Source: Acidobacteriaceae bacterium
GTDB lineage: Bacteria; Acidobacteriota; Terriglobia; Bryobacterales; Bryobacteraceae
DNA: 56,111 bases
Direction: 5' to 3'
Assembly (NCBI GenBank): GCA_019244055.1
Contig: JAFATG010000179.1
Location: 1 to 56,111, forward strand
This document shows positions 1 through 56,111 of the stretch, piece after piece. The notes beneath the pieces are model-generated. The model worked only from the letters and a program-made list of their open reading frames with translations, was not told the origin of the DNA and searched no databases. The position numbers and the translations under genes were made by a program. Every line of letters starts with the position of its first letter. The stretch's first letter is position 1.

Positions 1-199
1 TGCCATTCCCGCGATCTCGGAACCAGCGGCCACCCGGCCATTGCTCTAGAATCATCTGCAGCGACTCGCCCTGCGGGTTGACGAAACCTTCGCCGAGTCG
101 ATACAGCACACTGCGAAAAACGCTACCGATATCCGCCTGAATCTCGATGCTCTGGGTTGTATCCAGGGTTAGCTCTTCCACTGTCACCGGGTCCAGCAT
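1..199 (-). CDS. SRPBCC (START-like/AHSA1) protein, N-terminal part only
   Basis: The gene reads leftwards off the window edge, so only about the first 66 residues are seen. The motif series IEIQADIGSVFRSVLYRLGE, then a Leu-Glu-Gln-Trp-Pro-Gly-Gly-Arg-Trp-Phe-Arg-Asp stretch, matches the first strand and helix of AHSA1-type START-like proteins, which bind hydrophobic ligands and are often encoded beside ArsR-type repressors. The ATG at 199 sits only one base after an AGGAG motif, which is too close for a normal ribosome site. The GTG four codons in is therefore an alternative start. Tandem 16-bp repeats lie directly upstream. The partner regulator and the C-terminus are outside the window. 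The family is fairly sure; the role is not known. Confidence 0.7.
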   Translation of the reverse strand, partial: MLDPVTVEELTLDTTQSIEIQADIGSVFRSVLYRLGEGFVNPQGESLQMILEQWPGGRWFRDRGNG

Positions 200-204
200 C
201 TCCT

Positions 205-240
205 ACGTGACTCAATAGTAACGTGACTTAGTGGTAACGT
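205..240. repeat. Two tandem 16-bp repeats plus a partial third, probable operator
   Basis: ACGTGACTCAATAGTA (205-220) is followed without a gap by ACGTGACTTAGTGGTA (221-236), and then by a third ACGT. The first eight bases are identical in both units. The array lies just upstream of the leftward SRPBCC gene, so it is placed to act as a repressor or activator site for it. Which protein binds is unknown; an ArsR-type neighbour is common for this family but is not in view. Confidence 0.45.
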
Positions 241-448
241 CAAGCGATTTTTTCGATAGGATTTGCGCGCCGGTTTTGGCGAGGAGTATACAGCCCACCC
301 GGGCCCGTTGCGTCATCGGCCGCTCCAAACGCGCCTTGGAGCGTGACCGCGAGGCTGATCGGCGAGTCAAACGAAGCCTATAAAGCTGATAACAGGGCTA
401 GTGATGTATCGAGGTAGCGTCGGGAGATATGGCGGTGACCCGGGGATG

Positions 449-949
449 TTATTTGGCGGCTGGGATCCGCAAATTATGGATCGAGACGCCGGTAAAGACA
501 GCCGCTTGCGCAAAGTTGCCGATTGCGAACGCCGACTTCAGATTTTCGTGCTTGCGGAATAGAATCTCCGGGACGATCACGCCTGCTGTCACAGCCGCCT
601 TGATGCTGAGGCCTCTTGCGCCGAAAGTTCCGTCCGAAGAAGCTAAAAACCCATTGGCCTCACGCTTGCCCCAGGAACTGCCTGCATCCAGGCTGGTCGA
701 GCCGACCAAAGCGAGCATGCTGGCAATCCAAATGCGATTCATCCTCCTCTCGTGTTTGTCTTCCACGTGAGCGATGTCGGCTTTCGGAAGAATCGCGGAA
801 CTGCCAGTGGAGGAAAAACTCGCCGGCGGTACCACAACCTCGGGCGCAACGGCAATTTGGCCGGGCGTGGGGACCGACTGACCGAAGATAGCTCCCGAAA
901 ACGAAAACACCAGGGCTGCGGCCGCCGCGCCCAAGAAAAGGAATCTCAT
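449..949 (-). CDS. Secreted or membrane-associated hypothetical protein
   Basis: This 166-residue product starts with a clear signal peptide (positively charged MR, a hydrophobic core to about residue 22, then a Gln/Ser-rich mature start). A GGAGG ribosome site lies eight bases before the ATG. The mature part has a stretch HERRMNRIWIASMLALVGST (about residues 65-85) and two more Ala/Gly/Val-rich hydrophobic segments near residues 110-155 that could be membrane helices. I do not recognise a named family. It stands alone, divergent from the BamE-like gene to its right. The good start signals support a real gene; function is unknown. Confidence 0.65.
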   Translation of the reverse strand: MRFLFLGAAAAALVFSFSGAIFGQSVPTPGQIAVAPEVVVPPASFSSTGSSAILPKADIAHVEDKHERRMNRIWIASMLALVGSTSLDAGSSWGKREANGFLASSDGTFGARGLSIKAAVTAGVIVPEILFRKHENLKSAFAIGNFAQAAVFTGVSIHNLRIPAAK

Positions 950-1162
950 GCTGATTGCCTCCGATTCGCGATTGCGATCACTACTCTCATCGGAGGAAAA
1001 GCGGCCGGACCTTAGAGGCGACGCGTGCCATGGACTGCGTCAGCAAACGGTACGAAACAGGCGGCTCAGGCTGCTTACGGCGTGCTACAATCGCCACAGC
1101 CTTCCGTCTCGTCGGAGAGGAAAGGACTTTGAATTGCTGCTGAACTGAGGAGGAGTTCCGGT

Positions 1163-1630
1163 ATGCGAGGGATCGAGGCGCTGTTACTCGCCGCGTTTTT
1201 AGGACTGGTCGGACTGGGAATCTGGAATGGCCGTCAGTGGTTCCCGCAGTGGAATGGCGCAAGCAGCATCCGCGCGAATCCCGCAGCAGCAAATCAAGTA
1301 GCCGGCGAATTCGCGAAACTAGCGGCGAAGCCAAACACTACCGCAAAACACAGGTTCGGCCACATCGCGGATCCCAATTTCCCCGTCTTGAAAACGGAAG
1401 TAGACATCGCGGCCTGGCACCCGGCATTCCCGACCGTGGCGGATCTCCCCGTCGGCGTTTCCGCAACTCAGATCCGTACGAAATACGGCGAGCCGACAGC
1501 GCGCATAACAGGTCTGCAAACCGGTCATCTGGTCGAACAGTATTACTACTTCAACCCCGACCGGACGCGGCTCACCGTTGCCAAATTGGACGGCGGAGTC
1601 CTGGTCTCGGCGCAAAGCGTTTCGCGCTAA
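1163..1630 (+). CDS. Membrane-anchored protein with BamE/SmpA-like C-terminal domain
   Basis: The 155-residue product has one N-terminal membrane segment (about residues 6-22) and a linker. It then has a compact domain from about residue 95 in which 'PVGVSATQIRTKYGEPTAR' is followed by a Tyr-Tyr-Tyr-Phe strand and a second strand. This is the look of the SmpA/OmlA (BamE) fold: a helix containing G-x-S-x-x-x-V-x-x-x-Y-G-x-P followed by beta strands. A GAGGAGG ribosome site precedes the ATG by about eight bases. It is not a lipoprotein by sequence (no lipobox Cys), so a classical BamE role is unlikely. The domain assignment is by motif only. Confidence 0.6.
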   Translation: MRGIEALLLAAFLGLVGLGIWNGRQWFPQWNGASSIRANPAAANQVAGEFAKLAAKPNTTAKHRFGHIADPNFPVLKTEVDIAAWHPAFPTVADLPVGVSATQIRTKYGEPTARITGLQTGHLVEQYYYFNPDRTRLTVAKLDGGVLVSAQSVSR

Positions 1631-1739
1631 CTTTCACTCTCCTTCGCATCGCAGTAAACAAGTAAATAACGGGCGAGGTGAGACGAAGTCTGCCTCGGAA
1701 AAACGTTTCTACTGAAAGAATTCAAACGAGTCCCAGTAC

Positions 1740-1781
1740 GGTACGCGGTTTGCGGCTCCGTACCATTCCCGCCGAACGGGA
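1740..1781 (+). other. Two small stem-loops in the leader of the DUF5658 gene
   Basis: GGTACG (1740-1745) pairs with CGTACC (1759-1764), and TCCCG (1767-1771) pairs with CGGGA (1777-1781). Both lie 35-75 bases before the next start codon. Neither is followed by a T-run, so they are not clear terminators. They may be an operator or a leader structure. Confidence 0.3.
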
Positions 1782-1815
1782 GTTTCGTGGATTCGTGTCC
1801 AATTGTTGAGGGCCG

Positions 1816-2157
1816 ATGCACACACAAGCGGAAATCACAAACGAAAAAGTTCTGGCAGAAGCCGCATTATGCCCAAGCAGAACTATAGGAATGGCGGCCA
1901 TTCTTTTTATTGGCTTGCAGTGCCTGGACCTGATCACGACCCTCGCTGTTTTTTCGCGTGGCGGCGTCGAGCTGAATCCCGTAGTCCGGAGCATGATGCC
2001 ATGGACCGGTCAGTTATTTGCACTGATCCTGAGCAAGTTGGCGGTCGTATCAGTGATCTTACTGATCAACCGCCGAAAGCGCGTTCTACGATTTGGGAAC
2101 GTCTTATATACCGCGATAGTCGCTTGGAATACCTGGGTGTTTTTCGCGCTCAAGTAA
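1816..2157 (+). CDS. DUF5658-like small integral membrane protein
   Basis: The 113-residue protein has a short soluble N-terminus and then three to four hydrophobic helices. The first helix carries LQCLDLITTL and is followed by a Gly-Val-Glu-Leu-Asn-Pro motif. This L-x-x-L-D-x-x-T-T ... G-x-x-E-x-N-P arrangement is typical of the DUF5658 family, whose function is not known. The ATG follows a GAGGG motif. The gene is convergent with a small membrane gene on the other strand. The family call is good; no role can be given. Confidence 0.7.
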   Translation: MHTQAEITNEKVLAEAALCPSRTIGMAAILFIGLQCLDLITTLAVFSRGGVELNPVVRSMMPWTGQLFALILSKLAVVSVILLINRRKRVLRFGNVLYTAIVAWNTWVFFALK

Positions 2158-2181
2158 GCACGAAGCGACCCAGCCGGCAGC

Positions 2182-2493
2182 CTATTGCCCGGCGGGTTTC
2201 CACTCCAGGGCGTTCCCCTTTGATGGTGCGGATGCCTTGACGAGCTTGCCCAGACACCTTTCATTCTCGATTTCGAGCTCGGCCTCTTGTTGAATACGAC
2301 GATATTCGAGATATCCCACGTCGACGGCGCGCACGAGGGCCCAAAAGAACCGCATCGCCTTGTAGAGCTGCAGAATAATCCATTGTCCGGACGAGCGGCG
2401 CTCCTTCACCGTACGCCGGTTCACAAGTAGAATGATCAGCCCTGCCGCCAGAGCAATCCCTAGCGTCGTCCAGCGCGAAATCTCTTCCTGCAT
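2182..2493 (-). CDS. Small single-pass membrane protein, unknown function
   Basis: The product is 103 residues. It has one membrane helix near residues 10-25 (TLGIALAAGLIILLVNRRTV), then a basic cytoplasmic part with an amphipathic segment around residues 38-60 and a Glu-rich helix (QQEAELEIENERCLGKL). An AAGGAGG ribosome site lies about eight bases before the ATG, which argues that it is a real gene. No family was recognised. It runs away from the sigma-54 regulator gene on its right. Confidence 0.6.
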   Translation of the reverse strand: MQEEISRWTTLGIALAAGLIILLVNRRTVKERRSSGQWIILQLYKAMRFFWALVRAVDVGYLEYRRIQQEAELEIENERCLGKLVKASAPSKGNALEWKPAGQ

Positions 2494-2637
2494 GATGTTT
2501 CCTCCTTCAACGGGCCTGTGGACCCCGTGTTTTCTCTACAGTAGAGAAAGGCTGCGGAAGAAACCATTCTCTAACCCGGCAGATACGGTTCGGTTTTACG
2601 GTTGTTTCAGAGCGGTACCCGTATGCCCACTCCGCTC

Positions 2638-2656
2638 AAGGGCCCAAAAAATGCTC
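2638..2656 (+). promoter_or_regulatory. Possible sigma-54 (-24/-12) promoter
   Basis: AGGGCCC followed by an A-run and ATGCT gives a GG dinucleotide (2641-2642) separated by exactly ten bases from a GC dinucleotide (2653-2654). That is the defining spacing of -24/-12 elements. The flanking match to TGGCAC and TTGCA is only partial. It lies about 120 bases before the enhancer-binding protein gene, so autoregulation is possible. The call is weak. Confidence 0.3.
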
Positions 2657-2775
2657 GACTTCTACCGAAGAACATACTAGGATACTCCTTTGGCCCTTAG
2701 TACTAGTTGCACTTGATTGAAGGGGTCGTAGCAGCTATTCTCGAATCTCCAGAACGAAATCCCAGACTGAGAAAG

Positions 2776-4191
<1,416 letters not shown>

Positions 4192-4394
4192 GATGAGCCT
4201 TTCTTAACGCAGCGCGGGCGAAATCTCCGCGAATTTCTTCGCGACACTTACTGTTTCAGATCATGTGGAGGCAGGAGTGGAGCAAAATAAACAGCAGAAA
4301 CGCAATCAGCGCCAGAAGCAAGAGCCTTTCGCCCACGTATAGGTATTCTCTCTGAATACTGACCCCATATCCTTACTGAGCCAATTGCGCGGCC

Positions 4395-4434
4395 TGTAAA
4401 CTTTCGGCGCTGGCACTGTAAACGGAAGTTTACA
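4395..4434. promoter_or_regulatory. Palindromic operator-like element with an extra half-site
   Basis: TGTAAAC (4417-4423) and GTTTACA (4428-4434) form a perfect inverted repeat with a four-base centre. A third copy, TGTAAACTT (4395-4403), lies 22 bases upstream and is the exact reverse complement of AAGTTTACA at 4426-4434. The cluster ends about 36 bases before the start of the membrane protein gene at 4471. It looks like a dimer site plus an accessory half-site. The binding protein is unknown. The rest of 4192-4470 shows no gene. Confidence 0.55.
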
Positions 4435-4470
4435 AGCAGGGCCGAGCGTGGAAGTCTAACTCATTGAGTC

Positions 4471-6030
4471 ATGTGGCTGGTTCTTTGGCCGTCCGAGTGC
4501 GATTGTCGCGGCGTGCCCGTGTCGTCCGAAGCCCCAGTGATACTGGAACAGCAGAAGACGCCTTCGACGATTGGCGGCCGGTTAGGAAGTATCTTCTCGC
4601 GTCCGGCCGCCCGTGTTGCGCTCCTGATCATGTTGACCGTAATGGGGATGCGTTTGCGCCTCAGCGCGGCCGACACGTGGTGGGATCTGAAGACCGGCGA
4701 GATCATCTGGAACACGCACTCGGTCCCGACCGTCGATTTGTTTTCGTTTACCACGAATCGACACTTTTGCGTTCCCCATGAGTGGCTGGCGCAATGGACA
4801 ATCTACGCGGCCTATCATTTCGGAGGTTATACCGGAATGATGCTGTGGCTTTTCGTGTTCGCCTCCCTGCTGTCGATCGCCGGCTACGCTCTGTGCTGGT
4901 TGTGGTCGGGAAGCAGCAGATTTGCGTTTCTTGGCGCTCTAGGGATCTGGTTCTTTGCGACCATCGGATTCAGCATCCGGGCGCAGTTGATCGGTTACTT
5001 GTTCCTCGTTTGCGAGCTGCTGATCCTATGCCTCGGCCGCGCCCGCAATCGCAAGTGGTTTCTGCTGTTGCCGCCGCTCTTCGTGACCTGGGTAAACTGC
5101 CATGGATCCTTCCTGTTAGGCCTTACCGTCGTTGGAGCTGTGCTGGCATGCTCTTTTCTCGAGTTTCATGCGGGTTTGCTTGTTTCGCATCGCTGGCCTA
5201 CTTGGCAGCGAAATATGCTGGCAACGGCGTTCGTGCTGTCGATTGGGGCACTGTTTGTCAATCCCGTCGGGCTGAGACAAATAACTTACCCGATTGACGT
5301 GATGTTCTCACTTCCCCTGAACACTCACATGATATCGGAGTGGCCACCGGCGTCCTTCGACGATCCCCGCGCCTGGGGTTTGCTGGCTGTGACTGGATCG
5401 ATCTTGTTCGTCCCGCTGCTCAGGCGTGTCGAACTCACTCTCGAAGAGCTTGTCCTTGTGGGACTGGGATTCGAGGTGGCTGTCCAGCACGCGCGCATGC
5501 TAATTGTTTTCGGAATTCTCGCGGTGCCGGTGCTCTGCCGCCTGGTCACTACCTCTTGGATTCGGTACAAGCCAAGCCGCGATCGGGTTCTGCTCAATGC
5601 AGTTGTTATCACCCTCGCTTTGTGGGGCATGGTTCAGCAGTTTCCAAGTTCCCGCGCGCTTACAGAGCAGGTGAACAAAGCAAACCCAGTGAAGGCGCTG
5701 AATTTCATCCGGCACGCTGGCATTTCCGGCAGAATGCTGAACGACTACAACTATGGAGGATACCTGATCTGGGCGGCTCCGGAACGCAAGGTCTTCGTGG
5801 ACGGGCGCGGAGATGTCTATGAGTGGACTGGTGTGCTAGGGGACTATTTCAGATGGAGCCAACTGCAAGAAGATCCCAAAGCTCTTCTAAACAAGTACCG
5901 AATTGATTACTGCCTGCTGTCCCGTGAGATGCCGATTTCGCGCGTGATGCAATTGTTGCCGGGCTGGAGAGAGGTTTACTCGGACCGGTCCTCCGTAGTT
6001 TTTGTTAGGTCAAATGGGTCGCGCCCATGA
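4471..6030 (+). CDS. Multi-pass membrane protein, GT-C glycosyltransferase-like, copy 1
   Basis: The product is 519 residues with about ten predicted membrane helices. After the first helix comes a loop with D-T-W-W-D-L-K-T-G-E and then V-D-L-F-S-F-T and H-E-W-L. A later segment has TWVNCHGSFLLGL, and the soluble C-terminus carries NDYNYGGYLIWAAPERKVFV followed by a D-G-R-G-D motif. The acidic residue in the first outer loop and the overall topology are like GT-C transferases using polyprenyl-linked sugars, but no named family could be confirmed. It is a paralogue of the gene at 6229-7803, which faces it. The ATG lacks a clear ribosome site; GTG at 4519 is another possible start. Confidence 0.7.
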   Translation: MWLVLWPSECDCRGVPVSSEAPVILEQQKTPSTIGGRLGSIFSRPAARVALLIMLTVMGMRLRLSAADTWWDLKTGEIIWNTHSVPTVDLFSFTTNRHFCVPHEWLAQWTIYAAYHFGGYTGMMLWLFVFASLLSIAGYALCWLWSGSSRFAFLGALGIWFFATIGFSIRAQLIGYLFLVCELLILCLGRARNRKWFLLLPPLFVTWVNCHGSFLLGLTVVGAVLACSFLEFHAGLLVSHRWPTWQRNMLATAFVLSIGALFVNPVGLRQITYPIDVMFSLPLNTHMISEWPPASFDDPRAWGLLAVTGSILFVPLLRRVELTLEELVLVGLGFEVAVQHARMLIVFGILAVPVLCRLVTTSWIRYKPSRDRVLLNAVVITLALWGMVQQFPSSRALTEQVNKANPVKALNFIRHAGISGRMLNDYNYGGYLIWAAPERKVFVDGRGDVYEWTGVLGDYFRWSQLQEDPKALLNKYRIDYCLLSREMPISRVMQLLPGWREVYSDRSSVVFVRSNGSRP

Positions 6031-6228
6031 CTCCGCAGCTTTTTTGAATCAGGACGGCAGTGTAGCGGCGATCACCCATATTGTGAATCGAAATTCGAAC
6101 ACATGCTGGGCAGGTCCCAAGATAATCGAGTTTTGCCGCGCCGTAAGGTTGCACCGTAAGATGGGGCTCTCACGTTCACGCTCTGGACGGCAGCCGAGAG
6201 ACTGAGAACCCGTTTTGCGCTTGCTCCG

Positions 6229-7803
6229 TCATGGGCCTTCTGTTCCTTTTCGCCGGTATATCGCGGCTTGCCCATCACTGTACAGGCGCTCCCATTGCGG
6301 GCTTTTCGAGAGGAAGTAGGAAAGGCCTGTATTCACTGGATAAACCACGTATGAGATGCGGTAGCGGTTCAATATCTCCTGTGAGTTGCCCAGAGTGGCC
6401 ACCCGCAGATAGTCCTTGAGAACACCTCTGTATTCGAAAATGTCCGTACGGCTGTCAATGAAAGTCGGGATGTGAGGCAAAGTCCACTCCAGATACCCTC
6501 CCCATTCGTACTGATTGAACATGTTCCCCCGCTGTGGGTGAGCGCGCAAATATTGGACAGCACGGGTCGGGAAGGATCGACTGATCTGGGAATCGAGCAT
6601 TTGCGCGGATGGGAAGTTGAGTATACAGATGCCCACGATAATCGCTAAGAGGGCTGAGTTCAGCGATCGCCGCTCGCGCTCGGGATGATGGGAACTGATG
6701 CGGCCCAACTGTGGGGCCAATATGGGCGGCAGCACGATTCCGGCCAGCAGGAGAAAGCGGATGTGGGTGACGCCGCAATACAGCGTGAATATTGTGAGCA
6801 ATGCATCATCGATCCGCCATCGGCGGCGGCCGGTCAAAGCCATAACAAAGATTGCAGCCAGTACCGTCGCCACCACTTTCCCGCGGAGATCGTTGAAGTC
6901 CACGGACGCCCACTCGTCAACGTTTCCGACGTTGAGCTTCTGACGGAACGCCATGTCGAATGGATAAAGTAATAGCCGGTAACCAAATGGGTTTATTAAT
7001 AAAGCCGCGACCGAAGTAACGCCAGTCAGGACCAACTTTCTCAATTCGAGACTCGACCAGCGGGCAGCCGCAAGGCGTCCGATGTCCCGGGGCACCAAGC
7101 CGGCGCCAACAACTATGGCGTAGATAGCCAACCCGAGAAGCCAGCTTCCGTGACAGTTGATCCAAATGCAGAACAGGACCGGGATGAGCCACAAAGGGCC
7201 GTTTTTCGCCGATCGGAAGCGTAACAAAATGGCGTAAATTCCTACAAAGCACAACCAGCCAAAGTTTTGTGATCTGGGCGTGAATCCCACCATTGCCAGC
7301 AGAGCCCCGAAAGCTGTCGCAATCGCCGCCACCAAAGGGTCTCCGGACTTATTCAAGGAGAGCGAGAAGACAATCCCCATGAGAACGGCTACAGCAGTTG
7401 TGAAAACGAGGAAGATACCGGTCAGTCCCAGTGTGCTGAATGCGCCGTAGTAGAAAATTTCCGACAGCCATTCGTGGTTTATCCAGGGCGAACCGGCTGC
7501 AGTGAACGAATACGCATCGACGTTCGGGAACCGCAAATGCCCAAGGAGGTACTGGGCGTTTCGCAGATGCCACCAAATATCCGGGTCCGCGATATTATCC
7601 TTACAGCTCCAGTAAACTCTCGCAAAGAGGAGGGCTAGGAGTACTGCCTGGAAAGAAGAAAGGCTGCGGCCGAGCCGCTTGAGGAGCGCCGGGAATTGCC
7701 TCGGCGGTCGAAGAACGCTCTCGACTGGAGTGTCAGAAACGGGCAGAATTGTTTGAGGCGTTTCATTTCCGACTGAGCACGCTAATGGCGGCAACGGTGT
7801 CAT
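6229..7803 (-). CDS. Multi-pass membrane protein, GT-C glycosyltransferase-like, copy 2
   Basis: I place the start at the ATG at 7803 (524 residues), because an AAAGGAGG ribosome site lies about eight bases upstream. The longer frame to 7860 has no such signal. The protein shares with its paralogue at 4471 the motifs D-P-D-I-W-W-H-L-R, D-A-Y-S-F-T, H-E-W-L, WINCHGSWLLGL and INPFGYRLLLYPFD, and a C-terminal part with NQYEWGGYLEW and D-S-R-T-D-I-F-E-Y. About ten to twelve membrane helices are expected. The two genes converge with about 200 bases between them. A role in moving sugars from lipid carriers to the envelope is inference from topology. Confidence 0.7.
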   Translation of the reverse strand: MTPLPPLACSVGNETPQTILPVSDTPVESVLRPPRQFPALLKRLGRSLSSFQAVLLALLFARVYWSCKDNIADPDIWWHLRNAQYLLGHLRFPNVDAYSFTAAGSPWINHEWLSEIFYYGAFSTLGLTGIFLVFTTAVAVLMGIVFSLSLNKSGDPLVAAIATAFGALLAMVGFTPRSQNFGWLCFVGIYAILLRFRSAKNGPLWLIPVLFCIWINCHGSWLLGLAIYAIVVGAGLVPRDIGRLAAARWSSLELRKLVLTGVTSVAALLINPFGYRLLLYPFDMAFRQKLNVGNVDEWASVDFNDLRGKVVATVLAAIFVMALTGRRRWRIDDALLTIFTLYCGVTHIRFLLLAGIVLPPILAPQLGRISSHHPERERRSLNSALLAIIVGICILNFPSAQMLDSQISRSFPTRAVQYLRAHPQRGNMFNQYEWGGYLEWTLPHIPTFIDSRTDIFEYRGVLKDYLRVATLGNSQEILNRYRISYVVYPVNTGLSYFLSKSPQWERLYSDGQAAIYRRKGTEGP

Positions 7804-7913
7804 AAGCCTAACCTCCTTTTTTAGCAATCCGACCCCCAATCCTGGAATTTGCCTCGGCAAATCTGTGGTTGTAGGCTTGATTCTCGCCCCCAGGAGACTT
7901 CTACAATGGTCCG

Positions 7914-8834
7914 ATGCCAGCGTCCGAGGACCTTCCGTATATCTCCGATCGGGACGTGGAGAGCGTCTTAACGATTGATGAATTGATGCCTGTCATGCGA
8001 GAGGCGTTGATCGAATTCTCCGCGGGCCGAGTACAGCAACCCGTTCGCAGTGTTCTTACAACGGATCAACCGATTGGTTGGTTCGGGTTGATGCCGGCGG
8101 TCTACAAAGATGTGCTCGGAGCCAAACTGGTCACGGTGTTTCCAGAGAACGTCAAGTTAGGCGTGCATACACACCAAGCTGTGATTCAGGTCTTTCGGGC
8201 GACAACGGGCGAACCGTTGGCGACGATCGATGGCCGTGTAATTACTGCCTGGCGGACGGCGGCAGTGTCCGCCTTAGCAACCCAGGAGCTCGCCCGCCCA
8301 GATGGCCGAACTCTCGCGATTCTCGGCAGCGGGGTACAAGCACGGACGCACTTTCACGCGCTCCGGAGAGTGCGAGGCTTCGAAGAGGTCCGAATCTGGA
8401 GCCGCAATTCTCAACATGCCGCTGCGTGCGCGGACGAACTCGGTGGTAAGGCGGTCTCCAGCGCGGAACAGGCGGTCCGGGATGCGGATGTGATTGTGAC
8501 TGCGACCGGTTCTCGTGACCCAATCTTGCGTGGCGCGTGGTTGAAGGACGATGCTCACGTCAATGCGATCGGGTCTGTGGGCTTGCAGCGCGAACTGGAT
8601 GTTGAGGCTATGAAACGGGCTGTCGCTGTGTTGGTTGAATCGCGCGAATCCGCGATGAGGGAATCGGCCGAAATCGTTCAGTCAGGAGCGGCGATTTATG
8701 CTGAGCTGGGCGAAATCTTTGCCGGGTCAAAGCCGAAGCCGGGGCGGGGAATTACGGTTTACAAATCGCTGGGAGTTGCGGTTGAGGATATCGCGGCTGC
8801 TCGATTCGTTTATATGAAGCTCGACCGGAGCTAG
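7914..8834 (+). CDS. Ornithine cyclodeaminase / mu-crystallin family protein
   Basis: The 306-residue protein fits the usual length of the family. It opens with a substrate-side segment (YISDRDVESVLTIDELMPVM), has RSVLTTDQPIGWFGLMPA, and then a Rossmann core with the dinucleotide motif ILGSGVQARTHFHAL near residues 132-148. It continues with VIVTATGSRDPIL and GSVGLQRELD. Members are NAD(P)H-dependent reductases or deaminases acting on ornithine, lysine, alanine or imino acids, and the exact substrate cannot be told from sequence. It stands alone, with its stop overlapping the convergent gene at 8831 by four bases. Confidence 0.88.
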   Translation: MPASEDLPYISDRDVESVLTIDELMPVMREALIEFSAGRVQQPVRSVLTTDQPIGWFGLMPAVYKDVLGAKLVTVFPENVKLGVHTHQAVIQVFRATTGEPLATIDGRVITAWRTAAVSALATQELARPDGRTLAILGSGVQARTHFHALRRVRGFEEVRIWSRNSQHAAACADELGGKAVSSAEQAVRDADVIVTATGSRDPILRGAWLKDDAHVNAIGSVGLQRELDVEAMKRAVAVLVESRESAMRESAEIVQSGAAIYAELGEIFAGSKPKPGRGITVYKSLGVAVEDIAAARFVYMKLDRS

Positions 8835-9241
8835 TCGAGAGATTCGGGTTCGATCGCGGCTTTTTCGCCTGCCGCGCGCTTCTCCCAATACTTCCGAACC
8901 CACGCCTCCCAACTCTTTCCGGCGGCGGTATCGCGGCCGCTAAACACGAGCGAGGCAACTTCGGAATAGGGAATGCTCACACGAGGATCGCCATTGCTTG
9001 GAAGAATGCGCACCAGCGAATCGTCCAGACTTTTTCCCGAGCGGCGGTCGTAGAGATAACCCGCGATTACCGTACCGTCTCGACGATTAATGGTTACGTC
9101 GCCGCGGTAGTCGAAGGCTTTTTCCAAGGCTTCACGGATCTCGTCCTCGGAGGCCAAGGGCGGAATCCAGCCCTGCAACTGCTCATGCGCGAAGCCGGGT
9201 ACTATCTCGAGATCATCCGGACGCAGCGCTTGCTCGCTCAT
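8831..9241 (-). CDS. Conserved hypothetical protein translationally coupled to hpnH
   Basis: The 136-residue product is soluble and acidic, with no signal peptide. It has a beta-rich middle (DVTINRRDGTVIAGYLYDRR ... VRILPSNGDPRVSIPYSEVASLVFSG) and a C-terminal helix rich in Lys, Glu and Trp (KSWEAWVRKYWEKRAAGEKA). Its ATG overlaps the stop codon of the hpnH gene in an ATGA junction, so the two are almost surely co-translated. I do not recognise the family. The coupling suggests a role linked to hopanoid side-chain formation, but that is inference only. Confidence 0.65.
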   Translation of the reverse strand: MSEQALRPDDLEIVPGFAHEQLQGWIPPLASEDEIREALEKAFDYRGDVTINRRDGTVIAGYLYDRRSGKSLDDSLVRILPSNGDPRVSIPYSEVASLVFSGRDTAAGKSWEAWVRKYWEKRAAGEKAAIEPESLD

Positions 9242-10353
9242 GCTTGCGTCTCGCCCGCTGGGTTGATTTGAACCAGCGGGTTGTAAGAATGAACCGGTTT
9301 GACGGGCTCGTTCAGCAGCGCCTTCGCATAGTCATCTTTGTAACGGGTGAAGACGTACGCCTTGGCCATCGCGAAGAAGCCCCGCAGAGAGCCGAAGCCA
9401 TACATCACGGAGGAAGCTTCATATCCGCTGTGGACCATGCAGTTAGCGCACTTCGGATTGCCTGATTCGGTGCCGTACTTAGACCATTCCGTCTCCGCGA
9501 TCAATTCCGCAAACGTATCGGCGTAACCGTCCTGCAGTAAGTAGCAAGGCTTCTGCCATCCGAACACGTTGTAAGTAGGCATTCCCCAGGGCGTACAAGC
9601 GAAGTTGCGGCGGCCCATTAGGAATTCGCCAAACAGCGGGGACATGTTGAATTTCCAGGACGGCCGGCGGTTGGAAAGGATTGCACGGAACAGACGGCGC
9701 GTCCGGGCCCGGCCAAGGAAATGCTGCTGATCCGGAGCCTTGTCGTATGAATAGCCGGGCGACAGCATCATCGATTCGACTCCGATTTCCATCATCTCGT
9801 CGAAAAAGCGCCGTACACTATTCGGATCGGCTCCGTCAAAGAGTGTCGTGTTCGTGGTGACGCGGAAGCCGCGACCTAAAGCGGCTCGAATCCCGCGCAC
9901 CGCAATCTCATAGCCGCCTTCGCGGCAAACGGAAAAATCGTGGTGTTCGCGTTCTCCGTCAACGTGAACGGAAAAGCTGAAGTACTTACTGGGTTTAAAA
10001 AGAGGTAGTTTCTCTTCGAGAAGCAGCGCGTTCGTGCATAGATAAATGTATTTCTTTCGCGCAATCAACCCTTCCACGATCTCGCCGATCTGAGGATGCA
10101 TCAGCGGTTCGCCGCCGGGAATCGCCACTGTGGGTGCACCGCACTCTTCGACCGCTTGGAAGCATTCTTCGGGAGCAAGTTGGCGCTTCAGGACGTGCGC
10201 CGGATACTGAATTTTGCCGCAGCCCGCGCAGGCAAGGTTGCATCGGAACAGCGGTTCCAGCATCAACACCAGCGGATACTGTTTCCGCCCGGCCAGCCTT
10301 TGCCGCAGGACATACGATGCGGTCGTCCACATCTGAGAAACAGGGACACTCAT
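9238..10353 (-). CDS. hpnH: Adenosyl-hopene transferase, radical SAM enzyme
   Basis: The 371-residue protein carries the radical SAM cluster motif C-N-L-A-C-A-G-C (Cys38, Cys42, Cys45) followed by GGEPLMHP and YLCTNALLL. It ends with the family-specific C-A-N-C-M-V-H-S-G-Y-E region. HpnH joins the adenosyl group from SAM to diploptene (hopene), the first step in making extended bacteriohopanepolyols at the cytoplasmic membrane. No squalene-hopene cyclase or other hpn gene is nearby, so the pathway genes are scattered or lie elsewhere. The gene leads a two-gene unit with the coupled gene at 8831-9241. Confidence 0.92.
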   Translation of the reverse strand: MSVPVSQMWTTASYVLRQRLAGRKQYPLVLMLEPLFRCNLACAGCGKIQYPAHVLKRQLAPEECFQAVEECGAPTVAIPGGEPLMHPQIGEIVEGLIARKKYIYLCTNALLLEEKLPLFKPSKYFSFSVHVDGEREHHDFSVCREGGYEIAVRGIRAALGRGFRVTTNTTLFDGADPNSVRRFFDEMMEIGVESMMLSPGYSYDKAPDQQHFLGRARTRRLFRAILSNRRPSWKFNMSPLFGEFLMGRRNFACTPWGMPTYNVFGWQKPCYLLQDGYADTFAELIAETEWSKYGTESGNPKCANCMVHSGYEASSVMYGFGSLRGFFAMAKAYVFTRYKDDYAKALLNEPVKPVHSYNPLVQINPAGETQA

Positions 10354-10585
10354 ATTCCGCTTTCTTCATAATAGAGGATCGCGGTAATCAGCGCTACTCG
10401 TTAAGCTATTGAAAACTATCGAGAATTCGGCGTATTTGCCGCTTAATGCAGCCGGGCGCCACTCACCTTCGATTGAGCGCTTTTCGCTTGTTACAGTAGA
10501 AGTTCACAGCACGCCACCACGCACGTTACACCACCTCGTTCAGGTTGCGATTCGCTGCCCAATTTACTCCCGCTAGGAAACATAA

Positions 10586-11869
<1,284 letters not shown>

Positions 11870-11875
11870 ATCGCG

Positions 11876-13420
11876 ATGGTAAACCTCAAACCTCTGGTGC
11901 TCACGATTCTCGACGGATGGGGCTTTTCTCCCACTCTCGAAGGGAACGCCATCGCTCTCGCCAGAAAACCCACTTACGATCACCTACTGAGGACCTATCC
12001 GAGCACGCTCATTCACACTTCTGGTCCGTATGTCGGTTTACCCGAAGGGCAGATGGGGAACAGCGAGGTCGGCCACATGAACATGGGCGCGGGCCGGATC
12101 ATTTACATGGACGTGACCCGGATCGACCTTTTGATCAGCTCCCGTGAGTTCTTTACTAATCCCGCGCTCTTGAATGCCATGGACAAGGCGCGCGGACACC
12201 GCCTTCATCTGCTGGGCCTGTGCAGCGACGGTGGCGTCCACGCGCAGTTGACCCATTTGTATGCGCTGCTCGAAATGGCTAAGCGGGAAGGCGTCACCGA
12301 TGTGTTCGTGCACTGTTTCATGGATGGCCGGGACACGCCGCCCCAAAGCGGAGCCGAATACATTGAGCAGCTTGAAAAGAAAATGCGGGAGCTGGGGATC
12401 GCCAAAATCGCTTCCGTCTCCGGGCGTTATTACGCCATGGATCGCGACAAGCGCTGGGACCGCATCGAACGGGCGTTTGGAGCGATGGTGCTGGGAAGCG
12501 GCGCAAAATACGAATCTGCCCTGGAAGCTGTGCGCGCCTCTTATGGCCGAGGTGTTACCGATGAATTCGTAGAACCGGTAACTATCGTCGACTCGCGCCA
12601 AGAGCCGCTAGGTCTCATTCGCGAGGACGACAGCGTGATGATGTACAACTATCGCGCCGACCGGGCGCGCGAAATGACCGTGGCACTCACCGATTTCTCC
12701 TTGGAAAAGCCGTCGCGATCGCTGGTTCCCAAGAACCTGACTTACACGATGATGACGCAGTACCACAAGAATTTCGGCTTGCCCTTCGTCCTGCCCCCGC
12801 AGCATCCAGACAACATTCTCGCCGAGGTGATGGAGAAGGCAAACTGGAAAAATCTGCGGGTTGCGGAAACGGAAAAGTATGCGCACGTAACCTACTTCTT
12901 CAACGGAGGCAACGAAAAGCCCTACCAAGGGGAAGAACGCGAGCTGGTTGCCTCGCCCAAGGTGGCGACTTACGATTTGAAGCCTGAAATGAGCGCTGGT
13001 GCGGTCACGGCAAAAGTCGTGAATGCGATCGAGCAAGGGGACTTCGATGTAATCGTCATGAACTATGCGAATGCGGACATGGTGGGTCACTCGGGAAAAC
13101 TGGAACCAACGATTCGCGCTTGCGAAGCCGTGGATGCTGGATTAGGCGAAATTTATCAGACGTTGAAGCGCTGCGGCGGGTCATGGATCGTGACTGCGGA
13201 TCACGGGAACGCTGAGTGCATGGTTGACCCTCAAACTCACGGTCCGCACACGTATCACACCACAAACCCGGTTCCGTTCATCTTCATGACGAATGACAAG
13301 GTGCAACTCCGGCCACAAGGAGCTCTAAAGGACATTGCCCCGACCATACTTGGAATTCTGGGGCCCGAGAAGCCGAAACAGATGCTGGGCGAAGATCTGC
13401 GAATTAAGAGCGTGATCTGA
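11876..13420 (+). CDS. gpmI: 2,3-bisphosphoglycerate-independent phosphoglycerate mutase
   Basis: The 514-residue protein matches the family length and has [10 protein letters not shown] with the first metal-binding Asp. It has [15 protein letters not shown] with the phosphorylated Ser63, [11 protein letters not shown] in the inserted phosphotransferase domain, and C-terminal metal ligands in [12 protein letters not shown] and [11 protein letters not shown]. It interconverts 3- and 2-phosphoglycerate using two manganese ions and no bisphosphoglycerate cofactor. It follows eno by six bases and has no strong ribosome site of its own, suggesting translation from the shared transcript. Confidence 0.97.
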
Positions 13421-13423
13421 GGC

Positions 13424-14824
13424 CTAAGGCAACGTGGACGAAGCTTGCCCTGGCGGTGCGGATTCGGTAGCTGTGACCGGTCCTCTAATAAATCTGACGA
13501 TTCCTCGAGAATCCCGCATCCAGTGGTGCGCAATCAGCTCGACCTTGATGTTGTCGGATTTGGCCGGCACTGCGGTCTCACCCGCGTACTTTTCGGCAGG
13601 CGAGAGGGGTACGGGCTTGGCATCGTCAATACGAATCGCGGCATAGCCGAGGCCTCTGGTTTCATTAGCCGGCCAGGAAACGACCAGGGTGCCGGGTTGG
13701 GCGCGTACGGTTAATGGAATGATGGCCGAGGGAAGCTGCAGGTAGGCCCAATAGCCGACGCAACAGCCTAGCAAGGCCGCCATCAGGAGCACCAGAGCGA
13801 ATTGGATGCGGGATGGGCGTGCCTCCTCCGATCGCGCCGCCCGTCGCCTCGTAGGGGAATCACGGGTAGGAACAGCGGGGAGGGGCTCGACCGGCCTTGA
13901 TAAACCGGGAGGCGCCGCGGTCCTTGGCAGTGGTGGGCCTGCCGATGCGGCTCGTGATTCCAGAATCCTGGTTTCGCGTATAAAGGGGACTGGCGCCGGC
14001 GGCTTGGCTTCGGGCCTCTTGTCCCCCAATGGGACAGCATCCTTTGGCTTTTGAGGAGGGGCGGCTTGCGCTGTGTCCTCGGTGGGTTTCTGAACTGCCG
14101 TATCGGCTGTAGCCGGGCTAACTACCGTCGTGCGGTCAGGAGCGGGTGGAATGGAGCTCGAAGGGGTCGTACTAGCGGGAACGGGGCTCGACAGCGCCGT
14201 ACTGGTTGGAACTGGAACAGATGCCGCCTGATCTCTGGGAGCCGGAATGGATGGGACAGGGCCGCCGTTTGCCTTGGCGCGTCCGGGTAACGGCAGGATA
14301 ATGGCGCTCTGCGAAGCATCGGTCGGCATATGCTCCTTTTCGTTTCGCACCAGGAATCCGAAGCGCGTGGGCTGAAACCGTTCCGGCTTCACAAGCACGG
14401 TCAGCTTGCCCGGACCGGGGAAGAACTCGTTGAAAAGCGCCAGTTCCTTCTCTGTTAGCTTTAGCGATCCGCGAGTGTGTGCGATGAACCAGCCAACCAC
14501 CTCCAAACCAGCCAGATCGGGGTCCGCATCGATCCCAGCGATCTGTTCCCGCAGTTTGGCGGTATCGTTACTAGATAAAACGAACGATGGGCCCGCGGCA
14601 TGCTCGCACTCAATTGACCGGAAGGCATCGATCGTTACCCGGTCCTCCGAAATGTGCCCGAATAATAACCCGCCTACTTCGACTCCGCCATATGGAATGC
14701 GGCGATAGCCTTCGTTGACGGCGAAGTCGATCTCATGGAAAATGCCCAATGAATAAACGACGGTGAAATTCGTTTCACCCGCTGTCCAGAAGGCATAATC
14801 GGGAGTAGAAGTTTCAGTAGCCAT
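13424..14824 (-). CDS. Membrane-anchored JAMM/JAB-like domain protein, probably inactive
   Basis: Taking the ATG at 14824 (466 residues), residues 28-150 resemble a JAB1/MPN/Mov34 fold: GGVEVGGLLFGH with Glu49, and GWFIAHTRGS near 111-120. In active JAMM peptidases this second motif is G-W-x-H-S-H, and a later Asp completes the zinc site. Here the first His is Ile114 and only His116 remains, so metal catalysis looks lost. Residues about 165-335 are a Pro/Ala/Thr-rich linker. A membrane helix spans about 342-364, and a beta-rich C-terminal domain of about 85 residues follows (LTVRAQPGTLVVSWPANETR), resembling an Ig or fibronectin-like strand pattern. The topology would put the JAMM part in the cytoplasm. 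The partner is unknown. Confidence 0.7.
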   Translation of the reverse strand: MATETSTPDYAFWTAGETNFTVVYSLGIFHEIDFAVNEGYRRIPYGGVEVGGLLFGHISEDRVTIDAFRSIECEHAAGPSFVLSSNDTAKLREQIAGIDADPDLAGLEVVGWFIAHTRGSLKLTEKELALFNEFFPGPGKLTVLVKPERFQPTRFGFLVRNEKEHMPTDASQSAIILPLPGRAKANGGPVPSIPAPRDQAASVPVPTSTALSSPVPASTTPSSSIPPAPDRTTVVSPATADTAVQKPTEDTAQAAPPQKPKDAVPLGDKRPEAKPPAPVPFIRETRILESRAASAGPPLPRTAAPPGLSRPVEPLPAVPTRDSPTRRRAARSEEARPSRIQFALVLLMAALLGCCVGYWAYLQLPSAIIPLTVRAQPGTLVVSWPANETRGLGYAAIRIDDAKPVPLSPAEKYAGETAVPAKSDNIKVELIAHHWMRDSRGIVRFIRGPVTATESAPPGQASSTLP

Positions 14825-15002
14825 CAGCCGGTCCACCGCGCTACTATGGCCCGTACGACACCAGCGACGTGCTTTGTGTCTAGGCTGCCCAAGCGCAAAC
14901 TGATCGCATTCATCCGCGAAGCACTCTCATTCTACGATGGAAGTGTAAAGACCAGCCGTTTGTTCTACGCCCAAGTACCACGCGTTGAAGTAGAAAAGCC
15001 GA

Positions 15003-15827
15003 ATGAAAACCACGATTGAAGGGATTGAGCTGCATCTCGCCCATCCCGACCAACTAGAAGTCACCTGGATCGGGCAGGAGGAGGCGATGCGGCAGCTCAT
15101 CGCGGCCTGGATGGTCGTGGACGAGCGCGACGTCCCCATGAATCCGCGTTTGCTGGGCAAACCCGGCGTCGGCAAAACGACCATGGCCTATGCCGCCGGT
15201 AAGCGACTGGGGAATGAGGTTTATATTTTGCAGGCGACCGTGGATACCCGCCCCGAGGATCTCCTCATTACACCTGTAATCGAGGGCCCAACCCAGTTGA
15301 AGTATGTAGCCTCGCCGTTGGTGACGGCAATGATCCGTGGCGGTGTGGCGATTTTGGATGAAGGCAATCGCATGAGCGAGAAGAGTTGGGCTAGTCTCGC
15401 TCCATTACTAGATTCGCGCCGCTATGTCGAATCGATCGTTGCCGGCATCAAGATCAAGGCCCATCCGAATTTTCGAATGGTTGCCACTATGAACGACGAC
15501 TCCTCAACGTTCGATTTGCCTGAGTACATTCACTCGCGGTTGCAGCCTCAGATTCTGATCGATTTTCCGGAGCGAGAAGAGGAATTGGCCATTCTTCGCG
15601 AAAACGTGCCGTTCTCGCCTGATGACGTGCTCCACTACGTGATCGAGTTTTTGCAGCAGGCTCATGCCGCGGATGAGAGCTATACGGTGAGAGACGGCAT
15701 CAACATCGTCCGGTACGCACTCAAGTTGCAAAGCGAAACCGGCCATCCCAGCCGTCTGCTCCTGCCTGGAGCGGTGAAATCCGTTCTGGGGGAGGAAGCA
15801 ATTCGGTACGCGCTGCGGCATAAATAA
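15003..15827 (+). CDS. MoxR-type AAA+ ATPase
   Basis: The 274-residue protein has Walker A GKPGVGKT (residues 52-59), Walker B VAILDEGNRM, a sensor-1 segment MVATMNDDSST and a C-terminal lid with PGAVKSVLGEEAIRYAL. This layout fits the MoxR branch, whose members act as chaperone-like motors and usually work with a partner containing a VWA domain or a specialised co-gene. The next gene starts two bases after its stop, and the pair must be co-translated. Its start has no strong ribosome site. The substrate is unknown. Confidence 0.85.
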   Translation: MKTTIEGIELHLAHPDQLEVTWIGQEEAMRQLIAAWMVVDERDVPMNPRLLGKPGVGKTTMAYAAGKRLGNEVYILQATVDTRPEDLLITPVIEGPTQLKYVASPLVTAMIRGGVAILDEGNRMSEKSWASLAPLLDSRRYVESIVAGIKIKAHPNFRMVATMNDDSSTFDLPEYIHSRLQPQILIDFPEREEELAILRENVPFSPDDVLHYVIEFLQQAHAADESYTVRDGINIVRYALKLQSETGHPSRLLLPGAVKSVLGEEAIRYALRHK

Positions 15828-15829
15828 CG

Positions 15830-17656
15830 GTGAGCGAAGTAACCACTGCCGGCACTCTTCGGCACCACAACCTGATCTTTCTTCCTGTTGTTCCGGGGAG
15901 GATCGAGTTTGCGTTGCGCGTGCGCCGCCTCCTGCTCACGGAGCGTCCCAAAGTCGTCGCAGTCGAGCTTCCTTCCGACCTTCAGGCGGTGTTTATCCAG
16001 GCATTGGATCGCCTTCCGCAGATCTCGGTCATCGTTGTACCGGATCGTCAGAAGGACGAAGAGGACTCCGCTTCGTACATTGTGATTGAGCCGGGTGATC
16101 CATTCATCGAGGCTCTACGGACTGCACGCGAAATCGGCGCGGAGCTCGTGTTCCTTGAGCCGCCCGGCAAGGACAAACCCCACCTTCCGGGCATGTATTC
16201 GGATCCCCATTCGCTCGAAATTATTGGAATCCAGAAATACATTGAGGCATACCGCGAACACCCCGCTCCCTCGCATCCAGAGCTTGAGAGCCACGCCGCT
16301 GCCATGGCCTGGAAACTGCAGGGCGCCGATCCGTTTACCTCCACGGCTGTGGTTCTCTCGCTGAACATGCTGAATCCTCTGCTGCGGGCAATAGAGAGTC
16401 CGCAGGATGAACCACCGCCAGCCCGAATCACTCTCTTTTCCGAAGCGGAACTGTTCAATCTGCATCCCGATTGCCTCGCGGAAGTGACCATCGAAGCTCC
16501 TTATTACCAGGCGCTCTACGAGGAATCGCGCACGACCGCGACGCTGTCATTCGATAGGCGCAAGAATCAGCTCGCGTTACTGAAAGATGCCGAAAAGGAA
16601 TACGTCATCAATACCGGGGATCAGATCCGTGGGTGGCAGCGCATCGGCTTGGCCAGGTTTAGCCGCAACTTGGCACTCCTCGATCGGAATTTGATGCCGG
16701 GGGTCTATGATCTGACGCTCGCCGCACGCTCGATCGTCGACGATAACTACGCCTACGAGGTCTGGCAAATGGCGAATCGTTATAGCGTGCAGCAAACGGA
16801 GGACCCTCCCCTCGAAACGCTGAATATCTCCGGCGAAGAGATCTGGTTGCGCACGCGCAAGCTCCGTTTGCGCAGGCGCTTGCCTCGCTTGAAGCAGCGT
16901 CTGAAACCGATGGGGCTGAAGAGCCGCAAACGCGAGAAATTCAAGGGTGAATGGGCCACCCAAACAGATAGCGAATCCATCTGCTCCTATCCTCCGGAAG
17001 ACATCGTGATTGAGAATTACGGCCGCTTTCTCAAGCAATATGCGAAGAGCGTCGTTTCCGAAGAGCGCTCGCGAGTCGAGCCGTTTCTCACATCGATGCG
17101 CGATGGCATTGATCTGCGGGAGACGATTCGCAATTGGCACGAGGGAAAGCTGTACGTCAGGGAGCTGGGGAAGTTCTCCGGAGATATCGGCGCACTCGTC
17201 ATCATCTTTGATGAAGATCGCGTGGACCGCTATGGTTACCTGACTACCTGGCAGGGTGAGCACCAGAATGAATCGGACATGGCGTTCTATTCGACGTATC
17301 CCTTTGAGCATCTGGTCGGCCCTGGGATCGGCCGCGCTGAATATGGCGGTTTACTGATGACCCTTCCACCGCGCAGGCTCTACGACGTCTGGAACGACTT
17401 TGATTACGATACGGCTGAAACCAAGGCTGAGCGGCTCCTCATGGCGGGCCTGGATTACGCGATGGAACGCCATGTCGTCTATGCCGCCGCCCGGCCTCCG
17501 CGCAGCATTTTCCGGCAATTGGCAGCCAGGGTAAACAGAAAAATCGTCTACCTGCCTCTCGGCCAGCTTTCACCGGCGAAACTGAAGAAGATCCGCGTCG
17601 TGCATGTGCTTGATAGCCATCGCCGGCGCGCCGACGCCAAGCAGTATATCTGGTGA
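15830..17656 (+). CDS. Large protein with TraB/ChaN-like N-terminus, partner of the MoxR ATPase
   Basis: The 608-residue product starts with GTG two bases after the MoxR stop codon. Its N-terminal part reads LIFLPVVPGRIEFALRVRRL, then ERPKVVAVELPSDL and later EIGAELVFLEPPG. These resemble the strand-helix repeats of TraB/ChaN/EreA-like proteins, in which such Glu residues sit at the active site. It is reminiscent of the DUF5682 proteins that accompany MoxR ATPases. A very basic stretch lies near residues 340-370. There is no signal peptide or membrane helix, so it is probably cytoplasmic. The usual third partner with a VWA domain does not follow. Confidence in the pairing is high, in the fold moderate. 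Confidence 0.6.
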   Translation: MSEVTTAGTLRHHNLIFLPVVPGRIEFALRVRRLLLTERPKVVAVELPSDLQAVFIQALDRLPQISVIVVPDRQKDEEDSASYIVIEPGDPFIEALRTAREIGAELVFLEPPGKDKPHLPGMYSDPHSLEIIGIQKYIEAYREHPAPSHPELESHAAAMAWKLQGADPFTSTAVVLSLNMLNPLLRAIESPQDEPPPARITLFSEAELFNLHPDCLAEVTIEAPYYQALYEESRTTATLSFDRRKNQLALLKDAEKEYVINTGDQIRGWQRIGLARFSRNLALLDRNLMPGVYDLTLAARSIVDDNYAYEVWQMANRYSVQQTEDPPLETLNISGEEIWLRTRKLRLRRRLPRLKQRLKPMGLKSRKREKFKGEWATQTDSESICSYPPEDIVIENYGRFLKQYAKSVVSEERSRVEPFLTSMRDGIDLRETIRNWHEGKLYVRELGKFSGDIGALVIIFDEDRVDRYGYLTTWQGEHQNESDMAFYSTYPFEHLVGPGIGRAEYGGLLMTLPPRRLYDVWNDFDYDTAETKAERLLMAGLDYAMERHVVYAAARPPRSIFRQLAARVNRKIVYLPLGQLSPAKLKKIRVVHVLDSHRRRADAKQYIW

Positions 17657-17710
17657 TTCAGGTCCTTAGGGACGCAAAATCCGGCCGAGGTTCTTCCTCG
17701 TATTATTTAT

Positions 17711-17741
17711 GAACGGCCTTCTCTTAGGGGAGGAGCCGTTC
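17711..17741 (+). terminator. Strong stem-loop between the MoxR pair and the SDR gene
   Basis: GAACGGC (17711-17717) is the exact complement of GCCGTTC (17735-17741). Inner bases TTCTC and GGGAG nearly extend the stem around a short loop. It lies 55 bases after the upstream stop and 15 bases before the SDR start, just ahead of an AGGAAGAG ribosome site. No T-run follows, so it may be a leader structure rather than an intrinsic terminator. Confidence 0.4.
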
Positions 17742-17755
17742 CAGGAAGAGCTCGG

Positions 17756-18415
17756 ATGCAAAGACGAATTTTCGTTACCGGCGGAACCGGGTATATCGGC
17801 CGGGCGTTGATTCCCTTGCTACTGCACCGAGGCCATCAGGTAGCGGCTCTCGTTCGCCAAGGTTCGGGAACGAAGGTCAAGCCTGGATGCGAGATCGTTA
17901 CCGGCAATGCGCTGGATGCCGATTCATACAAGGAAAGGCTGGGCGGATACGACACCTTTATTCATCTGGCTGGAGTTCCACACCCGAGTCCTGCCAAAGC
18001 GCGGGAGTTCGTCGAAGTTGATCTCAGGTCTGCACAGGGGGCCATCAGAGTTGCGGCAAATGCCGGGATTCAGCACTTCATCTATCTCAGCGTCGCCCAA
18101 CCGGCTCCCGTGATGAAAGCGTATGTCGATGTGCGTGCTGCTTGCGAGGCATCGCTACGCGCCTCCGGCTTGAATGCGACTATCGTTCGCCCGTGGTATG
18201 TGCTCGGCCCGGGACACCGCTGGCCGGTTATCTTGGAGCCGCTCTATCGGGGAGCCGCTTTCATTCCATTGTTGCGGGAGGGCGCGACGCGATTAGGACT
18301 TGTCACCCTTGACCAGATGGTCCTCACATTGGCCGCGGCGACAGAGGACATTGCGACGGGTGTCAGAGTGTTCGAAGTTCCTGACATTCGCCGGCTCGGG
18401 GCTGCGACGGTTTAA
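17756..18415 (+). CDS. NAD(P)-dependent epimerase/dehydrogenase (atypical SDR, NmrA-like)
   Basis: The 219-residue protein has the dinucleotide motif TGGTGYIGRALIPLL (residues 8-22), the second strand VAALVRQGS, FIHLAGVPHP and a C-terminal IVRPWYVLGPGHRWP segment. It is shorter than classical extended SDRs, and the catalytic Tyr is not in a clear Y-x-x-x-K setting, as expected for the atypical NAD(P)-binding branch. Substrate unknown. Its last 15 codons are mirrored by a decayed second copy at 27358-27429. The stop overlaps the convergent symporter gene by four bases. Confidence 0.82.
   Translation: MQRRIFVTGGTGYIGRALIPLLLHRGHQVAALVRQGSGTKVKPGCEIVTGNALDADSYKERLGGYDTFIHLAGVPHPSPAKAREFVEVDLRSAQGAIRVAANAGIQHFIYLSVAQPAPVMKAYVDVRAACEASLRASGLNATIVRPWYVLGPGHRWPVILEPLYRGAAFIPLLREGATRLGLVTLDQMVLTLAAATEDIATGVRVFEVPDIRRLGAATV
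18369..18398 (+). repeat. Left copy of a 30-bp direct repeat (SDR 3' end)
   Basis: These 30 bases, inside the end of the SDR gene and starting TGTTCGAAGTTCCTG, match 27383-27412 at 29 of 30 positions in the same orientation. The sequence on the right of each copy is unrelated, and on the left it is similar at about two thirds of positions. The pair brackets about 9 kb holding the symporter, receptor, regulator and glycosidase-like genes. Confidence 0.75.
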
Positions 18416-19893
18416 GTGGATGTGCTACCGGAACTCGCTTCGGCAGGAAGTTCCAAAGCTGAATCCGCTCTTTCCCGCTCCCTGCTAAGCATGCCTACGA
18501 CAATCGCGACGAGAAAATTCAGACACAACGCAAGGAAACCGGCACTCCAGCCAAACCAGGGATCGCGTTTGCTGAGGATTAGGAAGGCAGCAACCGCAAC
18601 TCCGGCGATCATGCCCGCGAAGACCCCGCTGGCGGTGACGCGTTTCCAGTAGAGACCTAGAACGACACCGGGAAAAAATTGCGTTACGCCCGCATATCCG
18701 AGCAGCAGAAGCGAGACTAGCGTGGCAGAGCTGTAGATAGCGAAATAAAGGCTCATCAGAGTTAGCACGAGGATCATCATGCGCGCGAGTTTCGCAACCT
18801 GGTCGTCATTCATCCGAGGTGCGAATACCGGCCGGAACAGGTTCTTAGTGAACAGCGTGGCTGCGGTAAGGGTGAGTATAGCTGCCGGAACCATCGCTGT
18901 GAGTGCACCCGCGCCGCCAATGATCCCCAAAAACCACGGAGGGAATGCCTTCCGGGCGATGGTCAATAGCGCCAAATCGCCGTTTGACAGGCGCGGCACG
19001 GCGAGCACCGCGGCAAAACCGGCAAAGAACATAAACGCGATCGTGGTGGTATACAGCGGCATCACCACTGCATTGCGGCGCAGCGTGGCACCACTCTTCG
19101 CGGTGAAAGCCGACCCAAACGCATGCGGCCACATGTACATGCCCACGCAAGTGAGAAGAACGGTAGAGATGAACCAAGTGTGCCCCAGGTTCTTCGTCGC
19201 GCCTGGCATAGTCAGATGCGCCGGCCGCGCATGAACTAGCGCCGCGAACATGTGTCCAATGCCTCCAAAATAAATGTGAGGTATGGCTACTCCGATGGCC
19301 ACGGCCGTGAAGAGCATCAGCGCGTCCTTCAGTACGCTTACCCATGCCACTGCCCGTACGCCGCTCGCATAGACAAATCCCGCCACGAGCAGGGCTGAGA
19401 TTACCATCGCTGCAGTGCGTCCGATTCCATTGAAGCTGGCGATTTGGACGATACTGCCGAGCCCGGTGAGCTGGATCTGGACATAGGGGACAAGCGAAAC
19501 TACGCCAACGAGGCAGACAAACGCGGCCAGGTACTCGTTGCCGTACCGCGCGCGAAAGAAGTCGGATTGCGTTTGCAAGCGGTGTCGCTGCCCCATTTCC
19601 CAAATCGGGGGCAAGATGAAGAATGAGACTACATAGGCGAGCGAAAGGTACGCCAGAATGTAGAGAGTCGGGCCGCCGCGTGAATAAGCCCAGCCGCTTG
19701 CCCCAAGAAACGAGAACGTCGTGTAGACTTCTCCGGCCATCAACAGGTACATAAAGAACACGCCAAAGCCGCGGCCGGCTACTGTCCACTGCTCGAGGTT
19801 CATCTTGCGCCGCGCTCCGGCCAAAAATCCTATGGCCGTCCCGAAGCCTACGATGCCGAAAATGATCGACAGCGCTATCGCTCTGGGACTCAT
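18412..19893 (-). CDS. Sodium:solute symporter (SSS family)
   Basis: The 493-residue protein has about thirteen hydrophobic helices and SSS-type segments such as FFMYLLMAGEVYTTFSFLGA, GVTQFFPGVVLGLYWKRVTA (the SSS signature region) and QSDFFRARYGNEYL. Members import sugars, amino acids, pantothenate or carboxylates with sodium. The start overlaps the stop of a small DUF3311 gene (ATGA), an arrangement typical of two-part symporters where DUF3311 is the small membrane partner. The substrate cannot be set from sequence; the nearby receptor and glycosidase-like genes suggest a sugar or organic acid. Confidence 0.9.
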   Translation of the reverse strand: MSPRAIALSIIFGIVGFGTAIGFLAGARRKMNLEQWTVAGRGFGVFFMYLLMAGEVYTTFSFLGASGWAYSRGGPTLYILAYLSLAYVVSFFILPPIWEMGQRHRLQTQSDFFRARYGNEYLAAFVCLVGVVSLVPYVQIQLTGLGSIVQIASFNGIGRTAAMVISALLVAGFVYASGVRAVAWVSVLKDALMLFTAVAIGVAIPHIYFGGIGHMFAALVHARPAHLTMPGATKNLGHTWFISTVLLTCVGMYMWPHAFGSAFTAKSGATLRRNAVVMPLYTTTIAFMFFAGFAAVLAVPRLSNGDLALLTIARKAFPPWFLGIIGGAGALTAMVPAAILTLTAATLFTKNLFRPVFAPRMNDDQVAKLARMMILVLTLMSLYFAIYSSATLVSLLLLGYAGVTQFFPGVVLGLYWKRVTASGVFAGMIAGVAVAAFLILSKRDPWFGWSAGFLALCLNFLVAIVVGMLSRERERADSALELPAEASSGSTST

Positions 19894-20123
19894 TCTGATC
19901 CGCCGTGCTTCCCACGGCGAGCCTCAATGCGATACGCCGCCCACAGGCACAGCGGTGTCAGCGCGATCCACGACAGTAACCAGAAAAGGTTGAAGGGCAT
20001 GCCGAAGAGCATGGGATCGATACGGTCCCAGAGCGGCACCGAGAAGCACAAAGCGCCGAAGGGGACCAGGCCCCAGAGAAGCGCGCCACGCGATGGTTTT
20101 CTCGCCGGTGTGGCCGGTATCAT
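19890..20123 (-). CDS. DUF3311 small membrane protein, symporter partner
   Basis: The 77-residue product has two hydrophobic helices (ALLWGLVPFGALCFSVPLWD and FNLFWLLSWIALTPLCLWAA) with the P-L-W-D-R and G-x-P-x-x-x-F-W motifs of DUF3311, and a basic tail. It overlaps the start of the SSS symporter gene by four bases, so the two are translationally coupled. DUF3311 proteins are regularly encoded with SSS symporters; they probably help assembly or activity. No clear ribosome site precedes the ATG. Confidence 0.8.
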   Translation of the reverse strand: MIPATPARKPSRGALLWGLVPFGALCFSVPLWDRIDPMLFGMPFNLFWLLSWIALTPLCLWAAYRIEARRGKHGGSE

Positions 20124-20142
20124 GACCGCGCAAAGCGAAACC

Positions 20143-20201
20143 GATACCCCGGTATCATCCGCATCCTCTTGTATTCCGGTAAGTCTGTTTAGAATACACG
20201 A
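20143..20201. promoter_or_regulatory. Two inverted repeats upstream of the symporter operon
   Basis: GATACC (20143-20148) and GGTATC (20151-20156) are perfect arms around two bases. Further out, TCTTGTATTC (20167-20176) and GAATACACGA (20192-20201) are complementary at nine of ten positions around a 15-base spacer. They lie 20-80 bases before the DUF3311 start on the coding strand and may be regulator sites. The remainder of 20124-20320 shows no gene. Confidence 0.4.
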
Positions 20202-20320
20202 GAATGGTTCTGACTTAAATACATCGATAGGCTTACGAAGGTACTAGGACGGCTTCCAGTAGCGGAGACGCGCGTAGGATTAAGGACGACCGAGGTTGGC
20301 TCGTAGAGGTCGAGCGTTAT

Positions 20321-23300
20321 TCAAAATGAGAACTTCGCGCCGAGCTGAATCAGCCGAGGCGGTAGCCGATCACTGCTGATGGTACCGAAGTTAGAATCTC
20401 CGAGCGAGTTGTTCGGATTGCTGAAATGCGGATTGTTGAATAGGTTGAAGAAGTCCGCCTCCAGCCTGAACTGCATCCGCTCGCGTATCGGGGTGTTTTT
20501 GGCGATAGAGAAATCCCAATTTTGTATGCCCGGCCCGCGGACATGCGCGTACACACCGGTGTTGCCGAACGTGTACGCTGGGGGGGCGGCGAAGCAGCTC
20601 GTATCGAACCACTCTGAAACCGTCTTCGGCATGGGTATGTTGGAGCATACAGCGTCCACCGGATTGCTGTAGCCGTTGTTATTGAGTAAATTATTGGCAA
20701 CAGTGAGCTGCATAGGCTGGCCGGCCTGGAAAGTGGTAATTCCGTTCAGCGACCATCCACTCACGACAGAACTAACGAAGCCCGAGGAATTCCCCAGGAG
20801 GCGTTTGCCTTTCCCGAAAGGCAGGTCGTAGTTGTAGGTAATCACGAGGTTCTGTGGAATATCGACTAACTTAAACCCGCTGCTAAGTCCATAATTCAGA
20901 GCGTCGTTATAGGGGTAGACGAGATTGTTCGTGTTGTCCATGGTTTTGGACCAGGTGTAAGCAACAAGAAAAGACAACCCGTAGCTGTATCGCTTCTCCG
21001 CCTGAATCTGCAGGGCATTGTAATGGGAAGTGCCATCACCGTTTCGCTGGTCGATAGTAGGAATGTTTGGCGCGACCGAATAATAAGGTAGCCGCGGATT
21101 AATCGGTCCGGGACCCGGCAGACTCTGATTCAATTGGAGGTCTCGATAGAGATGCAGCCCGTGGGTCCCTACATATGCGACAGTTAGAGCCATATTCCCT
21201 GGTAGCTGGCGCTGTACGCTGAAGTTCCAGACCTGTGCTTCATCCTGCTTGAAGTTACTCGCGACGAAGAACACGCCAAAGCCGGGAGGAGGAACAAGCG
21301 TTCCGCCCGGCGTATACGGCACGTCAATTGGTGCGATCAGACCGTCGCGGCTCAAACTCCAGAATGGACTGAACGGTGTGGGAGTAGTGAATTGGGAAAT
21401 GGTGAAGAAGGGATAGTTCCGCTCAAGAGTCCCTCCGTTTGCTCCGAAATTATCGGGAAAGTAGCTGATGCCAAACGCGCCTCTAACTGCCGTTTTCCCG
21501 TTATCCGGCGAGTAGGCGAACCCGGCCCTCGGCCCCCAGTTGCGGTAATTAGTGTTGACACTCGGAGGCCGATTCTTAGATGACGCTACATCGATCAGAC
21601 CGGTACCCGGTGAGAAGTTTGACTGCCGGTTGAACTTTTCCACTGGCGTTGTGAAAAGATCCCATCGGAGTCCCAAATTCAGGGTGAGATTGTTCGATAC
21701 ACGATAATCATCCTGAACATAGAACCCATCAGACCACATGCGCACGGCAGGCACAGTATTCACAAAGTCGCGGATGACCTGATTCGGATATCCCAGTAGA
21801 AAACTAGCGTAGGAATTCCCGGTTCCCGCCGCGCCGGCATTACTCGTGTAATTAGCATTGAAATTGAAGATGCCGCGCGGGTCGTCTTGCGAATTTGTCA
21901 GAGTCGACTGCATCTGCTGTATGTCAGCCCCGAATTTCAGGTTGTGCTTACCTTTGACCCACGTTAAGCCATCGCTGTATTCGAAGATATTGGCGATTCG
22001 CTTCGCATCTGTCCAGCCGGGATCTCCGGTCAGTCCCGGGCCGCCGGAAACGGCGAAGCCTGAGATGTTGAATTGAGCAATACCGGATGTATAAGCCAGG
22101 CCGGGGATGTTGCCGTTAGGGATACCGAGGTTATTGTTTTCGTTGACACCGTACGAGTTCGCGGTATCCACTACATTGAAACGATTGAATCCGATTCGTA
22201 ATTCGTTGACCATCATCGCCGAAATGGTGCGGTCCCAACCGATTACCGCATTCTGGTTTAGCGCGACTGAGTTGGGGCCACCGAACATGAAGATGTTCGC
22301 TGGGGAAGGCTGATTGTACGTTTTGTGTGCTGCAGACTCTCGCCCGAATACATGATCTTTGTCCGTTGCCTGCCAGTCGATCTTAATGTCCCCTTGCGGC
22401 GCGTTGATCGTGTTCACGGTGTTGTCGACGTAGTTGTTAGCGTAGCCAGGAAGGTTCGGCAGTGGAAATATGTTCTGAACTTTCTGGGCGACCGGGTCCA
22501 TGCGAGCCGTAGGAATCGTGTTATTGGGGAAGGGCAAACCGGAAAGCGGATCATAGATTGTCCCCTGGCCTCCGCCGGTGAGCACACCTTGACGTTGTAG
22601 GGCTGTGGGAACGGTAAGTGTGTTCGTCTGCCCTTGATGCGCGATCAGTTGCTGATAGTCTCCAAAGAAAAAGAGCTTGTTTTTGATGATCCGGCCACCG
22701 AGCATTCCCCCGAACTGATTGGACTTGTATGGTGACCTGGACGTCGCGAAAAAGTCGCGGGCATTTAGAGCGTCGTTGCGGAGAAAGTCGAAAACCTCTC
22801 CGTGGAGGGAGTTCGTTCCGGATTTGATGGACAGATTGATAATGGCGCCACCGAAGGAACCATATTCGGCATTGGGATTGCTAGTCTCAACCTTGAAAGA
22901 GTTCACGGAATCGAGTGGCGGAGAAATGCTGATGAACGCGTTGAGTGGTTCGGTGTTATGAACTCCGTCGACCATGTAGTAGTTCCCGGACCAGGGTAGT
23001 CCGTTGACGACAGCCTGGGTAGGAGTGAGCGCGCCGGCTGCGGAAGGGTTCTCGGCGAAGTCGCTCCATCCGGCCTGAACCGTGCCAGGGACGATGGTCA
23101 CCAGTTGCTCGAATAAGCGCCCGTTCAGCGGCAACGCTTCGATTTGCTGAGCTTCAACGACATGACCCAGATCCGACGTGGTGCTCTGTATAAGCGGCGC
23201 CTCCCCGGTTACGACGATCTGTTGCGAGGTCTGGCCGGGCGAGAGGCTGAAGTCCACGCGGGTGGTCTGCTCTACTTGCACGATGCTGCCTTCGGCCACA

Positions 23301-23614
23301 GCGGTCGAAAAACCTTGCGATTGCGCCGTGATTTTGTAGGTTCCAGGTGCGAGATTCGGTATGGTGTAGTCGCCCGAACCGTTACAGACGGTGGATTGGG
23401 CAATACCGGTATTGGTATTGGTGGCAGTTACGGTAGCGCCAGGAACGACCGCCCCGCTGGCATCTCTGACTGTTCCGACCACCGTTCCGGTGATTGCTTG
23501 GGCGAGTAAATTGCTTGAGAAAACGGCGAGCAGCGCAAGCAGTAGAAGGCAGCCGATCCCTATCGGAGATTCTTTATCGCAAATCGTACGCGGAAAAATA
23601 GTGCGTGTTGACAT
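20321..23614 (-). CDS. TonB-dependent receptor, Oar-like, with carboxypeptidase-regulatory N-terminus
   Basis: I start at the ATG at 23614 (1097 residues), because an AGGAGG site lies five bases upstream; the longer frame has none. A signal peptide (hydrophobic LLLLALLAVFSSNLLAQ) is followed by a carboxypeptidase-regulatory (CarboxypepD) domain at about 40-125 (ITGTVVGTVRDASGAVVPGA). A plug domain with VVEAQQIEALPLNGR comes next, then a long beta barrel ending in an aromatic Phe (LGAKFSF). This Oar-like architecture is typical of Acidobacteriota and imports large substrates such as glycans or peptides across the outer membrane. Operator-like 11-mers lie upstream, and the adjacent regulator gene points the same way. 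Confidence 0.93.
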   Translation of the reverse strand: MSTRTIFPRTICDKESPIGIGCLLLLALLAVFSSNLLAQAITGTVVGTVRDASGAVVPGATVTATNTNTGIAQSTVCNGSGDYTIPNLAPGTYKITAQSQGFSTAVAEGSIVQVEQTTRVDFSLSPGQTSQQIVVTGEAPLIQSTTSDLGHVVEAQQIEALPLNGRLFEQLVTIVPGTVQAGWSDFAENPSAAGALTPTQAVVNGLPWSGNYYMVDGVHNTEPLNAFISISPPLDSVNSFKVETSNPNAEYGSFGGAIINLSIKSGTNSLHGEVFDFLRNDALNARDFFATSRSPYKSNQFGGMLGGRIIKNKLFFFGDYQQLIAHQGQTNTLTVPTALQRQGVLTGGGQGTIYDPLSGLPFPNNTIPTARMDPVAQKVQNIFPLPNLPGYANNYVDNTVNTINAPQGDIKIDWQATDKDHVFGRESAAHKTYNQPSPANIFMFGGPNSVALNQNAVIGWDRTISAMMVNELRIGFNRFNVVDTANSYGVNENNNLGIPNGNIPGLAYTSGIAQFNISGFAVSGGPGLTGDPGWTDAKRIANIFEYSDGLTWVKGKHNLKFGADIQQMQSTLTNSQDDPRGIFNFNANYTSNAGAAGTGNSYASFLLGYPNQVIRDFVNTVPAVRMWSDGFYVQDDYRVSNNLTLNLGLRWDLFTTPVEKFNRQSNFSPGTGLIDVASSKNRPPSVNTNYRNWGPRAGFAYSPDNGKTAVRGAFGISYFPDNFGANGGTLERNYPFFTISQFTTPTPFSPFWSLSRDGLIAPIDVPYTPGGTLVPPPGFGVFFVASNFKQDEAQVWNFSVQRQLPGNMALTVAYVGTHGLHLYRDLQLNQSLPGPGPINPRLPYYSVAPNIPTIDQRNGDGTSHYNALQIQAEKRYSYGLSFLVAYTWSKTMDNTNNLVYPYNDALNYGLSSGFKLVDIPQNLVITYNYDLPFGKGKRLLGNSSGFVSSVVSGWSLNGITTFQAGQPMQLTVANNLLNNNGYSNPVDAVCSNIPMPKTVSEWFDTSCFAAPPAYTFGNTGVYAHVRGPGIQNWDFSIAKNTPIRERMQFRLEADFFNLFNNPHFSNPNNSLGDSNFGTISSDRLPPRLIQLGAKFSF

Positions 23615-23662
23615 GAACACCTCCTGATAATTCTGTTGGGCAGACAACAGCATCAGCGAAAC

Positions 23663-23673
23663 TTGACCGTCCA
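23663..23673. promoter_or_regulatory. 11-bp operator-like site ahead of the TonB-dependent receptor
   Basis: TTGACCGTCCA differs by one base from the reverse complement of TTGACGGTCAA, the site found in the divergent promoter at 25778-25788. It lies about 50 bases before the receptor start codon. A single match of this length could occur by chance, but its position with two more sites near 23765 supports it. Confidence 0.4.
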
Positions 23674-23753
23674 CATCCCAAGCGACAGACCTAAAAAGCT
23701 CCGCTTGTAGGATGGACCCCTTGGCCGCAATTACAGCACCGGGAGGGCTGGGC

Positions 23754-23786
23754 TTCAACGTGAATTAACGGTGAACTTTCGGTTAC
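23754..23786. promoter_or_regulatory. Three abutting 11-bp units upstream of the TonB-dependent receptor
   Basis: TTCAACGTGAA (23754-23764), TTAACGGTGAA (23765-23775) and CTTTCGGTTAC (23776-23786) follow each other without gaps. The middle unit differs by one base from TTAACGGTTAA at 25767-25777. The outer two are weaker. An 11-base head-to-tail register is what OmpR/PhoB-type winged helices use, which fits the DNA-binding domain encoded next door. Confidence 0.5.
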
Positions 23787-25687
23787 TTCAGGGTCAGTTT
23801 AGCTGTCCGCACTTGGCCAGGTTGCACGCGAACGGAGGCGATGGCCACCAGTTGATGATTGAGACGTTGCTCGATGGCAACCCGGACTGGGGTGCCGTCG
23901 ATGAGAATGCAGGGGTTCGAGTTCGCGGCAGTGATGGTAAACGCGGCGTTCCATTGGAAAGCCGGCCCGGTCTGATTTGTGATGGTTGTGTCCGTCGTTC
24001 CGCGGTGTGTGACTGCTATTTCGTTTTTTAGAATTGGCACTCGCTGGAGTTCTAGCCACGTCAGACCCGCTGGCAATCTGGATAGTGTCTCGACAGTATT
24101 CTGTCGGGCATCAGGTGAAATCCCCGCGAGACCGGTTGCCGTAGCGCCTACCACCGCGAACACGACTTCCGGCATGCCGCGGCTGCGGAAATTGGGATCC
24201 GCAAGTTGTAACAGAAATCGATAAGCCGACTCATTCCTCCCGTATTGAAAGAGAACTTCCGGGAAGTACGAGAGCTTCTGATCAAAACGAGGAAGATTCT
24301 TTTCCAGGGAGTCGAGTGCGGCCTCGGTTTTAACGCCATCTTCAGGAAGACCCGAAAGCAGCGCGAAAACGTTTGTTTCCGCCAGATACCCGGGATAGAA
24401 TCTGCGACCGGCCAGCATCATCGAATAGTGCCGGTTGTGAACCGGATCCCACCAATCTGTGTTATAGCGAACCCGCAGACTCTGGGCTTTGCTACGGTAC
24501 TCGCGAGCAAGCTCCTGGGACAGACTTCCCTGCGTTCCTTTATGCTGCTGAATCGAGGCGTAGGCGAGATATCCGCGATACTCAGCCGCAATCAGATCGG
24601 CGCCGATCAACAGCTTAGGTTGCTCCTGATAATAAGATGCAATTCCTCTGGGCCGGACCTCGGGACTGCTTTCCATGATCTCGCCATGATCACGGGTCCA
24701 AGCAGAGACGTAATCTGTCACGGTACGGTCGTAAAAGTTCGAGAAGACCGAATCAAAGTACGTCTCGTCGCCTGTCCACAGGAACTGGCGGTAAGCTGCT
24801 TGCATTACGTCGAAGTTGGCAGGGAGGCAGTACCAGAAGTGCCGATCGTCCTGATAATCGATGGGAGCGGGGAAACCGTCCTTATTAATCTCCCAAAATC
24901 CACACCAATCGCGGCTGGCCGAAATGCTGGCCGCAAAGTGCCGAAGCATGTTGCGCGTGTGATTCGTTAACCCCAGGACAGCCGCGCCCGTACTCTGATG
25001 CGACACGTCGCGCATGCAAAACGCGTAGCGATTGCCGGCCGTGCTTTCATACCAGTCGCCGACGGGATCTCCCGTGTGCGCGTATTCCAATGCACGTCCC
25101 TTCGCCCAGTCGAAGCTTCTTACAAGAGTGGGATCCGACGACTGCAGGGTAACGGTTCCTGCGAGATGAACTGCCGGAGCGGTGGGTGGGACTTGCTCGA
25201 ACTTAGTTCGGGTGATTCGCCAGGCGACGCCTGTCAGGACAACACAGAGCGCCCCGCTGAGCCATATGGTGAAGTTGCGACGTGCTGGTGGAGACGGGGG
25301 CGGGTCGGTGAGAACTAGTTGCTCGACCTGCTTCGCACGACGGCAGAACACCGGCAGATAAGAGCCCTTCGGAATTTCCAAAATAATGGGCTCATCGCTG
25401 CCTTCCGTTGCGAAATACCGCTCCAAGCGCTGGCGCAACACTCGCGCTTCCGTCCGGACAATGCTGTCTTCCCCGGTGTTATAGGCGGCTGGTCGTCCAA
25501 AAACCCGTTGACCAATGAAGCTCTCAGATATTTCGTGTGCCGCGTCCGCGAACTTCCTGTCGACTACGTATAAGAGAAAATCACGCAACCGGCTGGTGCG
25601 CTGAAATTCCTTACTGGCGAGAATTCTTTGGACGAGAGCGCGGCATTCCTGCTCCCAAATCTCACAGTCCACTACGGAATCGGCCAT
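23783..25687 (-). CDS. Transmembrane regulator: winged-helix domain, one helix, glycosidase-like outer domain
   Basis: Of 634 residues, about 10-117 form a winged-helix domain with the acidobacterial/rhizobial pattern: FLLYVVDRKF, then IGQRVFGRP, then a helix with EARVLRQRLERYF and the wing EIPKGSYLPVF. This matches the DNA-binding module of OmpR/CadC-like regulators. A Pro-rich segment and one membrane helix (about 139-158) follow. The rest should be extracytoplasmic and aligns along its length with the secreted protein at 25833, sharing GDPVG-W-Y-E, AFCMRDV-HQ, SRDWC and FWYCLPAN. It is therefore a CadC-style one-component sensor whose outer part derives from an enzyme-like six-hairpin fold. 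The gene is divergent from its paralogue and lies upstream of the receptor. Confidence 0.82.
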   Translation of the reverse strand: MADSVVDCEIWEQECRALVQRILASKEFQRTSRLRDFLLYVVDRKFADAAHEISESFIGQRVFGRPAAYNTGEDSIVRTEARVLRQRLERYFATEGSDEPIILEIPKGSYLPVFCRRAKQVEQLVLTDPPPSPPARRNFTIWLSGALCVVLTGVAWRITRTKFEQVPPTAPAVHLAGTVTLQSSDPTLVRSFDWAKGRALEYAHTGDPVGDWYESTAGNRYAFCMRDVSHQSTGAAVLGLTNHTRNMLRHFAASISASRDWCGFWEINKDGFPAPIDYQDDRHFWYCLPANFDVMQAAYRQFLWTGDETYFDSVFSNFYDRTVTDYVSAWTRDHGEIMESSPEVRPRGIASYYQEQPKLLIGADLIAAEYRGYLAYASIQQHKGTQGSLSQELAREYRSKAQSLRVRYNTDWWDPVHNRHYSMMLAGRRFYPGYLAETNVFALLSGLPEDGVKTEAALDSLEKNLPRFDQKLSYFPEVLFQYGRNESAYRFLLQLADPNFRSRGMPEVVFAVVGATATGLAGISPDARQNTVETLSRLPAGLTWLELQRVPILKNEIAVTHRGTTDTTITNQTGPAFQWNAAFTITAANSNPCILIDGTPVRVAIEQRLNHQLVAIASVRVQPGQVRTAKLTLK

Positions 25688-25766
25688 GATGCTAACCGAG
25701 CCGCACCAGTCGGCTCAGGGGATATTTGGATCTGCGAACGACTATAGGATAACCGATCTCGGACGA

Positions 25767-25788
25767 TTAACGGTTAATTGACGGTCAA
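25767..25788. promoter_or_regulatory. Two abutting 11-bp palindromes in the divergent promoter
   Basis: TTAACGGTTAA (25767-25777) and TTGACGGTCAA (25778-25788) are each palindromic around a central G and touch without a gap, giving an 11-base direct repeat. They lie between the regulator gene (start 25687, leftward) and the secreted glycosidase-like gene (start 25833, rightward), about 45 bases before the latter. Related sites occur upstream of the TonB-dependent receptor. Confidence 0.6.
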
Positions 25789-25832
25789 TTAGCCTTGCGG
25801 AGTTGCGCTTGTGATCACCTATTTTGAAACAG

Positions 25833-27353
25833 ATGCGGCTATTCATCCGGATCTGCCGCCGGGGGAGCGTCCACACTTGCCTGTTGATGCTCGCGGCGCT
25901 AGCGACGCAAAGCGCCCCGCCGGCGACGAGGGGCTCGGGGCTGACGCTGGATTCGTCAGACGCGCGGCTTGTACACGCCTTCGAGTGGGCGAAGCGGCAG
26001 GCATTGGCTTACGCCTTCGAGGGTGACCCGGTCGGACTATGGTATGAAGCCGCTCTCCCGGGGCGCGAGGCGTTCTGTATGCGAGATGTCGCTCATCAAG
26101 CGATGGGTGCCCATGCTCTAGGGCTGGCACCATACACGGCCAACATGCTGCGACGGTTTGCGCAGAATATATCAGAATCGAGGGACTGGTGCAGCTACTG
26201 GGAAATTGATCGGTATAATCGCCCTGCTCCGGTTGACTACAAGAACGACGGCGAATTCTGGTATTGCCTTCCCGCCAACTACGACGTTCTGGATTGTTGC
26301 TATCGAATGTATCTTTGGACTGGTGATGCTGCCTATATCGACGATCCGGTGTTCTTGAATTTCTATGACCGGACCATGACCGATTACGAAGAACGCTGGA
26401 GTCTGGACAGCACGCACGTCATGAGACGCAAGAGACTCATGAATATCCGCGGAGAATTTGCGCCGGATGATAAGTTTCAATTCTTCCGGGGAATCCCAAG
26501 TTACCAGGAGAGCGAACAGGGCTTTGTTGTGGGAGTGGACCTGCTGGCGACGCAGTACGCCGGGTATCTCGCGTATGCTGCGATTCAGGATAGCCGCCGC
26601 AATGATCGCCTGGCCCATACGTACGCCCAAAAGGCTTCGGTCGTGAAAGCGCTGATCAACGACACTTGGTGGAACGAAAACGAGAAGCAGTTCTATTCGC
26701 GGGTGAACAAGAACTATCAATTGGAAGGTCGAGATATTTCGGCGGTGCTATACCGCAACGCTGCAAATGACGGACCTAAATTGCAAGGCGCTGTGGACAA
26801 GTTGATCGCGCAGATTAAAAGCGTTCCTTCCTCCGCGGTGGAGGGCGAATCGCATAACCCAGAGATCTTGTATAGGTACGGAGTTCCTGATCTGGCTTAT
26901 TCGCAAATTATGGATCTCACTCGTGAAGACCGGGAACGCCGTGAGTATCCCGAAGTCTCTTACTCTGTGGTTGGAGCCATCGTCACAGGTTTAATGGGAA
27001 TCACGGTAGATGCGAAATGGTATGCACTTTCGGGCCGGGGTGATTTCGTAGATCGGATGATCAAGACCCTGCCGGAGCTCGGAAACATTGCCTGGGCTGA
27101 ACTCCGCAATTTGCCGGTACGCTCGAACGAAGTGAATGTTCGCCACGAGGGGATAAGCAAGACCGTTTTGACGAACCAAAAAGGGCCGACTCTAATCTGG
27201 AGGGCGGCATTTTCAGGTGCATTTACAAGCTTGCAAGTCAATGGTAAACCGATGCGGGCACAGCAAGAGAAAGGTCCCAGGAGCGGCGAGGTGTCGTACG
27301 TAGATCTGCCGGTCGCGCCCAGCACAACGGCGACCGTTGAGGTTCCAAACTGA
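25833..27353 (+). CDS. Secreted glycosidase-like (six-hairpin) protein, paralogue of the regulator's outer domain
   Basis: Using the ATG at 25833 (506 residues), the protein opens with a signal peptide (RLFIRICRRG, then a hydrophobic core through about residue 25). The mature part has DWC/W-rich motifs: GDPVGLWYEA, FCMRDVAHQAMG, SRDWCSYWEID, FWYCLPANYDV and YLWTGDAAY. Trp- and acid-rich repeats with R-D-x-x-H-Q recall (alpha/alpha)6 glycosidases acting on glycan ends, but no GH family can be named. The C-terminal 90 residues look like a beta-sandwich. Lacking the membrane helix of its paralogue, it is probably periplasmic or released. The 11-bp sites just upstream suggest control by the neighbouring regulator. 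Confidence 0.7.
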   Translation: MRLFIRICRRGSVHTCLLMLAALATQSAPPATRGSGLTLDSSDARLVHAFEWAKRQALAYAFEGDPVGLWYEAALPGREAFCMRDVAHQAMGAHALGLAPYTANMLRRFAQNISESRDWCSYWEIDRYNRPAPVDYKNDGEFWYCLPANYDVLDCCYRMYLWTGDAAYIDDPVFLNFYDRTMTDYEERWSLDSTHVMRRKRLMNIRGEFAPDDKFQFFRGIPSYQESEQGFVVGVDLLATQYAGYLAYAAIQDSRRNDRLAHTYAQKASVVKALINDTWWNENEKQFYSRVNKNYQLEGRDISAVLYRNAANDGPKLQGAVDKLIAQIKSVPSSAVEGESHNPEILYRYGVPDLAYSQIMDLTREDRERREYPEVSYSVVGAIVTGLMGITVDAKWYALSGRGDFVDRMIKTLPELGNIAWAELRNLPVRSNEVNVRHEGISKTVLTNQKGPTLIWRAAFSGAFTSLQVNGKPMRAQQEKGPRSGEVSYVDLPVAPSTTATVEVPN

Positions 27354-27357
27354 GAAT

Positions 27358-27429
27358 CCGCGCCTTGCCACGCGTATCACACTGTTCGAAGTTCCTGGCA
27401 TTCGCCGGCTCGCGATTTGGAGGGCGTAG
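27358..27429 (+). pseudogene. 3' relic of a second SDR gene
   Basis: Read in one frame from 27361, this stretch encodes R-L-A-T-R-I-T-L-F-E-V-P-G-I-R-R-L-A-I-W-R-A and a TAG stop. The last codons of the SDR gene at 17756 encode D-I-A-T-G-V-R-V-F-E-V-P-D-I-R-R-L-G-A-A-T-V and a stop. The relic starts right after the glycosidase-like stop codon, so the rest of this SDR copy is gone. It lies directly before the DUF4440 gene. Confidence 0.65.
27383..27412 (+). repeat. Right copy of the 30-bp direct repeat
   Basis: It matches 18369-18398 at 29 of 30 bases and lies inside the SDR relic. Together the two copies bracket the symporter-receptor-regulator-glycosidase block. Sequence to the right of each copy is unrelated. 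Confidence 0.75.
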
Positions 27430-27446
27430 CTATATATACTCCTCGC

Positions 27447-27875
27447 ATGTTCAGAAAATGGCCGGTCGCTTTGGCGCTGCTGATTAGCGCCGCCGCTGCA
27501 GGGCAGAATCCCCGCGATGAGCTTCAAAAGATGCTGGATGACCAGACTGCGGCGTGGAATCGCGGTGATCTCGTCGGCTTCATGCGCGCGTACTGGAACT
27601 CGCCCGACGTCACTTTCTTCTCTGGCGATACTATCGTCCAGGGTTGGCAGGCCACGCTGGACCGCTATCGCAAGAAATATCAAGCCGGGGGCCAAGAAAT
27701 GGGCCAGCTTCATTTCACTGATCAGAACATCGACATGCTCAGCCCGAATGCGGCCGTCTATACCGCCCGCTGGCATCTCGCAATGCCGGGTGGGCGTAAA
27801 TTGGAAGGACTCACCACCGTTCTTTGCAAGCGTATGAAGGATGGCTGGAAGATCGTGCACGACCATTCGTCGTAA
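27447..27875 (+). CDS. Secreted DUF4440 (SnoaL/NTF2-like) protein
   Basis: With the ATG at 27447 the product is 142 residues: a signal peptide (KWPVALALLISAAAAG) and one NTF2-like domain. The domain has DDQTAAWNRGDLVGFMRAYW, a central DVTFFSG strand, GRKLEGLTTVLCKR and the terminal GWKIVHDHSS. This is the DUF4440 pattern, a ligand-binding or catalytic cone fold of unknown substrate. A TATACT hexamer (27435-27440) lies just before the ATG with no ribosome site between them, so the mRNA may have almost no leader. The gene follows an SDR relic, suggesting it once formed a pair with that SDR. Confidence 0.8.
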   Translation: MFRKWPVALALLISAAAAGQNPRDELQKMLDDQTAAWNRGDLVGFMRAYWNSPDVTFFSGDTIVQGWQATLDRYRKKYQAGGQEMGQLHFTDQNIDMLSPNAAVYTARWHLAMPGGRKLEGLTTVLCKRMKDGWKIVHDHSS

Positions 27876-27876
27876 C

Positions 27877-28911
27877 TTATGGCAGGTTTCCCGAGCCCGG
27901 CGTTACATCTGTCCAATAGCCCGGCCTCGCTCTCACTGTCGCGTCCGGCCTGTTCTTGATTCTGATCTCGAGGCGGTGGAAGGACGGCTCGGGAGTTGGA
28001 TCGGGAGTAAACGAGAGCAAGTAGCGACTATGAACATCATCGGCGATCGCCGATAGATCTGTTTCTAATTTCGATACCGTCTCGAACGACAGTCGCCGAC
28101 CCCCTGTCGCGCTGGTGAAAGCTTCCGCCGTGTTCCGACTCATAGCGTGCGCCAACTCCAGAATGACCGGTGGAAGCGAAACCGAGTTCTGCGCGCCGGG
28201 ACCAGGGAATCCTTCGCCTATATCAGGCGTGTAATCGCTGGCCTTCGTCGTAAATGCCGTCAAATAGGCCGAATATGTGGCGGCGTAAATCGTAGCGCCC
28301 GACCGTTGCAGCTTGCTGAGAACCTCAGGGAGCTTGAGCTTGCTTCCGCGATCACGGGATTCACTGATGAGCAGAATGCACGCTCTTCGCGCACCATCGC
28401 GAGCGCCGAGTAGCTCGATCGATTTCTCAATCGCATCGATCATGCGCGCGTCATCGGACGAAGTAGGCTTAAACCCATCAATTGCATCCGCAATCCGGTC
28501 CTGGTCTCGCGTGAAGCCCTGAATTACCTTGACCTTATCGTCAAAGGCCAAGACCGCAGCTTCGCCATTCGCACCCAGCACGGATTGAGAAATCATTGAC
28601 GCAGTCTTCCGAATTTTCTTAATTGCAGGATCTGAAAAGCCAGACGCTTGGATTGCTACCACCAGCGCAAGAGGCGGGGCCTCTGAATCACTGACATCCA
28701 CATGTATACGACGAGGTTTCCCGTTATCAAGAACAGCGAAATCTGAGGGAGAAAGGCCTCCCACCGGGTGTCCCTTGCTGTCGGTCACGCTGGTCGATAC
28801 CACTACCAAGGGGACGTTCGTCCGGATGGTGGGCTCTTGAGCTAGAGCCACAGAAACCAAGGCGATGGCCCACGAAAACTTCATCATCGGACTGATGCGC
28901 CTCAGACGCAT
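27877..28911 (-). CDS. VWFA-related acidobacterial domain protein, secreted
   Basis: The 344-residue protein has a signal peptide (FSWAIALVSVALAQ) and then the classic start of this family: a strand with VPLVVVSTSVTDSKG followed by LSPSDFAVLDNGKP. A von Willebrand A-like core follows, with ALVVAIQASGFSD in place of the D-x-S-x-S metal site, so metal binding is probably lost. The family is known almost only from Acidobacteriota and supports the phylum call; its role is unknown. The downstream stop nearly meets the convergent DUF4440 stop. The ATG at 28887 is an alternative start. Confidence 0.85.
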   Translation of the reverse strand: MRLRRISPMMKFSWAIALVSVALAQEPTIRTNVPLVVVSTSVTDSKGHPVGGLSPSDFAVLDNGKPRRIHVDVSDSEAPPLALVVAIQASGFSDPAIKKIRKTASMISQSVLGANGEAAVLAFDDKVKVIQGFTRDQDRIADAIDGFKPTSSDDARMIDAIEKSIELLGARDGARRACILLISESRDRGSKLKLPEVLSKLQRSGATIYAATYSAYLTAFTTKASDYTPDIGEGFPGPGAQNSVSLPPVILELAHAMSRNTAEAFTSATGGRRLSFETVSKLETDLSAIADDVHSRYLLSFTPDPTPEPSFHRLEIRIKNRPDATVRARPGYWTDVTPGSGNLP

Positions 28912-28938
28912 TCGGTTCCGCGCTCGAAAAACTTCATC

Positions 28939-30237
28939 TCAATGAGTGAGCCCGAAATCTTGCGTCAACGTGCCTGAAGAGAGTCCAAAGTTCTGCAGGA
29001 TAATCGCTGTCCTCCAGACTCGCTCGAGAGCGTGAATATAATCCACTTGAAGCTGGAACAGCATCCTCTGAGAAACGAGCACCTGAGGATACGCGGCGGC
29101 CATCTCTTCGTATTTCGCGAGATATAGCTCGTAGGCGCGCTGGGCCCGAGGAATCATTTCGCCTCTGTACCGGTCGGCTTCGATATGGCTCGACAAATAG
29201 GCCTGAAGCAATGGTTCTATGGTTCGGCGAAGCGATAACTGGCTATTGTTGATTTGCGCGCGCGCTCGTTCTAAATCGGCTTCCGCCGCGGCAACATTCC
29301 CTTGATTGCGATCAAAAATCGGCAACTGGATCCCGGCAGTTACGAATGCCTGCAGACCCACTGATTTTCCACTGAGTTCGTTGAGGGCTTCGAGGTTCTG
29401 CTGCAATCCCGCATGGACCTGAAGGTCGGGAACGGTCTCTCGCTTAGCGCTCTTGATCTCAGCTTCGGCGCGAACGACATCCTGCTGTGCCCGCTTCACC
29501 GACGGACTGTCGCGAAGAACTTGATACATAATTTGGTCTGCGTTGATGGCGGGCGGATGGGCTAAGTCTCCCTGGAGGGGGCTGATGGTCAGTTCTGGTT
29601 TGCCTACCAGTGCCGCCAAGCTGTGGAAGGCCTGAATATAGTCGCGTTGCGCCACTGTGTAGTCGACGTTCGCCTGTTCCGCTTCGACCTCAGCTTGCAG
29701 CACGTCCGATGCATCGGCTTGCCCGACATTCGCGAGCTGGTGCGCGGTTTCTACTGCGTCCGTCGCCAAAATAAGCAATCGCCGGCGCACATTGACAATC
29801 TCTTGTACCGCCAGTGCGAAATAGAATGCCTGGCCGGTGTCACTCAATATCCGGTACCGCTCTTCTGAGACTCCGATTTCATCGGTGCGACGTTGCTGCT
29901 CATAGACATTTCGCCGCAACCCGAGTTTCCCACCCAGTACGAACGTCTGCCCCACGAATGCGCCTTGCTCGCCCCCGCCGAACATCCCGCCTCGAATCTG
30001 CTCCCCTTGATAACCTATTGATGGATTCGGATACAGCCCTGCCTGGTTAGCCCGTGCGGCGGATGCCTTCACGATCGCATTCGCTTCTTGCAACGTGGGA
30101 CTATTAGCGATCGCCAACCGTTGAAACTCCTCCAATCCGATCGGAGTGCGTTTCGCCGCGTCGCGCAACAAGTCCGGAGCAGATACCTGTGCGAGAAGGG
30201 AACTGCCGGCAAAGAGAAATGCGAATATCCTTTTCAT
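28939..30237 (-). CDS. TolC-family outer membrane efflux protein
   Basis: I start at the ATG at 30237 (432 residues), preceded by GGAGGAGG. A signal peptide (RIFAFLFAGSSLLAQ) is followed by two repeats of long helices typical of TolC/CusC: LANVGQADASDVLQAEVEAE and, later, DLERARAQINNSQLSLRRTI, with LPIFDRNQGNVAAAEA between. TolC proteins form the outer membrane tunnel of tripartite pumps. No inner membrane pump or adaptor lies nearby. The start overlaps the stop of the multicopper oxidase gene, so the two are translated together, hinting at copper handling. Confidence 0.9.
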   Translation of the reverse strand: MKRIFAFLFAGSSLLAQVSAPDLLRDAAKRTPIGLEEFQRLAIANSPTLQEANAIVKASAARANQAGLYPNPSIGYQGEQIRGGMFGGGEQGAFVGQTFVLGGKLGLRRNVYEQQRRTDEIGVSEERYRILSDTGQAFYFALAVQEIVNVRRRLLILATDAVETAHQLANVGQADASDVLQAEVEAEQANVDYTVAQRDYIQAFHSLAALVGKPELTISPLQGDLAHPPAINADQIMYQVLRDSPSVKRAQQDVVRAEAEIKSAKRETVPDLQVHAGLQQNLEALNELSGKSVGLQAFVTAGIQLPIFDRNQGNVAAAEADLERARAQINNSQLSLRRTIEPLLQAYLSSHIEADRYRGEMIPRAQRAYELYLAKYEEMAAAYPQVLVSQRMLFQLQVDYIHALERVWRTAIILQNFGLSSGTLTQDFGLTH

Positions 30238-31631
30238 TCCTCCTCCTTCCCAATCCGTTCCATGATTTGGTCGTATTGATCCGGTGGCAAGACGCGAACG
30301 AACGTCATCATGCCTTGCATGAACCCGCTCCAACCGGCACGCAAACCATAGTTCTGCGGCTTGTCCACCATTTCGTCCATCGCCATCATCGGGCTTTCCA
30401 TGTACGCGTCCTGTGGGAAGCCGGGAACTCGATTCGCATCAGGAGCGATGTTGCCGCCCATGGTAGGATCGTGCTGCATGTCGGGCATTCCCGGCATCGC
30501 GGCTTGCGAAGAGAGAGGAGTGTTCGCCACCATTTGATCCTCGGTCGAACCCACACCCATGCCGCGGCCCAGGCTCGGACCGTAATCGTCGCCCATTGGC
30601 GCGCCCGGCGAGCCGTTTAGCATGCCCATTCCGAGATTCATGTCCGCTCCCGCCGGCATACGTTTTCGCATTCGAGATATAGGCCCCACGTTCGAAGACA
30701 TTTGGTTCATCATGTGATGCGGTAAATGGCAGTGCAGCATCCACGTTCCAGGATTGTTCGCGACGAACTCCACGTCGCGTGCTTGCGCTACTCCCACTAA
30801 CACGGTGTTGCCGGGAAACCACGCGGCCTCTGGAATTCTGCCTCCCTCTGTACCTGTCGTATAGAACGTGTGGCCATGCAAGTGGATCGGATGGTGATCC
30901 ATTCCGAGATTGATCATGCGAATGCGCACACGGTCTCCGAGCCTCACGATTACTGGCGTGGTGGCCGGGCCGGCCTTCCCGTTTATAACCAGCCAGTTGA
31001 ATTCCATGTTCATCGTGTTCGGAATCGTGTTGTTCGGAAGCACCGCGTATTCCTGAAGAAGAACGACAAAATCGTTATCCACCCGCGGCGTACGGGCCTG
31101 TTTCGGATGCATGATGAAGGCGCCGAGAGTGCCCATCATCTCCTGCATCGCCATGTGCGAGTGGTAAAAATAGGTCCCTTCCTGATGAAGCGTGAACTCG
31201 TAGATAAAGCGCCCGCCAGGCTTGATCGGATCTTGACTGATCCCTGGTCCTCCATCCATCTCATGAGGAATTTCAAACCCATGCCAGTGCATCGACGTCG
31301 GCTCGGGCAAGTGATTCTCGACGATGATCCGCACCCGGTCGCCCTGCGTAATTTGAATAGTCGGACCGGGCGCGCTACCGTTGAAGCCCCAGAGATCAAG
31401 AACCTTGTGCGGCGTAATCTGCTGCTTGACAGGCTCCATTACGAGGTGGAAGACTTTGACCCCGTTGTCGACGGTGAACGGCAAATCTTTGAGATCAGGT
31501 GACTGCACTCGAACCGGCGACTCTGCCAAATTGGAATCGCTTGTAACATATCGCGCCTTCGCGCGCGGCGCGGAAAGCAGACCGGCTCCGATGCCGAATG
31601 CGCCTCGAAAAAAACTCCTCCGGTTTCTCAC
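30234..31631 (-). CDS. Multicopper oxidase with Met-rich C-terminal region (copper resistance type)
   Basis: The 465-residue protein begins with GTG after an AAAGGAAG site and has a twin-arginine-like signal (RNRRSFFRGAFGIGAGLLSA). Copper ligands are seen in HWHGFEI, YFYHSHM, HPIHLHGHTF and the terminal HCHLPHH motif, covering the type 1, 2 and 3 sites. From about residue 325 on there are many Met residues (GMGMLNG, MPGMPDMQHD), as in CopA/CueO-like enzymes that oxidise cuprous ion or bind copper in the periplasm. It leads a unit with the TolC gene and follows a small Cys/His-rich secreted protein. Confidence 0.9.
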   Translation of the reverse strand: MRNRRSFFRGAFGIGAGLLSAPRAKARYVTSDSNLAESPVRVQSPDLKDLPFTVDNGVKVFHLVMEPVKQQITPHKVLDLWGFNGSAPGPTIQITQGDRVRIIVENHLPEPTSMHWHGFEIPHEMDGGPGISQDPIKPGGRFIYEFTLHQEGTYFYHSHMAMQEMMGTLGAFIMHPKQARTPRVDNDFVVLLQEYAVLPNNTIPNTMNMEFNWLVINGKAGPATTPVIVRLGDRVRIRMINLGMDHHPIHLHGHTFYTTGTEGGRIPEAAWFPGNTVLVGVAQARDVEFVANNPGTWMLHCHLPHHMMNQMSSNVGPISRMRKRMPAGADMNLGMGMLNGSPGAPMGDDYGPSLGRGMGVGSTEDQMVANTPLSSQAAMPGMPDMQHDPTMGGNIAPDANRVPGFPQDAYMESPMMAMDEMVDKPQNYGLRAGWSGFMQGMMTFVRVLPPDQYDQIMERIGKEEE

Positions 31632-31715
31632 ACTCTCTTCCTTTCAAACGAGCTGAATAGTCCGGCAGTAGCCCACCGGGCCTTGATTTCAAAACAAATT
31701 TAGAAAGGAAGGGAA

Positions 31716-32093
31716 TTAGATCCGGAAGATGGAAAGAAGCGCAAACACACTACTCCCAGGCAATGCGTGCAGCGCTGCTCTTTGAAAGACTTCAAAGAAT
31801 GGCTGAGTGTTGAAGATCTGTACCGCCCACATCACCGATGGAAATTCGATCATCGATCGGAAGTGAACATTCGCCAGCCCTGCAACATCCATCGCCGCGG
31901 CAGGACTGAAGAAATCCGAGTGCTGGTACGGACACGCTGTTCCAGAGCTATGGCTGTTTTCGGAGTGGTGAGGACACGAGGACGAAGCAGAAGAAGCTAA
32001 GATCACCGCGCCGCAAGTTGTATAGCAGTGCGAGCTATATAGCAAGGCGGCGATCAAGGCCGAACTGAGCAGTCTCACCGCCCGGCGAAGCAT
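31716..32093 (-). CDS. Small secreted Cys/His-rich protein, possible copper chaperone
   Basis: Starting at the ATG at 32093, the product is 125 residues with a hydrophobic signal region (LLSSALIAALLYSSHCYTT). A segment then holds Cys, His, His, His, Cys and His in close order (S-C-P-H-H-S-E-N-S-H, then C-P-Y-Q-H-S-D). This could coordinate a metal ion. It precedes the multicopper oxidase gene on the same strand with 84 bases between, so a joint role in copper handling is likely. No named family was recognised. The TTG at 32105 is another possible start. Confidence 0.5.
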   Translation of the reverse strand: MLRRAVRLLSSALIAALLYSSHCYTTCGAVILASSASSSCPHHSENSHSSGTACPYQHSDFFSPAAAMDVAGLANVHFRSMIEFPSVMWAVQIFNTQPFFEVFQRAALHALPGSSVFALLSIFRI

Positions 32094-32117
32094 TAGATAA
32101 AGCAAATCCTTAGTCCC

Positions 32118-32135
32118 TCTTTAGACATTCTTTAG
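32118..32135. promoter_or_regulatory. Direct repeat with 11-base period upstream of the kdp genes
   Basis: TCTTTAG occurs at 32118-32124 and again at 32129-32135, exactly 11 bases apart, about 30-50 bases before the first kdp-region start codon. That register is what OmpR-family response regulators such as KdpE use, so this may be a KdpE-type box even though kdpD and kdpE are not in the window. AGTCC (32112-32116) and GGACT (32134-32138) also form inverted arms around it. Confidence 0.4.
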
Positions 32136-32166
32136 GACTGTGCGGCTACATTGAAATCGAGATTCA

Positions 32167-32250
32167 ATGCTTGATCTATTCTACGTGCTCGTTGGATTAC
32201 TATTCTTCGCTCTCGCCTGGGCTTTCACGAAAGCCTGCGATCGCCTGTAG
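32167..32250 (+). CDS. 27-residue single-helix membrane peptide preceding kdpF
   Basis: The reading frame encodes M-L-D-L-F-Y-V-L-V-G-L-L-F-F-A-L-A-W-A-F-T-K-A-C-D-R-L and a TAG stop: one membrane helix with a short charged end. Peptides of this shape ending in A/C-C-D-R-L are commonly found just ahead of kdpF in many bacteria, where they are usually left unannotated. It ends eight bases before the kdpF start, which supports it as the first gene of the operon. The function is unknown; a role in the KdpFABC complex is inference. Confidence 0.65.
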   Translation: MLDLFYVLVGLLFFALAWAFTKACDRL

Positions 32251-32258
32251 GTTCCACT

Positions 32259-32342
32259 ATGGATTACATCATCGGCGGCATTACCACGGTTTTCTTGTTT
32301 GCGTATCTGATTTACGCTCTGCTGAAACCCGAGAAGTTCTAA
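32259..32342 (+). CDS. kdpF: KdpF, small subunit of the potassium-transporting ATPase
   Basis: The 27-residue peptide M-D-Y-I-I-G-G-I-T-T-V-F-L-F-A-Y-L-I-Y-A-L-L-K-P-E-K-F is one membrane helix ending in the characteristic L-x-K/R-P-E-K/R-F tail. KdpF stabilises the KdpABC complex in the membrane. It lies 16 bases before kdpA on the same strand. Confidence 0.92.
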   Translation: MDYIIGGITTVFLFAYLIYALLKPEKF

Positions 32343-32358
32343 CGGAAAGGCTACGAGT

Positions 32359-34185
32359 ATGACACAAAACGGGATCCTGCAGATTGCAGTTTACTTCCTA
32401 ATTATTCTTGCTATTGCGAAGCCCATGGGCGTATTCATGGCGAACTTGTTTGAGGGCAGGAAGACCCTTCTTCACCCCGCACTGCGCCCTCTGGAGAAAT
32501 TCATTTACCGGCTGATCGGCATCGACGAAACCACCGAGCAGCGTTGGACACAATATACGGCCGCGCTTCTGGCCTTCAGCATCTTCAGTTTTCTATTCGT
32601 GTATCTTTTGCAAAGGCTACAAGGCATTCTGCCGCTGAATCCGCAGGGCTTCGGCGCCGGTCAGGTCACGCCTGATCTGGCCTTCAACACGGCCGTCAGT
32701 TTCGTCACTAACACCAATTGGCAGTCGTACTCCGGGGAATCGACTCTCAGCTATCTGGTGCAAATGGCGGCGCTGACAGTACAGAACTTTGCCTCTGCCG
32801 CGGCCGGCATAGCCGTTGCCATCGCGCTTACGCGTGGTTTCGCCCGTCAGCAGGTGAATAGCCTCGGCAATTTTTGGGTCGATCTGACGCGCGGAATCGT
32901 ATACATTCTGCTGCCTATCTCTCTCGTGGCTGCCCTCATACTCTGCTCGCAAGGCGTTATTCAAAACTTCCATGCCTACACGGTTGCAAAAACAGTCGAG
33001 GGTGCAAAACAGGTAATCGCACAAGGGCCGGTAGCCTCTCAGGAAGCCATCAAGATGCTCGGCACCAACGGGGGTGGCTTCTTCGGTGCGAACTCGGCTC
33101 ATCCTTTCGAAAACCCGACACCTTTGATCAATCTTTTCCAGATGTTCCTCATCTTCGTGATTCCGGCGGGACTAACTTACACGTTCGGCGTCATGGTCGG
33201 TGATCGGCGGCAGGGCTGGACCCTTTTCTCCGCGTGCGCAGCCATGTTCCTCATAGGTGCTTTCGCGTGCTATTGGGCCGAACAAAAAGGAAATCCGACG
33301 CTGGCCAAGCTTGGCGTCGAGACGAACGCCACTTCGACACAGATGGGCGGCAACATGGAAGGCAAGGAGACACGCTTCGGCATCGCAGCTTCCGCTCTGT
33401 TCGCAACCGTCACTACGGACGCGAGCTGCGGTGCCGTCAACGGCATGCACGACAGTTATACGCCCCTAGGGGGTCTCGTTCCTCTGTTCAATATCCAAAC
33501 GGGCGAAGTGATATTTGGCGGAGTCGGCGCAGGCCTCTACGGCATTCTTCTCTATGCCATCGTGGCCGTCTTTATTGCCGGCCTGATGGTAGGCCGCACC
33601 CCTGAATACGTCGGGAAAAAAATCGAGCAAAAAGAGGTCAAGATGGCGATGATCGCACTCGTCGCCACCGCCTTCAGCATTCTGGTGTTTGCGGCCATTT
33701 CCTCCATCATTCCTTTTGCCTCTCCCACGAAGGACGCCAAAGGACAGCCGGTGGCGCACAGTTACTGGAATCCTCCGGGCCCGGCGACGGCCAACTTGAA
33801 CAACTCCGGTGCGCACGGGTTCAGCGAACTTCTTTATGCATACACGAGCGGTACGGGAAATAACGGTAGCGCCTTCCAAGGCATAAATACCAACACCCCC
33901 TGGTACAACCTCACGATGGGTCTGGCCATGTTAATAGGCCGTTTTCTTTTCTTGATTCCGCTGCTCGCCGCGGCCGGTGCGCTTGCAAACAAAAGAAAGG
34001 TGGCCGAAACGCTGGGTACTCTGCCCACGCATGGGCCTCTTTTCGTCAGTCTGCTCGTCGGGACTGTCATCCTCGTCGGCGCTCTAACATTCTTCCCGGC
34101 GCTCGCCTTGGGCCCCATCGTCGAGCATTATCTGATGCAGGACGGAAAGCTGTTTTCACTCCTGCTGTTTCCGATTTGGAGCTAA
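32359..34185 (+). CDS. kdpA: Potassium-transporting ATPase, potassium-binding subunit
   Basis: The 608-residue protein has about ten membrane helices and the four selectivity loops of the SKT fold: TNTNWQSYSGE, GTNGGGFFGANSAHPFENPT, TTDASCGAVNGMHDSYTPLGG and the loop near GTGNNGSAFQGINTNTPWYN. KdpA passes potassium into the tunnel toward KdpB at micromolar external potassium. It is followed by kdpB after three bases. Ribosome binding is given by a GGAAAGG motif. Length and motifs are normal for the family. Confidence 0.98.
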   Translation: MTQNGILQIAVYFLIILAIAKPMGVFMANLFEGRKTLLHPALRPLEKFIYRLIGIDETTEQRWTQYTAALLAFSIFSFLFVYLLQRLQGILPLNPQGFGAGQVTPDLAFNTAVSFVTNTNWQSYSGESTLSYLVQMAALTVQNFASAAAGIAVAIALTRGFARQQVNSLGNFWVDLTRGIVYILLPISLVAALILCSQGVIQNFHAYTVAKTVEGAKQVIAQGPVASQEAIKMLGTNGGGFFGANSAHPFENPTPLINLFQMFLIFVIPAGLTYTFGVMVGDRRQGWTLFSACAAMFLIGAFACYWAEQKGNPTLAKLGVETNATSTQMGGNMEGKETRFGIAASALFATVTTDASCGAVNGMHDSYTPLGGLVPLFNIQTGEVIFGGVGAGLYGILLYAIVAVFIAGLMVGRTPEYVGKKIEQKEVKMAMIALVATAFSILVFAAISSIIPFASPTKDAKGQPVAHSYWNPPGPATANLNNSGAHGFSELLYAYTSGTGNNGSAFQGINTNTPWYNLTMGLAMLIGRFLFLIPLLAAAGALANKRKVAETLGTLPTHGPLFVSLLVGTVILVGALTFFPALALGPIVEHYLMQDGKLFSLLLFPIWS

Positions 34186-34188
34186 CCC

Positions 34189-36324
34189 ATGGCAACCACG
34201 CTTGAACCGCCTCCTTCCAAAACGCCGCCTTCGACGCCGGACAATCTTACTTCGCTACTTCCTGGACGTCTCGCGCGTGCGCGCCCGCTGTTTGATCCGG
34301 AAATCGTCCGGCGAGCAACGAAAGATTCTTTCCTCAAGCTGAACCCGATCACGCTGCTCAAGAATCCGGTCATGTTTGTAGTCGAAGTCGGAGCGGCGCT
34401 GGTTACCCTCTTCCTGCTGCGAGACGTCTTCGCCGGCATCGCGGGGAAACAAGGATTCGAATTCCAGATTGCCGTCTGGCTCTGGTTTACTGTGTTATTC
34501 GCCAATTTCGCAGAAGCAATGGCAGAGGCTCGCGGCAAAGCGCAGGCTGACACGCTTCGCAAGACAAAAACAGATTCCATTGCCAACCGCATCCTGAACA
34601 ATGGAAAAATCGAAGCTGTCCCTGCTTCGAAGTTGCGTTGCGGCGATCTTGTCGTCGCCAAAGCAGGCGAGCTGATCCCGGGCGACGGAGAAGTGATCGA
34701 GGGCATTGCCACGGTCGATGAATCGGTCATTACCGGCGAGAGCGCTCCCGTTATTCGCGAATCCGGCGGCGATCGCAGCGCCGTCACCGGCGGCACCAAG
34801 GTCCTCTCGGATCAGATTACGATCCGCATTACCTCTAATCCCGGCGAAACGTTCCTCGATCGAATGATTGCCTTAGTCGAGGGCGCCGAGCGTCAAAAGA
34901 CACCCAACGAAATCGCTCTGAACATCCTAATCGCGGGATTGACGCTAATTTTCCTGCTCGCCGTAGCTACGCTTCATCCATTCGCTATCTATTCAGTCTC
35001 GTCCGCCGGAGCGGGAACGGTCCCCACGATCGCCGTTCTGGTTTCTCTGCTGGTCTGTCTGATCCCGACCACCATCGGTGGATTGCTCTCGGCTATTGGT
35101 ATTGCCGGCATGGACCGGGTCATGCAGCACAACGTGCTCGCTATGAGCGGTAAGGCTGTCGAAGCTTCCGGTGACGTGAACACGCTGCTTCTAGATAAGA
35201 CCGGCACAGTTACTCTCGGCAACCGTCAGGCAGTGGAATTTATCGCTTTCCCGGGCGTGACTGACGAAGAACTCGCGGACGCCGCCCAGCTATCAAGTCT
35301 CGCCGACGAAACGCCGGAAGGCCGTTCGATTGTCGTTCTGGCCAAAGAAAAATATGGTCTCCGCGGGCGTGAGGTTTCCGAACACGAGGCTTCTTTCATT
35401 CCGTTCTCCGCCTACAGCCGTATGAGCGGTGTAGATATCGACGGTCGCGTGCTTCGTAAGGGCGCCAGCAGCGCGATCGAAAAATTTGTAATCGAGTTCG
35501 GCGGAACCATTCCTTCCACATTTCGACAAATTTCCGACCGCATCTCTCGCAATGGAGGAACTCCTCTCGCCGTCGCGGATCGAGGGCGCGCGCTCGGCAT
35601 TATTCACCTGAAAGATATCGTCAAGGGTGGCATGAAAGAGCGCATCGCTCAGCTTCGCGCGATGGGCATCCGTTCGGTCATGATCACTGGAGATAATCCG
35701 CTAACCGCGGCCGCCATCGCAAGTGAAGCCGGCGTCGACGATTTTCTTGCGCAAGCAACTCCGGCCGACAAGCTGGAATACATCCGTCGCGAACAGCGCG
35801 AAGGTCGGCTCGTCGCCATGACTGGCGACGGCACGAACGATGCGCCTGCACTAGCTCAGGCAGACGTCGGGCTCGCGATGAACACAGGAACAATGGCGGC
35901 AAAAGAGGCCGGCAACATGGTCGATCTCGATAGCAACCCGACGAAGCTAATCGAGGTCGTCGCGATCGGCAAGCAGCTCCTGATCACCCGGGGCGCGCTC
36001 ACCACATTCTCTATCGCCAACGATGTCGCCAAGTATTTCGCCATTATTCCGGCAATGTTCATGGCGAGCTATCCGGCGTTAGCGCGATTCAACATCATGG
36101 GACTTCACACGCCGCAAAGCGCCGTGCTGGCCGCTGTCATTTTCAATGCATTGATCATCATCGCTCTCGTGCCTCTTGCCCTTCGAGGTGTGAAATACCG
36201 GCCCGTTGGAGCCGCCGCGCTGTTACGGCGCAACGTCTTTATCTATGGAATAGGAGGGATCATTGTTCCATTCCCAGGCATCTGGCTCATCGATCAACTA
36301 TTAGTGCTGCTGCACCTTGCCTAA
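34189..36324 (+). CDS. kdpB: Potassium-transporting P-type ATPase, catalytic subunit
   Basis: The 711-residue protein carries the phosphorylated Asp336 in [10 protein letters not shown], the actuator-domain TGES motif, [14 protein letters not shown], and the hinge motif [20 protein letters not shown]. It hydrolyses ATP and moves potassium received from KdpA across the membrane. It starts three bases after kdpA. The N-terminal extension (about the first 50 residues, rich in Pro and Thr) is slightly longer than in the enterobacterial protein. All key residues are present, so it should be active. Confidence 0.98.
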
Positions 36325-36340
36325 TCTTTGAGGGACTATT

Positions 36341-36922
36341 ATGCTAAAACAACTCGTTCCAGCGGTCAGAATGACGGTACTGCTCACCGTACTTACTGGC
36401 CTCGTCTATCCATCCGTTGTGACAGGCTTGTGCCAATTATTCTTTAGGACTCAAGCCAACGGAAGCCTGATTATGAAAGACGGTCAAGTCATTGGATCCT
36501 CGCTGTTGGGACAAAACTTCACCAAGCCCGAGTACTTCCACCCACGCCCGTCCGCCGCTGGAAACGACGGCTATGATCCTACGGCATCGCAAGGATCAAA
36601 CCTTGGCCCGACCAGCCAGAAGCTGTATGACAGAGTGAAAGCTGCCGCCGCGCAGTTCCGCAAGGAGAACCCGGACTATACGGGCCCGATTCCCGCGGAC
36701 GCTCTAACAGCCTCCGGCAGCGGGCTCGATCCCGAGATCACTGTCGCCAATGCTGAGATCCAGGCAACACGCGTGGCGAAAGCACGCGGGCTGAGTACGT
36801 CGCACGTCGAGCATCTGATTGCCTCTCTGACTCAAGATCGCGATCTCGGCTTTTTAGGGGAGCCGCGCGTGAACGTCCTTAAGCTCAATCTGGAACTCGA
36901 CAACCAGTTCACGAAACGTTAA
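36341..36922 (+). CDS. kdpC: Potassium-transporting ATPase, KdpC subunit
   Basis: The 193-residue protein has one N-terminal membrane helix ([20 protein letters not shown]). The periplasmic domain has [31 protein letters not shown], and [22 protein letters not shown]. KdpC binds the outer face of the complex and raises the apparent affinity for ATP or potassium. GAGGG lies eight bases before the ATG. Normal length and full motif set. Confidence 0.97.
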
Positions 36923-36936
36923 AGCAAACGTACTTC

Positions 36937-38103
36937 ATGCTTCGCACATCGAGGAGCTTCTGTCTTCTCAGCTTCGCGATACAGTCAGTAATCTGTCTTG
37001 CTCAGCAGCCTCAACAGCCGCAACCGCCTCAGCCATTGCCGACACCCGCGATGACCGGTCCGCTGCAGACAGCCCCGCCCTTCGCCTTCGATGCCGGGCC
37101 GTTTGGCAAACTCGATCTCACGGGTGTCATCAGCGGCATAGGCCTGGTGCAAAGCAATCACGTGCCCGGCGATGAGACTGCGCAGGCGGATCTGAGTAAC
37201 GGTCAGGTATTCGTTCAGAAGACGGAGGGGTGGTGGCAATTTTATCTCCAGGCGGGCGCTTACAATATTCCGATCCTTGGCACGCCGTTCCTCTCCACCG
37301 CCGACACGATCAGCGACTTCTGGGGCCCGCTGCCGGTGGCTTTCTTGAAACTGGTTCCGACGAAGGCCGTGTCCATCCTGATCGGCAAGCTCCCCTCGCT
37401 CATCGGCGCCGAATCCACCTTCGACTTCCAAAACATGAACATTGAGCGTGGGCTTTTGTGGAACCAGGAGAACTCCGTCGATCGCGGACTACAGGTAAAT
37501 GGCAGCTTTGGTAAGCTCACCGCCTCATTCAGCTGGAACGACGGCTTCTATTCCAATCGATATAGCTGGCTGACGGGGTCCTTGGCCTATGCCTTCAATG
37601 CCGCCAACACGTTGTCATTCGACGCTGGTGGGAACCTGGGACAAACCGCTTTTCGGACTTCGGCTACGCCCGTACAAGACAACGGAAGCATCTATAACTT
37701 GATCTACACCTACACGAAAGGGAACTGGATCATCCAGCCGTACTTTCAATTCACCGATGTGCCTACAAACCAGAAGATCGGCATCCTGCAAGGCGCTGCG
37801 ACGCGGGGCGGGGCACTGTTAGTGAACTACAACTTTCCACACCACCTCTCCCTTGCGGGCAGGGGAGAGTACATTTCGAGCACCGGAACCGCCAGTGAGC
37901 ACGGTGTCGATTTGCTCTTCGGTCCAGGTAGCGGAGGCTGGTCACTCACCGTGACGCCGACCTTCCAGGACCATGCGTTTTTTGTTCGGGGGGACTTTTC
38001 CCTAGTTCAGGCGACGAGGCTCACCCCCGGTAACGGCTTTGGTCAGTCGGGTACGAACCGAAACCAAGCCCGGGGGGTGATTGAAGCAGGATTTATGTTT
38101 TGA
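36937..38103 (+). CDS. Outer membrane beta-barrel porin (OmpL/BBP2-like) at the end of the kdp operon
   Basis: The 388-residue protein follows kdpC by 14 bases. It has a signal peptide, a Gln/Pro-rich start of the mature part, then alternating strands: FDLTGVISG-type repeats, GWWQFYLQAGAYNIPILGTP, AESTFDFQNMNIERGLLW and a C-terminal Phe (VIEAGFMF). This fits the putative beta-barrel porin-2 family. Placed in the kdp unit, it may let potassium or other small ions through the outer membrane when potassium is scarce, but this is inference from position. No strong ribosome site precedes the ATG, so coupling with kdpC is likely. Confidence 0.75.
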   Translation: MLRTSRSFCLLSFAIQSVICLAQQPQQPQPPQPLPTPAMTGPLQTAPPFAFDAGPFGKLDLTGVISGIGLVQSNHVPGDETAQADLSNGQVFVQKTEGWWQFYLQAGAYNIPILGTPFLSTADTISDFWGPLPVAFLKLVPTKAVSILIGKLPSLIGAESTFDFQNMNIERGLLWNQENSVDRGLQVNGSFGKLTASFSWNDGFYSNRYSWLTGSLAYAFNAANTLSFDAGGNLGQTAFRTSATPVQDNGSIYNLIYTYTKGNWIIQPYFQFTDVPTNQKIGILQGAATRGGALLVNYNFPHHLSLAGRGEYISSTGTASEHGVDLLFGPGSGGWSLTVTPTFQDHAFFVRGDFSLVQATRLTPGNGFGQSGTNRNQARGVIEAGFMF

Positions 38104-38126
38104 TGTAGCGCGAACGAATTACATCA
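38101..38126. terminator. Inverted repeat at the end of the porin gene
   Basis: TGATGTA (38101-38107, including the stop codon) pairs with TACATCA (38120-38126) around 12 bases. No T-run follows. It sits between the converging porin gene and the small leftward gene at 38127, a usual place for a shared terminator, but the stem is short. Confidence 0.3.
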
Positions 38127-38396
38127 TCAGCTCTGCGGAGCAAAAATAACGTCGCAGCCTGCTCGCCTCAACCGCTTTGCTAAACGCTTTTCACGCGTAA
38201 AGCATCCATCGCGGCCGCCAATCACAACGATTGAATGCGGGGAAAGGGCCTCTTTCACGCAATCCCAGACATCTCTGCACAGCCGAATGTAGAACCACTT
38301 TGTGAGCACGCCCCGGATGGAAAGCGTCCGGAACTGCTTGAGCCGGCAATCCAAATCGACGGGCGGACAGTCAATGTCGAGCGGATAAGGTGACAA
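38127..38396 (-). CDS. Possible small protein, unknown function
   Basis: The frame gives 89 residues beginning at TTG. It has a region LCRDVWDCVKEALSPHSIVVIGGRDGCFTREKRLAKRLRRAGCDVIFAPQ, with a hydrophobic strand, a Gly-Gly turn and a basic helix, which looks like real protein rather than antisense. No ribosome site is visible and there is no ATG, so the start is doubtful. No family can be named with confidence. It converges on the kdp-operon porin gene. Confidence 0.4.
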   Translation of the reverse strand: MSPYPLDIDCPPVDLDCRLKQFRTLSIRGVLTKWFYIRLCRDVWDCVKEALSPHSIVVIGGRDGCFTREKRLAKRLRRAGCDVIFAPQS

Positions 38397-38683
38397 TCTG
38401 CGTACGAGAATCCGAACGTGTGCTTTGAGCTGCCCTGCGAGTTCCGGTGCGTCTTAAGGCGGCGAGCGTTCCCGATACGGTCGTGAACAAAACCGTAACG
38501 CACAACGCATTTGCCTCCTCGATGGTGGAAGATTTCGATGCAGGCGTAAACAGCACAGGCGCGCTTGGTTGTGAGCTGTGCGCCGGGCGATGGTTGATTA
38601 AATGCACCCGCCTTCAAGCGTAGAAGGAAATTGTTAAGGAGGGTCTTAGACGCAGCTAAACATAGCCTAAAGACGGATCTGCT
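38397..38683. other. Intergenic stretch without a recognised gene
   Basis: About 290 bases lie between the small leftward frame at 38127-38396 and the stop of the ADOP permease at 38684. A leftward frame covering part of it has no signal peptide, family motif or ribosome site. I see no repeat, operator palindrome or RNA gene. Confidence 0.5.
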
Positions 38684-41218
38684 TTATTCATCTCTTAACG
38701 CACTCAAAGGATCCGTAGTCACCGCTCGTCTGCTGGGCACTGCTGCTGCAACCGCCGCACATAGAAGCACGATCATAACGGCGGCGCAGAGTGACAGCGC
38801 ATCCAATGGTTCTATCCCGTAAAGCAGGTGCCGCGTTACTCGCAAGACCAAGGCGCAGATGGCGAGCCCTGCTACCAACCCAATCCCCACTGGCCGCAGC
38901 GTCCGGGCACAAACGGTCTGCACAATATGGCGCACACGCGCACCGACCGCGATGCGAATCCCGAGCTCCCGAGTCCTGCGCGCGACCGAGTAACTGAGGG
39001 CTCCATATAACCCAAGCGTTGACAGTGTCAAAGCAGTTACTGCAAAGAACAGCGAGAGTAGCGCGACGAGCCTCTCCTGCCACATAGAGTTCTGCACTTC
39101 CTGCTCGAGGGTCCCGGCCTCCATTATGGGAACGGTCGGGTCAAGACTTCGCAGAACGCTGGTTACCGAACGAATGATCCGCTCTGGTTCGCCGTACGTC
39201 CGCACATAGAGCGTCACTGGCTGGCCATCCCTTTCGGTCAGAAGTCCGTACCATGTCGGCGGGCTCGGCTCGCGCATCGATCTGTACTTCGCCATGCCGG
39301 CCACACCGACGATAACAGCCCGCGGCGGTTTGGTTCCGTCTGTTCCTAAAACCAGGAACTTGCCGATGGGGTTTTGTCCCGGGAAGAGAAGCTCCGCCAA
39401 AGCGCGGTTCACTACAACCGGAGCTGGTTTGTGATCTCGGTCGCTCAATCGGAGATCCCGGCCCGCGAGCAACGGAGTTCCCGTCGCCTCGAAGTAGCCA
39501 GGCGACACATAATTGACGCTCGTATTTAGATAAGTGGTGCGCGGCAGAACCACTCCCTGCGGTGCCACGGTCGCCTTGAGACCGGCGCCTCGCATCAGCC
39601 CGCGTCCGCTATAGGCAACCGCACGTACGCCAGGCAGTGCGCGAACCATCTCTTCCAATCGCCGCATCAATGTAGCGGTTTGTGTGTCCGAATAGCCGGC
39701 ATGACTCGTATCGACCGTGAAGCCGATAATGTGCGCCCGATCGAAACCCGGATTCAAATGCTCCAGGTTCCAGAACGTGCGCAGCATCAGTCCCGCTGCC
39801 GCCATCAATACGATGCTGAGCGTCACCTGCACCCCGATCAACCCGATACCCGGAATGTGCATCGTCCCTCGGCCTCTGTTTCCCTTCAACTCGGAATTGA
39901 GATCAGGGCGCGTGCGCAGAAAGCCGGGAACTAGGCCGAAGATTAAGACGCATACTGCGCAAAGCGCGGTCGCAAACAGCAGAACTCGTTCGTCCGGCGC
40001 GACGTTCACAATGCGCGGGCTCACGTATTGCGCCATATCCCTCGCCGCTGGCAAGAGCAGCACCAGAAAGGGTGACAACAGATCTGCTATGGCGATCCCC
40101 AGCAAGGCGCCAGGTACAGCCAGCAATATGTTCTCGGCCAGCGCTTGCCGCAGAATCCGCCAGCGGCTGGCTCCTAGCGAGAGCCGTAACGCCATCTCTC
40201 TTCGGCGCTCCTCGGATTTCGCTAAAAGCAGTCCCGCGATATTGGCACAAACGCCCCCAAAAAGGAACGCAACTGCGCCCAGCAAAAGCTTCAGCGCGAG
40301 ACCGAACTGCGCTCGCAAGTGGGAAACACCTTGCCCCACTGGCTCGAGCGCCATCCAGCTCGACTTGAGTTCCCGAAGCCATTCATCGATCATTTGCTTC
40401 GATTCAGGCTGTTGCCGTCGTGCGTTCAATTCTGCTACCTCGCGCCGATCCACCTCCCGCGAGTCCGCCTCAATAGCTTTCGCTGCCGCGCGGGGCGGGA
40501 CGCCCGGCCGTAATCGCACGAGCAATTCGAACCCAAGCCCGGAAGCGCCACGCGAAACCTCCACGACATCCGTCACTCCATGGCCGGTCAGGATTCGCGC
40601 TGCCGAAATCGGCATTCGGAGATCCGGCGCCCTCTCGATATCAATGCTGTGGAATTCTCGCCGCAACACGCCTACGATCAGAAACGGAAACTTCTTCAAG
40701 CGCAGTCTGCGACCAATTACTGCTGGATCGCGATCGAACTGGGATTCCCAGAACTGGTAGCTTAAAACGACCGCGATATCCGATGTCGCCCTTGCGTCTG
40801 CTTCTGTAAGCACGCGGCCTAAGAAGGCACGCACTCCAAGGCTTGAAAAATAGTTTGGCGATACGATCTGGGGCATAACCAGGCGCACGGCCCTCGATTC
40901 GCCCAGGGGAACCAAGTTTCCTTCGTCAAATACCTCCTCGCCTATAACATCGGAGAACAGATCACTTCGGGCACGCAGCGAATCGTACTGCCGGTAGCTG
41001 AACGACGTATCCGGGGATACCTGCTGCGGATAATTCCTCTCAAGGAGATATAAATTTTGCGGATCTTGCACTGGCAGGGGTTTCAGCAGCAACGTGTTGA
41101 CGAAGCTGAATATCAACGTCGTTGAGCCGATCCCAATCGCTACCAGCAGCATGACTATGGCGCTAAACAGTTTCCTTTGCCGCGTCTGGCGAAAACCGTA
41201 TTCAATATCGCGCCACAT
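38684..41218 (-). CDS. ADOP-type FtsX/MacB-like permease, copy 1
   Basis: The 844-residue protein begins with a leading WRDIEYGFRQTRQRKLFSA segment and a first helix, then a MacB-type periplasmic domain. Two FtsX-like permease domains follow: one around residues 300-440 with EERRREMALRLSLGASRWRI, and one in the C-terminal 120 residues with RTRELGIRIAVGARVRHI. The two-permease-domain layout is the acidobacterial duplicated orphan permease (ADOP) family. No ATPase gene is adjacent, so the partner ATPase lies elsewhere or is shared. It is divergent from the alcohol dehydrogenase gene with only 46 bases between start codons. Confidence 0.88.
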   Translation of the reverse strand: MWRDIEYGFRQTRQRKLFSAIVMLLVAIGIGSTTLIFSFVNTLLLKPLPVQDPQNLYLLERNYPQQVSPDTSFSYRQYDSLRARSDLFSDVIGEEVFDEGNLVPLGESRAVRLVMPQIVSPNYFSSLGVRAFLGRVLTEADARATSDIAVVLSYQFWESQFDRDPAVIGRRLRLKKFPFLIVGVLRREFHSIDIERAPDLRMPISAARILTGHGVTDVVEVSRGASGLGFELLVRLRPGVPPRAAAKAIEADSREVDRREVAELNARRQQPESKQMIDEWLRELKSSWMALEPVGQGVSHLRAQFGLALKLLLGAVAFLFGGVCANIAGLLLAKSEERRREMALRLSLGASRWRILRQALAENILLAVPGALLGIAIADLLSPFLVLLLPAARDMAQYVSPRIVNVAPDERVLLFATALCAVCVLIFGLVPGFLRTRPDLNSELKGNRGRGTMHIPGIGLIGVQVTLSIVLMAAAGLMLRTFWNLEHLNPGFDRAHIIGFTVDTSHAGYSDTQTATLMRRLEEMVRALPGVRAVAYSGRGLMRGAGLKATVAPQGVVLPRTTYLNTSVNYVSPGYFEATGTPLLAGRDLRLSDRDHKPAPVVVNRALAELLFPGQNPIGKFLVLGTDGTKPPRAVIVGVAGMAKYRSMREPSPPTWYGLLTERDGQPVTLYVRTYGEPERIIRSVTSVLRSLDPTVPIMEAGTLEQEVQNSMWQERLVALLSLFFAVTALTLSTLGLYGALSYSVARRTRELGIRIAVGARVRHIVQTVCARTLRPVGIGLVAGLAICALVLRVTRHLLYGIEPLDALSLCAAVMIVLLCAAVAAAVPSRRAVTTDPLSALRDE

Positions 41219-41264
41219 GCGCTCTCGTCCCGGTTACAGTTTAAGGATAGGAGAAATATCCGAC

Positions 41265-42380
41265 ATGAGCGAGATAACCTCAACCGCTACCCTGGACGCG
41301 GAGAGCCGCTCGGGGCTTCGCGGCACCTATCAAGCGAAGGCGTACGCGGCCCAGAGCGAAATATCGGGCTTGGCACGCACTTCGATACATCGCCGTAACC
41401 CGCAGCCTCAGGACATACAGCTTGAGATTCTCTACTGTGGAGTCTGCCACTCCGATTTGCACCAGGTAAGAAATGAATGGAAAAGTGTAGTGCCCACTGT
41501 TTATCCGTGCGTTCCCGGCCATGAAATTGTGGGTCGCGTGGTGAAGACCGGAAGCGCTGTTAAGAAGTTCAAGGAGGGTGATCTTGGCGCGGTTGGCTGC
41601 ATGGTGGGCTCTTGCGGCGTTTGCGCCAACTGCCGGGAAGGACTCGAGCAGTACTGCGAAAAATTTCCAATCCTCACCTACAACGGCGAAGACACGGTTC
41701 TCGGAGGTGTAACCTACGGCGGCTACTCGGAAAGCATAGTGGTGGATGAAGCGTTCGCGTTGCGAGTGTCTGATAGGCTTGATCCCGCTGCTACCGCTCC
41801 GTTGCTGTGCGCGGGCATTACCACATATTCTCCGCTGCGCCATTGGAATGTGCGGAAGCGACAGAAGCTGGGCGTGGTGGGGCTCGGCGGTCTGGGACAT
41901 ATGGCTTTGAAGTTCGGCAATGCTTTCGGAGCGCACGTTGTGCTGTTTACGACCTCGCCGAGCAAAACCGCGGATGCACTGCGCCTCGGCGCGCATGAAG
42001 TCGTGCTGTCAAAGAATGAAGCGGAGATGCAGAAGCACGTTGGCAGCTTCGACTTCATCCTAGACGCGGTCTCGGCCGACCACGACGTGAGCGCATACCT
42101 GAACCTTCTCAAACGGGATGGAACGCTAACACTCGTGGGCTTGCCTTCCAATCCCATACCTGTTCCGGCCTTTGGACTGATCATGGGCAGGAAGCAACTG
42201 TCAGGCTCCGCGATCGGCGGGATTCTGGAAACGCAGGAGATGCTGGATTTTTGCGCAGATAATGGCATTACCTGCGACATAGAGTTGATTCGCATCCAGC
42301 AAATCAATGAAGCCTACAATCGACTGGTCAGAGGCGACGTGAGGTACCGGTTCGTCATCGACATGGTTTCTCTGAAGTAA
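41265..42380 (+). CDS. Zinc-dependent alcohol dehydrogenase (YahK/cinnamyl-alcohol-type)
   Basis: The ATG at 41265 gives 371 residues; the longer frame overlaps the divergent permease gene and is unlikely. Catalytic zinc ligands appear in CGVCHSDLH and GHEIVGRVV. The structural zinc lobe has the spaced Cys set in GSCGVCANCREGLEQYC. The NAD(P) domain shows GVVGLGGLGHMALKF. The pattern fits medium-chain reductases acting on aldehydes with NADPH. The N-terminal 25 residues before the ADH core are longer than usual. It has no operon partner; it may detoxify aldehydes. Confidence 0.92.
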   Translation: MSEITSTATLDAESRSGLRGTYQAKAYAAQSEISGLARTSIHRRNPQPQDIQLEILYCGVCHSDLHQVRNEWKSVVPTVYPCVPGHEIVGRVVKTGSAVKKFKEGDLGAVGCMVGSCGVCANCREGLEQYCEKFPILTYNGEDTVLGGVTYGGYSESIVVDEAFALRVSDRLDPAATAPLLCAGITTYSPLRHWNVRKRQKLGVVGLGGLGHMALKFGNAFGAHVVLFTTSPSKTADALRLGAHEVVLSKNEAEMQKHVGSFDFILDAVSADHDVSAYLNLLKRDGTLTLVGLPSNPIPVPAFGLIMGRKQLSGSAIGGILETQEMLDFCADNGITCDIELIRIQQINEAYNRLVRGDVRYRFVIDMVSLK

Positions 42381-42417
42381 ACAGAGGGGCTAAACTACAG
42401 CGGCTTCCGCGCTTCAA

Positions 42418-43098
42418 TTATTTCGTCTGCGTCGCCCCGCCGTACTTGGTGAGCGCGTCGAGGAAACCTGTGGCCGCGGCTGGCGGCTGCACCTTCCCGG
42501 TCAGGATATCTTTGTTGTCTTCTTTTTTTCCGTAGAGTGCCTGATTCACGTCGGTATCGGGACGCAGGGTACCGCTTTGAAGCGACAGTCCTCCGAATAC
42601 ACCTTGAGATCGCGACCACGACAAAATATCGGCGCGCATGGTAGCGTCAGTTTGAGCGGTGGCATCGCGGCCCACCGGTCCGGCCGCTCCTGACGCCTCG
42701 GCGCCTAAAGTGAACTTGCTGGCAAGCAGACCCTTCTGCCCCTTTTCGCTCATCACCAGCATCACGATGTCAGTTGTGGAGGCGCCAATCTGCAGACCAA
42801 ATCCGCCCCCTTCGACGCGCATGGCTCCAGGAGCCGTCCAACCTCCGCTAGGGTTCCTGCACGACGCAAATCCGCGGCCGTATTTCGCCGAGAATACAAA
42901 CCCGCCTTTCTTCATGCTTGGAATCACTACCACGCAAAAAGCCTTTTGAAAGAGACTGCTCGGAATCGATTTATCTCCGGCGTTCATTAGTTCGTTCAGG
43001 GCGCTTGTACATTCGTTCAGCCGTTGCGTGTCCGATTCGGCGGCACAAAGAAAAAGCGGTACAACCAACAACGGAATCATCAGAAGCCTGGCCAGCAT
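42418..43098 (-). CDS. SYLF-domain lipid-binding protein (YSC84-like), secreted
   Basis: Starting at the ATG at 43098 (226 residues), it has a signal peptide (ARLLMIPLLVVPLFLCAAE) and the SYLF domain. SIPSSLFQKAFCVVVIPSMKKGGFVFSAKYGRG, then GGFGLQIGASTTDIVMLVMSEKG and LGAEASGAAGPVGRDA, are classic. The domain binds phosphoinositides or other lipids; in bacteria the role is unclear, probably in the periplasm or envelope. It ends with a Pro/Ala tail. The gene converges on the alcohol dehydrogenase gene. Confidence 0.88.
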   Translation of the reverse strand: MLARLLMIPLLVVPLFLCAAESDTQRLNECTSALNELMNAGDKSIPSSLFQKAFCVVVIPSMKKGGFVFSAKYGRGFASCRNPSGGWTAPGAMRVEGGGFGLQIGASTTDIVMLVMSEKGQKGLLASKFTLGAEASGAAGPVGRDATAQTDATMRADILSWSRSQGVFGGLSLQSGTLRPDTDVNQALYGKKEDNKDILTGKVQPPAAATGFLDALTKYGGATQTK

Positions 43099-43257
43099 AG
43101 ATACATTCTTCCTCCGGTCCTGAGATGCGATCTCGGCAAGGACGTTTCCTTTTTGACATTCGGCTGTATTCCTCCCTGCCACGATCGCTATTCGACGGAG
43201 ACTACCGGGTGATGGCCAATGCCGGCAGCCCAGCTCCCCAGACCGGAGTTGTAACGG

Positions 43258-43614
43258 CTACCTTCTCGAAGCTAGATACGAGCACTTTGCCCCGGGTTTC
43301 GCCTCCTTCACGGTCGGCAGCGATAGAGACGCGTCGTGACTCCCTAAACTGTCCCAAACCTCGGTCACCCATAGCACGTTTTCGTCCGCAGAGTCGTTGG
43401 CCACAACGTAGCCGAAACACCCGGGCATATCAGCCGCGCTGCCTCTCAAGACGTCGATCATTTCGTCGCGCTTACCCGGATGAACCGTTATCCTCGCAAT
43501 GAGTCCATACATGCCACTCGCCTCCTGTGAACCCGCTAAAACGGGAGTGACCGTAATCGCACCCAGGTATTCCAGGAATCTTCGCCGGTCCATTTGCAAT
43601 GTCGGGGTTAGCAT
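43258..43614 (-). CDS. Exported ABM-type monooxygenase (putative quinol monooxygenase)
   Basis: The 118-residue protein has a twin-arginine-like signal (MDRRRFLEYLGAITVTPVLA). A single antibiotic-biosynthesis-monooxygenase domain follows, with a strand at YGLIARITVHPGKRDEMIDVL, GCFGYVVANDSADENVLWVTEVWDS and the terminal AKCSYL strand. The fold forms dimers and often oxidises quinols or helps haem breakdown. The exact substrate is unknown. ATG at 43593 is an alternative start. No partner gene. Confidence 0.82.
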   Translation of the reverse strand: MLTPTLQMDRRRFLEYLGAITVTPVLAGSQEASGMYGLIARITVHPGKRDEMIDVLRGSAADMPGCFGYVVANDSADENVLWVTEVWDSLGSHDASLSLPTVKEAKPGAKCSYLASRR

Positions 43615-43708
43615 GTAGCTTCGGGCCCACAGTGAGCTAAACTGCCTTTGCTTCTAATAAGCGCCGAGCCAATGGACCCCGCAACCTGTACCGAATTCCC
43701 TCGCCTTG

Positions 43709-44191
43709 ATGCAATCACCAGCGATTGAAAGGTTTCTTACGGTCATATTGCTTTCGCTTCCTGGCGCGGGCCACGGTAATTGCGCCTCAACCGTCGCCCA
43801 GGACGTGCAGGCGTTGCGGAGCATGACAACGTGGCAGATCTCAGAGCCAACCTGGCAAGAGGCGCCCGCTCAAGCTTGCGGGATCGGAAATCTTCCGGGC
43901 TACAAACGATATCGCATGGACCACGGCGTTTCTCCGAAGCTGAGCGATAAGCGAGCAACTTCTCAGACGGCAGCGTTCGACCATAGGGTGGTTGCATTCC
44001 TGGAATCTCGCGGCTGGTCGCGCATGGACATCGGACCGAACGACGGCGGAATCCCCAATTTGAAACGATGCTACAAAAAGCAGGACGCCGTCGTGCAGAT
44101 TTATGAAACAACCGCACGGTGCACCATGAATACGCCCTGCAGGGCGTACGACGGATTTGCCGTAAGTTTCTATCTGCCACAGGCCAAATAG
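43709..44191 (+). CDS. Secreted hypothetical protein
   Basis: The 160-residue product has a short hydrophobic leader (FLTVILLSLPGAG) and a mature part with four or more Cys residues (QACGIGNLPGYKRY, NLKRCYKKQDAVV, ARCTMNTPCRAYDG) that could form disulphides outside the cytoplasm. A C-terminal strand pair VVQIYETTARC and GFAVSFYLPQ suggests a small globular domain. No family was recognised. It is followed by the YcaQ-like gene after 33 bases, but a functional link is unclear. Confidence 0.55.
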   Translation: MQSPAIERFLTVILLSLPGAGHGNCASTVAQDVQALRSMTTWQISEPTWQEAPAQACGIGNLPGYKRYRMDHGVSPKLSDKRATSQTAAFDHRVVAFLESRGWSRMDIGPNDGGIPNLKRCYKKQDAVVQIYETTARCTMNTPCRAYDGFAVSFYLPQAK

Positions 44192-44224
44192 AGCCGGAGG
44201 ATCCGCTGGGTCGGAATTAGCGTC

Positions 44225-45490
44225 ATGCCCGTCACCCTCTCGTTGTCCGAGGCGCGCCGCCTCGCCATCGCTTCACAGGGATTCCACACGAGACCTTCGA
44301 ATCCCTCGATAGCGCACGTCCGCAAGCTGGCGGCACGTCTGCATGCATTCCAGATCGATTCAGTGAACGTACTTGTCCGCGCCCATTACGTTCCGGCATT
44401 CGCGCGTCTCGGTCGTTATCGGATCGAGGCGCTCGACTCCCTGGCGTACGATAAGCGCGAGCTCTTCGAATACTGGGGACACGAGGCGTGCCTGATGCCG
44501 ATCTCGCTGTATCCACTCGTGCGGTATCGCATGCACAAGCACAGGGATCGAACCCAGGAGTACATGCGGTCCGAGGAGGGCGGCTACATGGCAAAGGTTT
44601 ACGCCGAAGTCGCCGAGCGGGGACCCATTACTGCCGGTGAGCTGTCGAATCCTGGCGAACGCTCTGGCGGCTGGTGGAGCTGGTGGGGGTCGGGCAACGG
44701 GAAGGCAACATTGGAACATCTGTACGACTGCGGGCTTGTCGCCATCGCTGGCCGTCGCGGCTTCGAGCGCCTTTACGACATCACGGAGCGGGTCATTCCT
44801 CGGGCCGCGCTCGATGCACCAGTACCGCTGCGCGAGGAAGCAATGAAGAGATTGATCTGCCTCGCGGCCACGGCTTGTGGCATCGGTACGTTCCGTGACA
44901 TCACCGGTTACTTCAACATCGACGGCTGGCGCGATCGAATGCCGGCAGGGCCGCGGTGGACGTGGCCGAAGACTCGGGGCGGCCGGCGCGCTGTGCCGAT
45001 TGTGAAGCGGCTCGTGTCGGAACTCGTCGAGGAAAAGCGCCTCGTACCGGCACACGTCGAGGGCTGGAAGGACCCGGCTTATCTGCACCCGCGGGCGCGC
45101 ATCCCGCGGAGCGTCGAGGCGCGCGGACTTGTCACGCCGTTCGATTCGCTCGTTTGGGAGCGTAGTCGCATTGAGCGGCTTTTTGGGATGAAGTACACGA
45201 TCGAGATGTACGTGCCGCCGCCCAAACGGGTTTACGGCTATTATGTGTGTCCCTTTCTGCTCGGCGATACCCTTGTTGCTCGCTGCGACCTTAAGGCCGA
45301 CCGTGCGCGCAAGACCCTAATGGTTCAGAGCGCGTTCCTGGAGCCCGGACAGAATGCGCGCCGCGTGGTCTTGGACCTGCTAGACGAGCTCCGGAGCATG
45401 CAGGCGTGGCTCGAACTCGATCGCATCGAGGTGAGCGAGCGCGGTGATCTCGCCGCGATACTGCGTAGGAGTATGAGGTGCCGCGGCTGA
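44225..45490 (+). CDS. YcaQ/AlkX-like winged-helix DNA glycosylase
   Basis: The 421-residue protein fits the HTH_42 (YcaQ) family, whose members unhook interstrand crosslinks and remove alkylated bases. The catalytic Q-x-D motif is Gln43 and Asp45 (HAFQIDSVNVL). Downstream are LFEYWGHEACLMPISLYPL, winged-helix segments with RGPITAGELSNPG, and PFDSLVWERSRIERLFGM. Length is normal. The GC-rich arginine content is like its neighbours. It stands next to hicBA, transcribed toward it, but there is no obvious common operon. Confidence 0.88.
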   Translation: MPVTLSLSEARRLAIASQGFHTRPSNPSIAHVRKLAARLHAFQIDSVNVLVRAHYVPAFARLGRYRIEALDSLAYDKRELFEYWGHEACLMPISLYPLVRYRMHKHRDRTQEYMRSEEGGYMAKVYAEVAERGPITAGELSNPGERSGGWWSWWGSGNGKATLEHLYDCGLVAIAGRRGFERLYDITERVIPRAALDAPVPLREEAMKRLICLAATACGIGTFRDITGYFNIDGWRDRMPAGPRWTWPKTRGGRRAVPIVKRLVSELVEEKRLVPAHVEGWKDPAYLHPRARIPRSVEARGLVTPFDSLVWERSRIERLFGMKYTIEMYVPPPKRVYGYYVCPFLLGDTLVARCDLKADRARKTLMVQSAFLEPGQNARRVVLDLLDELRSMQAWLELDRIEVSERGDLAAILRRSMRCRG

Positions 45491-45588
45491 ACCCGCAAAC
45501 CCAAGCAATTTACGCATCTAAAGCGCGGACGATGAAACAGAAACCGCACAGCTCGGCGGTCTAGAATCGCAGCAGCGCCTACGCTTCT

Positions 45589-45828
45589 TTAGAGAGTACG
45601 GATGAGCTCCTCTCGAGACACTCCTTTATGCTGTGTAATTGCCCGCAAAATGGAATTGAGTGTGCCAATTCGGATCGGATTGTGGGAGGGGACGGCTATT
45701 CGCTGATGGCTGGGCTCGCTCGTTTCGAGAACTATGTGACTGCCGACCTGATGGACCTTGATATATTGCCATTCCCGACAGAGGACACTTACAAGATGTT
45801 GCCCTGAGATGTCCCGAGGGATTCTCAT
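45589..45828 (-). CDS. hicA: HicA-family mRNA interferase toxin
   Basis: The 79-residue protein has the double-stranded RNA-binding-like HicA fold. It has a first helix with GQHLVSVLCREWQ, the strand YIKVHQVGSHIVLE containing the G-S-H catalytic His, and PSHNPIRIGTLNSIL. HicA cleaves mRNA to arrest growth. Its ATG overlaps the stop codon of the hicB antitoxin gene (ATGA), so the pair is co-translated in antitoxin-first order. It converges on the YcaQ gene. Confidence 0.85.
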   Translation of the reverse strand: MRIPRDISGQHLVSVLCREWQYIKVHQVGSHIVLETSEPSHQRIAVPSHNPIRIGTLNSILRAITQHKGVSREELIRTL

Positions 45829-46034
45829 GCAACCGACATTACTTCGTCGCGAACAAGATGCAGACGAACGGTCCTCGGTGCGGTTCTGTCGAAATAGAAT
45901 GCATTCACAGCTTCACGAACGTTGCGGCGAAGCTCGTCCCAAGAATCCCCTTCGGTGAAAATGTTCTCGGTGAGGCATTCGGCACAAAAACCGCCGTCTG
46001 GCTCCTGCAGTACTTCAAAAACGAGTTCCTCCAT
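45825..46034 (-). CDS. hicB: HicB-like antitoxin
   Basis: The ATG at 46034 gives 69 residues: VFEVLQEPDGGFCAECLTENIFTEGDSWDELRRNVREAVNAFYFD, the partial RNase H-like fold of HicB. It lacks the C-terminal helix-turn-helix or ribbon-helix-helix domain that many HicB proteins carry, so autoregulation by DNA binding must come from elsewhere or from a short form. A weak GGGG motif precedes the start. It pairs with the hicA toxin through an ATGA overlap. A longer frame to 46241 lacks family similarity. Confidence 0.82.
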   Translation of the reverse strand: MEELVFEVLQEPDGGFCAECLTENIFTEGDSWDELRRNVREAVNAFYFDRTAPRTVRLHLVRDEVMSVA

Positions 46035-46275
46035 AACTACCCCATAATAGCGGCACTCACACCCTTGTGCAGCCCTCCGGCAATCGACCCGGCGTATTAG
46101 CACCACGGGCCAGGACCGGCCATTCTGGCGATTCCTGCACCTGTATACGAATCCCCAGTTCCGTAGCGTCGATTTCTGGTTCTGAAGATTCGCCCACATA
46201 GATAAAAGAACGTTCGATCGAAGCGGAATGAAACGGCGCATAGGAACGACTGAACGGTAGCTTTACAAAGAATCG

Positions 46276-48921
46276 TCAATTCTCTTCACGCATGATGGTG
46301 ACCGGGTTCGCCATCACCGCGCGTCGCGCGGGAAGCACACTCGCAATTACTACCGCTAGCGCTAACACGAGCGGTGCGGCAAGCCATACCCACAGCGCTG
46401 GCAAACGGTTGCCTGGTATCAGTGGCGCCAACAACCGCGATAACGCCAACGATCCCAATGTGCCTAGAAGAGCACCCGTTGCGGCAAGTCGGCCTCCTTC
46501 CCTCAACACCTGATAGACAACGTGCCAGCGCTGAGCTCCGAGAGCGACACGGATTGACAGCTCGCGACGGCGCTGTCGTGCGGCATCATTCAACGTGCCG
46601 AATAGGCCGAGAATACTGAGCATGAGCGCTGTTGTGGCGGACGCGCCAATGATGACAGTCGCAATACGCAAGGGCGCCAGCGCCGTGTGACTTAGGTGCG
46701 CAGCAAGCGTTTGTATGGCGACAGGAGCTGGACCATGTCCCGGCACAGATTCAATCCTGCGGCGGAGGTCCAAAAGCACAGCGTCCTTTACCTGTCGAGC
46801 GCGGGCAATCAGCGTCATGCGTGGAAGACAGTCCTGCCGCATTGGGAAATAGATTGCGGGTTCTGGGTGCCGCTGGAAGCTCCCGAATGCTCTTGAGCGC
46901 ACGACGCCAACGATTGGCGTTCGAACGCCCCGATCGTCGATCACAGCGGCTCCAACCGCGTTGCCATTGAAGTAGAGCTCGGCGGCCTCGCGATTGATTA
47001 CGGCAGCACGGCACTCGCCGGAGATCGGATGCTCACCGAACCACCGGCCTGCAATCAGTGATAGCCCCATCATGTCGAAATAGCTCTGCGACACGACATT
47101 CGCGTCTAGCTCAACGCGGGCCAGTTCTGACGGGATAGCAGCCCGAAAACGCGCAGTAGCAACTCGGTCGAGTGGTAGCCGGATCTGGTCGGTGTGGTTG
47201 TAGTAAATGGTCGGATGGCTGGCAGTGTGGGACTTATCCGCGACCACGCCGATAATTTCGACCGGCGGACCTGTATATTCTTGAATAGTCCGGCCAACCG
47301 TCTGTCTACCGAACAGTTCTGCGGCTGCTTGCTCATTAGCAATTGCCACTCTACATGTTTGATCTTCAAAGCCGAAAAGGCGTCCGTCCCTCGGCGGCAG
47401 TTGAAACAGTCTAAGCGAGTCGGCAGTGAACGCCGCAATGTTCAAGGTGACGTCGCGGAGCGGCAAATGCGGCGGGTCGATACGAAAGGATTGCCAGATT
47501 GGTTGACTACCCGGGAGCTGCCCGGCCCACGCCATTCCTGAGATACCGGCCATTGACTCAGCCGCCTGCTGCACTTGTCGGAAGTAGGTGATACCGCTAT
47601 CGGGACTGGGTTGCTTTTGAACAGTTATGAGAATCGGGTCGCCAGCTCGACCGCTGGTACTCGTTTGTAGTGCGACGCGAAGACTATCGAGGAGGAGGAC
47701 CGTGGAGACCAGGAGCACGCAGCAGCTCGTCATCTGAGCTATCGCCAAACTCGCGCGCAGCCGAACCATGGCTTTTGACGGTCCGGCACTTTCTTGCCGA
47801 AGCACGCTCTCGGGCCGGTTGCTTGGACTTGCAAGGGCCGGCACAAGCCCGCAGAGGATCGTGATTCCGACACAAGTGGCCGCAGCCGTAACGATACTTA
47901 ACAGGCCAGGCGCGAAGACCAGGCGCTCGGCATCTTCCTCGAAAAGCAGTACCGGGATAACATGAACCGTCCAGGTGGCTAGCAATATGCCAAAGGCTCC
48001 GCCTGCAATAGAAATGGCGATGCTGTCCCATAGCAGTTCCCCAGCGAGCTGAGCGCGGCTAGCGCCGAGCGCGACGCGAACAGAAGTCTCGTGCGAGCGG
48101 GCGAAACCCCGTCCAAGCAGGAACGAGATGACATTTGCGCATGCGATGAAAAACACGGCGCCTGCAGCCAGGCGAAATAGTGTGCCAATGCGCGACATGC
48201 CTCCCGCCATCTCCGGTGTCATCCCCGAGTAGGGAAGCACGGCTAACGGTTCGGAAACCTCAATGGGCCGAACTGAGTTTTGGGCTTCCGAAATCGAAAT
48301 GCCACGACGTAGTCGCGCGAGAACCCAGACGTTTCGAGTGTGACGATCGGCCTCGTGCAGGCTTTTCTCTTCTAACGGAACCCAGATATCGACGGCGCGG
48401 TCGCGGTATAGCCCCTCCAGCCAGCTCGGCGCAAATCCGCTCACACGCGTGTTGACGCGGTCGATGCGAATCTGCTGGCCGCGAACGTCGGCCTTTCCGC
48501 CGAATTCGCTCTGCCAAATTCGATAGCTAACAAAACCTCCTTTTCCCGTCGAGAGACTGAGCGCGCGGGCGAGCTTGGGCGTTAGGGCGGCTACCGATAG
48601 GACAGCGGATTGGTCAGCAATCATCACATTTACTGGCGAGACGCGGGCCGCGCCAATCCATTCGAACGCATTTGGGTTATGTTTAAGCCGCAAATACTCT
48701 TCGTACGAGACCGGGCCTGCTTCACCGTGCGAGTCCCGCTCAAATATCGACACCATTCTGGAGGCGCTTCCGAGCGAAGAGTGCGGTTCAGTCAATCCGC
48801 GCGCGAACCCGTAAATGGAAACATTGCTGCCAATGCCGAGCGCGATTGTGGACAACAGCGCCAGCGTCACGCCGGGAGTTCGGATGTATTTTCTCGCCGA
48901 ATATCGGATCTCCGAGAGCAC
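46276..48921 (-). CDS. ADOP-type FtsX/MacB-like permease, copy 2
   Basis: The product is about 881 residues from the GTG at 48921 (TTG at 48930 is an alternative). It has the ADOP plan: a leading helix after SEIRYSARKYIRTPGVTLALL, a MacB-type periplasmic domain, FtsX domains near residues 265-410 (ETSVRVALGASRAQL) and at the end (RRRELSIRVALGAQRWHV), and a second periplasmic domain with QLPPRDGRLFGFED. No ATPase gene is near. These permeases may work with a shared MacB-type ATPase in export or envelope stress. No ribosome site was found upstream. Confidence 0.86.
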   Translation of the reverse strand: MLSEIRYSARKYIRTPGVTLALLSTIALGIGSNVSIYGFARGLTEPHSSLGSASRMVSIFERDSHGEAGPVSYEEYLRLKHNPNAFEWIGAARVSPVNVMIADQSAVLSVAALTPKLARALSLSTGKGGFVSYRIWQSEFGGKADVRGQQIRIDRVNTRVSGFAPSWLEGLYRDRAVDIWVPLEEKSLHEADRHTRNVWVLARLRRGISISEAQNSVRPIEVSEPLAVLPYSGMTPEMAGGMSRIGTLFRLAAGAVFFIACANVISFLLGRGFARSHETSVRVALGASRAQLAGELLWDSIAISIAGGAFGILLATWTVHVIPVLLFEEDAERLVFAPGLLSIVTAAATCVGITILCGLVPALASPSNRPESVLRQESAGPSKAMVRLRASLAIAQMTSCCVLLVSTVLLLDSLRVALQTSTSGRAGDPILITVQKQPSPDSGITYFRQVQQAAESMAGISGMAWAGQLPGSQPIWQSFRIDPPHLPLRDVTLNIAAFTADSLRLFQLPPRDGRLFGFEDQTCRVAIANEQAAAELFGRQTVGRTIQEYTGPPVEIIGVVADKSHTASHPTIYYNHTDQIRLPLDRVATARFRAAIPSELARVELDANVVSQSYFDMMGLSLIAGRWFGEHPISGECRAAVINREAAELYFNGNAVGAAVIDDRGVRTPIVGVVRSRAFGSFQRHPEPAIYFPMRQDCLPRMTLIARARQVKDAVLLDLRRRIESVPGHGPAPVAIQTLAAHLSHTALAPLRIATVIIGASATTALMLSILGLFGTLNDAARQRRRELSIRVALGAQRWHVVYQVLREGGRLAATGALLGTLGSLALSRLLAPLIPGNRLPALWVWLAAPLVLALAVVIASVLPARRAVMANPVTIMREEN

Positions 48922-48960
48922 GCCAGGCAATATCGTCTACTTTGCAAATACTTTGCCGAG

Positions 48961-49212
48961 CTAGCCGAGATTTTTCCTCGTGTTTGCTCGATCTTCTAGA
49001 GAACCACGCGTTCGATTCCGTGCCGGGACGTTCAGATCCGGACACTCGCCACTTGAGGATGGTTCGATCCTGTGCCGAGTGGCGGAACTCTTATCCCGAA
49101 TACTGCACTGCCGACGCGGTCGTGAGTCCCAATGATGGCGGAGTTGATCAAAGGACTCTTGAGCCCAAGCTGCAGATAAAAGTAGAACTAAAACGCAACC
49201 GAACGTTTTCAT
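48961..49212 (-). pseudogene. Possible decayed secreted-protein gene
   Basis: The frame starts with a good signal peptide (KTFGCVLVLLLSAAWAQES) after AGGTCAGG. After about 28 residues it turns into a low-complexity Arg/Ser-rich run with no domain. A signal peptide joined to an unstructured tail suggests a frameshifted or truncated gene. Other frames over this stretch contain stops and no domain. It may instead be a short real peptide. Nothing else was recognised between 48931 and 49302. Confidence 0.35.
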
Positions 49213-49288
49213 CCTGACCTCAGAGATAGGAAGTTACCATAAATAGTTCTGAGCCCCCACAACATAAACCCCCTATCCTGTTTTGGCG

Positions 49289-49305
49289 TGCTATACTCAG
49301 TCGTG
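49289..49305 (+). promoter_or_regulatory. Extended -10 promoter and leaderless start of kdsB
   Basis: TGC-TATACT (TG at 49289-49290, hexamer 49292-49297) is an extended -10 element. No good -35 hexamer is seen, which fits an extended -10 promoter. The usual six- to seven-base distance puts transcription start at about 49303-49304, at or next to the GTG at 49303. Confidence 0.45.
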
Positions 49306-50109
49306 CGGACGCGGATTCTCGGCGTAATTCCCGCCCGGTTTGCCTCCTCTCGATTTCCCGGTAAAGCTCTCGCCTCACTCGCGGGTAAGCCCATGGTCCA
49401 GCATGTCTGGGAGCGTGCGCGGCAATCGCGCTATCTGGACGAGGTGGTCGTTGCCACAGACGATGAGCGCATAGCCGCCGCCGTACACCACTTTGGCGGC
49501 CGGGTTCGGATGACGCAGCCCGATCATCCAACCGGTACGGACCGTCTAGCTGAAGTAGCCTCCGCTGAAAACGCCGCAATCTACGTCAACATCCAAGGCG
49601 ACGAGCCGCTCATCGATCCAGACGCGGTCGACGCCGCAATTCTTTCGGTTCATGGCGACGAGAACGTGTCAATGGGCACGCTCAAGAAACGTATCGTCGA
49701 TCCTACTGACATCGTAAACACGAATGTCGTAAAAGTAGTGACCAATCTCTTGAACGATGCTATTTATTTCTCCCGCTGCCCGATCCCATACGAGCGTGAC
49801 GGCCGCGGCTCGCCGATTTACTTCAAGCATGTGGGCCTATACGTCTACCGCCGCGAATTTCTTCTACACTATCCGGATCTATCCGTCGGTCCGTTAGAAC
49901 AGGCGGAAAGGTTGGAGCAGTTGCGAGCGCTGGAGAATGGCTATCGTATTCGCGTCGTTGATACGGAATACGAATCGCTCGGCGTGGACACGCCCGAGGA
50001 TCTGGATCGGGTGCAACAACTGTTCGCAATAACCGCGCACCAGACCGAGTTCGTGGAACGGTGTGCGTCAGCAAACGGAGGTGACAGGCGCAGTTCCAAT
50101 GACGGCTAA
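49303..50109 (+). CDS. kdsB: 3-deoxy-manno-octulosonate cytidylyltransferase
   Basis: With GTG at 49303 the enzyme has 268 residues and shows [20 protein letters not shown] (nucleotide-binding loop), [29 protein letters not shown] and [11 protein letters not shown]-like [10 protein letters not shown]. It joins Kdo to CMP from CTP, giving CMP-Kdo for lipid A core synthesis in the cytoplasm. The longer frame to 49288 would start inside the promoter. The next gene is pyrG, which makes CTP, and then kdsA, which makes Kdo-8-phosphate, so the three supply CMP-Kdo together. Confidence 0.94.
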
Positions 50110-50138
50110 AGGAGGAGAAAACTCGTTTCGGGGGGCTA

Positions 50139-51800
50139 ATGGCTAAGTACATCTTTGTTACGGGTGGAGTTGTTTCTTCATTAGGGAAGGGAATTGCAGC
50201 GGCGTCGATCGGCTGCCTTCTGGAAAGCCGCGGTCTGCGTGTCACGCTTCAAAAATTCGACCCATATCTCAACATCGATCCTGGCACCATGAGCCCGTTT
50301 CAGCACGGGGAGGTTTTCGTAACTGATGACGGTGCGGAAACGGATTTGGATCTCGGCCACTACGAGCGGTTCACTCACGCTCCTCTGACCCAGAGCAATA
50401 ACCTTACCTCTGGGCGCATTTACGAAAACATCATCGCCCGCGAGCGGCGTGGCGACTATCTCGGCAAAACCGTTCAGGTGATTCCTCATGTCACCAACGA
50501 AATAAAGGCCGCTTGCCGCAAAGTCGCCGAAGGCATGGACGTCGCCATTGTCGAGATCGGTGGAACGGTCGGCGATATTGAATCGTTGCCGTTCATCGAG
50601 GCCATTCGCCAAATGCGACACGAAGAGGGCCGCGAGAACACTCTGTTTGTGCATCTGACGCTGGTCCCCTGGATCGCCGCAGCGCAGGAGTTAAAGACCA
50701 AACCAACTCAGCACAGCGTAAAGGAACTGCGAGCTATCGGTATTCAGCCCGACATCCTCCTATGCCGGTCGGAGCGCCAGCTCCCCGATGAAGTGAAGGA
50801 GAAGATCGCGCTTTTCTGTGACGTCGACGTAAGCGGCGTAGTCACCGCGAAAGATGTGCATTCAGTCTACGAAATCCCGATCGTATTCGCCGACCAGGGC
50901 GTGGATGAAACCCTGCTTCGCCTTTTGCACTTGAACGCCGAACCGCGGAACTTATCGCACTGGAAGAAGATGCTCGAGCGGATGAATAATCCCGCTCGCG
51001 AGGTCAACATCGGTCTGGTGGGCAAGTACGTCGAGTACGAGGATTCCTATAAGAGCCTCAAAGAGGCACTACTGCACGCCGGCATCGCGCACCAGGCGCG
51101 TGTGAAGATCGAATGGATTGAATCCGAGCAAATGGAGTGGCCCGACTGCCGCAACTACTTGCGCCGGTTCGATGGAATTCTTGTCCCGGGAGGGTTCGGC
51201 AAACGTGGTGTCGCGGGCATGCTCAATGCAATTCGTTGCGCTCGCCAGGACCGCATTCCGTATTTCGGTATCTGCCTCGGCATGCAGACGATGGTGATCG
51301 AATTCGCGCGGAATGTCTGCGGATTGGCTGACGCCGACTCCACGGAAATGAATCCAGCCGCGATGCATCGGGTCATATACAAATTGCGAGAGTTGAAGGG
51401 CATCGATGAGCTAGGCGGGACCATGCGGCTGGGAGCGTACGTTTGCCAGCTTGCCGAAGGCAGCTTTGCCGAGCAAGCCTACGGTACAACAGAGATCAGC
51501 GAGAGGCACCGGCACCGCTACGAGTTCAATCGGGAATACGAACAGATCCTGACTAAACACGGCCTGCGCTTGACCGGGCAGACACCCGACCGCGTTTACG
51601 TCGAGATCTGCGAGTATCCGGATCATCCGTGGTTCCTCGGCTGTCAGTTTCATCCGGAGTTCAAATCAAAGCCGCTCGAACCGCATCCGCTTTTCACTGC
51701 CTTCCTCGGTGCAGCGCTCGAGTATCGCGAATCGAAATTGCGAGCCGCTGAGCCGCAGGTTCATATCGCTTCTGAGCGCGAGTTCTCGCACGCGCAATGA
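50139..51800 (+). CDS. pyrG: CTP synthase
   Basis: The 553-residue protein has the synthetase domain ([59 protein letters not shown]) and a C-terminal class I glutamine amidotransferase domain. The Cys nucleophile lies in FGICLGMQ and the His-Glu pair in CQFHPEF. It makes CTP from UTP, ATP and glutamine. It lies 29 bases after kdsB, with AAGGAGG and a G-run before the ATG. Its stop overlaps the kdsA start. This gene order ties CTP supply to CMP-Kdo formation. Confidence 0.98.
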
Positions 51801-52642
51801 GCGTGACGGTTGTTGCCGGCGAGAGCGCCTCTCAAGTTGCGTTCTCGAACGACTCACCGCTCGCGCTGATCGCAGGCCCTTGCGTCATAGAGAGCGAAGA
51901 GCATGTCTTGCGAATGGCGAATGCGATCCGGGACCTCATAGGCGGGTATGTCTTCAAAGCCTCTTTCGATAAGGCAAACCGCAGCAGCGTGAGTTCCTAC
52001 CGCGGCCCTGGCCTTCGAGAAGGATTGCGAATTCTCGCCCGGGTCCGTGCGCTTGGCATCCCCATCCTTACTGACATCCATGAACCACAGCACGCGGCGA
52101 TTGCCGCCGAGGCCGTCGACATTCTTCAAATTCCTGCCTTCCTGTGCCGCCAGACGGATCTCTTGCTCGAAGCCGGGAAAACCGGCCGTGTCGTGAACAT
52201 CAAAAAGGGCCAGTTCGTTTCTCCGGCGGATTTCGCTAACGCCGCCGAAAAGGTTGCAAGTACCGGGAACCATCAGATCCTGCTCACTGAACGCGGCAGT
52301 TCATTCGGCTACAACAATCTGGTCGTCGATATGCGCAGTCTGCCGATCATGGCTGCCACCGGCTACCCGGTCATCTTTGATGCCACCCACAGCGTCCAGT
52401 TGCCGGGTGCGGGGCGAACCGCCTCTGGTGGACAACCGCAGTTCATCGAACCTCTGGCGCGGGCGGCGACGGGAGCAGGCATCGCGGCCATCTTTGTCGA
52501 GGTACACGATCACCCCGAGTGGGCCCTTTCCGATGGAGCGAACGCCCTTCAACTCGATCGGTTGGGTCCTTTCTGGCGACGCCTGACCGCCATCGATAAG
52601 CTCGTCAAGAGTTTCCCGACCCGTGACTTTCCTTCAGCTTGA
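51797..52642 (+). CDS. kdsA: 3-deoxy-8-phosphooctulonate synthase
   Basis: The 281-residue enzyme shows [66 protein letters not shown] and [11 protein letters not shown], the standard set for KdsA. It condenses phosphoenolpyruvate and arabinose-5-phosphate. The ATG overlaps the pyrG stop (ATGA), so it is translationally coupled. The metal-dependent or independent form cannot be settled without alignment, but Cys in CVIESEEH hints at the metal-binding group. Confidence 0.95.
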
Positions 52643-52685
52643 GACAACGATCCGTCGATCCCGAACGTCGTATCATGTGAATCGT

Positions 52686-53171
52686 ATGTTGTCTAGCCTG
52701 CGCCGGCGCCGGCGCAATCAGTCCGGCTTTTCATTGATCGAGCTTCTGATCGTTATCGCGATCATCCTGATTATTCTTTCCATTGCCTTACCGCAAATGA
52801 GCAAGTCGCGAATGAATGCTCAGGAAATGGCTGCCGTCGCGGAGATCCGCACCATCAATCAGGCGCAAGTGCAATATCAATCCCAGTTCGGCCAATTCGC
52901 CACTTCCCTCCCACAGCTCGGGCCGCCCTCGGCCGCTGGATCTGCGGAAGGACCACAGGCTGCCGGTCTCATTCCGGCAAAGCTCTCTAGCGGAACCGAC
53001 CACGGTTACATATTCACGGTCAATCAGAGCGCCGGCGGCTATGAAGTCACGGCCGTTCCGCAGCAATTCGGCAGCACGGGGCGCCGGACCTTCTACTCGG
53101 ACCAGACCGCGATTATCCGGCAAAACTGGACCCAGGACCCCGCGACAGTGAACAGCGCGGAGTTGCGATAG
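52686..53171 (+). CDS. Type IV pilin-like protein (prepilin leader)
   Basis: The ATG at 52686 gives 161 residues. The leader is MLSSLRRRRRNQSG followed by FSLIELLIVIAIILII, a prepilin peptidase site (Gly-Phe with Glu at +5) and an N-terminal helix that packs in the pilus core. The mature domain is short, about 120 residues, Gly/Ser/Ala-rich with strands. It is either a minor pilin, pseudopilin or type IV pilin; no pil genes flank it. It lies 43 bases after kdsA and shares its direction but not an obvious function. Confidence 0.88.
   Translation: MLSSLRRRRRNQSGFSLIELLIVIAIILIILSIALPQMSKSRMNAQEMAAVAEIRTINQAQVQYQSQFGQFATSLPQLGPPSAAGSAEGPQAAGLIPAKLSSGTDHGYIFTVNQSAGGYEVTAVPQQFGSTGRRTFYSDQTAIIRQNWTQDPATVNSAELR
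52699..52716. repeat. Perfect 18-bp palindrome inside the pilin leader codons
   Basis: TGCGCCGGCGCCGGCGCA reads the same on both strands and encodes the Arg-rich part of the leader (alternating CGC and CGG codons). In the mRNA it could fold close to the start codon, 13-30 bases in. It may modulate translation, or simply reflect codon choice for five Arg residues. Confidence 0.5.
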
Positions 53172-53173
53172 CA

Positions 53174-55426
53174 TTGCCTTTGAGGTCCCTCGGCCTTTTC
53201 TGCTGCGCGCTTGTTCTTTCCGCCACTCCTCAGGTCAGCGAGCAACCCACCGCAGCCGACATCTCCGGGGAACTGGCCCACGTCACGCTCGATCCGCAGC
53301 AGGCATATTACGTTCGTAATCTGCAGCTTGCTCGGGGAGATATTAAGCTTTACATTACAGAAGGAGTATTCGCCTTCGCACGAGCTGTGGAAGGGCATCG
53401 CCTAGCCGCCATATTCACTACCGCCTTCTCAGATGCTGGAGACGCCGAACTTCTGCTCCTACCGCCCGACCGCAGTGAGCGCGCCTCGCTCGCTGCCTTT
53501 GCCAAGACTCCGAACCTCGACGAGCATTTCCGCTCGGCTGTGTTTCTGTTCTCCGATGCCACAGAAAAGGAGCTATTGAGCCAGATCGACGCGGAGGCGG
53601 TTCGGCCTGCCTCCGATGTTGCGACCCGGCTTGCCCAGGCCGCCGACCCGATTTTCCAAAGTTCAGCTACGGGTCTTGAAACCCGGCTCGTTCAATCGGT
53701 GCTGGATGCGCATACGCCGGAGCAGGGATTTTTTTTCGCTGCAATCGCCGGTTCGCGCCTTGGACCATTCGACGTCATGTATGAGCCCGATCGATTCGAG
53801 CCCGTAACCGTTGGTACGGTTGTCTCGAATGCGGGCAGCCCGCCCCTGTTTCAGCTTTGGTCCAGCTTCCGGCCGCGCCACGCGTCTCCGTTCGTCGCCC
53901 CTCGCGCGAGGTTGAGCGATTACCAGATCGATGTCACCATAAGTCCGGATTTATCGCTTTCGGCTCAGGTAGCTTTTCACCTGGCTGCCGACGCGAGCGA
54001 GGGCCGGACCCTACTCTTTCAACTTTCGGATCGTCTGCAAGTGGAATCGGCGACGGTCGATGGTGAGCCGGCTGAGGTGTTCCAGCGCAAATCCATGCAG
54101 GCGCAAGCAGCGAACGGTGGCGATTTTCTGCTTATCTGCCCCCATCCCATGAGCGCAGGCAGCCAGCACACGGTTGCCATTCGCTATGGCGGTTCAGTCA
54201 TTCGGAAGAGCGAGCACGGATATTTCGTAGATGACCGCACCGATTGGTACCCGGTCAGCGGGCCCACGCTCACGAATTTCGACCTGACGTTCCACTGTCC
54301 CGAGCAGTTGCATGTGGTCTCAACGGGCGAAGTCGTGAGCGATCAGGTAGCGAATGGAATCCGTACCGTCCATAGCAAGACTGAAGTCCCGGAGCCTCTT
54401 GCCGGATTCAACCTCGGCGACTATGTCACCGCCACCGTCAAAAAGGACGGCTACCAGATCGACTGTTTTTCGGAAAGGTCCATGGCCTCCGTGCTCGATC
54501 CGAATCTGCCCAGCGCAACTGCGGACATTTTAAAGGAATACACCCAGTGGTGGTCGCCTCTGCCAATCCACGATCTCGCCGTCTCGCCTATAGACGGCTA
54601 CTTCGGCCAGGGTTTCCCAGGCCTGATCTACCTCTCTACGGTCTCCTATGTGCGCCAGGAGGATCGCCCCAAGCAAGTTCGAGGCGAGTTATTCAATAGC
54701 TTCTTTTCCGACTTGCTGCTGCCGCACGAGATTGCTCATCAGTGGTGGGGCAACCTTGTTCGGGAAGCTAACTACCGGACTGCCTGGTTGACGGAAGCAA
54801 TGGCCAGCGATTCCGCCATCGAATACCTGAGAAACATAAAAGGCGATGATGCGGTAGACGCCGTGCTGCGCCGGTATCGCGATGAGCTCTGCAACCAGCT
54901 AAATGGGCAGCCGCTAGACTCTGCCGGCCCAATTGATTTCGGTCCGCGTCTCCTCGATACCGCCGGTTTTAGTGCCTGGCACATTATCACCTACGAAAAG
55001 GGCGCCTGGATTTTGCAAATGCTCCGAGCCCGGCTCGGCAGCGAAAAGTTCCGCAAGCTGCAACGGCTGATGCTGAAGGAGTTTGCTAATCTACCCATTA
55101 CCAACGAAGACATTCGCCGCCTGGCTAGCCAATGCGTCGCGCCCGGCGATCCCGATCCTTCCTTATCATCCTTTTTCGATACGTGGATCTACGGAACAGG
55201 CCTCCCCAAACTGGCGCTCCACCGTTCGAACCGGCACTACGATCTCGAAATCTCGAATGTCGATGAGGACTTCACGGTCGACGTCCCGATTTCCTGTATC
55301 TCGCAATCTGGCCGGAGAAGGACGCAGTGGATCCGAGGCATCGCCGGCTCAAACCCCGTGAAACTCACGCCCGATACGAAATCCTGCGAGCTGCCGCCCG
55401 AGAACTCGTTTCTCTATATACGATAG
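53174..55426 (+). CDS. M1-like zinc aminopeptidase, secreted, without the usual GxMEN motif
   Basis: The 750-residue protein has a short signal-like start, a TTG codon with GGAG upstream, a large N-terminal region (about 1-240), then the M1 fold. The zinc motif is HEIAH-x18-E: His518, His522 and the Glu in LTEAMASDSA. The M1 exopeptidase loop normally reads GAMEN; here the matching place reads GQGFPGLIYLSTVSY, so aminopeptidase action is uncertain. A C-terminal helix-repeat part follows. It is probably periplasmic. The gene starts two bases after the pilin stop and may be co-transcribed. Confidence 0.85.
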   Translation: MPLRSLGLFCCALVLSATPQVSEQPTAADISGELAHVTLDPQQAYYVRNLQLARGDIKLYITEGVFAFARAVEGHRLAAIFTTAFSDAGDAELLLLPPDRSERASLAAFAKTPNLDEHFRSAVFLFSDATEKELLSQIDAEAVRPASDVATRLAQAADPIFQSSATGLETRLVQSVLDAHTPEQGFFFAAIAGSRLGPFDVMYEPDRFEPVTVGTVVSNAGSPPLFQLWSSFRPRHASPFVAPRARLSDYQIDVTISPDLSLSAQVAFHLAADASEGRTLLFQLSDRLQVESATVDGEPAEVFQRKSMQAQAANGGDFLLICPHPMSAGSQHTVAIRYGGSVIRKSEHGYFVDDRTDWYPVSGPTLTNFDLTFHCPEQLHVVSTGEVVSDQVANGIRTVHSKTEVPEPLAGFNLGDYVTATVKKDGYQIDCFSERSMASVLDPNLPSATADILKEYTQWWSPLPIHDLAVSPIDGYFGQGFPGLIYLSTVSYVRQEDRPKQVRGELFNSFFSDLLLPHEIAHQWWGNLVREANYRTAWLTEAMASDSAIEYLRNIKGDDAVDAVLRRYRDELCNQLNGQPLDSAGPIDFGPRLLDTAGFSAWHIITYEKGAWILQMLRARLGSEKFRKLQRLMLKEFANLPITNEDIRRLASQCVAPGDPDPSLSSFFDTWIYGTGLPKLALHRSNRHYDLEISNVDEDFTVDVPISCISQSGRRRTQWIRGIAGSNPVKLTPDTKSCELPPENSFLYIR

Positions 55427-55481
55427 GCCGCGCCAATTGTCTCGGACGCCGCATGGCGCAACACTAAGTGTCAGGTGGCCT

Positions 55482-55754
55482 ATGACTGTTTCCGCGATCG
55501 CGAAACTCGTGGGCCGCAGAAAGACTCTCGGAAAAGAGGTTGAGACTTCGTCGGACCTCGAACACGTCACGCGGGCAGGTCTGCCTGTCAATATCGTAAA
55601 CGTCGTGGCCGACGAACTGGACACCCAACGGCGGACCGTGGCAAAGCTAATTGGCATCTCGGAACGCGCTCTCAGCCGGCGGGTGAACGGCAACACACGC
55701 CTCACCCCGAGGAAATTACAATCGTCTGTCGCTTTGGTGTCCCGTCGGCAGTGA
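55482..55754 (+). CDS. Xre/MbcA/ParS-type antitoxin, apparently truncated
   Basis: The 90-residue frame starts at ATG 55482 and carries VETSSDLEHVTRAGLPVNIV and TVAKLIGISERALSRRVNGN-type helix-turn-helix text, which is typical of the N-terminal half of Xre-MbcA-ParS antitoxins. Normally the second half reads on as LTP-E-E-S-D-R-L-L-R and a C-terminal MbcA domain. Here the frame continues with RKLQSSVALVSRRQ and stops, so the rest is lost or frameshifted. A RES- or MbcT-type toxin is expected next but is not recognisable by the window end. Confidence 0.6.
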   Translation: MTVSAIAKLVGRRKTLGKEVETSSDLEHVTRAGLPVNIVNVVADELDTQRRTVAKLIGISERALSRRVNGNTRLTPRKLQSSVALVSRRQ

Positions 55755-56111
55755 TTGACGGCGAATCCAAGATCCTGCGCAATCGTGCCTATCCCCGCTT
55801 CCGCGAAATCGAGATCGCGCCGGCCAAACGTTTCATTACGATGAACGGATGTTCCGCTGATGTGCCATTCGCGTCTTATTGGTCGTATTCCGGGATGCCA
55901 GGTCTGTCGTCTTCTTCTTGGAGGGTCAGAGCTGGTGTCCGCGCTATCGAGATCTTTATCGCGAGCGTTCTCGGCGCGCGAATTGCACCACAATTTTGGC
56001 GTGCGTCTCAGCAGATGCCAGAGCAGCGGAGGCTTCGGTCACGCCATCGGGAGGAACGTCGGACGACTGTGTTTCATAGCATCGAAAACCTTGATCGCGT
56101 CGGAACAATGC
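55755..56111. other. Window end without a confident gene
   Basis: No start with a ribosome site and no family motif is seen on either strand. A rightward frame stays open from about 55715 to the edge but does not resemble the missing antitoxin half. The leftward open frame at 55349-55993 is antisense to the antitoxin. The stretch may be a decayed toxin or the rest of a disrupted antitoxin. Confidence 0.4.

Follow-up and report, generated by a model that had tools for sequence, protein, structure and literature searches.

ToxR-like receptors are defined, according to passages of PMC5430869, by an N-terminal DNA-binding winged helix, a transmembrane part and a further C-terminal domain, and the same passages place CadC on two head-to-head TTAxxxxT sites. 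A different kind of operator is the PHO box. In excerpts of PMC9019756, the boxes of Streptomyces coelicolor PhoP consist of direct repeats of 11 bp whose best-conserved core is GTTCACC, and the mycobacterial PhoP box reads TCACAGC(n4)TCACAGC, and part of PMC3131613 gives the PhoB box as CTGTCAT repeats with a 4-nt spacer. Paralogue expansion has been described in Solibacter (sections of PMC3174227), in a paper whose main text lacks the word 'promoter'. The literature and domain libraries searched contained no description of the DNA-binding family or the operator presented below in Acidobacteriota, and the literature searched gave no account of how TonB-dependent receptors are controlled in this phylum.

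The locus compared here with those systems lies in a window of 56,111 nucleotides, the whole stretch of DNA that was analysed, and comprises the following features:

20321-23614, minus strand: TonB-dependent receptor-type outer membrane protein (Pfam CarboxypepD_reg and OMP_b-brl_4, E 1.1e-21 and 5.5e-247)
23663-23673, no strand: TTGACCGTCCA, a third site of the original prediction, unsupported and of chance-level quality
23754-23764, no strand: receptor-promoter unit T1, TTCAACGTGAA, matching 9 of the 10 fixed positions of TTCACnGTGAA
23765-23775, no strand: receptor-promoter unit T2, TTAACGGTGAA, also 9 of 10 fixed positions, in the best motif match of the 56-kb window (23756-23777)
23776-23786, no strand: possible weak third unit T3, CTTTCGGTTAC, 5 of 10 positions, counted by register alone and reaching into the end of the regulator gene
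23783-25687, minus strand: regulator gene, 634 aa, with winged-helix domain, hydrophobic segment and GH78-like C-terminal domain
23786-25192, minus strand: (alpha/alpha)6 GH78-like C-terminal domain of the regulator in a well-predicted model, presumed sensor
25214-25270, minus strand: candidate membrane segment of the regulator, aa 140-158, TIWLSGALCVVLTGVAWRI, mean hydropathy 1.57 over 19 residues
25310-25648, minus strand: predicted winged-helix DNA-binding domain of the regulator, aa 14-126 (model m25a2b68fc46e, pLDDT 91.7)
25767-25777, no strand: operator unit D1, TTAACGGTTAA, a perfect 11-bp palindrome with a 1-base centre, inside the second-best match of the window-independent motif
25778-25788, no strand: operator unit D2, TTGACGGTCAA, a perfect palindrome with a 1-base centre, abutting D1 in 11-bp register
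25833-27353, plus strand: divergent gene, probably for a secreted paralogue of the sensor domain (ATG at 25833; TTG at 25824 possible too)

Elsewhere in the window, positions 32359-36324 hold what we take, from their translations, to be consecutive potassium uptake genes resembling kdpA and kdpB, and the minus strand at 28939-31631 presumably carries a multicopper-oxidase-like gene overlapping the beginning of a gene for a TolC-like outer membrane factor, a pair that may be a metal-resistance operon.

The architecture of the regulator recalls the ToxR/CadC type, with a predicted N-terminal winged helix, a hydrophobic segment and a further C-terminal domain, and without a receiver domain in the Pfam scans. 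The OmpR/PhoB-type winged helix that had been predicted for it agrees with the model of the domain, for which ranks 1-9 of the structure comparison are response-regulator DNA-binding domains; other winged-helix families are absent from this VIA-align list, an absence not counted against them, and Foldseek alone gave no match at E<1 for the domain. A difference from ToxR/CadC is that this DNA-binding domain lies under the Pfam cut-off for Trans_reg_C (PF00486), which it does not match even at E up to 1; neither Pfam nor NCBIfam matches the N-terminal domain above cut-off, the best E to Trans_reg_C among 29 family members was 6.4e-4, and one of the family, L012, reached 16.8 bits, below the cut-off of 26.2. 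The candidate membrane segment falls just under the hydropathy threshold of 1.6 used for the family; a scan of the 160 residues that follow the domain's core found a segment of at least 1.6 in 106 of 117 members (those with a C-terminal part of at least 120 aa). A further difference from ToxR/CadC is the glycosidase fold predicted for the C-terminal domain. The predicted structure is an (alpha/alpha)6 fold with a C-terminal beta domain, and in that (alpha/alpha)6 fold lies the likeness to GH78 alpha-L-rhamnosidases; the GH78 / Bac_rhamnosid6H Pfam cut-off is missed (13.6 bits vs 24.5). The divergent enzyme-like protein is 39% identical to this domain over 494 columns, has a signal-like N-terminus as judged by eye alone, and shows no match to the GH78 / Bac_rhamnosid6H Pfam models at E up to 1. 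Invariant acidic residues are common to sensor domains and paralogues (16 sequences, active-site residues unmapped). The GH78-like domain would lie outside the membrane and act as a sensor.

As for the operators, the original prediction had placed two abutting palindromes in the divergent promoter, and D1 and D2 are exactly that, 79 bp from the regulator ATG and 44 bp from the enzyme ATG at 25833. Of the run of units proposed for 23754-23786, the register stands: three 11-bp units follow one another there, T1 and T2 lying 139 bp from the receptor ATG and T3 being weak. The remaining site proposed, TTGACCGTCCA, is present in the sequence but ranks outside the 20 best model matches in the window; the matching stretch of the orthologue L002 shows nothing alike by eye, and such quality is expected by chance. 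There are four occurrences of TTNACnGTNAA in the 56 kb, three of which are units at these two promoters; a tandem pattern, GTNAATTNACNGTNAA, is found at 25767-25782 and 25773-25788 in the divergent promoter. Between operator and -10-like hexamer no fixed distance was found.

Compared with CadC and its two head-to-head TTAxxxxT sites, the operator here is an 11-bp tandem of near-palindromic units. With PHO boxes it shares direct repeats of 11-bp period, as the cited passages give them, and a TTCAC core close to the GTTCACC of S. coelicolor PhoP; this combination fits an OmpR/PhoB-type reader, as the original prediction had argued from the spacing, yet it also yields the main rival explanation. 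The differences from PHO boxes are that the units are themselves near-palindromic (TTCACnGTGAA), that the linked protein lacks a receiver-domain match and is probably anchored in the membrane, and that the sites go with TonB-dependent receptor genes. A ToxR-like one-component regulator and a PHO-box-like operator are of known kinds; the literature and libraries searched offered no description of the DNA-binding family or the operator.

Pattern scans of the window and the genome gave a divided answer. The single 11-bp unit is at chance level in both window and genome: TTRACGGTYAA with up to two mismatches occurs 32 times in the window vs 29.1 in shuffles, and its exact form has 13 occurrences in the 6.2-Mb genome of the organism vs 14 for the reversed control. 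The 11-bp tandem, on the other hand, exceeds chance, GTNAATTNACNGTNAA having four matches at three places in that genome and its reversed control none; two of the three places are the receptor promoter and the divergent promoter, and the third is inside a 743-aa ORF. Moreover, de novo learning from random starts, with 112 regulator promoters and without the window and its four orthologues, yielded a window-independent motif, and its top two matches in the 56 kb are 23756-23777 (16.8) and 25765-25786 (13.5), followed by one at 50832 (13.1). The original reading of regulator, secreted enzyme and receptor as one regulon has computational support. In 20 mononucleotide shuffles of the whole 56-kb sequence the maxima were 11.1-17.5, so the window scores alone are unexceptional; against mononucleotide shuffles of the two promoter stretches they do stand out, at 0.0026 for the divergent promoter and 0 of 5000 for the receptor promoter.

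Across 299 genomes of the class, GTNAATTNACNGTNAA gave 48 matches in 36 genomes vs 24 for the reversed control, a modest enrichment, and among 30 loci that were examined (30 of the 48 matches, the window's own three left out) five had a receptor start within 700 bp, three a regulator domain and the others neither. The unit TTCACnGTGAA was also found enriched in three Acidobacteriaceae-like genomes (34 exact sites vs 5 for the reversed control, one strand each). Three of the 34 sites lie ahead of a receptor start, four have a regulator domain in the examined stretch and 27 are within open frames of at least 200 aa; because few sites precede receptors and most are in open frames, this enrichment was rejected as operator evidence.

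The orthologous loci were likewise proposed as a place to look. Full-length relatives of the regulator (P0001) are 68% identical in L002, 62% in L003/L031 and in L037/L047, and 51% in L004/L032. Between the regulator and the divergent receptor of L031 stand TTAACTGTCAA TTCACGGTCAA TTAACAGG (motif score 13.3); in L047, TTCACAGTTAA CTTACGGTCAA precede the regulator (16.1) and TTGACGGTCAA GATCACGTCAA stand in the receptor promoter, where the best motif match (5681-5702, 11.0) overlaps the second unit only; and L032 shows TTAACTGTTAA in the divergent promoter at a score of 9.8, with four better matches elsewhere in the contig. The receptor promoter of L002 has a site at 767-800, the same place as in the window and the best of the 3.8-kb contig (9.4), but no site was found ahead of its regulator (best score 3.3). 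Gene order varies among these loci: the window has receptor and regulator on one side of the divergent promoter and the enzyme on the other, L031 has enzyme and receptor opposite the regulator, L047 regulator then receptor, and L032 regulator and receptor divergent. In L031 it is thus the receptor, rather than the enzyme, that diverges from the regulator, and the operator is still at that promoter. Through these changes of gene order the site keeps to regulator or receptor promoters. Two rows consisting of a receptor, a GH78-like enzyme and a second receptor were also observed (L034, 3154-9255; L051, 1367-10142), with no regulator in the examined stretch and no clear promoter operator.

Beyond the orthologues, the regulator matched at E up to 0.001 in 69 of 100 relative genomes, and an alignment of its domain matched at E up to 1e-6 in 26 of 199 genomes across the phylum, the most in one genome being 19 (with no more than 23 candidates scored in any genome). 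Those relatives that carry names, 34 in all, are titled Acidobacteria or belong to genera that we take to be Acidobacteriota. From the loci examined, 119 distinct domain matches were retained (one ORF contained two), and 117 had a usable upstream region. A Pfam scan of ten members gave TPR, PD40, NB-ARC or kinase matches in six of the longer ones, none in three typical members of 445-502 aa, and a sub-threshold Trans_reg_C match only in a fourth. The N-terminal domain heads a protein of 971 aa with protein-kinase and PD40 parts in L127 (own genome, C328) and one of 912 aa with NB-ARC/TPR parts in L125; very different partners are thus joined to the DNA-binding domain of the family.

Unsupervised EM on the 117 upstream regions returned a 22-bp motif, GTGAA followed by TTCACnGTGAA, with a log-likelihood of 391 vs 149-160 in five dinucleotide-shuffled sets. 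Mostly coding stretches (inside regulator genes, and 1 kb upstream) gave higher likelihoods, 676 and 645 vs 391, with other motifs, which is put down to conserved coding DNA, and neither set served as a null. Repeats of the PHO-box type, direct and with a period of 11 bp, are present across the family regions: autocorrelation at shifts 5-25 was highest at 11 (mean 8.79 vs 7.74-8.27), 32 regions had a self-match of at least 10/14 at that shift vs at most 20 at any other, and same-orientation half-sites 11 bp apart numbered 19 vs 0.6 in shuffles. Inverted pairs were enriched as well, TTnAC-1-GTnAA with 15 vs 0.4 and GTnAA-0-TTnAC with 7 vs 0.3, together with several longer spacings of 3-4 pairs each vs 0.2-0.4.

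The motif also transfers between sets. Learned from 42 regions mostly of the window's own family, it was recovered in 70 others (p 1.7e-19; 32 of the 70 exceeded the 95th percentile of their shuffles), and the one learned from those 70 was recovered in the 42 (p 1.4e-5, 13 of 42). Cross-validated scores of at least 9 were reached by 73 of 117 regions vs 11 of 76 other intergenic gaps, which are shorter (mean 219 vs 342 bp), and 62 of 585 shuffles; the best of the 76 control gaps is the window's own receptor promoter. Above the 95% level of their own shuffles were 83 of 117 regions vs 13 of 76 gaps, with a motif trained on 112 of the 117. The cross-validated and leave-out motifs were seeded from the all-region motif, a mild leakage, and the random-start repeat gave the same top two window matches. 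The motif is thus strong in some members of the family but not in all, and about two in five have no clear site. Outside the window's family, some operators in the upstream regions of L085 and L095 read AGGTGTTTCACnGTGAAAC or alike, and the GGTG beside them may be another half-site.

Regulator-domain identity correlates with operator similarity (r=0.32, 3301 pairs, 0 of 2000 permutations, shared ancestry not removed), and within genomes the co-divergence of domain and operator was non-significant (45 pairs, r=0.12). Residues 66 and 67 of the recognition helix topped a mutual-information list and were dropped, because no column beat the permutation expectation once overall identity was allowed for.

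The association of the sites with receptor genes emerges from two comparisons. A TonB-dependent receptor gene lies divergent within 700 bp of 61 of the 117 regulators, about half, and 35 of these 61 regions score at least 11 (median 12.1), vs 4 of 12 with a receptor downstream on the same strand (median 7.5) and 8 of 29 with no receptor found in the examined stretch (median 7.0), a class that includes loci with only about 1.5 kb of flank. In turn, among 30 receptor loci of four genomes, eight receptor promoters with a linked regulator, the window included, score 4.3-17.7 (median 14.6) and 22 without one 3.0-12.3 (median 6.7), at p=0.002, or p=0.005 without the window; the loci were drawn from the receptor matches listed, and some receptors counted as unlinked could have a regulator beyond the matches listed. 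An exception is L180, whose receptor is linked to a regulator (in L113, just outside the flank) yet has no site. Receptor-type matches in the four genomes number 63, 95, 110 and 109, an upper guide to gene number.

Taken as a whole, this pattern makes it probable, on the sequence evidence, that the sites are operators of the ToxR/CadC-like regulator encoded between them, through which it would control the receptor, itself and the secreted enzyme. Published PHO boxes look so much alike that the sites could instead serve a separately encoded OmpR/PhoB-type response regulator such as PhoP or PhoB, and a single global binder would suit the shared consensus among the paralogues of one genome and their weak within-genome co-divergence. 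We consider such a reader unlikely, given that the motif goes with a linked regulator in the receptor comparison, that upstream regions with a divergent receptor outscore those without, and that operator similarity tracks regulator-domain identity across genomes. Base composition of promoters could also be the source of the sites, and the chance-level single unit agrees with it, as do the exact TTCACnGTGAA sites, 31 of 34 of which are not ahead of a receptor; such an origin is nevertheless very improbable for a tandem motif that stands far above shuffles as well as the other gaps between genes, carries over from one independent set to another and singles out these two promoters.

The symmetry of the units suggests another possibility, namely that an unrelated dimeric repressor or activator binds the palindromes, or that the regulator itself sits on them head to head, the 11-bp period being a by-product of neighbouring palindromes. 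The enriched inverted pairs and the two perfect palindromes of the divergent promoter point that way, as does CadC with its head-to-head sites (in the passages of PMC5430869). However, 11 bp was the only same-orientation distance flagged, and in L007, L030 and L031 the units hold the 11-bp register after losing their symmetry. This reading is quite unlikely, although another recurrent regulator may lie among the neighbouring genes, of which part were annotated.

If the linked regulator is the reader of the sites, it would be a one-component, membrane-anchored transcription factor, with a cytoplasmic N-terminal OmpR/PhoB-like winged helix and one membrane helix. Its GH78-like (alpha/alpha)6 domain outside the membrane would probably bind, and may still cleave, the glycan degraded by the secreted paralogue. 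Two or more winged-helix domains may then sit head to tail on successive 11-bp units, in the way of PhoB and PhoP on PHO boxes. Occupancy at 25767-25788 would control the divergent enzyme gene along with the regulator's own gene, and occupancy at 23754-23775 the receptor gene, so that receptor, enzyme and regulator genes would respond together. At the receptor promoter activation upon glycan sensing is thought likeliest, with feedback at the divergent promoter, the sign of control being a guess. The same design may serve the regulator family of Acidobacteriota, about half of whose collected members are divergent from a TonB-dependent receptor gene. With a consensus common to the paralogues of a genome, cross-talk is conceivable. 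A broader proposal can be advanced tentatively, and we give it somewhat less than an even chance: a large family of membrane-anchored one-component regulators would each be wired to its own TonB-dependent receptor via a shared 11-bp tandem code, specificity among up to 19 paralogues per genome would come mainly from the extracytoplasmic domain and local tethering and not from the DNA, and the sensor here would have been recruited from the adjacent secreted glycosidase.

A regulator family beside receptor genes and with a defined operator makes the control of these receptors testable and their regulons predictable from sequence. That a secreted glycosidase-like protein is paired with a membrane regulator whose sensor is paralogous to it suggests a way in which glycan sensors can arise, by duplication of the enzymes they control; if this is true here, the copy of an enzyme senses the substrate on which its sister acts. 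For soil Acidobacteria, the similar sites that recur beside many relatives of this regulator offer a testable code for the possible control of nutrient receptors.
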